Positions 1 through 57,624 of a DNA stretch of 57,624 nt are shown here, one piece after another. The DNA lies in NCBI GenBank assembly GCA_019120615.1, contig DWUT01000060.1:1-57624 (forward strand), written 5' to 3'. The notes below the pieces were generated by a model. The model was not told where the DNA came from. It did not search any database and saw only the letters and a list, made by a program, of their open reading frames with translations. Made by a program: the position numbers and the translations under genes. Numbering within the stretch: position 1 is the first letter of the stretch; every line of letters starts with the position of its first letter. Origin of the DNA: Candidatus Mediterraneibacter norfolkensis. Its GTDB lineage: Bacteria; Bacillota; Clostridia; Lachnospirales; Lachnospiraceae.

Positions 1-2
1 CG

Positions 3-566
3 CGGTATTATTGGCGTGAACCAAAAGAGACAGATGTATACTGGCAGACGGAACAGGACAGGCTGGGCATAAGATTTCTTGACGGCGACTGCCAGACGAT
101 ATGTCAGGAATGCCGTAAAACAAAAAACGCGCTGGGATGGACGGGAAAGTTTATCTCAGAAGGCGTCCCTATGCTGCTTGCCATTCTGTGTGAAAATGAC
201 TTTGAAGGCAGCGCGATGCAGACAATGCTTTCTGATATAAGGTACTTCATCGGATATGAGAAAGAGTATGATGAACCGGAATTTGCGGAAAGATTTCTTC
301 ACTGGAAGAAGCAGACCGTGGTACCGGGAGAGGTGAAGAAAGAAATCCTTACATATCTGACGAAAACAATCGACGCCCGGGTGGAAGCAATCGTGGGCGG
401 CGGGCATCGTGGCAGTTATTCTAAAGCCGCCAGATTGGGAGCGGCGCTGGGCGAGGTTGAAGAGTCCATGGGAAAGATAAACGGCAAGGAGGAACGTGTG
501 AGCAAATATCTGGCGGAATTTCCGAGGCACCGGGCGTTTAAGCAGGAGCTGAAAGCGTATATGTGA
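3..566 (+). CDS. 3' end of a larger ORF (possibly C-terminus of a SWIM zinc-finger-type protein); start lies outside the window
   Basis: Frame stays open from base 3 (RYYWREPKETDVYWQTEQDRLGIRFLDGDCQTICQECRKTKN...) into the listed ORF 171..566; no start needed inside the window. Confidence 0.55.
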   Translation, partial: RYYWREPKETDVYWQTEQDRLGIRFLDGDCQTICQECRKTKNALGWTGKFISEGVPMLLAILCENDFEGSAMQTMLSDIRYFIGYEKEYDEPEFAERFLHWKKQTVVPGEVKKEILTYLTKTIDARVEAIVGGGHRGSYSKAARLGAALGEVEESMGKINGKEERVSKYLAEFPRHRAFKQELKAYM

Positions 567-567
567 G

Positions 568-1332
568 ATGGAAGCAGAAAACAAATTATTTGAAATAGGG
601 AGAATGCTGATGAACAGACAATGGAAAAAATATGACCAGCTTATGGAGAAATGTTATCTGGGGATGGCTGGCGGAGGAACGGATATAAACGACTGGAACG
701 ACTGCTTTGATATTCTGATCCAGATCATTGAAAATGAGAGGGAGAGCAATCCGGATTTCGGCAGGGAACTGGATCTTCTGGACGATGAGACGGATTACCG
801 GCATGATGTGCAGGGCTGGCTGGAGGATTATCTGGACGAACTCGATATGAGGGAGATGTATCCCCTGCTTGAAACGGTCTGCCGGAAACTTTTGAAGATC
901 TTTGAGTGGAAGGAAGAATACCCTTCGGATATTCGCTTTATGCTGGCGTCTGCGCTGGGGAACCAGGGCAGAGTGGAAGAGGCAAGGAGATATTGCGAGG
1001 ACTGGGAAGCGCAGGAGAAGGATAATCCGCTGGCGGCAGCCGCTCTGATCTATTCGATGCTCAGGATGAAAGACTATGAGGGTGCGGAAGAAATAGTGAG
1101 ACAGCACATAGCAGAGGATACGGTCTGCTCAGAGGAGAACGATGTGATCTTCACAGCGGCGCTCCAGCTTTATAAAGCGAATGGAAATAAAAAGATGGAA
1201 AAGAAAATGGACGCCGCCCTTAAGGAATATGACAAAGCTCTGGAGAGGTATCTTATGGGACTGGATGATGAAGAACTGGAATTTGAGGATATGGACTGGG
1301 AGATGGATGAGGACGATTTGCCGTTTAATTAA
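568..1332 (+). CDS. hypothetical acidic, TPR-like helical protein
   Basis: 254-aa ORF immediately after the upstream stop; helical repeat-like composition and acidic tail. Confidence 0.7.
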   Translation: MEAENKLFEIGRMLMNRQWKKYDQLMEKCYLGMAGGGTDINDWNDCFDILIQIIENERESNPDFGRELDLLDDETDYRHDVQGWLEDYLDELDMREMYPLLETVCRKLLKIFEWKEEYPSDIRFMLASALGNQGRVEEARRYCEDWEAQEKDNPLAAAALIYSMLRMKDYEGAEEIVRQHIAEDTVCSEENDVIFTAALQLYKANGNKKMEKKMDAALKEYDKALERYLMGLDDEELEFEDMDWEMDEDDLPFN

Positions 1333-1358
1333 GCGCTCAGAGGGGAAGGAAGATTCGG

Positions 1359-1792
1359 ATGGAAAAAATTCTGATTTTATTGCCCTGTGTCATGATTTGG
1401 ATGACTTCCTGAATAAAGCTGCAGGCGGCGAGGAGAATCGGGCAGAATATATCCCATATAATCAGCTTGACGATATCCATGATGTAATTGTTGCGTATGA
1501 AAATGATGTCCCTGTTGGAAGTGCCGGTTTAAAAAGATACGATAGTGAATGTGCTGAAGTAAAATGTGTATTTGTCAGAGAAGAATATCGGGGAAAAGGA
1601 ATATCGAAAATCCTGATGGAATTATTAGAAAACTCAGCCAGAGAAAAGGGATATCGTTTTCTGATCCTGGAGTCCGGGGAACCGCTGGTGGCGGCAATGT
1701 CCCTGTATAGAAAAATCGGATATACAGTCATTCCTAATTATGGTCAATATAAGGATATGCCGGACTCAATCTGTATGAAGAAAGAATTATAA
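1359..1792 (+). pseudogene. GNAT family N-acetyltransferase with apparent frameshift at the start
   Basis: GNAT motif V..EYRGKGISKILMELLENSAREKGY; ATG at 1359 (MEK...) is out of frame with the GNAT body; one extra A in the A6 run at 1363-1368 would give MEKNSDFIALCHDLDDFLN... Confidence 0.7.
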
Positions 1793-1804
1793 TTTGGAGG
1801 AGAT

Positions 1805-2378
1805 ATGAATATAGCAGACTTAAGCGACAATATCATTTCCAATCGATGGAAAGAGCGGTGCGCAAATCTTTCTGAGGAGAAAAAAAGAAAATTAGAAACA
1901 TTTGAACACTCAGATTATCAGCTTCAGGTGATAAAAAGAAAGCGGATATATCCTCAACCCGGTGATATATTTCAGCTCAATCCCCGAGATGATATTTACT
2001 TTTATGGCATTGTTGTGAACAACCATATCAACAATATAAACGGGGATGATCTGCTGGTGGTAATGATCTTCTGCAATGAAGCTGAAATACAGGAGTGCAT
2101 CCAAAAAGGAATCAAGGCGGAAGACCTGCTCATCCCCCCCTCAAATAGTCGGGAAAGAATATTGGACAAGAGGGTATTTCTATAATGTAAAGCGGTTTGA
2201 CGGCGTGCTGGATATCAAGAATTATGGATTTTATAAAATAGGAAAAAGAAAGTTTGTGGATGAATATGGGAATGAGATATTACGTGAGCCGGAATTGTTG
2301 GAAGTTTATGGCGTGGCGACGGTAACAGGGGTAGCAAGGCTGGTTACGCAGGAATTGATCATAAGAGGAATTATATGA
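1805..2378 (+). pseudogene. Imm26-like immunity protein, frameshifted
   Basis: Two overlapping ORFs (1805..2185 frame 2 and 2076..2378 frame 0) join as ...LLIPPQIVGKEYWTRGYFYNVKRFDG... if the C7 run at 2134-2140 is C6; PGDIF...YG.V N-terminal pattern resembles Imm26. Confidence 0.6.
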
Positions 2379-2418
2379 TACAAGCGTCAAAAAAGGTCAT
2401 GCGGGCTGTGCTTGCGCA
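2376..2418 (+). repeat. dispersed element copy A (partial match to copy B)
   Basis: tgatacaagcgtcaaaaaaggtcatgcgggctgtgcttgcgca versus copy B tgatacaaacgtcaaaa--ggtcatgcgggctgcgcttgagca. Confidence 0.75.
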
Positions 2419-2494
2419 GGCAAGCATGATTTTGGGACGCGCAAAACACCGAATGCAAGCGATAATAGGACTTATATTATAGAGGATTGAGGAC

Positions 2495-2608
2495 ATGAAG
2501 CTGATCTTAATTATAGCCTGTGTGCTGATCATATATATTCCGTTGATCGCAGTGATCTCTTTTATACGGGCGCTTTTAAGTATAAGAAAAGGAAAGGCGG
2601 AAAAGTAG
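2495..2608 (+). CDS. putative 37-aa single-pass membrane peptide
   Basis: MKLILIIACVLIIYIPLIAVISFIRALLSIRKGKAEK* with upstream purine-rich gaggattgagg; below the ORF track length cutoff. Confidence 0.35.
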   Translation: MKLILIIACVLIIYIPLIAVISFIRALLSIRKGKAEK

Positions 2609-2638
2609 ATATTGGGGAACAAAAAGTAGACATTCGAA

Positions 2639-2837
2639 GCTTGATATAGAGCGGCATCCTCTCTCTGATTTTGGTATGCCCGGTTCGATCGTGCATTTTG
2701 CCGAAAAATTTTATAAGAAGGGATATGAACAATTACTGATCGATTCTGTCAAACGGCATCCTGCCATGCATACTGTCTGGATGCTGAACAGGGTGAAAAA
2801 CGGAGAAGAGAATCAGCAGAGATACATTCTGAATTAG
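2639..2837 (+). pseudogene. 3' fragment of an immunity-like gene
   Basis: Open frame KLDIERHPLSDFGMPGSIVHFAEKFYKKGYEQLLIDSVKRHPAMHTVWMLNRVKNGEENQQRYILN* with no start codon. Confidence 0.45.
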
Positions 2838-2857
2838 GAAAGCCTGAAACGACCTTT

Positions 2858-3160
2858 ATGAGGAATTCTTATGATAATACAGGCGAGACAGAAGAATATA
2901 AAGATTTTTTTGTTTGTTATGACGAGGACGAGCGATGTGAAGCGATAGAGTTTTTTGAGTTAGCCGATATTATACTGAACAGAAAAGCTATATTTACAGG
3001 CACATACGATGAAATCTGCGGGCTGTTTGATGACATTGAAGAAGACAATACCGGATTTACTGAGTATAAGTATGGCATTGGAGTTTATGCGCCGGATAAA
3101 GACGAAACTGTCTGCTATCCGGAGTCGGTTATTGTATTCAAAAAGGGATATTATGATTGA
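2858..3160 (+). CDS. immunity-like hypothetical protein, probably 5'-truncated
   Basis: MRNSYDNTGETEEYKDFFVCYDEDERCEAIEFFELADI...YKYGIGVYAPD...ESVIVFKKGYYD; looks like the C-terminal portion of a longer family. Confidence 0.45.
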   Translation: MRNSYDNTGETEEYKDFFVCYDEDERCEAIEFFELADIILNRKAIFTGTYDEICGLFDDIEEDNTGFTEYKYGIGVYAPDKDETVCYPESVIVFKKGYYD

Positions 3161-3318
3161 CCAAATAAAGGGATGTGGATTTATCAGGTAGGGGAAATTT
3201 TTATGAAATAGATTTTTCTGGAAAGCTGATAAGTGAAGTATAATACGGAGATAAATTCAAAGTTATTTAATTAGAAAAATGAATAGATTGTTTTAGTGAA
3301 TTAAAAAGAGGGATATAT

Positions 3319-3697
3319 ATGAACACATTTGAATTTGATGGGGAAAAATACAAAAAAGCTTCAAGGCATCAGAAAGAATGGGGAAATAGCTTGATTTCAG
3401 AATTATCTTTGAATGGCAATGAAGCAATATTAGACCTGGGGTGTGGAGATGGCGGCTTAACAGAACAGCTGGCTCAATTAGTACCTGATGGAAAAGTTTT
3501 AGGAATTGATTCATCCGCTGGGATGATTGCTGTTGCACAAAATCGACATAAGTCAAATCTGAAGTTTATGAAAATGGATATTAATATGATTGACTTTCGG
3601 AATAAGTTTGATGTTATCTTTTCTGGAAAGAACATTGCAGTCAGATGGGACTTGTTTTGAAACATTTCGTCGTATACATATAAAAGCGAACAAATGA
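3319..3697 (+). pseudogene. class I SAM-dependent methyltransferase with internal deletion
   Basis: N-terminal half with ILDLGCGDGGLTEQLA...FDVIFS, then an out-of-frame tail SDGTCFETFRRIHIKANK* (3641-3697) resembling the C-terminus of such enzymes; middle missing. Confidence 0.65.
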
Positions 3698-3801
3698 ACT
3701 CTAAGTGTTAAATAGAAAATAGAAATTCCAAGAGGAGTTTTGACTATGGGAAAGCAGATAAATTAATATATGGATGATGATTGATGGGATGGTGATATAC
3801 A

Positions 3802-4612
3802 ATGGATGAAAACAAAAATAACAAACTGCAAATCCGAAACAGTACCGTGGATTTCCTTGTATTTACAAAGGATGCCAACGAAAACGGTAGCGAAGTCCGA
3901 GTGCAGGATCACGATGTATGGCTGACGCAAAAAGCAATCGCTCAGCTTTTTGATGTAGACAGAAGCGTTGTAACAAAGCATTTGAAAAAAATTTACGGAA
4001 GCGGCGAATTGTCTGAAGATGCAACTTGTGCAAATTTTGCACAAGTTGCAGATAATGGGAAAACCTATCGATACAAATTCTATTCATTATCTGCTATTAT
4101 TGCTGTCGGCTACCGTGTCAACTCCGACAGGGCAACACAGTTTCGGCAATGGGCAACAAGGGTGTTGGACACCTTTGCCAAGCAGGGATATGTTTTAGAC
4201 AAAAGCAGGCTGATCAATGGTCAAATCTTCGATGAGGATTATTTTGACCATTTGATTTCTGAGATACAGGAAATCAGGGCCAGCGAGCGTCGGTTCTACC
4301 AGAAAATCACGGACATTTATGCGACCGCTGTTGATTACTCCCTTGACAGCCAGATTACGAAAGATTTTTTTGCGACAGTACAAAATAAAATGCACTATGC
4401 TGTTCACGGCAATACCGCAGCGGAGGTTATTGTGGCAAGGGCAGATCACACAAAAGAACATATGGGATTGACTTCATGGCGCAACGCTCCCAATGGAAAG
4501 ATTGTGAAAGCCGATGTGTCTGTCGCAAAAAAACTACTTATCCATTGATGAAATGCAGGAATTAAACGAGATTGTTACAATGTATATGGACTATGCCACA
4601 AGGCAGTTATGA
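3802..4612 (+). pseudogene. RhuM-family protein, frameshifted and C-terminally truncated
   Basis: RhuM-like VWLTQKAIAQLFDVDRSVVTKHLKKIY...; A7 run at 4527-4533 ends the ORF at 4548, but with A6 it continues VAKNYLSIDEMQELNEIVTMYMDYATRQL* to 4612. Confidence 0.75.
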
Positions 4613-4625
4613 ATGTAATACCTAT

Positions 4626-4901
4626 ATGGAAGAATGGAACTTCGAGAACTGGGGGATTAAATATTGGTCAAAAACGCCTGAATTTTTACAGTATGTGGAG
4701 GAACATTCGTAATATGATGAAGATGACGGAATGTGGCAGTTCTTGTGCGGCTCAACACATGAGACAGCCGAAGCAAGAATGGTATCCTTAAAATCAGTAT
4801 TTGATTTAGATAATTCGGTCGGTGAACTGAACGATATGCCGTGTGGTTACTATGCGGAAAGAAAAACAAAAAATGATAACTGGATCGTGAAAAAGAGATA
4901 A
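4626..4901 (+). pseudogene. immunity-like gene (DUF2185/Imm33-like) with an in-frame TAA
   Basis: MEEWNFENWGIKYWSKTPEFLQYVEEHS*YDEDDGMWQFLCGSTHETAEARMVSLKSVFDLDNSVGELNDMPCGYYAERKTKNDNWIVKKR*; single stop at 4710-4712 in one continuous frame. Confidence 0.5.
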
Positions 4902-5031
4902 AACGGTTTATGTTATTTACGCCGGATACTATCGTGCCGGAGAGTTGTTATCCGTCAGTATCTGGGCTGCAGATAAAACAGAATGTGAGCAGACATTAGA
5001 TATTCTCAAGACAATAAAAAGTAATCTGTAA
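4897..5031 (+). pseudogene. 3' remnant of another gene
   Basis: Open frame DKTVYVIYAGYYRAGELLSVSIWAADKTECEQTLDILKTIKSNL* without a start. Confidence 0.4.
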
Positions 5032-5055
5032 AAGCAGTGGAAAGGATCAGAATAA

Positions 5056-6105
5056 ATGAATAAGAAGATTGCAGTTATTTTTCCGGGAGTGGGCTATCAT
5101 GTGGACAAGCCTCTCCTGTATTACAGCAAAAAGCTGGCGGCACAGAATGGATATGAGATAAAAGAGGTCCCCTACGGGAAGTTCCCGAAAGGCGTAAAGG
5201 GATCAAGGGAGAAAATGGAGAAGGCGTTTTTCAGTGCGCTGGAACAGGCGGGAGAGATTCTGAAGGATATCGATTTTTCCGAGTATGAGGATGTTCTCTT
5301 TATCTCCAAAAGTGTGGGAACAGCGGTGGCTTCCGCCTATGCGGGGAAGCATGGCTTAAATACAAGGAACATCTATTACACTCCGGTGGAGGCTTCTTTT
5401 CAGTTTATGAAGCAGCCCGGGATCGTGTTTACCGGGACAGCGGACACCTGGGTGACCTTTGACGCTGTGGAGCGGGGATGCAGAGAAGGAGGATTCCCGC
5501 TGTATGTGACAGAGGACGGGAATCATTCTCTGGAGACCGGGGATGTGAGACGGGATCTTGAAAATCTTCAGACGATCATGAAGATCACCGAGGAATATAT
5601 TTCCGGGAGGCGTGGTCTGGAAGTAACGATCCGTCATGCGGATATGGATGACCTGGAGCAGATCGCAGCGCTGGAAGCGCTCTGTTTCCCTGAGACTGAA
5701 GCCGGAAAGAGAGAGGATTTTGAGAAAAGGCTCCGTGTCTTTCCGGAGCATTTCTGGCTGCTGGAGGAAAACGGAGAGATCGTCAGCATGGTGAACGGGA
5801 TGGTCAGCAACAGCAGACATCTTTTAGATGAGATGTTTGAGGACGCCGGACTCCATGAGGAGAACGGCGCCTGGCAGATGATCTTCGGTGTGGAGACCCG
5901 CCCGGACCGCCAGGGAAGGGGATATATGGACATGCTGATGCGGAAAGTGATCAGAGATGTGAAAAAACAGGGGAAAAGAGGTCTCGTTCTCACCTGTAAG
6001 GAAGGGCTGATCTCTTTCTATGAGAGATTCGGCTTTGTGAATGAAGGGAGATCCAGGTCGGAACACGGCGGGGCACAGTGGTTTGAAATGAGACTGGAAT
6101 TTTGA
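5056..6105 (+). CDS. alpha/beta-hydrolase-like domain fused to a C-terminal GNAT acetyltransferase domain
   Basis: N-terminus MNKKIAVIFPGVGYHVDKPLLYYSKKLA...FISKSVGTAVASAYAG; C-terminus VTIRHADMDDLEQIAALEALCFP...VETRPDRQGRGYMDMLMRKVI. Confidence 0.75.
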   Translation: MNKKIAVIFPGVGYHVDKPLLYYSKKLAAQNGYEIKEVPYGKFPKGVKGSREKMEKAFFSALEQAGEILKDIDFSEYEDVLFISKSVGTAVASAYAGKHGLNTRNIYYTPVEASFQFMKQPGIVFTGTADTWVTFDAVERGCREGGFPLYVTEDGNHSLETGDVRRDLENLQTIMKITEEYISGRRGLEVTIRHADMDDLEQIAALEALCFPETEAGKREDFEKRLRVFPEHFWLLEENGEIVSMVNGMVSNSRHLLDEMFEDAGLHEENGAWQMIFGVETRPDRQGRGYMDMLMRKVIRDVKKQGKRGLVLTCKEGLISFYERFGFVNEGRSRSEHGGAQWFEMRLEF

Positions 6106-6137
6106 GATGAGACTTTGAGAGGGGACTGGGTTCTGCA

Positions 6138-6518
6138 ATGGGGAACGAAAATTTTGATTTCTACCGGCGGGCGGCAATCATCTGCCGTGCCATCCCATAC
6201 GGGAAGGCTGCTACATACGGGCAGATCGCCCTGCTCTGCGGGAAGCCGAAGAATGCCCGCCAGGTGGGATATGCCCTGAGCCGGGGAAGGCTCGGAGAGG
6301 GGATCCCGGCTCACAGAGTCGTCAATTCCCGGGGGATCTTGAGCGGTGCGGCGGCATTTGAGACGGATGACATGCAGCGGAGGCTTCTGGAAGCAGAAGG
6401 CGTGGAAACGGAATATACGGAAGATGGCTGGCGGGTAGACCTAAAGCGGGACGGCTGGCATAATACGATGGAGGAAGCGCTGCGGTTTCGGCAGATTTTT
6501 GAGGAGCAGGGAATCTGA
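6138..6518 (+). CDS. MGMT-family protein, alkyltransferase-like (ATL) type
   Basis: PYGKAATYGQIALLCGKPKNARQVGYAL...IPAHRVVNSRG; PAHRV in place of the catalytic PCHRV. Confidence 0.85.
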   Translation: MGNENFDFYRRAAIICRAIPYGKAATYGQIALLCGKPKNARQVGYALSRGRLGEGIPAHRVVNSRGILSGAAAFETDDMQRRLLEAEGVETEYTEDGWRVDLKRDGWHNTMEEALRFRQIFEEQGI

Positions 6519-6576
6519 ACGCGGAGGACGGGCAGTTGCGGAAGTCCTCCTTATGGATTTTTGAGGAGCAGAAGAT

Positions 6577-7425
6577 ATGAGGATACGATGTATTGCACTT
6601 GATCTGGACAGAACCACATTGAACAGAGATGGGCATCTGAGTGAGAAAAATCGCAGGGCGATTGAAAGGGCGATCCGCAGCGGGATACAGATCGCGGTCG
6701 CCAGCGGGCGTTCACTGGATTCTCTTCCGGGGGAGGTGCTGGAGATCCCGGGGATCCGTTATGCCATCACCTCCAACGGTGCGGCGGTGTACGACATGAA
6801 GGAGAAGATATGCCTGAGGCAGTATAAATTGAAAGCGGAGGCGGTCCGGGATATCCTGCGGGAGACGGAAGGTGAGGATGTGACCTTTGAGGCGTTCATC
6901 GATGGAAAGCCTTATGCGGAGAAAGCATATGTGGAGGATCCGGTTCGGTTCGGGGCGATGCCCCGGTCGATCCCGTACATACAGGGGACCCGGAAGCCGA
7001 CCGAGGACATGAGGAGTTTTATCCGGGAACATGAAGGGGAGCTGGACTGTATCGATGTTGTGGTAAAAAGTGAAGAACACAAGCAGAAATTGTGGAAAAC
7101 TCTGGAAAAAAAGGCGAAGGGTGTGTATATCACTTCTTCTGTGAAACAGCTGCTTGAGATTTCGGATGTAAATGCGGGGAAGGATGCAGCGGCTAAATTT
7201 CTGATCGGATATCTGGGACTGTCCCGGGAGGAACTTGCGGGATTCGGCGATGGGCATAACGACAGCGGACTTATGAAATACGCGGGAATCGGATTCGCCG
7301 TGGCGAATGCCTCTTCGGAATGCAGGGAGGCGGCGGACCGGATCGTGGCGTCCAATGATGAGGACGGCGTTGCGGAAGGGATTGAGTATATCCTGAAAGT
7401 GAACGCAGAGGCCGGGGAATCCTGA
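6577..7425 (+). CDS. Cof-type HAD-IIB family hydrolase
   Basis: ALDLDRTTLNRDG...SGRSLDSL...GFGDGHNDSGLMKYAGIGFAVANA. Confidence 0.9.
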   Translation: MRIRCIALDLDRTTLNRDGHLSEKNRRAIERAIRSGIQIAVASGRSLDSLPGEVLEIPGIRYAITSNGAAVYDMKEKICLRQYKLKAEAVRDILRETEGEDVTFEAFIDGKPYAEKAYVEDPVRFGAMPRSIPYIQGTRKPTEDMRSFIREHEGELDCIDVVVKSEEHKQKLWKTLEKKAKGVYITSSVKQLLEISDVNAGKDAAAKFLIGYLGLSREELAGFGDGHNDSGLMKYAGIGFAVANASSECREAADRIVASNDEDGVAEGIEYILKVNAEAGES

Positions 7426-7494
7426 CCCGGGCAGCAGAGCGGAAGGGTGTTTCGGAGAGGACTCAGAAGAGCGAAAAGTCAGGAGGCAGAGCGG

Positions 7495-8190
7495 ATGGCG
7501 CTTTATGCGATCGGGGATTTTCATCTCTCCTTCACGGTCAACAAGCCTATGGACGTGTTTGGGAGTGAGTGGAAGAACCATGTGAAGAAAATTGAAAAAT
7601 ACTGGAATAAATATGTGAAGGAATCGGACACGGCGGTGATCACAGGAGATCATTCCTGGGGGCATAACCTGGAGGAGTGCCGGGAGGATCTGGAGTTTAT
7701 TGAGCGGCTTCCGGGGCGGAAGATCCTGCTCAGAGGTAACCACGATATGTTCTGGGACGCAAAGAAGACTGCAAAGCTCAATGAGCAGTTCAAGGGGAGA
7801 CTGTCTTTCCTTCAGAACAATTTTTATACCTATGAAACTTATGCGCTGGTAGGGACGAAAGGATACTGTTACGAAGGAAAGGATTCCTACGAGCATTTTG
7901 AGAAGATACGGAACCGGGAACTGGTGCGGCTCCGGGCATCCTTTGAGTCGGCGAGGGCAGCGGGGTACGAGAAATACGTCATGTTCCTGCATTATCCGCC
8001 CACCAGCATCGGTGAGACGAAGAGTGGATTTACCAGGATGGCGGAGGAGTATGGTGCGGAGCATGTGGTTTACTCCCACTGTCACGGGAAAGCAAGATAT
8101 GACGACAGTTTTCACGGCATGGTAAACGGGATCGACTATCACCTTGTGTCGTCGGACTACCTGAGATTCAGACCGGAAAGGATATTGTGA
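7495..8190 (+). CDS. metallophosphoesterase
   Basis: MALYAIGDFHLSF...GDHSWG...LLRGNHDMFW...FLHYPPTS...VYSHCHG. Confidence 0.85.
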   Translation: MALYAIGDFHLSFTVNKPMDVFGSEWKNHVKKIEKYWNKYVKESDTAVITGDHSWGHNLEECREDLEFIERLPGRKILLRGNHDMFWDAKKTAKLNEQFKGRLSFLQNNFYTYETYALVGTKGYCYEGKDSYEHFEKIRNRELVRLRASFESARAAGYEKYVMFLHYPPTSIGETKSGFTRMAEEYGAEHVVYSHCHGKARYDDSFHGMVNGIDYHLVSSDYLRFRPERIL

Positions 8191-8192
8191 GG

Positions 8193-8927
8193 ATGAAGAT
8201 CATTATTTCACCAGCGAAGAAAATGAATATAGATACGGACACTCTCGCACCGGAGGGAATGCCGGTGTTCCTGAAAGAAACGGAACAGCTCTTGGAGTGG
8301 ATGCGGCGGCTGTCTTTTGCGGAGGCGAAGGCGTTGTGGAAGTGCAATGACAAGATCGCGGAGCAGAACTATAAGCGGTTTCAGGAGATGGATCTGAGGA
8401 GGAATCTGACTCCGGCGGTGATCGCCTATGAGGGGATCCAGTATCAGTACATGGCTCCGGCAGTGTTTGGCGGGGCGGAGACAGATTATATCCGGGAACA
8501 TCTGCGGATCCTGTCAGGATTCTATGGCGTACTCAGACCCTTTGACGGCGTTGTGCCGTACCGGCTGGAGATGCAGGCGAAGGCGTCCGATGCGGGAGAC
8601 CTGTACCGGTTCTGGGGAGAGAAGCTGTACAGGGAGATAACAGATAAAGACGCGGTGATCCTGAACCTGGCATCCAAAGAATATTCCCGGTGTATCGAGA
8701 AATATCTTCAGTCGGAGGATGTATTTCTGACAGTGACCTTCGGGGAACTGATCGACGGGAAGGTGAAACAGAAGGGAACATTTGCGAAGATGGCCCGGGG
8801 CGAGATGGTCCGGTATCTGGCGGAGCATCAGGTGGAGGAACCGGCGGGGATCAAGGGGTTTGACCGGCTGGGTTACCATTTCGCGGAGGAACTGTCCACG
8901 GAGAAGGAGTATGTATTTTTAAAGTGA
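8193..8927 (+). CDS. yaaA: YaaA-family (DUF328) peroxide stress protein
   Basis: MKIIISPAKKMN...GIQYQYMAP...RILSGFYGVLRPFDGVVPYRLEM. Confidence 0.85.
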   Translation: MKIIISPAKKMNIDTDTLAPEGMPVFLKETEQLLEWMRRLSFAEAKALWKCNDKIAEQNYKRFQEMDLRRNLTPAVIAYEGIQYQYMAPAVFGGAETDYIREHLRILSGFYGVLRPFDGVVPYRLEMQAKASDAGDLYRFWGEKLYREITDKDAVILNLASKEYSRCIEKYLQSEDVFLTVTFGELIDGKVKQKGTFAKMARGEMVRYLAEHQVEEPAGIKGFDRLGYHFAEELSTEKEYVFLK

Positions 8928-9012
8928 GCAGATAAAATGTGAACTGCAGCGATAAGATTACTGTTCTGTGGGAAAGAGAGACAGAAAGGCAAAGAGCAAA
9001 GGAGAAAAGGCT

Positions 9013-9999
9013 ATGAAAGTTCAGGAATTAAGGCAGATGCTCAGCGGCGCGGAGCGCAGTCTGGTTGAAAAAGCATTTGTTGAGAGTTATAAACAGCTTA
9101 AGAAATATCAGAAAGAAGAGGTGGATCTTCTGATCAGGGACATCTTGTCCGGGGAAAGTGAGAAATCTGGAGCAAAAAAAGGAAAACAGAGTTTTGAGGA
9201 ACTGGAAACGCAGATAGAAATGTTTCTTGAAAATGCAAAAGCGGGAAACTACTATGCACCGAATCGTGTTATTCCCAAAAGCCAGCGTCCAAAGTGGCGG
9301 TTTCTGGTGAAGGGATATATTAAAGAGCTGGAAAAAATCGCTCCGGACAGTGAACATTATGAAAGAGCGGCAGAACTTCTGCGGAAGATTTATTTATTGC
9401 TGTGCGAGGCGTGTAATTATTATCTGTTTTCGACAGAGGATGCTTTCCGGTCAGTGGGCTGGCAGCAGGATAAACTGTTCCATCTGCTGGTATCGAAGAC
9501 GTTCGGAAGCGGATTCAGCAAAGAGAATGTTGCGGAGATGACCGTTATGGCATGTACAGGCGGACTAAGCAGGGAAGCTCTTTATTACGGTCAGCAGGCG
9601 GCGCTTATTTCCGAACTGAAGACGAGCGATGTAAAGTATATGGCGATGGAAACAGCTAAGAAAGAGATTCAGGAACGGAAGGAGAAGCTGTCTGGTCTCG
9701 GAAAGTATGATCATCAGAGGTACTATCTGGAAGAAGAGATCAACAATTTTTGCGACCTGTTTCTTATGATTTCACTTTCACTGGCAGAGACGGAGTCAGG
9801 AGTGAAATTTTATTTTAGGAATAGTATAGAGCCTCGTAAAGAGATTATTTTATACCGTGCGCTTTGGGTGGCAGATATTATTGGCGATGATGAGGTGTGG
9901 AAGGAGATTTATAAATATGGTCTTTCTAAAAAGATAAAACCAAGAGATGAGTTGATAAGAAAATATCAGGAGAAAATCAACGGAAAGGATGAACCATGA
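9013..9999 (+). CDS. hypothetical protein
   Basis: Long ORF with RBS before ATG at 9013; stop overlaps the next start (ATGA). Confidence 0.6.
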
Positions 10000-11306
10000 T
10001 GAACAGGCTGATCAGAATAGAGAAAGAAGACTTCAGAGAAAGAGAAGAATACATGGAAGAGACAGAGCGTATCGCGCGCCAGTATGCACTGCCTCTTCAG
10101 GAGAAAGTAAGAGAAGCTTTCGAACTGTTAAGTGAAAGGGAGTATGAAAGGGCGGCAGGGTTGTGCTGCCAGATTCTCGATGAGGATGATACAAAGCCGG
10201 AGATTCGGCATATACTGGGAATCTGTTATTTTTCACTGGGTGATATGATGAGTGCGGCAATGGTATTTGGAGATCTTGCGGAGGAATACCCTGAAGAGCC
10301 GGATTACCATTTCACATATGGGATGGCGCTGCATGCAATGGGGGATTTTCATGGAGCAGTCCGAGAATTGCGTTCGATTTATCCTTTGGAAGAGTACCGT
10401 CCTTTTTATTTCACCGCCTATGGGGACAGCTTACAGGAAGTCGGACAGTTTAAGGAAAGCAGAGATATCTTTTATGAAGAAATAAAAAGATACGGAGAAA
10501 CCGGCGAGATCACCTCGGCGGAAATGCTGGACGGCGCTTTTCAGCATCTCCTCTATCTGGATGTATCGCTTCAAAACGGAAAATATGAGGACGATCTGAA
10601 TATATATTTTCGTTTCCTGGAAGAGACAGAGATGACGGAAGCAATGCAGGAGCATCTTGCATCGACGATCGTTTACCTTTCGACTCTTATGAGAAACAAG
10701 TGGTATTGCCCGCTTTTCCTGAAGCTGATCACACGTATCAGCGATAAAAATTATCTTGTGACAGAACACACCAGGGAATGCCTCGAGTCCGCTTATATCG
10801 CGTGGGAATCCTATGCGTTCCATGATGATGCAAAGGTAAGTAAAGTAATGGAAACAGGTATGAACCATATATATGATATGAAATATACTATCAAGGATGC
10901 GGTTTCTGAGGAGGAGCAGGAGCAGCTCAGAGAAGAGGGGCTTACCTGGGAATGGTATCTGTGCCGGTATATTCCGGAACATTGCGGGGAACTGGACTAT
11001 ATCAGAAAAACATATCCGCACAGTTACGAATGTTGTCGCGATTTTCTGGAAAAGGCAGAGAAAGACAGTGAAAAAACTGCAGACGAGATCCTGGAAAAAA
11101 TTGTGAATATGGAGAACCACAGATCAGCAGAGAATGTGCGAAAATTTTTGGAGGATAAGTACAGGGAGATCACTTCAGTAAAAAGGGCAGAGATTCATGT
11201 TACTGACGGAGAAGGGACATACAGAAGGGCGCAGGTCAAAGTGGGGAGGAATGATCCGTGTCCGTGCGGAAGCGGAAAGAAATATAAAAAGTGCTGCGGA
11301 AGGTAA
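9996..11306 (+). CDS. TPR-like protein with C-terminal SEC-C metal-binding motif
   Basis: C-terminal [21 protein letters not shown]; helical repeats upstream. Confidence 0.85.
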
Positions 11307-11338
11307 TGAAAATATCGATCTGCGAGGAGGAAAAGTTT

Positions 11339-12331
11339 ATGTATACAGCATCAGACAAAAGATATGAGAAAATGCTTTATAACCGCTGCGGAGAGAGCGG
11401 GCTGAAACTGCCTGCGGTCTCCCTGGGACTCTGGCACAACTTCGGGGATACGGGGAATTTCGAGAATATGCGCCAGATCTGCTTCACGGCGTTTGACAAC
11501 GGGATCACCCATGTTGACCTTGCCAATAATTACGGTCCCGAGCCCGGGAGCGCGGAGAAGAATTTCGGCAGGATCTTAAAGGAAGACCTGGGGCAGTACC
11601 GGGATGAAATGATCATCAGCACCAAGGCCGGCTATGATATGTGGGAGGGACCTTATGGAAACTGGGGCAGCAGGAAGTATCTTCTGGCGAGCCTTGATCA
11701 GAGTCTGAAGAGGATGGGACTGGAATACGTGGACATTTTCTATCATCATCGGATGGATCCGGAGACGCCGCTGGAGGAGACAATGGGCGCGCTCGCACAG
11801 GCGGTCCGGTCAGGCAAGGCGCTTTACGTGGGGCTCTCCAACTACGACGGTCCTACATTGAGAAGGGCGGAGGAAATACTGGATGAGATGCACTGCCCGT
11901 TTATCATCAACCAGAGCCGGTATTCCATTTTCGACCGGACTATAGAGGAAAACGGATTAAAGGATACGGCGGCGGAACTGAAAAAGGGGATCATCGCGTT
12001 CAGTCCGCTGGCGCAGGGACTTCTGACGAACCGTTACCTGAACGGGATTCCGGAGGACAGCAGGATCCGCACTGACGGACGTTTCCTGAAGAAAGAGGCG
12101 CTGACCGAGGAGAAGCTTCAGCAGATTCGGAACTTAAACGGTATCGCGGCCGGAAGGGGGCAGACTCTTGCGGAGATGGCGCTGAGCTGGGTGCTTCGTG
12201 ACGGGATAGTGACCAGCGTGCTGGTGGGAGCGTCGAGACCACAGCAGGTGCTTGATAATGTGAAATCGATCGAGAATCTGGAGTTTACGGAGGAGGAACT
12301 GAAGAAGATTGAGGAGGTTTTGATTCAGTAG
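11339..12331 (+). CDS. aldo/keto reductase (YghZ / L-glyceraldehyde-3-phosphate reductase-like)
   Basis: GLWHNFG...GITHVDLANNYGPEPGSAEKNFG...STKAGYDMWEGPYGNWGSRKYL...SLDQSLKRMGLEYVDIFYHHR. Confidence 0.9.
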   Translation: MYTASDKRYEKMLYNRCGESGLKLPAVSLGLWHNFGDTGNFENMRQICFTAFDNGITHVDLANNYGPEPGSAEKNFGRILKEDLGQYRDEMIISTKAGYDMWEGPYGNWGSRKYLLASLDQSLKRMGLEYVDIFYHHRMDPETPLEETMGALAQAVRSGKALYVGLSNYDGPTLRRAEEILDEMHCPFIINQSRYSIFDRTIEENGLKDTAAELKKGIIAFSPLAQGLLTNRYLNGIPEDSRIRTDGRFLKKEALTEEKLQQIRNLNGIAAGRGQTLAEMALSWVLRDGIVTSVLVGASRPQQVLDNVKSIENLEFTEEELKKIEEVLIQ

Positions 12332-12336
12332 AGGCG

Positions 12337-12597
12337 GTGAAGAATATGTGTGACGCATTAAGAGAATTATTTGCAGAGGAACTGGAAGAAAAATATCAGG
12401 CAGGTGAGAGTAAAGGCCGTCAGGAAGTCAGACGGGAAGGCAGACAGGAAGGACGCCGGGAAGGGCGACAGGAAGGGCGCAGCGAACTCAGCAGGCTGAT
12501 CCTGAAGCTGTCGGAAATGGGACGGACGGATGACATTGTCAAAGCTGCGGAAAATCCGGAGTATCAGGAGCAGCTTATGAAAGAACTGGGAGTGTAA
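12337..12597 (+). CDS. small charged protein resembling the C-terminal tail of Rpn/PDDEXK-transposase-family proteins
   Basis: KGRQEVRREGRQEGRREGRQEGRSELSRLILKLSEMG...; no nuclease domain in the ORF. Confidence 0.5.
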   Translation: MKNMCDALRELFAEELEEKYQAGESKGRQEVRREGRQEGRREGRQEGRSELSRLILKLSEMGRTDDIVKAAENPEYQEQLMKELGV

Positions 12598-12618
12598 ATT
12601 CTGGAAGAGGGAGCTGCT

Positions 12619-13086
12619 ATGAAGATAGAGAACACAAGAGCAGACCGGATCCTGGATCTTCTGGGCTGGATCCTGCTGATCGGGACACTTGCCTACCTGA
12701 TCCTGGGCTGGCCCTCGTTCCCGGATCAGATTCCCATGCATTATAACGGTGCAGGTGAGATCGACCGGTGGGGAGGAAAAGGGGAAAGCATTTTCATCGA
12801 AGTGATGATGTGGATACTCTATCTCGGGATCGGTGTAGTCGAGAAATATCCTCAGATCTGGAATACAGGAGTGGAAGTGACTGCGAAGAATAAAGAGAAG
12901 GTTTACCGGACGCTGAAATATATGCTTAAAACTCTGAAATTTTTGACAGCACTGATCTTTGCTTATCTGATCGTGAACAGTCTCCAGAGTGCTCCGCTTC
13001 CGGAATGTTTTACTCCTGCGGTCATGATCCTGGTATTCGGGGATATGGCATTCTGGCTGATCCGTCTGTTCAGGATAAAGAAATAA
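12619..13086 (+). CDS. DUF1648-domain membrane protein
   Basis: PDQIPMHYNGAGEIDRWGGK with several TM segments. Confidence 0.75.
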   Translation: MKIENTRADRILDLLGWILLIGTLAYLILGWPSFPDQIPMHYNGAGEIDRWGGKGESIFIEVMMWILYLGIGVVEKYPQIWNTGVEVTAKNKEKVYRTLKYMLKTLKFLTALIFAYLIVNSLQSAPLPECFTPAVMILVFGDMAFWLIRLFRIKK

Positions 13087-13100
13087 TGATCCGTAAATCG

Positions 13101-13140
13101 AGCCCGGCGCCGCACAGTTATCAGTGCGGTGCCGGGCTTT
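13101..13140 (+). terminator. rho-independent terminator
   Basis: agcccggcgccgcac-agttatca-gtgcggtgccgggctttc: 15-bp stem with one G-U. Confidence 0.8.
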
Positions 13141-13181
13141 CATCGTCAGAAACATATAAGCTTCCGGACTTTTCCTGAATT

Positions 13182-13823
13182 TCACCGGAATTCCTCCGAC
13201 AGGGTCTCTCCTGTATATCGATTCTCCGCCATTCCCCAGTTCACTACCCGGAACCAGTCGTCGATATAGTCTGCCCGGAGATTATAATGCTTCAGGTAAT
13301 AGGCGTGCTCCCACACATCGATATTGAGGATGAGAGTCCGGGAGCGGATAAACGGCGTATTCTGATTCGCAGAGGTGACGATCTTCAGGCATCCCCGGTC
13401 CAGCACAAGCCATGCATAGCCGGAGCCGAAGACGGAGAGAGCTGCCTCTTTAAACTGTGCCCGGAAATTTTCCGGACTTCCGAACTGACAGGACATTGCC
13501 TTGAAGAGCCGGGGAGCTGAACAGGAAGAGCCCGGAGGAGTCATACTGTCAAAATAGAAACGATGATTGTATACCCCGCCTGCGCTATTGCGCAGCGGAG
13601 TCTGGAGATGGCAGGGGAGGCGGCGCCATATGGTGAGCAGTTCCTCCAGAGAGAACTTCTGAAGGGAGGGATTCTCCTCCAGAAACCGGTTGAGGTTGTC
13701 GATATAGGTCTGGAGATGGCGGTCGTGGTGCAGGTACATTGTCTCCTCGTCGATGAAGGGCTCAAGAGCGTCGTAAGAGTATGGGAGAGGTGTATTTATG
13801 AATGGATAATGGTTGTTTCTCAT
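13182..13823 (-). CDS. Fe/Mn-family superoxide dismutase
   Basis: MYLHHDRHLQTYIDNLNRFL...GGVYNHRFYFDSM...FGSGYAWLV...NIDVWEHAYYLKHYNLRADYIDDWFRVVNW. Confidence 0.88.
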   Translation of the reverse strand: MRNNHYPFINTPLPYSYDALEPFIDEETMYLHHDRHLQTYIDNLNRFLEENPSLQKFSLEELLTIWRRLPCHLQTPLRNSAGGVYNHRFYFDSMTPPGSSCSAPRLFKAMSCQFGSPENFRAQFKEAALSVFGSGYAWLVLDRGCLKIVTSANQNTPFIRSRTLILNIDVWEHAYYLKHYNLRADYIDDWFRVVNWGMAENRYTGETLSEEFR

Positions 13824-13898
13824 GGCAGATAGTTCCTAAAATGGCTTTCTAACAGTATATGACAGCAGAGAGGGAAGATATTCTGACAGAAGAAAGTA

Positions 13899-13922
13899 TG
13901 CAAATACAATATATGTATTGCA
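13899..13922. promoter_or_regulatory. operator-like near-palindrome upstream of the TIR operon promoter
   Basis: TGCAAATACAATATATGTATTGCA; arms pair with a single inserted A. Confidence 0.4.
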
Positions 13923-13930
13923 ATTCATAA

Positions 13931-13959
13931 TTGACATTTGATGGAGGTGATGTTATAGT
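13931..13959 (+). promoter_or_regulatory. sigma-A type promoter
   Basis: TTGACA - 17 nt - TATAGT upstream of the ORF at 13993. Confidence 0.7.
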
Positions 13960-13992
13960 TCCAGTAGAGAGGAATTAACAGGAGAGAAGGTT

Positions 13993-15780
13993 ATGCAGGA
14001 AAGGCAGCGATTAGAAGGAGTATGGAAGGAATTTCAGAGATGGATGCCAATGGAACAGATTTTCCGATTATCATTTCTGCTGGCATTTGCATGGTATTAC
14101 GGAGACAGGAAAGTAATACTGAGCTCTTCCGGTGCGATGACACTGGATACGCTTGAAAAGAGTTTAAGCGATATTCAGGGATATGATGTCCGTGTCGCGA
14201 TCAGAAGACAGGCAGAAAATGTAAATTGGCAGATGCTGGAAAAGCAGGAAGTATATCGGCTTCTGGTGGAAGAACTCGATATTTTTTCTGAATATTATGA
14301 GCATGGCGGCATACCGAGGAAAATGTTTTCCATTCTTCTTGATCTGGCGGGGACAGGAGGGAAATATGCTGTCACTCCCCCTGATGTAAGGAAATTGACG
14401 GCGGATCTTCTGGGAGGAAGAAAAGTGAGAAAGCTGGCGGACCTTTGCTGCGGAGGAGCAGGTCTGGGCCTGGAATTGTGGGACAGACTGCGGCAGAGAA
14501 ACCCGGAGATCAGTTTTCACGGGGAAGACTGTGACAGAGACCTGTGCGATATGGCGTGTCTCCATTATTATGCTTATGGCGTTCCCGCAGGGGAGATTGA
14601 AGAGAATGATGTTTTGGCGATCCCGGATCCGGGAGAAAATCAGATGTATGACATGATCGTGATGGATGTGCCAAGAGGACGCAATATCACAGAAGAGTTT
14701 GATTACAGAGATCCGAGGCTGCCTTTTTTCAGCAAGAAAAAGATATATACTGACTGGATATTTATTCAGGATGCACTATACCGGCTGAACCGGGATGGAA
14801 CGGCGGCTGTGATCGTGACTGCGGGGGCACTGATACGAAAGAATGAAGAGAAACTCCGGGAGCAGATCATAGTCAATGACTGGCTTGAAGCAGTGATCAC
14901 CCTGCCCAATAATTTGTATCCGAAAGATCATACCGGAACGGAATTGCTTATTTTTAATAAGAATAAGTACAGAAAGGGAAAAACGATCTTTATAGATATA
15001 AGCAGATACTGCCGGCAGACGGGACGGAACTTTTCTGAGATATCAGAAGAAGGAATCAGGCTTGCGGAAAAATCATTCTGGAAATTCGAGGAGATCAGCG
15101 AAGTGAGCGCCGTATGCGATCAGAAACAGATTGCGGAAAACGGATATTCATTTAAACCGATCCAGTACATACGCCATGAAGGGGAGATGGAACCCGGAAC
15201 CGGGATCAGACTGGGGGATATCGCACAGATTGTCAGGGGGGCTCAGGTCCTGAAAAAGACTGATCAGAGAGACGATGGAGATGCGTACTTTATCAATATC
15301 AAAGATATCCAAAATAATCAGGTCTTATATGAACAGGCAGACAGAGTCATAAGACAAAGTTCGGTATGTAAAGAAAAATTCAGGATACGTCAGGATGACA
15401 TTTTGCTGACCTCAAAAGGAACGATTCTGAAAGCGGCGGTCATATCGGAAGAGCCGCCGGAGTCCTACATCAGTGGGAATATTACACTGATCCGGATAGA
15501 CCAGAAAAAATATGATCCATATGTTTTATTTGAATACCTGATCTCTGCGCAGGGACAGATCGCATTGGAACGCATACAGTCAGGAACCACAATCCGGATA
15601 CTGAGTAATGCGAATCTGCAGGAGCTGATGGTCCCGGATTACAAATTGATTTCCATGAAGAAGATCGGGGAACAGCTTAAGAAAAATCAGGTGACATACT
15701 ACAGGGAGCTGCGTGAGGCAGAGAAACGTTTTACGAAGGAAAAAAACAGGCTTTTAGAAGAACTGGAGGATTTGAGATGA
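13993..15780 (+). CDS. HsdM-like N6-methylase fold fused to an HsdS-like target-recognition domain; catalytic motif degenerate
   Basis: LADLCCGGAGLGLEL (motif I-like), YDMIVMDVPRGR where NPP[FY] is expected, VNDWLEAVITLPNNLYPKDHTGTELLIFNKNK (HsdM-like), then TRD IRLGDIAQIVRGAQ...FRIRQDDILLTSKGTI and a terminal coiled coil. Confidence 0.8.
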   Translation: MQERQRLEGVWKEFQRWMPMEQIFRLSFLLAFAWYYGDRKVILSSSGAMTLDTLEKSLSDIQGYDVRVAIRRQAENVNWQMLEKQEVYRLLVEELDIFSEYYEHGGIPRKMFSILLDLAGTGGKYAVTPPDVRKLTADLLGGRKVRKLADLCCGGAGLGLELWDRLRQRNPEISFHGEDCDRDLCDMACLHYYAYGVPAGEIEENDVLAIPDPGENQMYDMIVMDVPRGRNITEEFDYRDPRLPFFSKKKIYTDWIFIQDALYRLNRDGTAAVIVTAGALIRKNEEKLREQIIVNDWLEAVITLPNNLYPKDHTGTELLIFNKNKYRKGKTIFIDISRYCRQTGRNFSEISEEGIRLAEKSFWKFEEISEVSAVCDQKQIAENGYSFKPIQYIRHEGEMEPGTGIRLGDIAQIVRGAQVLKKTDQRDDGDAYFINIKDIQNNQVLYEQADRVIRQSSVCKEKFRIRQDDILLTSKGTILKAAVISEEPPESYISGNITLIRIDQKKYDPYVLFEYLISAQGQIALERIQSGTTIRILSNANLQELMVPDYKLISMKKIGEQLKKNQVTYYRELREAEKRFTKEKNRLLEELEDLR

Positions 15781-16547
15781 AGAAGATATTTATCAGTTAC
15801 AGTTCAAAAGACCAGAAGATGGTTGACAGTTTTATCGAATTTCTGCAGCTTGGCATGGGCATAAGGCGCCAGGACATTTTCTGTACAGCCTGCCCGGATA
15901 TGCTGGAAACAGGAAAAGCATTTATCGAAAAGATAAGGGAGTATATGCAGGAATGCGAAACCGTGATATTCGTTATTACGGAGCAATATTTAAAAAGTCC
16001 GTTCTGCCTTGTGGAAATGGGAGCTGCATGGGGATTGAGCAAGCAGTATTTTCCGCTTCTGACAGTGCCCTATGAAAAACTGAACAATACGCCTTTGATG
16101 GGGATACAGATGCGGAGACTGGACAACCAGGATGATCTGGGTATCCTGTATGATGAACTGCATCGGTGCGGTGTTCTTGACGAATACCATACAGCAGAAT
16201 TTAACAGAAGGGTGGCCGGATTTGTCGGGAGCGTTAAGGACAATCTGTCCGGAAATTATCTGATCGAGAAGGATGAAAATGGATACTATGAGACGACCAT
16301 AGAGAGTGTCCGCGAACTGTCTCAGAAGCAATACAGATGTTATGGTATCAAAGGACATATCGCTGATCCACCGGACAAGGAAAAAGCAAACAGCGACTGG
16401 CTTTTTTACTGGGGAAATACGTTCCCGGACCTGATGCCCGGAGACCGCGTGAGATTCAAGACTACGAAAACGAAGATCAATGTATTTCCGGATCTGGGAC
16501 GCGCCAGAAATATTTATCCGGACGACCTGAAGAAGATTGAGGGATAG
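15777..16547 (+). CDS. TIR-domain protein with uncharacterised C-terminal domain
   Basis: MKKIFISYSSKDQKMVDSFIEFLQ...ETVIFVITEQYLKSPFCLVEMGAAW; start overlaps the upstream stop by ATGA. Confidence 0.85.
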   Translation: MKKIFISYSSKDQKMVDSFIEFLQLGMGIRRQDIFCTACPDMLETGKAFIEKIREYMQECETVIFVITEQYLKSPFCLVEMGAAWGLSKQYFPLLTVPYEKLNNTPLMGIQMRRLDNQDDLGILYDELHRCGVLDEYHTAEFNRRVAGFVGSVKDNLSGNYLIEKDENGYYETTIESVRELSQKQYRCYGIKGHIADPPDKEKANSDWLFYWGNTFPDLMPGDRVRFKTTKTKINVFPDLGRARNIYPDDLKKIEG

Positions 16548-16588
16548 AAGCGGTTGTAAAAACTGCAAGGTAAAAAGAAGGAGAATAG

Positions 16589-17263
16589 ATGAATAAGACT
16601 ACGACAGACTTCAGACAACTTAAGATCGACCGGGAGGACATGCTAGCCCTGACCCGCCGTATGACCGTGAAGCGGACTTCCATCACCCGCATCGCGGGGG
16701 CGTATATGGATCCGGACGGTTTTATCGACGGGACGTTCAACACCAGGTTCCTGAAACTGTCCGATCCGGATAAGGCGAAGAACCTTGAGATTGCGAAGAC
16801 GATCCCTTTTGCGGAGACGAACCGGAATCTGAGACGATACGTGATCCCGGAGGTTTCCCGGGGGAGGGAGAGCATGTACCAGCTTCTGATGGGGGCACGC
16901 ACCTCCGGGCTGGAGAACGACGCGCTTCTGGACATTTTTTATGAGATGCTGGCGGAGCGGTACCGCGCGGATCAGGAGTACGGAGTATTTCTGTTTCATG
17001 ACCGGTACGATATCCCTGCGAAGGCGGCGGATCATGTGCGGCTGGGAGAATCGGAGCAGATGTTTGAGTATCTGATCTGTGCGGTCTGCCCGGTTACAGG
17101 CGATTATGAACCGGGGGAACCGGAGTGCGGATTTTTGTTTCCGGCGTATGCGCAGGGCGGAGCGCTGATCAACTGTATCGATATCTATCAGGCAGATGAA
17201 AAGCGTCCGCACGGGGAACTGGAGGAACTGCTGCTTGGAAATGGCAGCACATCATTTTTCTGA
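16589..17263 (+). CDS. DUF4317-like protein, short form
   Basis: TRRMTVKRTSITRIAGAYMD...VFLFHDRYDIPAKAADH...EYLICAVCPV...CGFLFPAY. Confidence 0.6.
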   Translation: MNKTTTDFRQLKIDREDMLALTRRMTVKRTSITRIAGAYMDPDGFIDGTFNTRFLKLSDPDKAKNLEIAKTIPFAETNRNLRRYVIPEVSRGRESMYQLLMGARTSGLENDALLDIFYEMLAERYRADQEYGVFLFHDRYDIPAKAADHVRLGESEQMFEYLICAVCPVTGDYEPGEPECGFLFPAYAQGGALINCIDIYQADEKRPHGELEELLLGNGSTSFF

Positions 17264-17276
17264 AAGGTGGATAAGT

Positions 17277-17957
17277 ATGGAATATACAATCCTGATCGCG
17301 GACGATGATGCAGAACTTGTCAGGATGCTGAAAACATTTTTCGAACTTCGGAAATACAGGGTGATCACCGCACGGAATGGTACGGAGGCGCTGAAGATGG
17401 CAGAGCAGGCTCCGGATCTCATCCTTCTGGACATCAACATGCCCGGTGCGGACGGGCTGGAGGTGTGCCGTCGGATCCGGGACAAGGTGTCCTGTCCCAT
17501 TCTTTTCCTCACTGCCCGTGTGGAGGAGCAGGACCGGGTGAACGGTCTTCTCTCCGGCGGAGATGATTATATCCTGAAACCCTTCAGCCTGAAGGAACTG
17601 GAAGCGCGGATCACGGCACATCTGAAGCGGGAGGAGCGGCAGAGGAGTCGTGTGCGGTCTGAATACCGGTTTCAGCGTGAACTTGTTATTGATTATACGG
17701 CGAAGACTGTGGAAGTAAACGGGGCGGCGCTGGATCTGACAAAGCTGGAGTACAGTATTGTGGAATTCCTGTCTATGAATCCGGGGATGGTCTTTGACAA
17801 AGAGCGGATCTACGAGAAGATCTGCGGTTATGACGGGGAAGGTGACAGCCGTGTGGTGACGGAACTGATCCGCAGGATCCGGAAGAAGATGAAGGAGCAT
17901 ACAGAGACGGAGTACATTGAGACTGTCTGGGGGATGGGATACCGGTGGATAAAATAA
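17277..17957 (+). CDS. two-component response regulator (OmpR/PhoB type)
   Basis: ILIADDDAELVRML...LILLDINMPGADGLEVCRRIR...LTAR...KPFSLKELEARI...winged-helix C-terminus. Confidence 0.93.
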   Translation: MEYTILIADDDAELVRMLKTFFELRKYRVITARNGTEALKMAEQAPDLILLDINMPGADGLEVCRRIRDKVSCPILFLTARVEEQDRVNGLLSGGDDYILKPFSLKELEARITAHLKREERQRSRVRSEYRFQRELVIDYTAKTVEVNGAALDLTKLEYSIVEFLSMNPGMVFDKERIYEKICGYDGEGDSRVVTELIRRIRKKMKEHTETEYIETVWGMGYRWIK

Positions 17958-19156
17958 GAAATCTTTCCTTGAGAAAAACGATCATTTTATATATGTGCGT
18001 CAGCCTGGTGTGCAGTTTTATCCTTGCTGCGCTGACTGCATGGGCGGCGGAGAATATACAGAACCGGATCTGGTGGAAATATACGGATCAGGACAAGTAT
18101 TTTGAAGCCCAGGAAATGGAAGACGAGGGATTCTGGGTGCAGATACCCCGGCCTGACGCTTCAGAGATGAGCAAGCAGGATTATAACATATCTGAGGCGT
18201 GTGATTTTCTTCAGACGTATTCCGTGCTGGTACTTTCTGTGGCGGGAAGCTGCGTGGCGGTCTTTCTTTTTTACAGGAACAAGTTGAGGACTCCGATCCG
18301 GGAGCTGGAAGAGGCGTCAGGGCGGATCGCAGAGAATGACCTGGACTTTCAGCTTACCTATGAGAACCGGGACGAGATGGGACAGCTCTGCCGGGAGTTT
18401 GACCGGATGCGGGAACAGCTCGAGGAGAATAACCGGAAGATGTGGCGGATGGTTGAGGATGAGCGGGAACTGCGGGCGGCCATTGCCCATGATATCCGGT
18501 CCCCGCTTTCTGTTCTGAAGGGATACCAGGAGATGCTCCTTACTTATCTTCCGGACGGGACCATTGACATCCGGCAGGCGATGGAAATGCTGGAGGAGAG
18601 CATGAAACAGATCAGCCGCATGGATGTTTTCATAGAGACCATGCGTCGGGTGAACAGTCTGGAGCAGAGAGCGCTGAAGGCGGAGGAGATCACTGCGGAA
18701 CAGCTCCAGGAGGACATCCGCGGGGAGCTGAATATCCTGGCGGAGGGGAAGAAAGCTGTTCTGAATGTGCAGGAGACGAAATCAATCTTCCGTGGGGACC
18801 GGGAGGTGATCCTTGAGGTGGCGGAAAATCTGTTCTCAAATGCGTTCCGGTATGCCAGGAAACAGATCCGGGTGCAGGTCTCTCTGACAGCTTCGGTCTT
18901 AAAAATCTCGGTGAGCGATGACGGGACCGGATTTCAGGAGAATGCGGAGAAGATTACCCGCGCGTTCCACCAGAAAAATGTGAAGGACAGCCTGACCCAT
19001 ACGGGAATGGGAATGTATATCAGCAGGCTGTACTGTGAAAAGCACGGCGGGAAACTTCTGCTGGAGAATAATGAGGCGGGAGGCGCGTCGGTGACGGCGG
19101 TGTTCCGGGAAATTGCGGATGCGAATCCCGCAGATGATTGTAAGAGAGCGAAATAA
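17945..19156 (+). CDS. sensor histidine kinase
   Basis: HAMP-like linker, AIAHDIRSPLSVLKGYQEML, NLFSNAFRYA, DDGTGF. Confidence 0.93.
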   Translation: MDKIRNLSLRKTIILYMCVSLVCSFILAALTAWAAENIQNRIWWKYTDQDKYFEAQEMEDEGFWVQIPRPDASEMSKQDYNISEACDFLQTYSVLVLSVAGSCVAVFLFYRNKLRTPIRELEEASGRIAENDLDFQLTYENRDEMGQLCREFDRMREQLEENNRKMWRMVEDERELRAAIAHDIRSPLSVLKGYQEMLLTYLPDGTIDIRQAMEMLEESMKQISRMDVFIETMRRVNSLEQRALKAEEITAEQLQEDIRGELNILAEGKKAVLNVQETKSIFRGDREVILEVAENLFSNAFRYARKQIRVQVSLTASVLKISVSDDGTGFQENAEKITRAFHQKNVKDSLTHTGMGMYISRLYCEKHGGKLLLENNEAGGASVTAVFREIADANPADDCKRAK

Positions 19157-19187
19157 AATACAGGACAGGATCAAAAACAGTTCTGGG

Positions 19188-19217
19188 AAACGGCAGACTT
19201 CGGGTCGGCCGTTTTTT
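19188..19217 (+). terminator. rho-independent terminator
   Basis: AAACGGC-a-GAC-ttcgg-GTC-g-GCCGTTTTTTT. Confidence 0.75.
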
Positions 19218-19315
19218 TATATCTTTTTCAGCTTTTCCGGATTTTTTCAGCCATTGTCTTTTTGTTGTCATTTTCCCTCTACAATAACCTCATCAAAGAA
19301 AAGAGGTGAAAATCT

Positions 19316-20386
19316 ATGACAGCGATCATAAAAAGAGAGATCAAGAATTACCTGAAGAGACCGCTGTTCTGGATCGGAGTGGCAGTGGTGATCCTGGGAG
19401 TTTTCCAGAATGTGCGCCCCTATCTGGAAACCCGTTATGTATCTTCTGCGGAGGAACTGGAAAACGATCTTCCGGAGACAGTTCATAAGGGAGATGTTTA
19501 CGAGGGCTATATCCCGACACAAGAGGCGGAGAGAAGAACGCTCTGGGAGAAACAGGTGGAGGACACTCTGAGAACCGGAGAAGGATTCGAACTGCCGGAC
19601 TCGGAAGTGGATGCGGTCATGGCAAAGATACGGGAGATGGATGTGGATGAGGCGTGTCTGTATCTGGAAAATGAGTACCACTGGTTCGGAGCGGAATATT
19701 TCTGGGAGGATTCGGCATACCGGAAAGGGACGCCGGAGGAGATCAACGCCTATCTGGACAGAAGGCTGGAAGAGCATCCGTTTTCCTGGTATTTCGCGAG
19801 GAAGTTCGCGGATTTTGCAGGACTGTTTATGGGATTTGCCGCAACGGTCCTGCTGGCGGCGCTGTTCTTTCAGGACATGAAGAAGAATACTTATGAACTT
19901 CTCCACACGAAACCGGTCAGTGCCTGGAAATATGTGACTGGAAAAGTGGCGGGAGGGTTCCTGGTCTGCGTGATCATCCTGGGGATCCTGAACCTGGTGT
20001 TCTGGGCGGCGGCACTGATCATTACCAGGGGGAACGGGTTTGAGATCCGTCTGAGAGACTTTCTGGCGGCCACCTGTCTTTATATCCTGCCCAATATGCT
20101 GATGATCGTGTGCGTGTACGCCCTGGTTTCTATGGTCTTTAAGAATCCGCTCCCTGCGGCGCCGCTTCTGGTTCTTTACATGTTGTACTCCAACATGGGG
20201 AGCAGGAATGCGGAAGGCGTATACGGGTACTATGGAAGGCCTCTGGCGATCATGGTGCGGTTCCCGGGAATGCTTTTTGACACGGTGGTGCCGCCCATGG
20301 CGATGGTGAACCAGTGCGGCCTGATCATGGCGTCGTTCGTGATCATCCTGATCTGCGTACAGTTGTGGAGGAGGCGTAGGATATGA
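19316..20386 (+). CDS. ABC-2 type transporter permease
   Basis: MTAIIKREIKNYLKRPLFWIG... with multiple TM helices, upstream of a permease/ATPase pair. Confidence 0.8.
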   Translation: MTAIIKREIKNYLKRPLFWIGVAVVILGVFQNVRPYLETRYVSSAEELENDLPETVHKGDVYEGYIPTQEAERRTLWEKQVEDTLRTGEGFELPDSEVDAVMAKIREMDVDEACLYLENEYHWFGAEYFWEDSAYRKGTPEEINAYLDRRLEEHPFSWYFARKFADFAGLFMGFAATVLLAALFFQDMKKNTYELLHTKPVSAWKYVTGKVAGGFLVCVIILGILNLVFWAAALIITRGNGFEIRLRDFLAATCLYILPNMLMIVCVYALVSMVFKNPLPAAPLLVLYMLYSNMGSRNAEGVYGYYGRPLAIMVRFPGMLFDTVVPPMAMVNQCGLIMASFVIILICVQLWRRRRI

Positions 20387-21063
20387 GCATGACGGGAAAA
20401 GAAATGAAGATCTGTCTGCCGTTGTATAAAGTTCTGTATTCGCTGGCTTTTGTAGTCATCTTAAGTCTTGCCCGGGGCGTGACCTACACATATGAGGTGG
20501 GGATCGCCTGCGAGGCGCCTATGGCGCTCCTTTCGTCCGTATTCTGTGCGGATACTTATGTGCAGGAGATCACGAGCCGCAGGTCCGAAGTGTGGAGGCT
20601 GTATCCGATGAAGAGAAAGGCGATGTGCATAGCGCGGAGGATCGGGATTCAGCAGTGCTGGCTTCTGCTGCTGGGGGCAGCAGGATACGGGATGTTCTTT
20701 CTGTTCCAGGATCCCTTTCCGCTGTACTCTCCGGGAACGAGCGGAGAGAGTGAACTGCATCTGTTCCTGGTTTATCTGGCAGCGATCCTCGTGACATTGA
20801 ACTTCTGGGGAATCCTGGGAAATATGGCGGCCTGCCTGACCCGCAGCATGTGGGCGGGGATCGGAGTCTGCCTGGCTCTGTGGCTGACTGTAAATTCTAC
20901 GACAGGAGACCGGATGCTGGGACCATGGAACATGTTCTCCTATACATTCCGGAATGTTGAGAACGGCAGCGACCTGAACTGGATCAAAGGAAAGGCGCTC
21001 TGTATCTGCCTGTGTATCATCATGGCGATTGCGACGCCGAAGATAATCCGAAAGAGAGGGTGA
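20383..21063 (+). CDS. ABC transporter membrane protein
   Basis: Overlapping start; hydrophobic multi-TM ORF between permease and ATPase. Confidence 0.7.
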   Translation: MSMTGKEMKICLPLYKVLYSLAFVVILSLARGVTYTYEVGIACEAPMALLSSVFCADTYVQEITSRRSEVWRLYPMKRKAMCIARRIGIQQCWLLLLGAAGYGMFFLFQDPFPLYSPGTSGESELHLFLVYLAAILVTLNFWGILGNMAACLTRSMWAGIGVCLALWLTVNSTTGDRMLGPWNMFSYTFRNVENGSDLNWIKGKALCICLCIIMAIATPKIIRKRG

Positions 21064-21067
21064 GGAT

Positions 21068-21973
21068 ATGAGTATCAGGATCAATGATCTGACGGTAACG
21101 TTTCAGAACAGAATGAAGAAAAATAAGGTGACTGCCATCGACCATGCAAGCCTGGAGATCCCCGGGGGAATCTATGGACTTCTGGGAGAAAACGGCGCGG
21201 GAAAGACTACACTGATGCGGGTGCTGACCACTGTGCTGGCGCCCTCCGGCGGAGGAGCACAGATCAGCGGCAGGGTCAGCCTGGAAGGAATCACGTATAA
21301 GGAAAGCAATTATGAGAAGATCCAGAGGAAGATCGGGTATCTGCCCCAGGAGATCGACCTGTATCCGGGACTGACGTTGCAGGAGTGTCTGGAATACATG
21401 GGAGACCTATCGGGCATTCCGAAGAAGGAGTGCCGGAAGCGGATACGCTATTATCTGGAGAAGACCAGCCTGACAGAGCACCGGAACAAGAAGATGCGCC
21501 AGCTCTCCGGAGGGATGAAGCGGAGGGCGGGGCTGATCCAGGCGCTGCTAAACGAACCGGAATTCCTGATCGTGGATGAGCCGACCACCGGGCTGGACCC
21601 GGAGGAGCGGATCCGCATCCGGAACCTGCTGGTGGATTTCTCTGAGGGACGAACTGTTCTCTTTTCCACCCATGTGGTAGAGGACCTGGCGGCGGTCAGC
21701 AGCAGACTTGCTGTCATGAAAAAGGGAAAATTCCTCTACTCCGGGAGCATGAGAGAACTGATCCAAAAGGCGGAAGGGCATGTGTGGACCTGCACACTGG
21801 AAGATGAGAGGGAAGTGCGGGCCCTGGAGAAAAACTGCCATGTCTCATCCAAACAGTTCTCTGCAGAAGGGATGCATGTAAGGATCATCAGCCGGAACCG
21901 TGCAGATGAGAGGTGGGAACCGGCAGAGCCGACTTTGGAGGACTCCTATATCTGGGTGTCAAATGAGGGATAA
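21068..21973 (+). CDS. ABC transporter ATP-binding protein
   Basis: GLLGENGAGKTTLMRVL, QLSGGMKRRAGLIQALLNEPEFLIVDEPTTGLDPEER. Confidence 0.95.
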   Translation: MSIRINDLTVTFQNRMKKNKVTAIDHASLEIPGGIYGLLGENGAGKTTLMRVLTTVLAPSGGGAQISGRVSLEGITYKESNYEKIQRKIGYLPQEIDLYPGLTLQECLEYMGDLSGIPKKECRKRIRYYLEKTSLTEHRNKKMRQLSGGMKRRAGLIQALLNEPEFLIVDEPTTGLDPEERIRIRNLLVDFSEGRTVLFSTHVVEDLAAVSSRLAVMKKGKFLYSGSMRELIQKAEGHVWTCTLEDEREVRALEKNCHVSSKQFSAEGMHVRIISRNRADERWEPAEPTLEDSYIWVSNEG

Positions 21974-22007
21974 AAGAAAGAGAGAAGAAAAGCAGAAGAA
22001 AAATATA

Positions 22008-22055
22008 AGAAAGGCAGACGCTGCGTGATATTTTCGGCGCAGTGCCTGCCTTTCT
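22008..22055. terminator. bidirectional terminator between convergent genes
   Basis: aagaaaggcagacgctgcg...cgcagtgcctgcctttct, ~18-bp stem. Confidence 0.75.
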
Positions 22056-22056
22056 G

Positions 22057-22836
22057 CTATTTATGACGTCCGTGCCCGTAGCCGTTTCCATGTCCGCCTT
22101 CATGATCATTGTCATTTTCATTTCCGCTTTCATGGTTACTGCTATTTTTATTTCCATTTTGATACCCATTTTCATGCCCATCTTCGATCAGATCCTGGAT
22201 CTCCCGCATGGAGAGATTCCGGATGTCATCGACGGTGACGGAAGGATCCAGCTCCTTCAGCCTCAGGTAAGCCCGGTACTTGCCGAAGGAGAGCCCCTCG
22301 GCGTGGGCTTCGTGCATTTCCTGTGCGTCACCTGAGTGGCAGTGCACATTGGAGTGCCCGGAAGTGCAGGATTCTACATTTTCAAGGATCTCGTCATGCC
22401 GGGAGGTATTTTCGCAGGCGACAGTGAGATCCATCAGGCCGTCCTGAGAGAGATAGTCTTCGATGATCTGATCCGAGAGCAGTGTCTCTATGGCGTCAGA
22501 ATAGTCCATATATTTGATGTCCAGCGAATCTGCCAGATCATTGCCATCTTCGTTCCAGCCCTCCACTGAGATGACTTTGTCAAACCGGTTGATGCCCAGT
22601 TCCAAGGAGGGATTGATATCGATGCTGATAAATGCCTCAGGGGTAAAGTACAGCCATGAGCCGCCGGCAAGGAAAAGGACGGCAAGGCAGGCTGCAGCCG
22701 CGGCAAACCCGCGAAAGGCTGAGAAGCGAGGGTGCCTTTTCCGGTAGACCTTCCGGGAGAGGTATTCCATCGTGTGATCTTTCAGCCGGTCTTCGGCATG
22801 GATCTGGTCGAATGCTTCTTTCCACTGCTTATTCAA
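22057..22836 (-). CDS. RsgI-like anti-sigma factor with low-complexity His/Asn/Gly-rich tail
   Basis: TM segment followed by FISIDINPSLELGINRFDKVISVEGWNEDG; tail GHENGYQNGNKNSSNHESGNENDNDHEGGHGNGYGHGRHK. Confidence 0.75.
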   Translation of the reverse strand: MNKQWKEAFDQIHAEDRLKDHTMEYLSRKVYRKRHPRFSAFRGFAAAAACLAVLFLAGGSWLYFTPEAFISIDINPSLELGINRFDKVISVEGWNEDGNDLADSLDIKYMDYSDAIETLLSDQIIEDYLSQDGLMDLTVACENTSRHDEILENVESCTSGHSNVHCHSGDAQEMHEAHAEGLSFGKYRAYLRLKELDPSVTVDDIRNLSMREIQDLIEDGHENGYQNGNKNSSNHESGNENDNDHEGGHGNGYGHGRHK

Positions 22837-23314
22837 TGTCCGTCACCCCCTCCAGTTCTTTTTTCAGGATTTTTCTGGCCCGGGTCAGAAGAGTGTACAC
22901 TGTGTTCACGTTCTTTTTCAGGATATGGCTGATCTCATCCGCGGAATATCCTTCATAATAGTAGAGATACACTACGTCTTTGTATTTCGTGGGAAGAGAA
23001 AGGACCGCTTCCAGGAGTTCCGTGTGCCGGAACTCCTGTGCCTGGGGCGTCTCGATCAGAGTGTCCAGAGGAACGGTCCGGCTGCGGAAAACATTTTTCA
23101 GAAGATCCTTACAGGCATTCACTGTGACTCGGATGATCCACGCCTTTTCGTGCTCTTCGCTCTCAAAGGGCTCGGAGCGAAGGACATACTTCAGAAATAC
23201 GGTCTGAAATATGTCCTCCGAGTCAGAATAGTTTTTCAGATGGACCATACAGATCCTGCGGACTGTATCCGCATATAGCCGGATGGCCCTGTTTGCTTCT
23301 TCCTCGCTCCGCAT
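22829..23314 (-). CDS. RNA polymerase sigma-70 family (ECF) factor
   Basis: SDSEDIFQTVFLKYV...EKAWIIRVTVNACKDLLKN...LPTKYKDVVYLYYYEGYSADEISHILKKNVNTVYTLLTRARKILKKEL. Confidence 0.92.
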   Translation of the reverse strand: MRSEEEANRAIRLYADTVRRICMVHLKNYSDSEDIFQTVFLKYVLRSEPFESEEHEKAWIIRVTVNACKDLLKNVFRSRTVPLDTLIETPQAQEFRHTELLEAVLSLPTKYKDVVYLYYYEGYSADEISHILKKNVNTVYTLLTRARKILKKELEGVTDIE

Positions 23315-23361
23315 GTCTCCGCCCCTCTTCCTGTTTTGTGATGCTTAAAGATTCCCCAGTG

Positions 23362-23883
23362 CTATCTGCGGTTAGATTTTCCGTGATGTCCGGCTGCACT
23401 GTTGTGTCCAGAACCGCTCATATACCCGCCTGCGTTGTTCTGGTCGGAACCGCTTGCGCGTCCGCCTGCGTTGTTCTGGCCAGAGCCGCTTGCGCGCCCG
23501 CCTGTGCTGTTCTGGTCGGAACCGCTTACGCTCCCGCCTGGACTGTTCTGGCCGGAGCCGCTTGTGCTGTTCTGGTCGGAACCGCTTACACGCCCCCCTG
23601 TGCTGTCACGATAGTCGCAGATCCCGTCCCCGTCCTGATCTGTGAATGTATGGGAACCACCACAGATGCACGTGCTGCTGTTCCTGGTTCCGTTGTAGTT
23701 ATCACATTCATTGTAATAATTGTATAAGCAGTGGTCAAGAGTTCCGCTGAGAACACCTGTGCAGTTTCCTGTGACAGTTCCTGCATGGCCCTGCCGCCCG
23801 TTTCCTGCTGCGAAAACGGTTGTCCCGCCCAGAGCTGCCACAAAAAGTGTTGTTAAGATGATTGCCGTTGCTTTTTTCTTCAT
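23362..23883 (-). CDS. secreted repeat protein with DxDGDG calcium-binding-like motif and Ser/Gly/Asn-rich 12-aa tandem repeats
   Basis: Signal peptide MKKKATAIILTTLFVAALGGTTVFAA; FTDQDGDGICDY; repeats GGRASGSDQNNA. Confidence 0.8.
   Translation of the reverse strand: MKKKATAIILTTLFVAALGGTTVFAAGNGRQGHAGTVTGNCTGVLSGTLDHCLYNYYNECDNYNGTRNSSTCICGGSHTFTDQDGDGICDYRDSTGGRVSGSDQNSTSGSGQNSPGGSVSGSDQNSTGGRASGSGQNNAGGRASGSDQNNAGGYMSGSGHNSAAGHHGKSNRR
23392..23598. repeat. 36-bp tandem repeat encoding 12-aa units
   Basis: Recurring ...ttgttctggtcggaaccgcttgcgcgtccgcctgcg... Confidence 0.8.
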
Positions 23884-23888
23884 GATAA

Positions 23889-23956
23889 AAATCCTCCTTC
23901 CGTTTCGTACTGTGAATTTTCCTTTTCACTATGAATACGATCCGGAAGGAGGATTT
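23889..23956 (-). promoter_or_regulatory. perfect 14-bp inverted repeat whose 3' arm contains the Shine-Dalgarno of the secreted repeat protein
   Basis: AAATCCTCCTTCCG (23889-23902) and CGGAAGGAGGATTT (23943-23956); on the minus strand the proximal arm is CGGAAGGAGGATTTTTATCATG. Confidence 0.6.
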
Positions 23957-23970
23957 CATTCATCTCATTT

Positions 23971-24303
23971 TCAGAATATAAACATTTTCAGCACGCCGCC
24001 GATCACGGAGACCGTCACCAGTGCATAAGCGGCCATCCTGCCGGAGCCGGATGAACTCTTCAGATGGACGATCAGTCCCGCAGCACTGAGGATCCCGAAG
24101 CCCCATGCGATGAGCTGCTGCGCCATCCAGTTTGAGGGGAGGCTCATTGCGCTGAGGACTGCGATCGCCATTCCCCAGATAGACAGGAAATAGAAGATAC
24201 CTGCCTTTGCCCTTTCGTTTTTGAGAAGATACATAAGCGCCAGACCGATGATGCTGATCACACTTATTGCTACAAATGAGATTACCAGTAAACCTAATGC
24301 CAT
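23971..24303 (-). CDS. small multi-TM membrane protein
   Basis: 110-aa hydrophobic ORF with 3-4 predicted TM stretches. Confidence 0.6.
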   Translation of the reverse strand: MALGLLVISFVAISVISIIGLALMYLLKNERAKAGIFYFLSIWGMAIAVLSAMSLPSNWMAQQLIAWGFGILSAAGLIVHLKSSSGSGRMAAYALVTVSVIGGVLKMFIF

Positions 24304-24397
24304 TTTTCATTCCTCCTGTAATTGCTTTTGTTTTTTTGTTATGCCTGTAGTCTATCAGCGATCTGTGAAGAACATGTAAATATAAATCTGAAGAATT

Positions 24398-25456
24398 CTA
24401 AAGACATTCAGGAATATTTAAAGCAATCAGGATTTCGAAAACGCCGCTGCTGTCGGATACATCAACCTGGCCGTTATAGAGAGCAGCGATCCTGCGTATA
24501 TTCTCAAGGCCGATATGTGAACTTTCCACGCTGCCGAAGCTGCTCTCGCGGATCCGATTCCGCTGGATCAGGATGAGCTGCCGGGCTTCATTTTTCAATG
24601 TGAGTTCGACGTCCTGCTCTGGATCGGCATATTTCTCCACGTTGGAAATCAGGTTGTCCAGGACCCGGTGGAGGGCGTGGACGTCAGCCATCCCGGAAAA
24701 AGAGGTCAGACCGGAGAGGTCGGTCACGCAGGTGAAACGTCCTTCCAGCAGTTCCTCCCACTCGCCTGCAAACTGCTCCGCCAGAAAACGGATATCATCG
24801 ATCTTTTCCCAGGTGCCCCGGTTCCGCTCCGTGAGCTGTTCGGTGAGCTGGCGCATCTGGGTTGCCTTGGAGTACACGAGATCCATGTATGTCTTCATCT
24901 CGTCTTCGCTCAGATGGTCTTTTGACTGAAGAAGCTCCGAGTAGGAGAGCATGGAAGTGAGGGGTGTGCGGATATCGTGGGACAGGGAACGGATCCAGGC
25001 GTCGCGTTCTTCCTGGAACGCCTTCTCCTGCCTCCACAGGTCCCGGCGTGCCGCGGCGAGATAGTTGATGCTCTCTGCAAGACGGGTCAGATCGTCGTTC
25101 CCCTCAAGTGGAATGTCATAGTCCATACTCCGCGCATGCAGCATCTCCACTCCTTTGATTATGGTGAGGAGATAGGAGAGCCGCTGCCCCAGTACGAAGA
25201 GGAAGATTACGATGAAGAGAACGATCGACGCAGTGGCGCAGATGCTCCGCGCCCACACCTGAAATGTGACCCGCTGCATATCTGGCAGGATGAATCCCCG
25301 CTGAGTCAGATAGTTGTCCCCGATGGAGACGGATGTCGAGTACAGAAAGAAAAAAGTGAACAGGGAGATCGCGGCGGAGAAAAAGAGATATTCCAGTATC
25401 ACTGTGGAAAGCTTTTTCGTACCCGGCTTCCCTTCGGTTTTCTTTTTAATCAACAT
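24398..25456 (-). CDS. sensor histidine kinase
   Basis: SLSHDIRTPLTSMLSYSELL, LHRVLDNLISNVEKYA, SSHIGLENIRRIA. Confidence 0.92.
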   Translation of the reverse strand: MLIKKKTEGKPGTKKLSTVILEYLFFSAAISLFTFFFLYSTSVSIGDNYLTQRGFILPDMQRVTFQVWARSICATASIVLFIVIFLFVLGQRLSYLLTIIKGVEMLHARSMDYDIPLEGNDDLTRLAESINYLAAARRDLWRQEKAFQEERDAWIRSLSHDIRTPLTSMLSYSELLQSKDHLSEDEMKTYMDLVYSKATQMRQLTEQLTERNRGTWEKIDDIRFLAEQFAGEWEELLEGRFTCVTDLSGLTSFSGMADVHALHRVLDNLISNVEKYADPEQDVELTLKNEARQLILIQRNRIRESSFGSVESSHIGLENIRRIAALYNGQVDVSDSSGVFEILIALNIPECL

Positions 25457-26156
25457 AATATCCCTTTCCCCATGCGGTCCTGATATACTTCGGGTTCCTT
25501 GAACTGTCCCCAAGCTTCTTTCTCAGGTTCTTGATGTGGACCATGATCGTGCTGTCCCCGACAGCGTCCTCATCCCAGATACTCTTATAGATATTATCCA
25601 GGGAGTAGATCTTCTTCGGGTGGGAGAGAAAGAGCTCCAGGATCTTATATTCTGTATAGGTAAGGACAATGACCTGCTCGCCCTTTCGCACGCTCTGGCT
25701 GTCCAGATCCAGTACCAGATCCTTATAATGAAGTTCGTTTGACGGGACTGCGGTATCTGCCCGCTCCTGACCGGCCAGGGCATATTCCCGGGACCTCCTG
25801 AGAAGAGCCTTTATCCGGATCAGCAGTTCAGTATTGGAAAATGGCTTGACGATATAATCGTCGGCGCCGGCGGAGAAACCCATCAGCTTGTCCGACTCCC
25901 CGGAGTAGGCGGTCAGGAATATGATGGGCGCATAGAACTGCTTCCGGATCTCGGCGCCGGCCGCGAACCCGGACATGACCGGCATATTTACATCAAGAAT
26001 ATAGAGGTCCACGGAACTGTCCGCCATCTCCACCGCTTCCCGGCCGTCAGAGGCGGCAGCAACCTCATAGCCTTCCGCAGTGAGCAGCATTGTCAGTACG
26101 TCCCGTATCTCTTTTTCATCGTCTGCGATCAGTATCTTCACTTTTTCTTTTTCCAT
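25446..26156 (-). CDS. response regulator (OmpR/PhoB type)
   Basis: ILIADDEKEIRDVL...LYILDVNMPVMSG...LTAYSGE...KPFSNTELLIRI. Confidence 0.93.
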   Translation of the reverse strand: MEKEKVKILIADDEKEIRDVLTMLLTAEGYEVAAASDGREAVEMADSSVDLYILDVNMPVMSGFAAGAEIRKQFYAPIIFLTAYSGESDKLMGFSAGADDYIVKPFSNTELLIRIKALLRRSREYALAGQERADTAVPSNELHYKDLVLDLDSQSVRKGEQVIVLTYTEYKILELFLSHPKKIYSLDNIYKSIWDEDAVGDSTIMVHIKNLRKKLGDSSRNPKYIRTAWGKGYYVD

Positions 26157-26401
26157 GATTCATCTCCGTTTCTTCCGCCGCAGGAAGTCTGCATGCTGAG
26201 GCGGAAATAATGACACTGTAAGGTATCCTTATCATAGCATACGGAGGAGGGGCTGTCATTTCTTTCGAGCAGAATTCTGCCAGAGAAAATACAGAGCATA
26301 AAAATAAGGATAAAAACATAAAAATATTCTCTTGAAAAGCAGGATACGCTGTCATATAATGTTGCTCTAGTAAAACGAGAAAGAGAAAAGAGGGGGCATC
26401 T

Positions 26402-27754
26402 ATGTCAGCGGATACTACGAATGATATGACATCGGGCAGCCCGGTGCGGCTGATCCTTCAGTTTATGATACCGGTCTGCCTTGGAAATATATTTCAGCAG
26501 TTTTACAATGTGGCGGATTCCATCGTGGCGGGACAGTTCATCGGAGTGAATGCCCTGGCCGCCATCGGGAGCACCGGCTCATTGATGTTCCTCGTGACCG
26601 GATGGCTGAACGGCCTGAGCAGCGGGTTCGCGATCCTGGTCTCTCAGTGGTTCGGGGCAAAACGGTATGATCAGATGAGGCATTACGTTGCCATGTCAAT
26701 TTACCTTGCAGCGGCCTTTGCCATCGCCATGACTGTGGGACTGCTCATCCTGAACGAGCCTATCTTAAGGATGATGAATTTCTCCGATGAGATCATGCCG
26801 GATGTGACGGCTTACATGGGGATCATCTACGCCGGGCTGATCGTAACGGCGGCGTACAATTCTCTGGCGGCGTTCCTCCGGGCGCTGGGAGATTCAAAGT
26901 CACCGCTCTATTTCCTGATCATCTCCGCGGTGATCAATGTGGTGCTGGACATCGCCTTCATCGTCTGCTTCGGGATGGGCGTGGAAGGCTGTGCCTATGC
27001 AACGGTCATCGCACAGGGGATCTCGGCGCTGCTTTGTTTTATCTATATTTTGAAGAAATTTCCGATCCTTCATCTGAAAAAGGCGGATTTCAGGATTTCT
27101 CTTCAGAGCTTCGGAAGGCTGCTGGCGCTGGGGATCCCCATGGGGCTTCAGTTCTCCATCACAGCTATCGGGACTATCATCGTCCAGGGCGCGGTCAACG
27201 TTTACGGTGAGATCTACATGGCAGGATTTGCCGCGGCGGGAAAACTGCAGAATATCATCGCAACGGTGTTCACGGCTTTTGGCGCGACCATCGCGACCTT
27301 CGTGGGACAGAACCGGGGCGCAGGGAAGATGGACCGGGTGAAGACGGGAGTGAAGTATACACAGATCATGATCCTGATCTGGAGTGTGATCACCATGGTG
27401 GTCATCTATTTCTTCGGAAAGTATATGATGCTTCTGTTTGTCAGCCCGTCAGAGACAGAGGTGATCGATGCGGCGGTGATGTACTTCCATGCCGTTTTCT
27501 GGTGTTATCCTTTCCTTGGAAGCATTTTCCTTTACCGGAACACGCTTCAGGGAATGGGATACGGACTGGTGCCCATGCTGGGCGGAGTGTTTGAGCTTGT
27601 GGCAAGGAGTGCCATCGTCATGACCGTGGCAGGAAGGACGAGCTTTGCGGGCGTATGTCTCTCCGATCCGGCGGCGTGGATCGCAGCGCTGATCCCATTG
27701 ATCCCATATTATATATACACTATGAGAAAGTGGGAGAAGAACAATATAATATAA
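26402..27754 (+). CDS. MATE family efflux transporter
   Basis: QFMIPVCLGNIFQQFYNVADSIVAGQFIGVNALAAIGSTGS... Confidence 0.95.
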   Translation: MSADTTNDMTSGSPVRLILQFMIPVCLGNIFQQFYNVADSIVAGQFIGVNALAAIGSTGSLMFLVTGWLNGLSSGFAILVSQWFGAKRYDQMRHYVAMSIYLAAAFAIAMTVGLLILNEPILRMMNFSDEIMPDVTAYMGIIYAGLIVTAAYNSLAAFLRALGDSKSPLYFLIISAVINVVLDIAFIVCFGMGVEGCAYATVIAQGISALLCFIYILKKFPILHLKKADFRISLQSFGRLLALGIPMGLQFSITAIGTIIVQGAVNVYGEIYMAGFAAAGKLQNIIATVFTAFGATIATFVGQNRGAGKMDRVKTGVKYTQIMILIWSVITMVVIYFFGKYMMLLFVSPSETEVIDAAVMYFHAVFWCYPFLGSIFLYRNTLQGMGYGLVPMLGGVFELVARSAIVMTVAGRTSFAGVCLSDPAAWIAALIPLIPYYIYTMRKWEKNNII

Positions 27755-27758
27755 GAAA

Positions 27759-27848
27759 ACCCTTAAATTGAGGGGTAAAATAAACTAAAAACCCTAAATA
27801 TGAGGGGTAAGAGCAAAAAAATATGCTCTCTACCCTTATATTCAGGGT
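27759..27848. promoter_or_regulatory. three palindromic operator-like sites upstream of the HipB/HipA-like pair
   Basis: ACCCTTAAATTGAGGGGT (27759-27776), ACCCTAAATATGAGGGGT (27791-27808), ACCCTTATATTCAGGGT (27832-27848). Confidence 0.65.
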
Positions 27849-27854
27849 TTTTTT
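27789..27854 (+). terminator. long imperfect hairpin followed by a T7 run (terminator or attenuator)
   Basis: aaaccctaaatatgaggggtaagagca / tgctctctacccttatattcagggttt + tttt. Confidence 0.6.
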
Positions 27855-27898
27855 GTGATACACTGGGAGTAGATCAAGTACAATGGAGGTGTGCCGTA

Positions 27899-28438
27899 AT
27901 GGAATTTGCGATTCAGAGCACGCTAACAGCTCGTGAGATCAAAAAAGTGAGGGAAGACCTGGGAATCCGCCAGAAGGACTTTGCCGCTCTTGCAAACGTA
28001 TCCGTAAAAACAGTTGAGCGATGGGAGAGCGGCGGTACAGAGATCACGGGACCGGTTGTTACACTTGTGAAGATTTTAAAAGAAAATCCGGATATAAAAG
28101 ATGAGCTGGAAATTCCGCCGAAGGAGCAGGTTTTCCGACTAAAATACTTTTGTGGAAATGAACTCTGTACAGTTATAGATGTGGATGAGCGAAATCAGAA
28201 GATACGCATCAAAAATTTTGTGCATGATATCATGTATCGTGCGTTTGGAAGAAATGAACATCCAGACTATAAGGAGTACGAGGAATTTCTGGAATCCCGC
28301 TGCTTTCCCCGGACAAGAGATAAAATGAAACTGATGCTCAAAGAGCTCAACCTGCCGTTTTATGATCCACTTATGATCATTCAGAAAACGGAGGGGCGGA
28401 TGGCAGAAGATGATTTCTGGATCCAGATAGAAAAGTAG
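27899..28438 (+). CDS. HTH regulator (HipB/XRE-like) with C-terminal extension
   Basis: TAREIKKVREDLGIRQKDFAALANVSVKTVERWESGG. Confidence 0.8.
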   Translation: MEFAIQSTLTAREIKKVREDLGIRQKDFAALANVSVKTVERWESGGTEITGPVVTLVKILKENPDIKDELEIPPKEQVFRLKYFCGNELCTVIDVDERNQKIRIKNFVHDIMYRAFGRNEHPDYKEYEEFLESRCFPRTRDKMKLMLKELNLPFYDPLMIIQKTEGRMAEDDFWIQIEK

Positions 28439-28444
28439 GTGCCT

Positions 28445-29254
28445 ATGATAGAATTATTCGAAAAAGATGCGCTGAGGAATGTCAGACAATCTTCAAAAGG
28501 AAACCAGTTGAAATGGAGATTCCGGGAAAACTGGTATAAAGCAGACTATACAGGGTATGAAGGGCTTGCTGAGTACGCAGTGTCCTGCCTGCTGAAAGAA
28601 TCCAGCCTGCAGCCGGAGGAATTTATCGTCTATCAAACGGAGGAGATTCTGTACGGAAAGCAAAGATTCAGGGGATGCACAAGCAGGGACTTCCTGCCGG
28701 AGGGCTGGCAGCTCATAACCCTGGAGAGACTGTTCCACAATTTTTATGGAGAAAGCCTGTATCGAAATATATTTCGGATCGAGGGGGTAACAGAAAGGGC
28801 TGAATTTTTAGTGGATCAGGTTGCGCGGATGACCGGATTAAAGGAATTTGGAGTATACCTCACAAAATTGTTGACAATAGACGCGCTTTTTTTAAACGAA
28901 GATCGGCATACACATAATATTGCGGTGCTTCTGGATCCGGACGGGGATTATCATTATTGTCCTGTGTTTGACAACGGAGCGTCTCTCCTTTCAGATACAT
29001 CAATGGATTATCCGGCAGGGACAGATATTATAGATCTGATACCTCAGGTTCGGGCAAAAACTCTGAGCAGTGACTTTGATGAACAGTTGGAAGCTGTGGA
29101 AGGACTGTATGGCCGCCCCCTGAAATTTTTGTTTGACGGACGCTCAATATCCGAAATGCTTGAGAGGGAGCAGATCTATCCGGATGAAATAAAAGAGCGG
29201 GTCAGGGATATACTTCTTCAACAGAGAAGAAGTTATGGATATCTTTTCACGTAA
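28445..29254 (+). CDS. HipA-like kinase domain protein
   Basis: KLLTIDALFLNEDRHTHNIAVLLDPDGDYHYCPVFDNGASLLSD resembles the HipA catalytic/Mg-binding motifs; adjacent to HipB-like gene. Confidence 0.7.
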   Translation: MIELFEKDALRNVRQSSKGNQLKWRFRENWYKADYTGYEGLAEYAVSCLLKESSLQPEEFIVYQTEEILYGKQRFRGCTSRDFLPEGWQLITLERLFHNFYGESLYRNIFRIEGVTERAEFLVDQVARMTGLKEFGVYLTKLLTIDALFLNEDRHTHNIAVLLDPDGDYHYCPVFDNGASLLSDTSMDYPAGTDIIDLIPQVRAKTLSSDFDEQLEAVEGLYGRPLKFLFDGRSISEMLEREQIYPDEIKERVRDILLQQRRSYGYLFT

Positions 29255-29335
29255 AATGAAAAGACGCGGGAAAGAAGAAAAATCCTCCTTCCCGTGTCTT
29301 TTACATTATAAGTTATTATATTCTTTTTCCGTCAA

Positions 29336-29926
29336 TTACTCAGCAGCGCCTTCTTCTGCCTCGTCTGTATCCTCAGCAGGAGCTGCGTGTACCTCTGTGA
29401 TCGTGACAACGGTCGCGTCTGCCTCTGTCGTCAGATCAAGACCTTCTGTGTGTGCGATCGGCAGGTCACATACTCTGAGCGTATCGCCGACTTTCATATC
29501 TCCTACATCAACTTCCACTTTATCTACCAGTGCGGACGGGAGCGCCTTGAATGCGATCTCATGCAGCATCTGCTGCGGAACGCCTGCCGCCAGTTTCTCC
29601 TGGTTGACCAGATGAACCTCAGCGGTGGAGTGAACTTTCTCACCCTGTACCAGAGCCTGAAAATCAATCTCGTCGATGCAGCCTTTTAACGGATTATAGC
29701 CAACTTCCTTGATCAGTGCGTCATAGGTTTTCCCTTCGACCTCGAGCATGACTTGTCCGCCCTTGCCTTCTTCTTTGAGCAGATGCTCTACTGCGCCTTT
29801 TTCCAGCTTCAGCGGGATAGTCTCTTCCATCTCACGGCCGAAAATACTGCCTGTAACAAATCCTTCACGTCTAAGTTTCCTGGCTTTGATTGTCATGTCT
29901 CTTCTTTCAGCTTTTAAAGTATTCAT
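29336..29926 (-). CDS. 50S ribosomal protein L25 / general stress protein Ctc
   Basis: L25 pattern RR..KARKLRREGFVTGSIFG... and TL5/Ctc C-terminal domain with acidic tail. Confidence 0.88.
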   Translation of the reverse strand: MNTLKAERRDMTIKARKLRREGFVTGSIFGREMEETIPLKLEKGAVEHLLKEEGKGGQVMLEVEGKTYDALIKEVGYNPLKGCIDEIDFQALVQGEKVHSTAEVHLVNQEKLAAGVPQQMLHEIAFKALPSALVDKVEVDVGDMKVGDTLRVCDLPIAHTEGLDLTTEADATVVTITEVHAAPAEDTDEAEEGAAE

Positions 29927-30044
29927 TTATCTTTTCCTCCAATCACTGAATTGCGCTTAGCAAGCCTTCAACTTTGCGGTATGTCCGCCTGTGCGGACGT
30001 ATGACAAATAGGTGTTGTTAAGTGTGTTTCTTTGTTACAGTTAC

Positions 30045-30053
30045 ATTATAGCA
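30045..30053 (-). promoter_or_regulatory. extended -10 promoter (TGCTATAAT) for ctc
   Basis: Minus strand reads ...TTGACAAGCGGTGCTATAATGTAAC...; TTGACA is only 8 nt away so the extended -10 is more plausible. Confidence 0.45.
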
Positions 30054-30171
30054 CCGCTTGTCAAGGGGGGCTGCCGGTTTTCCGATTCCGGCATGACTTC
30101 AGTTTTTCAATCCCGGCAGAAAACCGGTGAAACCGGGAATGCGCGGAAAACCGGGGCGGGGAATCCGCGGC

Positions 30172-31809
30172 TTACTCCGCGAAAAACAGTTTTATATCAT
30201 CTTCCACGGTTCCGATCCCCGCGATCCCGAAGTTTTCCACAAGGATCTTCGCCACGTTCGGCGAGAGAAATGCGGGCAGTGTGGGCCCGAGATGGATGTT
30301 CTTCACACCGAGGTACAGCAGCGCCAGGAGGACGATGACTGCTTTCTGCTCGTACCAGGCAATGTTGTACACGATGGGAAGGTCATTGATATCATCCAGT
30401 CCGAACACTTCTTTCAGCTTCAGCGCGATGACTGCCAGTGAGTAGGAGTCGTTGCACTGCCCTGCGTCCAGCATGCGGGGAATGCCGCCGATGTCTCCCA
30501 GATCCAGCTTGTTATATTTATATTTTGCGCATCCAGCAGTCAGGATCACAGCGTCCTTCGGAAGCGCTTTTGCGAAATCTGTGTAGTAGTTCCTTGATTT
30601 CGCGCGTCCGTCGCATCCCGCCATGACCACGAATTTACGGATGGCGCCGGATTTCACCGCTTCGACGATTTTATCTGCGAGGGCAAGCACCTGAGCATGA
30701 GCAAAGCCGCCGATGATCTCTCCCTGCTCCAGTTCAGCCGGGGGCGCGCATTTCTTTGCGTGCTCGATGAGGGCGGAGAAATCTTTTTTCTCGCCGATCT
30801 CTCCGGGAATATGAGTGCATCCCGGGTATCCTGCGGCGCCGGTGGTGTAGAGCCGGTCACGGTAGCTGTCTTTGGGTGGAACGATGCAGTTGGTGGTCAT
30901 GAGGATGGGACCGTGGAAGCTTTCAAATTCTTCCTTCTGCTTCCACCACGCATTGCCGTAGTTTCCAATGAAATTGGGATATTTCTTAAAAGCAGGATAA
31001 TAGTGGGCGGGAAGCATCTCAGAGTGAGTGTACACGTCCACGCCGGTGCCCTGGGTCTGCTCAAGGAGCATCTCAAGATCCCGCAGGTCGTGTCCGGAGA
31101 CCAAGATGCCGGGGCGGGTTCCCACACCGATATTTACCTTTGTGATCTCAGGATTTCCGTAGCTCTTTGTGTTGGCCTGATCCAGGAGTGCCATTCCCTC
31201 TACACCGTATTTTCCGGTCTCCAGGGCAAGCGCGGTCAGGTCTTCCGCCGTGAGCGTATCGTCCAGAGTAGAGGCCAGTGCCCGCTGAAGAAAAGCATCG
31301 ATCTCCTCATTATCCTGCAGCAGCGCGTTGGCATGTTTGGAGTAGGCGGACAGCCCCTTCAGTCCATAAGTGATCAGTTCCCGCAGGCTTCGGATATCCT
31401 CGTCTTCTGTGGACAGGACTCCGACGCCGGCTGCTTTGGAGTCAAATTCCGATTCCGGTCCGTTCCAGAGCGCTGCCTCCGGGAGAGAGGAAGCGTCCCC
31501 GAGCGTTGCGAGAAGGTCATCTTTCATTAAGAGCGTCTCGCGGATCCGGGCTGTGATCATTTCTTTGTCAAAATTGGCGTTTGTGATGGTGGTGAACAGG
31601 TTCAGTGTGATCAGATGGTTTACATCTGCGCTGATCTTTCCGCCCTCCGCCCGAACCGCCGTGGTCACTGCAGAGAGCCCTTTTGTTGTATAGACGAGCA
31701 GATCCTGCATGGCGGCGACGTCCGGTTTCTTGCCGCAGACGCCGGACATGGTGCACCCGGTGCAGCCTGCAGTCTCCTGGCACTGATAGCAGAACATTTT
31801 ATTTTTCAT
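30172..31809 (-). CDS. hcp: hydroxylamine reductase / hybrid-cluster protein
   Basis: [40 protein letters not shown]... conserved Cys motifs. Confidence 0.95.
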
Positions 31810-31942
31810 CTGTATGATCCTCCTTGAAATGGATTTTTTGATTACGGGGAGAGTATAGTACGAATGAAAAAAGAAATCGGTTGTCAGAACAACAAAAATG
31901 AAAAAAATGAACAGGGGAAGGATATCTTCCCCTGTCCAATTC

Positions 31943-32560
31943 TCATGTGCGATATACCAGTTCAAGAAGATCAACGATCTTATCGATTCCCAGAAGACTT
32001 GCGTTCAGTAGTGCCTGATGGGAGTAGATGCTTCCCCACTCAAGCCCGGTGTAGGTCTCATAGTAGAATTTCCTTTCCCGGTCTGTCTTGCGGATCCGGT
32101 CTGCGGCCTTCTTTTCTGTCAGGTTGTAGCGCTCTGCGATTCGTTTGATCCGGTCCTTTTTTTCCGCGCAGATGAAAACGTTAATGCAGTCCACTTTTTC
32201 CCTGAGGATGTAGTCGGCGCAGCGGCCTACAATAACACAGGGCCCCGTCTCTGCGAGGGTGAGGATGATCTCGGTCTGTTTCTGGTACACCTTCATGTCA
32301 AGGGACGGCATATAGGACGCCGTGTTGATGAAACTGGCGTAGCTCATGGGAGCTGTGCCGTAGGAAGTGACGAAAGCATGCAGTGCGGATTCGTCTGCGC
32401 GCCCAACGCTTTCCTCGGTATAGCCCAGTTTCTCTGCCGCCATGGTGACAAGCTGGTTGTCATAGAGAGGAATTCCAAGACGGTCTGCCAGTTTTTCTCC
32501 GATCTCGTGTCCGCCGCTTCCGAACTGACGGCTGATGGTAATGATTTTGTATTCCGACAT
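31943..32560 (-). CDS. cytidylate kinase-like family protein
   Basis: [32 protein letters not shown]...[12 protein letters not shown]. Confidence 0.9.
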
Positions 32561-32664
32561 ATCGATCCCTCCTTTTTTAATTGATCTTTGATATTCCGGA
32601 CACTTGTTATCTACCTTCATTATAACTCTGACAGGGTATAGATACAAATACAACTTGTCGAATT

Positions 32665-32712
32665 TGTGAACGGTGCCGTGTACTTTGTACAAAGTACACG
32701 GCACCGTTCACA
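32665..32712. repeat. perfect 48-bp palindrome without spacer
   Basis: TGTGAACGGTGCCGTGTACTTTGT|ACAAAGTACACGGCACCGTTCACA. Confidence 0.95.
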
Positions 32713-32724
32713 GAATTTTCACAA

Positions 32725-35214
32725 TTATTCGGAATACCTCACCCGGTCGATCAGACTCATCTTTCGGAAATTACGGGATACCGCGAAGGAGAGGATGAGC
32801 TGGATCACCGTGACGGCAAATGCCAGGACGAGGGCGGGCAGGAGTGGGTAGTGGAATGTTGTAATGTTCATCATTCCGTCTGCCCGGGCGTAGAGGAACG
32901 CCCCGTATCCGGCAAGACTGCCCAGTCCCAGGGAGAGAATCAGCGTAAACAGGGAGTAGAACAGTCCCTCGGTCTGCATCATACGGGTGAGCTGGCGTTC
33001 GGACATTCCAAGGGTCTGCAGGACGCCCAGTTCATGCCGCCTTGTGTAGATGCTGTTGATCATGGTATTGATCAGGTTCATCACTCCAATGGCGCCCAGG
33101 ATGATGAGGAAGGTGTATCCGGCCATCCGGATGACAGATGTGACGCTTTCCCACTGTGCAAGGTAGTGTTCGTAATTGTCTGCCTCAAAGAAGGGGCTGG
33201 AATCTGCAAGTTCCTGTAGAGCGTCGTATGCAGTATCTTTCCGGGCAGGATCTACAGTGATTTCACAGGTTTTCGTAAGGTTTCCGGGACACAGCTCTGA
33301 CAGGACGCTCTGGGGAAGGGCAAACTGGGTCCCGACAAATCCGGGCGAGAACCGGCAGAAGCCCACGAGCTTAAATGTTTTTTCAAAGCAGCCTTCCCCT
33401 GTATCGAATACGATGCGGATGGAATCACCGATGTGACAGTCCGGATACCAGACCTGAAGGGTACGGTTGGCCACGATCCTGTCTCCGGAGAGAAGATTTT
33501 CGTAGGAGAAGTTCCCTTCCACTGCGCTCTTTTCCAGTTCTTTGGCATAGGTTGGATCCAGTCCTGTAATATAGGCTCCATCGGTAATATCTCCATCCGG
33601 ATCAAGATCCGGGAGCGTGCCGATGAGAAAGGTCTTTGTGCGAACCTGTTCCACACCGGGGACGGATTGTATCTTTTCCAGGAATGCCTCATCCATGGGA
33701 TTGTTCCGGATGATGGAGGTCCAGGCCCGGTCCGGGTTCATCTGGTCGTGCTCCCAGTTGTCGATATAAATACGGAAATCCGACTCGATATCTTCCCGGG
33801 CAATCTCTCTGGGAGACGCGCAGCTTAAAATAGTGGCAACAGTCATGAACAGGATGCCGATGGCGCTGAGAGTGACCACGGTGAGCGCGGTGCGCTTCCG
33901 GTTCCTCGAGAGATTCGCAAGAGTCAGGCGGAACAGGTTCAGGTCCTGATACCCCCGGCGATGCTTTTTCCTTCCGCTTTCACCGCCCTGATAGCGGATG
34001 GCCTCGATCGGGGAAATCCTGGATGCAGTCCTCATGGGACGGAGCAGAGCCAGATAGACAGTGGCAAGCACGACAGCAGCAGTCAGCAGATAGATCCAGA
34101 GATGGAACTGGGGAACTTCTCCCCGGCGGATCATGTCCGCACAGAGCCGGTTAAATTCGGCTGCGCTGCTGTCAATGCCCTCTGAGTTACCGAAGGCTCC
34201 GTAGAGTCCAGGGAGTATGGGAAGGGAGATCAGGCTTCCCAGAAGGAGACCGAAAGGCAGAGCAGCGGCGGTCGCCAGCAGGCCTTCCCGGAAGACGATC
34301 TGCCGGACCTGTTTCCGGGTAGCTCCCAGTGCCCGGAGTTTCCCGTATTCCTGAACTTTCGGGATCATGGATACATAGTAAATGCTGTAGATAGTCAGGA
34401 TACCGGCAAAGACGATCACAAGGATGACGGCAGCCATTCCTGCAGCAAGAGAAGGGTCCATATAGTTTGCTAACAGATATTCATCGTTGTAAACGATATT
34501 GTTTTCATCGACACCGAAATCAGCTCCGATGATCTGTGCTTTTTCCTCGATGGCATCGGAAGTCATTCCTTCTGCCCCCAGGAGACGAATCATGACCCGG
34601 TATTCCCTTTGATCCGGAGGAACGCTTTTTTCCATGTAATCCATGGTGGTGATGACTGCATAACTTTCTGAGGCGGAGGCGGTATCAGACCGGGTAAGGA
34701 AACCGCTGATGCGGAAGGTATCCCGGGTTTCACGCCCAAGACCCTCACCTTCATAAAGCTGGAAGGGCAGTGTGATCTCGTCGCCGATCTCTGCGTTGAT
34801 TCCAAGATCATCCAGCATAGAGCGGTAGACGACAATGTCATTTTCGCGGGAGGGAAATTCGCCCTCTTCGAGTTCTGTTTTATTGAGCTTCAGCCCGGCC
34901 GGATCCAGCGCCGTCATTATGATCATAGCGTTATCGTCCGGAACCTGAGCGAAATCTTCCCGGAGTCCGACTGTTTCAATATCGTCATGGGATTTCAGAG
35001 CGTCAGCGTTCTCCTGGGAGACCTGGCGGAACATAAAATGATAGGTGGGATAGTACCGGTTCACACCGGCAAACTGTACAGTGACCATACCCGTGCCTAA
35101 ATTAAGGATGAGAAAGATAAGGAGGGTGGTCAGAAGGATCGCGACGCCGCACAGGATATTCCGGCTTTTGTTCTGTTTCAGATTCGCAAGCGCTGTCTTT
35201 GTCACCGTATTCAT
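32725..35214 (-). CDS. FtsX-like ABC transporter permease (829 aa)
   Basis: Two FtsX-type modules, extracytoplasmic domain; coupled to ATPase. Confidence 0.92.
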   Translation of the reverse strand: MNTVTKTALANLKQNKSRNILCGVAILLTTLLIFLILNLGTGMVTVQFAGVNRYYPTYHFMFRQVSQENADALKSHDDIETVGLREDFAQVPDDNAMIIMTALDPAGLKLNKTELEEGEFPSRENDIVVYRSMLDDLGINAEIGDEITLPFQLYEGEGLGRETRDTFRISGFLTRSDTASASESYAVITTMDYMEKSVPPDQREYRVMIRLLGAEGMTSDAIEEKAQIIGADFGVDENNIVYNDEYLLANYMDPSLAAGMAAVILVIVFAGILTIYSIYYVSMIPKVQEYGKLRALGATRKQVRQIVFREGLLATAAALPFGLLLGSLISLPILPGLYGAFGNSEGIDSSAAEFNRLCADMIRRGEVPQFHLWIYLLTAAVVLATVYLALLRPMRTASRISPIEAIRYQGGESGRKKHRRGYQDLNLFRLTLANLSRNRKRTALTVVTLSAIGILFMTVATILSCASPREIAREDIESDFRIYIDNWEHDQMNPDRAWTSIIRNNPMDEAFLEKIQSVPGVEQVRTKTFLIGTLPDLDPDGDITDGAYITGLDPTYAKELEKSAVEGNFSYENLLSGDRIVANRTLQVWYPDCHIGDSIRIVFDTGEGCFEKTFKLVGFCRFSPGFVGTQFALPQSVLSELCPGNLTKTCEITVDPARKDTAYDALQELADSSPFFEADNYEHYLAQWESVTSVIRMAGYTFLIILGAIGVMNLINTMINSIYTRRHELGVLQTLGMSERQLTRMMQTEGLFYSLFTLILSLGLGSLAGYGAFLYARADGMMNITTFHYPLLPALVLAFAVTVIQLILSFAVSRNFRKMSLIDRVRYSE

Positions 35215-35882
35215 GATCTCACCACCTTACCGTCTTCAATGACGATCATCCGATCCGCCATCTGGGCGATGGTCTCATCGTGGGTGATCATGACCAGAGT
35301 CTGCCCGTACTCCGCAACACAGCTTTTCAGGAGGCTGACTACATCCAGCTCCGTTTTAGAATCCAGGTTTCCGGTAGGTTCGTCTGCCAGGATGACGGCT
35401 GGCCGGGAGGCAAGGGCTCTGGCGATGGCGACCCGCTGCTGCTGTCCTCCGGAGAGGGTGTTGGGGAGCGCGTGGAGCCGGTCCCCCATTCCGATCTGTT
35501 CGACGATCCTGCGGACATATTTCTGGTCCGCCCTGCGGCCGTCCAGACCGATGGGAAGAACAATGTTTTCCCAGACGTTCAGGGAGGGGATCAGGTTGTA
35601 ACTCTGGAAAATGAACCCGATCTTCCGTCTGCGGAACACCGCCAGCTTTTCTTCCTTCAGGTTGAAAATATCTTTCCCTTCCAGATAAACCTTCCCGGAA
35701 TCCGGACGGTCCAGTCCACCCAGCATATGAAGGAGCGTACTCTTTCCGGAGCCGGATCTCCCCACAATGGCAGTGAACTCTCCCGCCCGGATCTTCAGGC
35801 TGGTGTGGTCCACTGCCTTCACAACGCCGTTCCCGGAGCTGTAATATTTCACAAGATCTTCTGTCTCAAGTATTTCTCGCAT
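35211..35882 (-). CDS. ABC transporter ATP-binding protein (MacB/LolD type)
   Basis: VGRSGSGKSTLLHMLGGLDRPDSG, LSGGQQQRVAIARALASRPAVILADEPTGNLDSKT. Confidence 0.95.
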   Translation of the reverse strand: MREILETEDLVKYYSSGNGVVKAVDHTSLKIRAGEFTAIVGRSGSGKSTLLHMLGGLDRPDSGKVYLEGKDIFNLKEEKLAVFRRRKIGFIFQSYNLIPSLNVWENIVLPIGLDGRRADQKYVRRIVEQIGMGDRLHALPNTLSGGQQQRVAIARALASRPAVILADEPTGNLDSKTELDVVSLLKSCVAEYGQTLVMITHDETIAQMADRMIVIEDGKVVRS

Positions 35883-35982
35883 GGTATAAGCCTCCTTGTT
35901 GTGTTTATGCTGAAAGTATAGTATGTCAGTATTACAGGACGCTTACAGAAAGGATAACAGAATTGTAAGAATTAAAGAGATA

Positions 35983-37206
35983 CTATGCAGTCTCTTCTGC
36001 CGCGGAGAAGCTATGCAGAGGAAGGGTCAGGACAAAGGTACTTCCGCCGCTGTTTCCCGACTTTACACAGATCGTACCGTCCTGTTCTTCCAGAATCCGG
36101 CGGGCAAGATAAAGCCCCACGCCGGATCCGTCAGTCTGTTTGACTTCCGGAGCACTTCCCCTGTAGAAACGTTTGAAGATATCCTGGACTTCTGACGCCG
36201 GGATGCCGATGCCCTGGTCCGAGATCTCGATCATCATACAACTGACCAGATGTGAGACCCGGATGGAGACGGATGATTCTGCCGGGGAGTATTTTACCGC
36301 GTTGTCCAGGATGTTGAGGAGGACTTCCGAAGTCCAGCGGGGATCGTGGAAGATGAGGACGTCAGGAAATTCTTCCAGGGAGATATCGATTCCTTTCTCA
36401 AAGGCTTTCATATAGATGCCGCTCACTGCCAGGGAGATCGTCTCCTTCAGGCTGGCGTTTTCGGGGCGGATCCGGATCATACCCGATTCCAGCCGGGTAA
36501 GCTGGGAAAAGACTCCCAGGAGAGACCCCAGTTTTGCTACCTCTTCCCGTTCTTTCCGGGTAAATTCGGCGTGTTCTTCCGGGGTGAGGTCAGGGGAATC
36601 CGCCAGCTCATAACTCATTTTCAGAGAGGAGAGGGGCGTTTTAAGCTGGTGAGAAATGTCCGTGACAAGGGATTTTGTGTTCTGTTCCTCCCGGCGGAGT
36701 CTCTGCTCCATGAGAGAGGATTTTCGTTTCAGTTCTTCCAGTTCCAGGGTCAGCCGATCGATCTGTTCCCGGTCTTTTTTTGACTCCGCGCTGCTCTTAA
36801 GCAGGAAGAGAACAGTCAGGACTGCAGCTCCGGTGAGGACAGCCGCGCATGAAAGCGCGTATCGCCACATCGTTCCGGAACGAAGGCTGTCGCTTAAGGT
36901 GTAGCCGTATTTGTCAAAGAGGCGGAGACCTTCCGAAAGAGGATCCGCTTTTCCGGCGGTGGCGGAACTGTCAGAAAAAGAAGCGTCGGCGTCAGATGCA
37001 GATCCGGTATTCGGAGCTTTTCCGTTAAAGACCGCTGCCAGGGCTGCTTCTTCCTCCGGGTATTCTTCCGAAAGGGCGCCCAGCTTCCGGGCGTCCTCCT
37101 GATATACTGTATTCCAGGCGCCGCGCAGAAGGAAAAATCCCAGTGCCAGCGTGATCAGCAGGATCCCGGCGCACAGGATCACTCTCTGTAACTTTCTTCT
37201 GTCCAT
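35983..37206 (-). CDS. sensor histidine kinase
   Basis: VTDISHQLKTPLSSLKMSYEL, LLNILDNAVKYSP, DQGIGIP, GSGVGLYLA. Confidence 0.93.
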   Translation of the reverse strand: MDRRKLQRVILCAGILLITLALGFFLLRGAWNTVYQEDARKLGALSEEYPEEEAALAAVFNGKAPNTGSASDADASFSDSSATAGKADPLSEGLRLFDKYGYTLSDSLRSGTMWRYALSCAAVLTGAAVLTVLFLLKSSAESKKDREQIDRLTLELEELKRKSSLMEQRLRREEQNTKSLVTDISHQLKTPLSSLKMSYELADSPDLTPEEHAEFTRKEREEVAKLGSLLGVFSQLTRLESGMIRIRPENASLKETISLAVSGIYMKAFEKGIDISLEEFPDVLIFHDPRWTSEVLLNILDNAVKYSPAESSVSIRVSHLVSCMMIEISDQGIGIPASEVQDIFKRFYRGSAPEVKQTDGSGVGLYLARRILEEQDGTICVKSGNSGGSTFVLTLPLHSFSAAEETA

Positions 37207-37853
37207 ATATAACCGATCCCCCTTACATTCTGGATATAAGAACCGCCTAACTTCCCTTTCAGACGGCTGATGTTTACGGGCACAGTGTTGTCGTCCACAA
37301 ACTGTCCGTCCGTATCCCACACATGCTCCAGTATCTGATCTTTCGTCAGGACCTGCCGCGCGTTCTCCATGAAAAGCACCAGAAGCTGAAGTTCCTTTTT
37401 GCTTAAGGAAAGGGGCTCCTGCAGCCTGTACGCTTTCATTTCCGTATAGGATACCGTGATCTCCCCGGAGCGGATCCGGGTCCGGGGCGCGCTGTCCGCC
37501 CGCCGCATGAAAGCGTGGACCTTGGAGACAAGGACCATCAGGCTGAAGGGCTTGGTGATGTAGTCGTCAGCGCCCATATCATAGCCGTTTACCATGTCGA
37601 CCTCCGAGTCCATGGCGGTCAGAAAGAGGCGGAAAACATTGCTCTTTCTGCGGATATCAGCGCAGAAGTCCAGACCGCTGCCGTCGGGCAGGGTGATGTC
37701 GCTGATGATCAGGTCAGGACTGCATGTATTGAAAAGTTCTTTGGCTTCTTTGATCGTGAAGGCGGAGCGGACGTCGTAGCCTTCTTTTGTGAGTTTGAGG
37801 GAGATCCCCCGGTTTAGGTTGGCGTCGTCCTCCAGAAGAAGTATGGTGTTCAT
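37179..37853 (-). CDS. response regulator (OmpR/PhoB type)
   Basis: ILLLEDDANLNRGISLKL...LIISDITLPDGSGLDFC...ITKPFSLMVLVSKV. Confidence 0.93.
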   Translation of the reverse strand: MNTILLLEDDANLNRGISLKLTKEGYDVRSAFTIKEAKELFNTCSPDLIISDITLPDGSGLDFCADIRRKSNVFRLFLTAMDSEVDMVNGYDMGADDYITKPFSLMVLVSKVHAFMRRADSAPRTRIRSGEITVSYTEMKAYRLQEPLSLSKKELQLLVLFMENARQVLTKDQILEHVWDTDGQFVDDNTVPVNISRLKGKLGGSYIQNVRGIGYIWTEESYRE

Positions 37854-38018
37854 CGGTTTGGTCTCCTTTGATGATCAGATTAAGAAATGTTTGACACATT
37901 GCGAAAGAATGTGCGTTCGGTGAGATTAATATATCATTTCATCAACAGAGAATCAAGACAGGACCGCTGCGTTTCCGTGTTCTGGATAGGGCTTGAAATA
38001 CAGGAGAGAACGCATACG

Positions 38019-38336
38019 ATGGAAGAAGATCTGCGAAATATGATGTCAAAGACGGTAAAATCCAGTATAATACAATTAGTGCGCCGGTCAGTGAAGGAAA
38101 ACGGCAGGCAGATCAGAAAAGAAACAGAGGATAAGATAAATATGCAGAAGAAAAGCAAAGAGAGGACAAGCTGCGATACATGCGCGTTCTATGTATATGA
38201 CGACGAGTATGGAGAATATTACTGCGATATGAATATGGATGAGGACGACTACATGCGGATCATATCTGATCGGTATTACCAGTGTCCCTATTACCGGAAC
38301 GGAGATGAGTACGCAGTGGTAAGGAAGCAGATCTAG
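38019..38336 (+). CDS. DUF6472-like small Cys protein
   Basis: TSCDTCAFYVYDDEYGEYYCDMNMDEDDYMRIISDRYYQCPYYRNGDEY; exact start uncertain (38019 or 38142). Confidence 0.6.
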   Translation: MEEDLRNMMSKTVKSSIIQLVRRSVKENGRQIRKETEDKINMQKKSKERTSCDTCAFYVYDDEYGEYYCDMNMDEDDYMRIISDRYYQCPYYRNGDEYAVVRKQI

Positions 38337-38360
38337 AATATCTGAGATAAGGAGTTTGAG

Positions 38361-39116
38361 ATGCCGGAGAAGACCAGAAAAACAGCGGTTTTATTTGACG
38401 TAGACGATACATTGTATGACCAGACGGTTCCGTTTAAAGAGGCGTATGCGAAATATTTCGGGGCAGAGCCTGCAGTGCCGGCGGATGTGATCTACCCTGT
38501 CACGAGAAAATACAGCGACCGGGTATACTCCCGGGCGATGGCGGGAGAGATCACAATGGAAGAAATGTATATTTACCGGGTGCAGAAAGCCTTTGAGGAA
38601 TTTGACATTTCCATTACGGATAAAGAAGCGCTCGATTTCCAGAAAATCTATGCAGACCGACAGAGACATATCCATATGTCTCCTTTGATGGAGGAGATAC
38701 TGAGTTTTTGTTCGGAAAAGGCGGAACTGGGGATCATCACCAACGGGTCGTCCGCTCATCAGTGGAACAAAGTGAAAAGCCTTCAGGCGGAGAGGTGGAT
38801 CCCTCACGGGAATATCTTCGTATCCGCGGATGTGGGGGCGGAGAAACCGGAGAGGAAGATCTTTGATTGCGCGAAGCAGGCGATGGGACTGGAGGATACT
38901 GAAATCTGGTTTGTCGGAGATGCATATGCACTGGATGTGGTGGGAGCGTTGAACGCCGGATGGAACGCGGTGTGGATGAACCGGAGACGGAGACAAAGGC
39001 CGGAAGATGCGGGGAGAACGGGACCGGGAAGAGTGGTCTGTGTGGAGACGGAAGAGGAATTGGATGGATTTATCAGGGAACTTCTGGGGGGATGCCCTGA
39101 ACGGAGAAAGAAATGA
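38361..39116 (+). CDS. HAD family hydrolase
   Basis: VLFDVDDTLYDQTVPF...GIITNGSSAHQWNKV...VSADVGAEKPERKIF...WFVGDAYALDVVGALNAGWNAVW. Confidence 0.9.
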   Translation: MPEKTRKTAVLFDVDDTLYDQTVPFKEAYAKYFGAEPAVPADVIYPVTRKYSDRVYSRAMAGEITMEEMYIYRVQKAFEEFDISITDKEALDFQKIYADRQRHIHMSPLMEEILSFCSEKAELGIITNGSSAHQWNKVKSLQAERWIPHGNIFVSADVGAEKPERKIFDCAKQAMGLEDTEIWFVGDAYALDVVGALNAGWNAVWMNRRRRQRPEDAGRTGPGRVVCVETEEELDGFIRELLGGCPERRKK

Positions 39117-39829
39117 ATGAATTCTGGAATGGACTAAAACACAGCAGTGCTTTCTGCTTTACATTTGATGAGCAAGGAAAACCTGTAGATGTAGAAAAAA
39201 CGGACTATATTTTATATCAGGGAACTATATTTCCCTTTGATATATTCGGGGATGAACTTTGGTCACTGAATGACTATTGCTACGGCATCGTGAAGCTGCT
39301 TGAACAGGAAGAAGAAAAATGTCTGGAGAGAAGAAAAAGGATAGAATCGGGTGCTTATGCGAATACGTATGGATTTACAGATTATGAGTGGTTTTCCAGT
39401 ATAGCGTCTGAAGAATATAAGAGGGAATGGATCGCTGATGTGATGATTCCGCATTTAATCATTTTACTGTATTCATTTTTAGAAAAAACTATGAATCACA
39501 TATATAAACTTTTTGAAGAAGAAGGAAGGATTAGCTTTAAACCAAAGGGAAAAATTCCGTATTTATACAGGTATTTATGCAGTATATCAGGAAAGTCGGT
39601 GGAAGAGTTCCATGAAGAGTATTCGGATTTGTATGATATTTTAGATCAGTTCAGGATTATAAGAAATAATTTTGCCCATGATAACCTGGAGGGAGTAGCG
39701 ATGGAGGGGAAGCGAGACTATGCATATGAAACAAGAAAGCTCTCACTAACGTTCAGGCTGATCGACTTTATCAGCGTGATCACGCTCCTTATCTACGAGA
39801 CTGAAAAGATTTATAAAAGAGGAAACTAA
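39113..39829 (+). CDS. hypothetical protein with a HEPN-like RNxxxH motif
   Basis: ILDQFRIIRNNFAHDNLEG (RNNFAH at 39662-39679); all-alpha composition; start overlaps the HAD stop. Confidence 0.55.
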   Translation: MNEFWNGLKHSSAFCFTFDEQGKPVDVEKTDYILYQGTIFPFDIFGDELWSLNDYCYGIVKLLEQEEEKCLERRKRIESGAYANTYGFTDYEWFSSIASEEYKREWIADVMIPHLIILLYSFLEKTMNHIYKLFEEEGRISFKPKGKIPYLYRYLCSISGKSVEEFHEEYSDLYDILDQFRIIRNNFAHDNLEGVAMEGKRDYAYETRKLSLTFRLIDFISVITLLIYETEKIYKRGN

Positions 39830-39830
39830 A

Positions 39831-41501
39831 ATGCAGAACTGGAAAGAACTGTTCCGTCCCCACATTCTGGAGCGGGGACGGAACTATTATGAAGAAGGAG
39901 CTGTCGTCTCCCTGGACAGGACAGATACAGGGTACCACGCAGAGGTGGAGGGGACCGAGGATTATGAGGTGTCCATTGAGATACAGGACGATGAGATCAC
40001 GGATATGTACTGCAGTTGTCCCTATGCGGATTCAGGAAACTACTGCAAGCATATGGCGGCGGTGCTTTACGAGATCGAAGGCGGTCCCGGAGATCCTTTT
40101 GAGGAACTTGCAAAGCGGAAAAACGAGCGGCTTCAGGCGGTTCAGGATCTTATAGAACGGATACCGGAAGAAGAGCTTAAGAAACTGATGGCCTCACTTA
40201 TATGTCAGGACGAGGATCTTTATAATCGGCTCATGACCCAATATGCCCCGGTCGGTCCGGCAACACTGACCCGCCTGAAACATCAGATCGATGAGATTGG
40301 CCGGAAATATTCTGACAGAAGCGGATTTATAGATTACAGAAATGCATATGAGTATGTCGGGGACCTTGGGACTGTGTTGTATGAGAACGTTCCTCAGTTG
40401 CTGAAAAGAAACTGTCCGGAGGAGGCATTTGAACTTACTAATTATGTCTTCCATGAGATCGGGAACCGGGAGATGGACGATTCGGACGGCGGTTATACTT
40501 ATATAGGAGGCGTATGCTATGATAACTGGAAGAAGATCCTTATGGCAGCGGACGAGGAGCAGGAAAAGCAGATGATCCGGTGGTTCAGGGAACATCGAAG
40601 GAACTATGTGTCAGAGTATATGGAAGATTATCTTGAAGATTTTCTTATCACGGAATTTCATGATGAAGGACTGCTGAGGGAACAGATCCGGGAAGTGGAT
40701 GAAAAGATAGAGAAACTGGAACAGAGCGAAGCGAAAGACAGTTGGAACTATCAATACCTGTATCCCTCTTGCGTTCTCCAGCGGATCAGTCTGATGGAAC
40801 GCCTGGAGTGTCCGAAGGAAGAAATACGGCGATATAGAAACAGATACCGACAGTTCCACGAAATTCGAGAGGCGGAGGTAAAAGACTATCTGCTCTCAAA
40901 AGAGTATGACCGGGCGGAAGCCGTATTAAAGGAGAGTAAGGAACTGGATAAAGGTTCTCCGGGACTCGTATCAAAATACAGTTCCAAACTCATCGAGATT
41001 TATGATATGACCGGACAGAAGGAGAAATATAAAAGTGAACTGATCTGGCATATCTTTGAGTGCGGGGAGTACGGGCTTGACAATCTTCTGAAGCTGAAAG
41101 CAGTGTGCAGTCCGGAGGAATGGCAGGAACTGAGAGGGAAGATGCTGGTTTCGGAGAAACTTCGCACGATAAGGTGCGAACTGCTTGACCATGAAGAGAT
41201 GTATGACCGTTTGATGCAGGAAATCCGGATGTCCGGAAGCATCACTGCTCTGGATCGGTATGAAAAGGTTTTAAAGAAACGCTTCCCGGAAGAAGTGCGT
41301 GATATGTATGTCAGATATGTGCAGCGGGCAGCAGAGGGAGCGGCACAACGGAAAGCATACCGGGATCTGATAAGCTATCTGAAAAAGCTTCGAAGATATC
41401 CGGATGGAAGGGAAATCGCCGAGAAGACGGCAGCGGTCTGGATGGATACATATAAAAGGCGTTCAGCCATGATGGACGAACTACGGAAAGCAGGATTCTG
41501 A
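39831..41501 (+). CDS. SWIM zinc finger family protein
   Basis: MYCSCPYADSGNYCKHMAAVLYEIE (CxCx8CxH). Confidence 0.9.
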   Translation: MQNWKELFRPHILERGRNYYEEGAVVSLDRTDTGYHAEVEGTEDYEVSIEIQDDEITDMYCSCPYADSGNYCKHMAAVLYEIEGGPGDPFEELAKRKNERLQAVQDLIERIPEEELKKLMASLICQDEDLYNRLMTQYAPVGPATLTRLKHQIDEIGRKYSDRSGFIDYRNAYEYVGDLGTVLYENVPQLLKRNCPEEAFELTNYVFHEIGNREMDDSDGGYTYIGGVCYDNWKKILMAADEEQEKQMIRWFREHRRNYVSEYMEDYLEDFLITEFHDEGLLREQIREVDEKIEKLEQSEAKDSWNYQYLYPSCVLQRISLMERLECPKEEIRRYRNRYRQFHEIREAEVKDYLLSKEYDRAEAVLKESKELDKGSPGLVSKYSSKLIEIYDMTGQKEKYKSELIWHIFECGEYGLDNLLKLKAVCSPEEWQELRGKMLVSEKLRTIRCELLDHEEMYDRLMQEIRMSGSITALDRYEKVLKKRFPEEVRDMYVRYVQRAAEGAAQRKAYRDLISYLKKLRRYPDGREIAEKTAAVWMDTYKRRSAMMDELRKAGF

Positions 41502-41532
41502 GAAAACATTTAAATAAACAAAGAGGTTTACA

Positions 41533-44274
41533 ATGCAGGATTATAATGAAAATACTATTGAGAAACTGACTATATACACGAAAACCATACCGGCGCATGC
41601 GGCTTCTTTTGCAGAGTTTCCCTCCTCGCTTCACCCGGATATCCTCTCTTATCTGACCTCCCACGGCATACCACGTCCCTATACCCATCAGGCGGAGATG
41701 TTTGGGAAGGCGCATCAGGGGGAGAACGTGGTGATCACCACGTCTACCGCCAGCGGAAAGACTCTGAGTTTCCTGCTTCCGGTACTGCAGGCGATCCTGG
41801 AGGATCCGCTCACACGGGCAATCTTTGTCTATCCGACGAAGGCACTGGCAGCGGACCAGTACCGGGCGCTTCAGCCTATCCTTGAGTATTTCGGCGAGGG
41901 GCGCATCGCCGCGGGAGTTTACGACGGGGATACCATGCAGGCGGAGCGCAGCCGGATCCGCAAGAGCGCGAATATCATCCTGACCAACCCGGAAATGCTG
42001 AACGCGGCGTTCCTGCCGAACCACAGCAAACACGGGTTTGATTTTATTTTTACCAATCTGAAATATGTCGTCATCGATGAACTGCATACATACAGAGGGG
42101 CGTTCGGCGCGCATCTGGCGAATATTTTCCGGAGGATGAAAAGAGTCTGCGGCTATTACAGATCAAAGCCGCGGTTCCTCTGCAGTTCTGCCACGATTGC
42201 AAATCCGGTGGAACTCGCGGAGCGGATCTGCGAGGGAAAATTTACCCTGATCGACAGAGACGGATCTCCGGCGCCGGAGAAAGAATACCGGATTCTGCAG
42301 CCACCGGAGATCCGGGGAAATAATGACAAGATCTATGGCAGACGTTCAGCCTCCTCAGTTGCCGCAGATCTGATCCCGGAACTGGTGGAAGAGGACAGGC
42401 ATTTCATCGCATTTGGCAGGAGCCGCAGGAATGTGGAAGTGATCCTCAAGGAGTCCAGGGACAAGCTGGATGCTGCCGGGGTCCTGGGACATGGAGACAG
42501 CGGGAAGATCGCCGGGTACCGGGGCGGCTATACGCCCCTGGAACGGCGGGAAATCGAGCGAAAAATGACCGAGGGAGAACTGTCAGGGCTGGTGTCCACC
42601 AATGCGCTGGAGCTTGGCATTGACATCGGCAGTCTGGATTCTACGGTGATCGTGGGATATCCCGGCACAAGGGCCTCCTTCTGGCAGCAGACCGGACGTG
42701 CGGGAAGGAGCGCGGGGAGTAAGGAACAGGGGGGAGAAAGGTGCGTCAACTATCTGATCCTTGAGAACCATCCCTTTGACCAGTATATTGCCATTGATCC
42801 GGAGTGGCTGTTCTCCAGTTCCAGCGAGAACGCCATCGTGGATCCGGACAACCTGCTGATCGAACTGGCGCATATCCGGGCGGCGGCAGCGGAGATGCCC
42901 CTCTCTCTGGATGATGCCGCTCTGTTCCCGGATCTGGGCGAGGTCATCCCTGTGCTTATGAATGCCGAAGAAGTAAAAAGCCTTTCCGGGCGCTTCGCAT
43001 GGGCAGGACCGGCGTTCCCGGCGGGAGACTACAGTCTGAGGAATATGGACAGGACACGGTTTAAGCTGATCGTGAAGGATGAAGTGGAGTTTGTGGACGG
43101 AAGAAGGCAGGCGAAAGGCATGGGCCGGGAGGTCACCGAGATGGATGAATCCCAGGCGTACCATGAACTGCATCCGGGCGCGGTATATATGCATGAAGGC
43201 GTACTCTATGAGGTGCTGAAGCTGGACCTGGTCAGCCGGACCGCGGAGGCGGTGCCCTTTGAAGGGAATTACTATACGGTCCCGGCGGGAACCGAGGAGA
43301 CGAGAATCCTGCAGACCTTCCGTCAGGAGCAGGCCGGAAGGACGACGATCCACTTCGGGGATATCAATGTGAATGAAGTGATCTCCATGTATAAGAAACT
43401 CCAGTTCCACAACCACCAGAACCTGGGATATGTGGAACTGACGCAGCCTTTGCAGAAGGATTATGATACGGAGAGCACCTGGATCGAGATTCCGGAAAAT
43501 GTGGTGGAAGTCTACCGCAGTCTCCTTGTGCCCAACCGAAACGGGGAACTGGTGCTCAATAACCATTTTGAGGGGCTGTGTTATGCGCTGAAAAACGCGG
43601 CGATGATGACTACGATGACGGAGCGGGACGACATCGATGCGGTGATCTCCAACAATGCAGTCATTCCCGATGAGCGGAAGGATCAGGTGGTCTCGCTTTA
43701 TATCTATGACAAATACGAGGGCGGTCTGGGATACTCTGAGAAGATTTTTGAGGTGATCCCGCAGATCATTGAGAATGCCATACGCATGGTAGAGGGCTGC
43801 TCCTGTGAGAGCGGATGTCCGGCATGCGTGGGGGATTATAACCTGGACCGGAACATGGTGCTCTGGGGGCTGAGGAACCTTCTGGAAGAGAGTGAGCCGC
43901 CGGAGTTTGAAAGAAAAGAAATTGAGGAAGCACGTCCGTTTATTCAGAAATGTTTTTCTTTCTATAAATTACCGGAAGAGTGGCAGGAGTTCTGCGACAG
44001 CGTGATACAGAACGGGGAGAGCGGAGGCGCTTTTCTCCGAACGGCAGAGCAGGTCGAGGTGAAAGGACACAGGCTGATCCTGACCGTGGGAAATTCATTT
44101 TACGAGGAATGGCTGAAGGACCCGGATAACCTCCGTGCACTGGAGAATACACTCCGCTACCACGCAATATGCCCTGCGGATATGCAGATCGAGGTACGGG
44201 TTGTGGAAAACCGTGAGAAAACAGAGAAGATCCGTGGAAAACTCCGGCGCAGATATGATGATCTGCTGTCCTAG
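41533..44274 (+). CDS. DEAD/DEAH-box helicase with DUF1998-type Cys cluster (YprA/MrfA-like)
   Basis: TSTASGKTLSFLLPVLQ, DELHTYRG, QTGRAGRSAGSK, CSCESGCPACVGDYN. Confidence 0.9.
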   Translation: MQDYNENTIEKLTIYTKTIPAHAASFAEFPSSLHPDILSYLTSHGIPRPYTHQAEMFGKAHQGENVVITTSTASGKTLSFLLPVLQAILEDPLTRAIFVYPTKALAADQYRALQPILEYFGEGRIAAGVYDGDTMQAERSRIRKSANIILTNPEMLNAAFLPNHSKHGFDFIFTNLKYVVIDELHTYRGAFGAHLANIFRRMKRVCGYYRSKPRFLCSSATIANPVELAERICEGKFTLIDRDGSPAPEKEYRILQPPEIRGNNDKIYGRRSASSVAADLIPELVEEDRHFIAFGRSRRNVEVILKESRDKLDAAGVLGHGDSGKIAGYRGGYTPLERREIERKMTEGELSGLVSTNALELGIDIGSLDSTVIVGYPGTRASFWQQTGRAGRSAGSKEQGGERCVNYLILENHPFDQYIAIDPEWLFSSSSENAIVDPDNLLIELAHIRAAAAEMPLSLDDAALFPDLGEVIPVLMNAEEVKSLSGRFAWAGPAFPAGDYSLRNMDRTRFKLIVKDEVEFVDGRRQAKGMGREVTEMDESQAYHELHPGAVYMHEGVLYEVLKLDLVSRTAEAVPFEGNYYTVPAGTEETRILQTFRQEQAGRTTIHFGDINVNEVISMYKKLQFHNHQNLGYVELTQPLQKDYDTESTWIEIPENVVEVYRSLLVPNRNGELVLNNHFEGLCYALKNAAMMTTMTERDDIDAVISNNAVIPDERKDQVVSLYIYDKYEGGLGYSEKIFEVIPQIIENAIRMVEGCSCESGCPACVGDYNLDRNMVLWGLRNLLEESEPPEFERKEIEEARPFIQKCFSFYKLPEEWQEFCDSVIQNGESGGAFLRTAEQVEVKGHRLILTVGNSFYEEWLKDPDNLRALENTLRYHAICPADMQIEVRVVENREKTEKIRGKLRRRYDDLLS

Positions 44275-44369
44275 ACGGCAACACGGTGCCCGCAACTTTC
44301 CCGGAGCAGAAAACAGAGTAAGATCGATCGTGGGATCATCAGAAGATCATTGGAGGATCGGAGGAAAAT

Positions 44370-46535
44370 ATGACGGAAGAAACAAAACAGATCCATTTAA
44401 ATGAATATCAGAGAGCGGCGGTGCTCGATGAGAGCCCGGCCTGCGTGGTGAACGCGAATGTGGGCAGCGGAAAGACCACTGTGCTGATCGAGAAGATCCT
44501 GTACCTTCATCAGGAAAAGCAGGTGCCGCTGGAGCAGATGGTCGTGCTGACGTTTACGAATAAAGCTGCAGATGAGATCACGGAACGGCTTATTCAGAGG
44601 GAACCGCAGATCACTTCAGAACAGGTACAGGGCTTTGGGACATTTCACAGTGTGGCCCTGCGGCTTCTGAAGGGTCGTCTTCCCGTGGAGCAGTCAGGCT
44701 GGACGAAAGAATTCACGGTCATGGATCCGGATGAGGAGACGGACCTGGCGCTGGATATCATTGCGGAACAGGGGCTGAAAGTGAAATACAGGAACCGGCT
44801 GAAGAAAAGGCTGGAGCAGGAGTATCAGGCATATCTCGCAGGAAAGGCTGAGAGCCGCTACAAAGATGATCTGTTCCGGCTCTATCCTCTCCTGTTGGAG
44901 GAGAAGAAGAAACAGAACAAAATATCCTTTGCGGATCTGCTCCGGGTGAGTATGAGCCTGCTTTCGGAAGGAGAGTGGCATCCGGAGTGGGTCATCGTAG
45001 ACGAAGTGCAGGACAGCGACAGGCTCCAGCTTGAGTTTCTGGAAGCGCTGTGCGGGCCTCAGAAGTCTGCGAAACTGTTTGCGGTGGGCGATCCGAACCA
45101 GGTGATCTACAGTTGGCGGGGGACCGGGGAGAATATGTTCTTCCTTCTGAAGCACCGGTTCGGGGCAAAGGAGCTGACTCTTCCGGTAAACTATCGCTCC
45201 AATGCGTCTATCCTTGAAGCGGCGAACCGCTTTCTGCAGTTTGGCGAGCAGATCCGCGGAAGCAGGGAAGAGACCGGGAAGATCGTGGTAAAAAATCATT
45301 ACGATCCATTCCAGGAGGCGGAGTATCTGGCGGAGCGGATCCGTGAACTTCATGAGAAAGGTGAGCTATACAGCGGGATTGCTGTGTTCTACCGGCTTCA
45401 GAAGCAGTCGGAGATACTGGTGAAGGTATTGGGGAGACATGGAATCCCCTGTGAGTTGTCTGTAAAGAAGACTCTGAAGGATATTCCGGTATTGGACTGG
45501 CTGGTGAAAGTATTTCGTTTCTCTGTAAATTCTGCAGATGCACAGACAGCTATGCAGGTGCTGACAGATACGCGATATGGGGAGAAATGTACAAAGAAAC
45601 AGGCTCAGGACATTGTGAGAAGAGCCATTGGAGAGAAGGGAGAAACGCCTGAACGGATCGCTGCAGTTACCGCAGTGTCAGGGAAGGCGGGCGGCTCAGA
45701 TCAGTTCTTCCGGAAGATGCAGGGATTCCAGAACTCTTTTTCCGGCAGAGGAACCGAGAAAGGGGAGATCCCTTCTGCGGAGGAACTGTTTGCGTATTTC
45801 GGCCTGAAGGAAATGCTCCATCCCACATCAGCGGAATACGCATCCGATGAGGAGAAAGTGATGGGATTCCTGGAAAGGATGTGCGCAGTCTGCTCCGCCG
45901 GGACAGGGGAACGTGATTTTACAGACTGTGTGCGGGAGTTTATCAACAGCTCTGCCCTCTATGGCATGAAGATGGATGCAGGGGAGAAAGCAGCAGATGA
46001 GGAAAAGGGCGCGGAGGAAGCGGGCACGGATACAGTGAAGCTGATGACCCTGCACGCATCCAAAGGACTGGAGTTTGATACGGTGTTCCTGACCGGGATG
46101 AATCAGGGACTGATCCCGCTGCGGTGCAGGAACTTTGAGCAGGAGGAAGAGGAGCGGAGACTGTTTTTCGTGGGGATCACCCGTGCCAGGAACGAACTGG
46201 AACTGTCCTGGTATACCAATCCCGGAGAGCCGGGGGTACTGGGAGAGCCCAGCCGGTATCTGCAGATGATACCGCAGCATCTTCTGAAGAGGGACGATGT
46301 GCGGACTGAGGAGGAGAAGCGGAACAATCTGCAGCAGATGCGCCGGGAAGTGCAGGAGCAGATCCGTAAAAAGAGGACAGAGGCCGAAGCGAAGCCGCCG
46401 GAACAGCGGGTGCGGCACAGAAAATACGGCGAAGGGATCCTGGTTTCAGAGGGCGAGATGATGGTGGAAGTGGAATTCCCAGGATATGGGAGGAAACAGT
46501 TCCTGAAAGCCTTCGGGGAGGTAGAGATGCTCTGA
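44370..46535 (+). CDS. UvrD/PcrA-family ATP-dependent helicase
   Basis: NANVGSGKTTVLIEKILYL, VDEVQDSDRLQLEFLE, GDPNQVIYSWRG, LMTLHASKGLEFDTVFLTGMNQGLIP. Confidence 0.95.
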   Translation: MTEETKQIHLNEYQRAAVLDESPACVVNANVGSGKTTVLIEKILYLHQEKQVPLEQMVVLTFTNKAADEITERLIQREPQITSEQVQGFGTFHSVALRLLKGRLPVEQSGWTKEFTVMDPDEETDLALDIIAEQGLKVKYRNRLKKRLEQEYQAYLAGKAESRYKDDLFRLYPLLLEEKKKQNKISFADLLRVSMSLLSEGEWHPEWVIVDEVQDSDRLQLEFLEALCGPQKSAKLFAVGDPNQVIYSWRGTGENMFFLLKHRFGAKELTLPVNYRSNASILEAANRFLQFGEQIRGSREETGKIVVKNHYDPFQEAEYLAERIRELHEKGELYSGIAVFYRLQKQSEILVKVLGRHGIPCELSVKKTLKDIPVLDWLVKVFRFSVNSADAQTAMQVLTDTRYGEKCTKKQAQDIVRRAIGEKGETPERIAAVTAVSGKAGGSDQFFRKMQGFQNSFSGRGTEKGEIPSAEELFAYFGLKEMLHPTSAEYASDEEKVMGFLERMCAVCSAGTGERDFTDCVREFINSSALYGMKMDAGEKAADEEKGAEEAGTDTVKLMTLHASKGLEFDTVFLTGMNQGLIPLRCRNFEQEEEERRLFFVGITRARNELELSWYTNPGEPGVLGEPSRYLQMIPQHLLKRDDVRTEEEKRNNLQQMRREVQEQIRKKRTEAEAKPPEQRVRHRKYGEGILVSEGEMMVEVEFPGYGRKQFLKAFGEVEML

Positions 46536-46617
46536 TCTGACCTTCCGGCAGCGGGAGAAGTCCGGTGCAGGAAGATCATCGCAGGAAATCCGATGCAGGA
46601 AGATTATCGCAGGATGA

Positions 46618-47427
46618 TCAGCGCATGAACAGATCGATCACATGGAGCACTCCGTCCTCGTCATTTGAATATGTGATAAAGTCGGCAGCCTCTTTCACAA
46701 CATCCTGGGCGTTCGCCATGGCGACGCCGAGACCGGCGTATTCGATCATAGAGACATCGTTGTAACCGTCTCCGCAGCAGATCATCTGATCTGCATTCAG
46801 CCGGAGGCTGTCCAGCAGTTTCCGGAGAGAGTATGCCTTGTCGATATTCTGCGGCATGATCTCAAGAAAATAGGGCTCCGATTTATAAATGTTAAGGAGA
46901 CCGTGATACCGTTTTTTTAACTGATCCATCAGAATGTCCAGCGTATCCGGCTCTCCGGGGATCAGCATTTTATTGACCGGAAAAGTGAGCGCGGACGGAA
47001 AATCTTCGACAAGCCGGACTTCCATGCGGTTGATGGCGGATTCCTTTGCCGTGTACTGATTCGGACAGATGCCGGAAAGGATCTCGGTATCTGTGTACGT
47101 GATGATGTCTGTGCCGGGGTAAGTCCGGACCGCGTCAAACACCGGACGGATCACTGCGGTCGGAAGAGAGCGGTCGTAGACGACCTCGCCGGTGGAACAG
47201 CAGGTGATGCGCGCTCCGTTGAAAGAAAGCATATATCCGCCGTATTCATCCATATGAAGATGCTTTGCCAGCGGAGCGACCCCGTTGATGGGGCGCCCGC
47301 TGGCAAGGACGACGATGCGGCCGGCTTCCTGGATTTCGATCAGAGCCTTCCGCGTCGGTTCTGTGATCTCTTTTCTGGAATTCGTCAGTGTACCGTCCAG
47401 ATCAAGTACGAGTATCTGGTATGTCAT
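46618..47427 (-). CDS. Cof-type HAD-IIB family hydrolase
   Basis: VLDLDGTLTNSRKEIT...ASGRPINGV...CCGDGYNDVSMIEYAGLGVAMANA. Confidence 0.93.
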   Translation of the reverse strand: MTYQILVLDLDGTLTNSRKEITEPTRKALIEIQEAGRIVVLASGRPINGVAPLAKHLHMDEYGGYMLSFNGARITCCSTGEVVYDRSLPTAVIRPVFDAVRTYPGTDIITYTDTEILSGICPNQYTAKESAINRMEVRLVEDFPSALTFPVNKMLIPGEPDTLDILMDQLKKRYHGLLNIYKSEPYFLEIMPQNIDKAYSLRKLLDSLRLNADQMICCGDGYNDVSMIEYAGLGVAMANAQDVVKEAADFITYSNDEDGVLHVIDLFMR

Positions 47428-48809
47428 ATCAATACATTCTCCTGAAGTTTATCGACGATCTTTGCAAAGTCCATGCCGTGCGAGGCCTTTACGAGGATCG
47501 TATCTTTTTCCTTCAATATCTTTGAAGCGTCTCTGAAGAATTCGTCCTTTGTAAGATATTCATGGATCTCTATCTGTGAAGGGGCAGAATTTTCTCTGGC
47601 TCCCCGCGCGATATCCCGTGAAAGCTCTCCGATGCAGACGAGCACATCAATGCCGCAGTCCGCCGCGTATTTTCCGGTCTCATAATGCATCTGGGGACCG
47701 TTTTCTCCGAGCTCGAACATATCGCCGAGGACGGCGACGGTCCGGCTGTCTGCCTCTGACAGAACGGCGATGGACGCCTGCATGGAAGCAGGGTTGGCAT
47801 TATAGCAGTCATCGATGATGGTATAATGTTCTGTTTCGATCAGATTGTTGCGACCTGCCAATGGAACAAGTTTTTCAATCCCGCGGCGGATCTCGTCAGA
47901 AGTCATGCCGAGAGCAGTTCCTACGGCGATGCCGGCCAGGGCGTTGTATATCATGTGATCTCCGGGGATGGAGATATGCGCCTCAAACTGTTCTGACGGA
48001 GTGATGAATTCGGCAGTGGTACCGCACAGCCCCATATTCCGGATCGAGCCGGCGTGGTAGGGGCAGGACGGATCCAGACCGAAATAGACAGGAGTGATCC
48101 CGTTTTTGGGAACATATCCGCGCAGTTTGTCGTCATCCCCGTTGAGGATGATCGTTCCCTTTGGATTCATATAGTCGAACATTTCAGTTTTCGCTTTAAG
48201 GATGCCGTCCCGGGAACCAAGGTTCTCGATGTGCGCCACGCCGATGTTGGTGATGACGCAGATATCCGGACGGGCAATCCTGGCGAGGCGTGTCATCTCA
48301 CCGAAGTTGCTGATCCCCATCTCGAGGACAGCGATCTCATGTTCCTCACGGAGATTGAAGACGGTGAGAGGGAGACCGATCTCGTTGTTGAAGTTGCCCT
48401 CTGTCTTCAGCACATTATATTTCTCGCTCAGGACAGAAGCGATCATTTCCTTGGTGCTGGTCTTTCCCACGCTGCCGGAGATTCCCACGACTTTGATGTC
48501 CAGAGACCTGCGGTAATGTTCCGCGATATCTTTTAATGCCTGCTCACAGGAGTCTACCTTTATGTAAGGATAGGGGACGTCGCCGAGATCCTGCTCGGAT
48601 ACAGCGCAGAGGGCACCGTTTTCCATCACCTGTGGGATGAAGGAATGGCCGTCCACACGGGCTCCTTTGATGGCGATGAACAGGCTGTCTTTCTGAACCT
48701 TTCGGCTGTCGATCGTGACGCTGGAGACTTCGCGGGAGGCCTTTTCTGTGTCGCCGTGGTAGACCCCGTTGCATGCTTCTGCTATTTTCTGTAATGACAT
48801 ATTTTTCAT
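47424..48809 (-). CDS. murF: UDP-N-acetylmuramoyl-tripeptide--D-alanyl-D-alanine ligase
   Basis: GISGSVGKTSTKEMIASVLSEKYNVLKTEGNFNNEIGLPLTV...DDCYNANPASMQASIAVL. Confidence 0.95.
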   Translation of the reverse strand: MKNMSLQKIAEACNGVYHGDTEKASREVSSVTIDSRKVQKDSLFIAIKGARVDGHSFIPQVMENGALCAVSEQDLGDVPYPYIKVDSCEQALKDIAEHYRRSLDIKVVGISGSVGKTSTKEMIASVLSEKYNVLKTEGNFNNEIGLPLTVFNLREEHEIAVLEMGISNFGEMTRLARIARPDICVITNIGVAHIENLGSRDGILKAKTEMFDYMNPKGTIILNGDDDKLRGYVPKNGITPVYFGLDPSCPYHAGSIRNMGLCGTTAEFITPSEQFEAHISIPGDHMIYNALAGIAVGTALGMTSDEIRRGIEKLVPLAGRNNLIETEHYTIIDDCYNANPASMQASIAVLSEADSRTVAVLGDMFELGENGPQMHYETGKYAADCGIDVLVCIGELSRDIARGARENSAPSQIEIHEYLTKDEFFRDASKILKEKDTILVKASHGMDFAKIVDKLQENVLI

Positions 48810-48877
48810 AAGTCATAAAATCCTTTCTTGTAATAATTGAAAGATTTTTTTAAAGCGTTTGACTCTGCCCGAAGGGA

Positions 48878-49933
48878 TCAGTGATATCTTGCTTCCAGAG
48901 ATTTCCGGATGATCAGTTCGCACAGGTCTCCGTACTCGATCCCGACAACTTTTGCCTCTTTCGGGAGGAGGCTTGCCGCTGTCATGCCGGGAAGCGTGTT
49001 CAACTCAAGGCAGTAGAGATTTCCGTCTTCGTCAAGAAGAAAATCCGCACGGCTGTACACGTTGAGCTTCAGGGCATGATACGCCTTGACAGTGAGCTCC
49101 TTCATGCGGTCAGAAATCTCTTCGCTGATGTCTGCAGGACACACTTCGTCAGTGGCGCCGTCCTGATATTTGTTCGCGTAGTCAAAGAAACCTGTCTTCG
49201 GAATGATCTCGATGGGGGGAAGCGCCTCTCCGTCGATGATGCCGCAGGCGAACTCGCGCCCTTTGATATAAGTTTCGATGACGACCTCGTCTTCGTAGCG
49301 GAAGGAGTTTTCCAGTGCGCTTTCATATTCTTCTTCTGTATTGACGATATACACGCCGATGCTGGAGCCGCCGGAGCAGGGTTTTACAACTACCGGAAGA
49401 GAAAGGCCGAGAGCGCTCAGTGAATGATCCGCCGCGTTCTTGTGCAGGCATACGCCGTCGGGAGTGGAGACTCCGGACTGCAGGAATACCTGTTTTGTGA
49501 AGCCTTTGTCCATAGCCACGGCGCAGCCGAGAGAATCGGGACCGGTGTAGCGGATACCCAGCAGGTCAAAAGTAGCCTGGAGTTTTCCGTTCTCTCCCTC
49601 GCCGCCGTGAAGACCCAGGAAGGTGATATCTGCCAGCCGGCACAGTTCAATGACATTCGGCCCGAGGAAACAGTCAGACTGATCCGGGCGGGAAGCCTTG
49701 ACCGTCTCAAGATCCGGCTCATCCGTGCCGATATTTTTTGCAATCTCAAGCCCGTGTCCCGGAAGGGTGAATACATCCTCAAGATTTTCCGGCGGATTTT
49801 CCAGTCCCATGAACACATCAAGCAGATAAGCATCGTGTCCTTTCTCGAGAAGTGTCCGGCAGATTCCGGCTGCGGAGGAAAGGGAGACGTCGCGCTCCGT
49901 GCTGAGTCCTCCTGCTAAAACTATGATCTTCAT
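48878..49933 (-). CDS. ddl: D-alanine--D-alanine ligase
   Basis: GGLSTERDVSLSSA...LHGGEGENGKLQATFDLLGIRYTG...KPCSGGSSIGV...LELNTLPGMT. Confidence 0.95.
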   Translation of the reverse strand: MKIIVLAGGLSTERDVSLSSAAGICRTLLEKGHDAYLLDVFMGLENPPENLEDVFTLPGHGLEIAKNIGTDEPDLETVKASRPDQSDCFLGPNVIELCRLADITFLGLHGGEGENGKLQATFDLLGIRYTGPDSLGCAVAMDKGFTKQVFLQSGVSTPDGVCLHKNAADHSLSALGLSLPVVVKPCSGGSSIGVYIVNTEEEYESALENSFRYEDEVVIETYIKGREFACGIIDGEALPPIEIIPKTGFFDYANKYQDGATDEVCPADISEEISDRMKELTVKAYHALKLNVYSRADFLLDEDGNLYCLELNTLPGMTAASLLPKEAKVVGIEYGDLCELIIRKSLEARYH

Positions 49934-49954
49934 GATATTTATACCCCTTTATTA

Positions 49955-51403
49955 TTAAATATTTACGTTGTTCAGAAGCGCTGTCTTTGTGTCGTAAAGC
50001 CTCTGGGAGAGATCCACATATACTTTGTGCGGATTAAAGAGACGTTTCGTCTCATCCCAAAGAGTATCCTTTTCCTGTCTGCAGAATTCCGCAATCTCCT
50101 TTACTGAAGGAGACTGATATTTGCACTCGCCGCGGATAAAGACCGGTTTCAGGATCTCTTTCATAGTGTAGGTGCCGCCTTCGAGACGGGTCTTCTTCCA
50201 TGTCGCGTTTGGGTCAAAGAGGAGCAGATCCTGGGAGGTATCGTACTTCTCATCGACAAAGCAGATCAGATCCGCGCGCATCTTTCCGGTCTCTTTGTCA
50301 TAGATCCGGTAGATGGTCTTGTTGCCCGGATTGGTGATCTTCTCCACATTCTCGGAAATCTTGATCTTCGGAACGAATTCACCCTGTTCATTCTGGATCG
50401 CGGCAAGTTTGTATACTCCTCCGAAGGACGGGCAGTCCTTGGAAGTGATCAGGTTGGTTCCCACACCCCAGGAGGTGATGGCCGCGCCCTGGATCTTCAG
50501 GTCGTTGATCAGGAATTCGTCCAGATCGTTTGACGCAGCGATGACCGCATCGGTAAATCCTGCGTCATCCAGCATCTTGCGCGCTTTTTTGGAGAGGTAC
50601 GCAAGGTCTCCGGAATCCAGGCGGATGCCGTAGCTCTTCGGGTGGATCCCCGCGTCTCTCATTTCCTTAAATACGCGGATCGCGTTGGGAACGCCGGATT
50701 TCAGGGTGTCATATGTGTCTACAAGGAGGGTGCACGCGTTCGGATAGAGACGGGCGTATTCCTTGAAAGCAGTATATTCATCTTTAAAACTCATGATCCA
50801 ACTGTGAGCGTGGGTTCCCAGGACCGGAACGTCAAACATCTCGCCTGCCAGTACGTTGGAGGTACCGATGCAGCCTCCGATGACCGCCGCTCTTGCTCCG
50901 TACAGTCCGGCGTCGGGGCCCTGTGCCCGGCGAAGCCCGAATTCCATAACTCCGTCCCCCTTTGCTGCATGGACGACGCGGGAAGCTTTTGTCGCGATCA
51001 GGCACTGGTGATTGATGATGGTGAGGATGGCTGTCTCAACAAGCTGCGCCTCCATGATCGGCGCTACGACCTTGATCAGAGGCTCCCGCGGAAAGATCAC
51101 GGTCCCTTCCGGGATTGCATAGATGTCGCCGCTGAAATGGAACCCGCTTAAATAATGAAGAAAGTCTTCACTGAAGATCCCGAGTCCCCTCAGGTAATCC
51201 ACATCTTCATAGGAAAAGTTCAGATTCTTGATATAATCGATGACCTGGTCGAGCCCTGCCATGATGGAGTAGCCGCCCTTGTTCGGGTTCTCCCGGAAGA
51301 ACATGTCAAAGATAACGGTCTCATTTTCCTGAGTTTCAAAGTAGCCCTGCATCATGGTCAGCTCATACAGATCTGTCAGCAGGGTGAGATTCTGTGCACT
51401 CAT
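49955..51403 (-). CDS. pncB: nicotinate phosphoribosyltransferase
   Basis: TDLYELTMMQGYFE...FDMFFRENPNKGGYSIMAGL...EFGLRRAQGPDAGLYGARAAVIGG. Confidence 0.95.
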   Translation of the reverse strand: MSAQNLTLLTDLYELTMMQGYFETQENETVIFDMFFRENPNKGGYSIMAGLDQVIDYIKNLNFSYEDVDYLRGLGIFSEDFLHYLSGFHFSGDIYAIPEGTVIFPREPLIKVVAPIMEAQLVETAILTIINHQCLIATKASRVVHAAKGDGVMEFGLRRAQGPDAGLYGARAAVIGGCIGTSNVLAGEMFDVPVLGTHAHSWIMSFKDEYTAFKEYARLYPNACTLLVDTYDTLKSGVPNAIRVFKEMRDAGIHPKSYGIRLDSGDLAYLSKKARKMLDDAGFTDAVIAASNDLDEFLINDLKIQGAAITSWGVGTNLITSKDCPSFGGVYKLAAIQNEQGEFVPKIKISENVEKITNPGNKTIYRIYDKETGKMRADLICFVDEKYDTSQDLLLFDPNATWKKTRLEGGTYTMKEILKPVFIRGECKYQSPSVKEIAEFCRQEKDTLWDETKRLFNPHKVYVDLSQRLYDTKTALLNNVNI

Positions 51404-51600
51404 ATTTTTTCCCTCTTTTCATTTGTCCGCTCCAGCACAGGCGACCTGAAATATTCGAGAATCTTTTGTCGCCGGTAAACGGCTGTGATTTGCGATTTTC
51501 CTTTGAATTATAGCATATGTCGGAGAAAAGTAAAAGGATATGTATATGGAAAAACAGGCGGCAGGGATGTTTGTATTTATGAGGAAATTATGGCATAATA

Positions 51601-51660
51601 TGATACAAACGTCAAAAGGTCATGCGGGCTGCGCTTGAGCACGGAGCGATCCGTGTATCA
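51601..51660 (+). repeat. dispersed element copy B with terminal inverted repeats
   Basis: TGATAC...GTATCA bounding exactly 60 bp. Confidence 0.75.
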
Positions 51661-51730
51661 AAGTGGATCAGTGGTATGTTATATCTGCATATGGCATACG
51701 GCATGGCGGAAGACAGAAAGGAAGATCAAA

Positions 51731-52897
51731 ATGGCAAAACGTGTATTTCTTATTGTACTTGACAGTGCCGGCGTCGGCTATGAGCCGGATGCGGACCGGT
51801 TCGGCGACGTGGGCAGTGATACATTCGGAACATGCATCCGGAGCGGAAGGCTCTCGGTGCCAAATATGGAGAAAATGGGACTGTACCAGATCGAAGGGAC
51901 TTCCTTTGAAAAGAAGGGCATTCCGGCAGCCGGATGCTGCGGAAAACTGAGGGAGCAGTCTGCGGGCAAGGATACGACCATGGGACACTGGGAGATCGGC
52001 GGAGTGATCTCGCCGAAACCGATGCCCACATATCCCAATGGATTCCCCCAGGAACTGCTTGACGAGTTCGCGGAGAAGACCGGACGCGGCGTGATCTGCA
52101 ATGAAGTTGGTTCCGGGACGGAGATGATACGTAAGTATGGAGAGGAGCAGATGCGGACCGGGAAGTGGATCGTTTACACTTCCGCGGACAGTGTGTTCCA
52201 GATCGCGGCTCATGAGGAAGTGATCCCGCTTGAGGAACTGTATGAAGGATGCCGTATCGCCCGGACGATGCTCACCGGTGACGATGCGGTGGGACGTGTG
52301 ATCGCCAGACCTTATGTGGGGGAGGCACCGAACTTTACAAGGACGGTGAATCGGCACGACTTTTCGCTGGAGCCTCCGAAGGATACGATCCTGGATATGA
52401 TGAAGGCAGCGGGAAAAGACGTTATCGGAGTGGGAAAGATCTATGATATCTTCGCGGGAAGAGGATTGACCAAGACATTTCCGAATGAAGGAAATGAGAA
52501 AAATATGGATGTGACGATCTCTCTTCTGGATGAGGATTTTGACGGTCTGTGTTTTGTAAATCTGGTAGATTTTGATATGCTCTACGGACACAGAAATGAT
52601 ATCAAAGGCTATGCGGATGCGCTGAATGCGTTTGACAAGAGACTGGATGAGTTCCTGCCGAAGATGCGGGAGGATGACGTTCTCATGATCACGGCGGATC
52701 ATGGATGTGATCCGGGATTTCCGGGAACAGACCACACCAGAGAATATGTTCCCATCCTATGTTGCGGAAAGAATGTAAAGCGTGGAGTGAACCTTGGGAC
52801 AAGAGAGAGTTACGCGGATATCTCCGCAACGATTGCAGAGCTGTTCGGGATCCGATATACCGGAGACGGGGAGAGCTTCCTCGGAAAGATCATGTGA
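51731..52897 (+). CDS. deoB: phosphopentomutase
   Basis: KRVFLIVLDSAGVGYEPDADRFGDVGSDTFG...DTTMGHWEIGGV...ADHGCDPGFPGTDHTREYVPIL. Confidence 0.96.
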   Translation: MAKRVFLIVLDSAGVGYEPDADRFGDVGSDTFGTCIRSGRLSVPNMEKMGLYQIEGTSFEKKGIPAAGCCGKLREQSAGKDTTMGHWEIGGVISPKPMPTYPNGFPQELLDEFAEKTGRGVICNEVGSGTEMIRKYGEEQMRTGKWIVYTSADSVFQIAAHEEVIPLEELYEGCRIARTMLTGDDAVGRVIARPYVGEAPNFTRTVNRHDFSLEPPKDTILDMMKAAGKDVIGVGKIYDIFAGRGLTKTFPNEGNEKNMDVTISLLDEDFDGLCFVNLVDFDMLYGHRNDIKGYADALNAFDKRLDEFLPKMREDDVLMITADHGCDPGFPGTDHTREYVPILCCGKNVKRGVNLGTRESYADISATIAELFGIRYTGDGESFLGKIM

Positions 52898-52976
52898 GAT
52901 CCAGGCTGTGATCCCTTTGTTCCGAACGGAGAAGGGGAACAGGAAAAGAAGAAATCTAGGATAACTGACGAAAAGA

Positions 52977-53014
52977 AAATGCGGAACCGGTTTATACCAG
53001 CGCCGCATTTTTTT
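52977..53014. terminator. convergent (bidirectional) terminator overlapping the plsC stop
   Basis: aaaatgcgg...ccgcattttttttt-type stem. Confidence 0.7.
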
Positions 53015-53726
53015 TGATCGTTTCTCTTATGATGTTTTCTACATGATCGCCGATATGGCGCTTTGTGTCTTTGTCCAGCTGATCTGGATAGATCGGCTTT
53101 CCGTATTCAATGACCACATGAGTCTTTTTTATTTTCGGAAAATGATTTTCGAAAATCTCAGCAGTATTGTTCAGCGAGATCGGTACGATGGCACATCCGG
53201 TCTTGGTGGCGATCTTGAAGGCTCCGTCACGGAACGGAAGCATGGTCAGTTCTTCGCCGGTATTTCTTGTACCTTCCGGGAAAATGCAGATCGAGATCCC
53301 GTTTTTGATATCATCGATCGCCTGAAGAATAGTCTTCAGCCCTTCTTTCGGATTCTTCCGGTCAAGAAACAGACAGTGGAGACGTTTCATCCAGCTTGTA
53401 AGGGTGAGATAACGATCCATTTCTTTCTTGGCGATATACCCTGTCAGTCGTCGGCATCTGCTGTAGGTCAGCAGGATGTCAAAATAACTCCTGTGGTTTG
53501 CGATGAACAGAACCGGTTCGTCAGGGACATTTTCCTCTCCGATCACAGTCGTTCTTACGCCGGTGATCTTCAGTATGAATCGGAATGCCCACTGTACAAT
53601 ACGCAGAGAACTGATATCCCGTGCATAGGGGTCAAATTTTCCGATGATCCACTCAACGATCAGCACCGGAATAGTAAGAATCAGATATAAAATAAGAAAA
53701 ATTACGATACATATAAAACGAAACAT
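52992..53726 (-). CDS. plsC: 1-acyl-sn-glycerol-3-phosphate acyltransferase family protein
   Basis: FIANHRSYFDIL...FPEGTRNTGEELTMLPFRDGAFKIATKTGCAIVPISL. Confidence 0.93.
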   Translation of the reverse strand: MFRFICIVIFLILYLILTIPVLIVEWIIGKFDPYARDISSLRIVQWAFRFILKITGVRTTVIGEENVPDEPVLFIANHRSYFDILLTYSRCRRLTGYIAKKEMDRYLTLTSWMKRLHCLFLDRKNPKEGLKTILQAIDDIKNGISICIFPEGTRNTGEELTMLPFRDGAFKIATKTGCAIVPISLNNTAEIFENHFPKIKKTHVVIEYGKPIYPDQLDKDTKRHIGDHVENIIRETIKKNAALV

Positions 53727-53899
53727 CGGGTTTATCCTCTTTTACGTTAATTCTGCGGGCGCCAGCGCGCCTTTTTTATTATATACCAGTGCTATGGAAA
53801 AAACAAGATAATAGACACAAGTTTTAATAACTGTATTGATGTCCAGATACTGCGGCAGGCAACAAAGAAAAAGCAGGAGGAAAAGAGCCGGACTGGAAC

Positions 53900-54397
53900 G
53901 TGTTTTCATCAGGCGCGGGAATAATCGGAGCCGAATCTACATATCTTTATAGGGAAAATGCTGCGGGGAAATTGCAGGTGAAACAGTTCGGCAGAATATG
54001 CACAGGTTTCTGTGCGCTATGTGTCTTTGCGTGTCTGCTCGCCGGATGCGTCACGAGACCGCAGAAGACGCAGAAGATAAGAGATCTGGAGTTTACCGTG
54101 CTTGATAAGGACGCAGCGCCCGAGGAGCTTAAGCTGCTGATCGAGGAAAATAAGGCGGCGCCGTTCCGGCTGACCTACGCCGACCAGGGGGCACTCTATA
54201 TTGCGGAGGGATACGGGGCCCAGCTTACGACGGGATACAGCGTGGAAGTGAACGGACTGTATGAGACGGAAGATGCGGTCTATATACATACAAACCTTCT
54301 GGGACCGGAAAAGGGGGAGGAGACAAAAGAGATCACCACATTTCCTTATGTGGTAGTTCAGCTCGAGGATGTCGGGAAAAATGTCATTTTTGATTGA
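53900..54397 (+). CDS. lipoprotein-like PrcB-family protein
   Basis: FCALCVFACLLAGC lipobox; TTGYSVEVNGLYETEDAVYIHTNLLGP; start uncertain. Confidence 0.6.
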   Translation: MFSSGAGIIGAESTYLYRENAAGKLQVKQFGRICTGFCALCVFACLLAGCVTRPQKTQKIRDLEFTVLDKDAAPEELKLLIEENKAAPFRLTYADQGALYIAEGYGAQLTTGYSVEVNGLYETEDAVYIHTNLLGPEKGEETKEITTFPYVVVQLEDVGKNVIFD

Positions 54398-54408
54398 GGA
54401 GGACAGCG

Positions 54409-55968
54409 ATGGAGTTAGTCAGGAAACCGATTCATTATGTCAGGGAAGGAAAGCGGACGTTCGACCAGTTCTATCTGGATGAGGATTATAATGTTCCGGA
54501 CGCAAAGGATGATGTGCAGCGCATCATACAGGGGACGGCGGAGGTAAAGACGGAGGATATCCGTCTTGTGGAAAATTATGTGAGGATAGTAGGAAAGGTC
54601 TATTTCCGGATACTGTATGTGACGTCCTCTGTTGACCCCAAACCTGCCGTGCTGGAGGGAAAGCTGCCTTTTGAGGAGATGGTGTACATGGAGAACGGGG
54701 AGGAGGACACATTTTTTATCCAGAATGTACGCACGGAATTCAGCTCTTCAGTAGTGAATTCCAGAAAGCTGAGCCTGCGCGTGATGGTGGAGCTTGAGAT
54801 CGGACGGGAACGGCTGGAGGACGAGGAGACTACGGTTGATGTGGAGAGTGATATTCCGATCTATAAGAAAATGAAGAAGATCGATCTGCTCAAGGTTGCG
54901 GTCACCCGGAAGGATACCTACCGGATCAAGGAGGAGATCACGCTGCCGGGGACCAAGGAGAGTATCGGACAGATCCTGCTCTCGGAAGTAGAGATAAGGA
55001 AACTGGATATCCGTGCCGGACAGGATGAACTGCTCCTGCGGGGGGAGCTGCTTGTGTTCTGCATGTATCTTTCCGGAGAGGAGAAACCGGACTGGATCAC
55101 CCAGACTGTGCCTTATGAGGGGCGCATTTCCTGTGACGGCGTGACCGAGGATATGTATTACTATGTGCAGCCTGTGCTGGAGGATACGCTGGTTGATATT
55201 CGCATGGATGAGGACGGGGAAATGCGGACTCTGGGGATCGAGGGAACGCTGGGGCTTCGGATGAATATTTACGAGGAGGAAGAGATGGAGATCCTGGAAG
55301 ACATGTATTCTCTGGAGAAGCAGTGCGTGTTCCAGACGCGGGAAGCGGTCTATGAGGAACTGCTCATGCAGAACCAGTCGAAATGCCGTGTGACGGAACG
55401 GCTGGAACTCCCGGAACTTAAGGACGACGTGCTCCAGATCCTGCACAGCCGGGGAAGTATCCAGATGGAACATATGCAGAACACTTCGGAAGGCATCCAG
55501 GTCGAGGGAATCCTTCATGTCTCGTTTCTGTATATGCGGGCGGATGATATGGAGCCTTACGGGAGCTGGCAGGGAATGGTGCCCTTTTCCTATCTCATTG
55601 AATGCGGCGGGATGACGGACAATGTATGCAGCAACATGGCATATCATGTGGAGCAGCTCCTTGTCACGCTTGCGGGAAGCGAAGCCGTAGAGATCAAGGC
55701 CGTGCTGGCGTTTGATACGTTTGTGAGAAAGACCATCCCTGTGGAAGTGATCACGGAGGTGGAAATGCAGCCTATTAATATAGAAGAGCTGGATCAGCGT
55801 CCCGGGATCGTCGGACATATCGTGCAGCAGGGCGAGGACCTCTGGAGCCTGGCAAAAAAATATATGACGACGGTTGAGGGAATAATGGAAGTGAATGGTT
55901 TGCAGGATGAATCGACAAAATCAGGGGATAAGCTGTTGATTTTTAAAGAGAATATGAGTATACTGTAG
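54409..55968 (+). CDS. SPOCS (DUF3794) domain protein with C-terminal LysM
   Basis: Repeated DUF3794-like segments and HIVQQGEDLWSLAKKYMTTVEGIMEVNGL LysM. Confidence 0.9.
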   Translation: MELVRKPIHYVREGKRTFDQFYLDEDYNVPDAKDDVQRIIQGTAEVKTEDIRLVENYVRIVGKVYFRILYVTSSVDPKPAVLEGKLPFEEMVYMENGEEDTFFIQNVRTEFSSSVVNSRKLSLRVMVELEIGRERLEDEETTVDVESDIPIYKKMKKIDLLKVAVTRKDTYRIKEEITLPGTKESIGQILLSEVEIRKLDIRAGQDELLLRGELLVFCMYLSGEEKPDWITQTVPYEGRISCDGVTEDMYYYVQPVLEDTLVDIRMDEDGEMRTLGIEGTLGLRMNIYEEEEMEILEDMYSLEKQCVFQTREAVYEELLMQNQSKCRVTERLELPELKDDVLQILHSRGSIQMEHMQNTSEGIQVEGILHVSFLYMRADDMEPYGSWQGMVPFSYLIECGGMTDNVCSNMAYHVEQLLVTLAGSEAVEIKAVLAFDTFVRKTIPVEVITEVEMQPINIEELDQRPGIVGHIVQQGEDLWSLAKKYMTTVEGIMEVNGLQDESTKSGDKLLIFKENMSIL

Positions 55969-56054
55969 TAATGTATACAAGATACAATGTGTAAAGGCAT
56001 ACAGAGCCCGAAAAAGGGGCTCTGTATGCAGATGTACGGATTGGAGGACACAGG

Positions 56055-56930
56055 ATGAATCAGGTCGAATTAAAGGCGCTAGCCAAGATCAATCTGGGAC
56101 TGGATGTACTTGGGAGAAGGGAAAACGGATATCACGACGTGCGCATGATCATGCAGTCCATCTATCTGTATGATACGGTAAAGCTGACAAAACAGAAAGA
56201 ACCGGGGATCCGGGTTGAGACAAATCTGGGATTTCTCCCGACGGGAGAAAATAATATTGCATATAAAGCGGCGAAGCTTCTGATCGATGAGTTTGGCATT
56301 GATGAAGGGATAAGGATCCGGCTGGACAAGCATATCCCCGTGGCAGCGGGGCTGGCGGGAGGCAGTTCCAATGCGGCGGCGGTGCTGTTCGGGATGAACC
56401 GCATGTTCGGACTGCATCTTTCCATGGAAGAGCTGAAAGAGCGGGGCGTAAAGCTTGGCGCGGACGTGCCCTACTGTATCATGAGAGGGACCGTGCTGGC
56501 GGAAGGGATCGGAGAGGAACTGAGTGTACTTCCGCCCATGCCGAAATGCGCGGTGCTCATAGCAAAGCCGCCTGTCAGCGTCTCCACGAAAGCGGTGTAT
56601 GAGGCGCTGGACTCAAAAAAGATCACAGAGCATCCCGATATCGACGGGATCATTGACGGGTTGAAAGCAGGGGATCTCAGGAAGATCGCGTCTTCCATGG
56701 GAAATGTGCTGGAGGACGTCACGATCCCCATGCATCCGGTCATCGATGAGATCAAGACGGCGATGCTTGACGCCGGAGCGCTGGGCGCCATGATGAGCGG
56801 CAGCGGGCCGACGGTGTTCGGGCTGTTTGAGAGCCGGGCGGCGGCTAAGACAGCGCAGAAAAACATAAGAGACAGGTCACTTGCGAAACAGGTGTATGTC
56901 ACCAATATACACAGTGTCAGGAGGAATTAA
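56055..56930 (+). CDS. ispE: 4-(cytidine 5'-diphospho)-2-C-methyl-D-erythritol kinase
   Basis: LKALAKINLGLDVLGRRENGYHDVRMIMQSI...PVAAGLAGGSSNAAAVL...MSGSGPTVFGLF. Confidence 0.96.
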   Translation: MNQVELKALAKINLGLDVLGRRENGYHDVRMIMQSIYLYDTVKLTKQKEPGIRVETNLGFLPTGENNIAYKAAKLLIDEFGIDEGIRIRLDKHIPVAAGLAGGSSNAAAVLFGMNRMFGLHLSMEELKERGVKLGADVPYCIMRGTVLAEGIGEELSVLPPMPKCAVLIAKPPVSVSTKAVYEALDSKKITEHPDIDGIIDGLKAGDLRKIASSMGNVLEDVTIPMHPVIDEIKTAMLDAGALGAMMSGSGPTVFGLFESRAAAKTAQKNIRDRSLAKQVYVTNIHSVRRN

Positions 56931-56931
56931 T

Positions 56932-57606
56932 ATGAGTACAGACTTTGAAGTTACGATGAATGAATATCTCCCGCTGAGAGACGTTGTGTTCAATACGCTG
57001 AGACAGGCGATACTCCGGGGGGAACTGAAGCCGGGTGAAAGACTGATGGAAATTCAGCTGGCAAACAAGCTGGGGGTGAGCAGGACTCCGATCCGGGAGG
57101 CGATCCGCAAGCTGGAGCTGGAAGGACTTGTTCTGATGATCCCGAGAAAAGGCGCCGAGGTGGCGGAGATCACTGAGAAGAATCTGAGGGATGTGCTGGA
57201 AGTGCGCTGCGCCCTGGAGGAACTGGCGGTGCAGCTTGCCTGTGACCGTATCGATGAGGAAGGGCTTGAGCAGCTGCGGTCTGCGGCACTTCAATTCCGG
57301 GATGTGCTGGACAGTGACGACATCACGAAGATCGCCGAGGCAGACGTGGCGTTCCACGACGTGATCTTTGAAGCTACCGACAACCGGCGTCTGATCCAGC
57401 TCCTCAATAACCTCCGGGAGCAGATGTACCGCTACCGTATCGAGTACCTGAAGAAGAAAGAGTGTTATCCCCAGCTCATCGCCGAGCATAAGGCAATCAT
57501 CGACGCTATTGCGGCGGGAGATAAAGAGAAAGCGACAAGCATTACGGGGCAGCATATCAATAACCAGGTGGATACTGTGGTGGGGACGCTGCGGCAGAAG
57601 GAGTAG
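56932..57606 (+). CDS. GntR family transcriptional regulator (FCD type)
   Basis: LRQAILRGELKPGERLMEIQLANKLGVSRTPIREAIRKLELEGLV...FCD C-terminal domain. Confidence 0.95.
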   Translation: MSTDFEVTMNEYLPLRDVVFNTLRQAILRGELKPGERLMEIQLANKLGVSRTPIREAIRKLELEGLVLMIPRKGAEVAEITEKNLRDVLEVRCALEELAVQLACDRIDEEGLEQLRSAALQFRDVLDSDDITKIAEADVAFHDVIFEATDNRRLIQLLNNLREQMYRYRIEYLKKKECYPQLIAEHKAIIDAIAAGDKEKATSITGQHINNQVDTVVGTLRQKE

Positions 57607-57624
57607 TTGATCTTTTTTCATGGG

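Follow-up and report, generated by a model that had tools for sequence, protein, structure and literature searches.

A fused HsdM-HsdS-like protein with a replaced methylase motif IV (hereafter MS) and a TIR protein are encoded by overlapping genes in the 57,624-nt stretch of Candidatus Mediterraneibacter norfolkensis DNA analyzed here (the window). We consider it probable, at roughly 60%, that the two genes form an abortive-infection unit in which MS would act as a sensor of DNA, or of an anti-restriction protein, that gates a TIR NADase. The observations on which this proposal is built are the domains of the two proteins, the coupling of their genes, their co-conservation and co-evolution, purifying selection on both, the replacement of motif IV in MS and the conserved residues of the TIR protein.

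Gene Organization

Both genes and the features mapped within and directly ahead of them lie on the plus strand. The MS gene (13993..15780) encodes 595 amino acids and was delimited by its open reading frame, Pfam and PADLOC matches, an AlphaFold2 model and motif alignment. The TIR gene (15777..16547) encodes 256 amino acids, and its start shares the tetranucleotide ATGA with the MS stop, so that both reading frames and their junction are as the preliminary description gave them. Direct reading of the sequence places a purine-rich ribosome-binding site, AGGAGAGAAG (13980..13989), ahead of the MS gene. A candidate extended −10 promoter, TTGACA-17-TATAGT with a TG before the second hexamer (13931..13959), ends about 34 nt ahead of the MS ATG and was recognized purely as a consensus match, agreeing at 11 of 12 positions. 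The dedicated promoter proposed earlier is thus backed by a good individual site, but the region as a whole holds seven promoter-like sites where 5.5 ± 2.1 are expected by chance, which is not an excess. Since this strong candidate precedes the MS gene and the SOD gene upstream (13182-13823) is divergently oriented, the two genes are probably transcribed as a unit of their own.

The neighbors examined with Pfam comprise the SOD gene, a DUF1648 gene, an aldo-keto reductase gene and a DUF4317 gene. Neither an HsdR gene nor a second HsdS gene is found among them, in agreement with the preliminary description, and these surroundings form no evident defense island. The GC content of the pair is 45%, compared with 50% for the window, which places it at the 11th percentile of same-size stretches, a value that is not telling with regard to foreign origin. 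No clean empty site was found within the genus, where the downstream DUF4317 gene has shuffled neighbors.

The MS Protein

MS contains an N6_Mtase-like core (residues 119-398, 14347..15186; Pfam PF02384, E 2.1e-36), followed by a single type I-like target recognition domain (TRD) at approximately residues 405-545 (15205..15627). The TRD was delimited by conservation and by the PADLOC Specificity_I models, the type I S models matching MS at approximately residues 405-564. The protein ends in a long helix in the AlphaFold2 model (residues 552-594, 15646..15774), with which the terminal coiled coil suggested earlier is compatible; the N6-methylase-like core and the single TRD are likewise borne out. 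The model has a mean pLDDT of 87.7 and was built from an alignment of 28 sequences that left out plasmid sequences. In Foldseek searches its fold resembles type I M subunits, PacII and CamA, and the best match is 7eew, an M subunit solved with Ocr (E 1.6e-22).

The adenine flipped out by an N6 methylase is stacked against the aromatic side chain of motif IV. At the motif IV position of MS, the sequence DVPRGRN (residues 225-231, 14665..14685) stands in place of NPP(F/Y). The same position reads D-(V/I/L)-P-x-G-x-N in all 14 MS proteins of the clade described below, while neighboring HsdM proteins have NPP(F/Y). The pattern D-x-P-x-G-x-N, including the aspartate and the second proline of motif IV, is therefore invariant in 14 of 14, and neither the first proline nor the aromatic residue remains. 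Because motif IV is replaced, MS has probably lost the ability to methylate, a reading drawn from this one motif that upholds the catalytic degeneracy proposed in the preliminary description. That the replacement is so uniform favors selection over decay. Motif IV is also altered in sister MS proteins that lie outside the clade, so the change seems to predate the partnership with TIR. An alignment of relatives places the motif I region at DLCCG (residues 150-154, 14440..14454); its Asp and Gly are kept in most MS relatives, which makes SAM binding plausible.

Within MS, conservation is highest in the TRD. Mean identity within the clade is 52% in the TRD region and 39% in the methylase core. 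This is the reverse of true HsdS proteins: in five type I operons of comparable gut bacteria, these are only 33-66% identical where the corresponding HsdM proteins are 71-95% identical. On these grounds the specificity of MS is apparently not diversifying, and the constant TRD points to a fixed ligand, which could be some widespread feature of DNA or else a protein, for instance a DNA mimic. The earlier suggestion that MS senses a modification is accordingly not favored in its simplest form, and neither is a sensor of variable sequence.

The TIR Protein

The window TIR protein matches Pfam TIR_2 (E 1.1e-10) and the PADLOC spbK model (E 2.7e-21), and its nearest solved structure is SpbK both by sequence (E 2.5e-15) and by fold (E 5.5e-7). 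In SpbK, replacement of the NADase residue Glu192 by Gln abolishes defense (PMC11984713), and mutation of Gly194 and Trp197 impairs assembly and NADase activity (PMC12847820). Glu80 of the window TIR (16014..16016) aligns with SpbK Glu192, and Gly82 and Trp85 align with the α-C assembly residues Gly194 and Trp197. All three are invariant across the TIR family, in agreement with the catalytic Glu that had been considered plausible.

The AlphaFold2 model of the TIR protein (mean pLDDT 86.1, pTM 0.66) predicts, in addition, a five-strand, OB-like C-terminal β-barrel at residues 171-254 (16287..16538; pLDDT mostly above 90). The preliminary description, correct as to the TIR domain and its Glu, had missed this barrel. 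It is conserved in 13 proteins with a mean column identity of 44%, among them a larger TIR protein and a relative whose gene adjoins one for an HD-domain protein. To judge from the sequences the barrel is a mobile module, because larger TIR proteins (L165:6718-8010 and L152:1438-2763) end in the same barrel. An identity as a cold-shock domain, to which the pattern of the sequence had pointed, was rejected: one member gives a Pfam match at E 0.04, and profile comparison gives 20% probability over 22 columns. The HD-domain gene beside that relative (L162:6937-9242, genome G149) is dGTPase-like and possibly another partner for the effector.

Distribution and Co-conservation

The MS-TIR pair is found in at least 12 genomes including that of the window, from Lachnospiraceae and Emergencia. 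The nearest MS relative among 299 genomes of the family, in genome G085, is 48% identical and is likewise overlapped by the TIR gene. Nine further pairs (L039, L040, L043-L047, L053 and L054) came from an alignment-based scan of genome contigs, in which a single-sequence query had given no matches, and a whole-genome profile search added a twelfth (L163, in genome G824). By coordinates and junction sequences, the two genes of a pair overlap by as much as 38 nt or lie up to 31 nt apart (−38 to +31 nt). The 13 MS rows available when the tree was built group in one clade with support 100/100, and 11 of them have a TIR gene; L163 was added afterwards, bringing the clade to 14 MS proteins. Recurrence of the coupled pair in 12 genomes is more than expected by chance and answers in the affirmative the call for a co-conservation survey made in the preliminary description. 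None of the pairs inspected has an HsdR gene attached to it, so that the pair is not always encoded with one.

Pairwise distances of MS and TIR are strongly correlated (r = 0.94, Mantel p = 1e-4), a figure to which shared ancestry of the hosts contributes. Both genes are under purifying selection, with dN/dS between close pairs of 0.12-0.16 for MS and 0.06-0.16 for TIR. The pair is missing from nearly all sampled relatives, and no TIR of the window kind is found in the other 36 genomes of the same genus, indicating a patchy spread. In the plasmid and phage records searched, none covers 80% of MS, and the TIR matches there have other partners.

The association of the two genes is strong and not obligatory, neither part being strictly dependent on the other, because both occur alone. 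Two Blautia MS genes (L041 and L042) have no adjoining TIR gene, and genome G805 encodes a TIR protein (L161:8175-10157) that is 74% identical to the window TIR over the C-terminal domain, has an HTH protein upstream and, despite this closeness, is not accompanied by a clade MS anywhere in that genome. In the L040 pair the TIR gene encodes only 165 aa, without the barrel. Downstream of one TIR-less Blautia MS lie genes for an AAA_21 ATPase and an RloB-like protein (L042:4200-6182). A prophage-like contig (L171:1-7377) carries an MS relative (33% identity) with no TIR gene; upstream of it is a large gene that looks like HsdR and downstream a small HTH gene, as in L016.

Related Proteins and Resident Restriction Systems

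Distant MS-like fusions adjoin HsdM-HsdS-HsdR sets at L026-L029, L031, L036, L038 and L056, where HsdR at unannotated loci was assigned from size and position. At one of these loci (L026:4596-15095), a SEFIR/TIR_2 protein is encoded directly upstream of the MS-like protein and the HsdM-HsdS-HsdR-like set. Because distant MS-like fusions sit with HsdM-HsdS-HsdR, and one of them with SEFIR, MS proteins seem to serve as a reusable component of loci related to restriction. The pair recognized in the preliminary description is real, but this wider family beside type I operons had escaped it.

Several other arrangements were encountered in these searches. Type I-like operons of gut Clostridia (L075, L078, L082, L092 and L095; for example L078:6945-14200) encode an MS-like protein followed by an 805-aa protein, a second HsdM and an HsdS; the 805-aa protein looks, on reading its sequence, like a fusion of an ADP-ribosylglycohydrolase and HsdM. 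SpbK-like TIR genes, with an N-terminal part and a TIR, are found within a type I restriction operon (L164:3918-10958) and within an apparent BREX-type or methylase operon (L145:2-3507).

An HsdR-like gene is present elsewhere in 10 of 12 pair-bearing genomes and in 9 of 14 controls. The window genome has one such gene, a weak match (G000:C273), and none was detected in the pair-bearing genomes G085, which is a single contig, and G860. In view of these two genomes, a resident type I system was rejected as a requirement, and the pair does not seem to need one.

Comparison with Known Systems

SpbK, the anti-SPβ TIR NADase of Bacillus subtilis ICEBs1, is the nearest known relative of the window TIR by PADLOC, by profile and by fold, and shares with it the catalytic Glu and the two α-C assembly residues. 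In SpbK, however, sensor and TIR belong to one polypeptide, the N-terminal domain of which recognizes the portal YonE, whereas in the window protein the TIR begins at residue 3, a sensing N-terminal domain is absent, the C-terminal end is a barrel and MS is the partner. MS in turn resembles type I restriction-modification proteins, its core being like HsdM and its C-terminal part like one TRD of HsdS. It differs from them in the fusion of M and S, in having one TRD rather than the two variable ones of a separate HsdS, in the replaced motif IV, in the lack of an attached HsdR and in the conservation of its TRD. The MS-like accessory proteins encoded upstream of type I operons (such as L026, L027, L028, L029, L031, L036 and L038) have the same M-S fusion layout, and in most of them the first motif IV proline is also replaced, but they accompany HsdM-HsdS-HsdR rather than TIR and fall on other branches of the tree.

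A precedent for a nucleic-acid-binding protein that gates a TIR NADase exists in the two-gene SPARTA system (a short Argonaute with TIR-APAZ). The arrangement proposed here would be similar, and the predicted fold of the window TIR resembles that of the SPARTA TIR; the pair, however, matches no Argonaute or APAZ model in Pfam or PADLOC, and its partner is N6_Mtase-like. Thoeris also includes a TIR protein, and the window TIR matches the ThsB model weakly (E 1e-5), but no ThsA-like partner occurs among the neighbors examined and the TIR is closer to SpbK. Parts of MS weakly match the Mad2 and Mad5 models of MADS, scoring far below the NCBIfam cut-offs (51 bits for MAD5, cut-off 400; 14 bits for MAD2, cut-off 720); MADS, moreover, consists of many genes, with Mad2 and Mad5 encoded separately, while the pair has two. 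The combination of an M-S fusion with TIR is unnamed in PADLOC 2023, in NCBIfam 2026 (where component matches alone are found) and in the openly accessible full texts searched, consistent with the failure of the preliminary description to recognize the architecture. Partner-gated TIR effectors are already known; we did not find a methylase-like partner described.

Proposed Mechanism and Alternatives

In the mechanism that we propose, MS would bind DNA, and probably still SAM or SAH, without methylating, and would hold or assemble the TIR protein that the overlapping gene encodes. Upon infection, MS would meet a trigger, most likely a state or structure of the invader's DNA. The TIR domains would then be gathered through the α-C surface, as in SpbK, and the assembled TIRs would cleave NAD+ so that the infected cell stops. 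The fixed, conserved TRD would fit a ligand that does not vary.

The main rival holds that MS is a guarded decoy: by mimicking a type I methylase, it would bait anti-restriction DNA mimics such as Ocr, the binding of which frees or activates TIR. The probable loss of catalysis while fold and TRD are conserved would suit such a role, as would the match to the Ocr-bound M subunit and the HsdR-like gene in 10 of the 12 pair-bearing genomes. Yet likeness to the M fold of 7eew is expected of any M protein, HsdR-like genes are common in the controls as well, and in G085 and G860 none was detected for a decoy to guard. We regard this explanation as unlikely, though it deserves more weight than any of the following. 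If MS were instead an active methylase with an altered motif, host methylation would silence TIR and unmethylated phage DNA would trigger it. The largely kept SAM motif, the invariance of the aspartate and second proline in motif IV and the whole N6 methylase fold of the model agree with this idea. It is weakened by the absence throughout the clade of both the first proline and the aromatic, by the substitution of Arg or Lys for the aromatic in several members, which by analogy with known N6 methylases would be unfit for stacking on adenine, and by a TRD that is not diversified. Overall, retained methylation strikes us as improbable.

A toxin-antitoxin-like pair serving stabilization or stress, with TIR as the toxin, MS as its inhibitor and no phage specificity, is only slightly easier to credit than an active methylase. 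The tight coupling of two genes and their patchy occurrence speak for it, and the solitary TIR of G805, which would need another inhibitor, has the HTH protein upstream. Against it, a protein of 595 aa that conserves its parts for DNA recognition greatly exceeds the size an inhibitor would need, and no mobile replicon with the pair appears in the plasmid or phage records searched. That the genes are accidental neighbors with no functional link could be argued from the two MS genes without TIR and the one TIR without MS, but 12 coupled pairs with correlated divergence, their genes overlapping or abutting throughout, already contradict it through co-conservation and make coincidence very hard to believe.

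The two-gene abortive-infection unit may in turn belong to something broader. Tentatively, and with the odds somewhat against it, the pair could represent a new class of immune receptor, in which a non-methylating MS would recognize the DNA of an invader, or anti-restriction proteins, and activate a TIR NADase, within a wider MS family that has TIR, SEFIR and type I partners. Pseudo-methylases such as METTL14 act as scaffolds elsewhere. If the proposal is true, restriction enzymes would have supplied sensors to bacterial immunity as well as nucleases, and a methylase that stopped methylating would have become a detector of non-self for cell suicide. It would also suggest a role for the unnamed MS-like proteins beside many type I operons. 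Comprising just two genes, with a recognition domain that stays fixed, and frequent enough among gut bacteria to be studied, the MS-TIR pair would then offer a route to how the state of DNA becomes a loss of NAD+.
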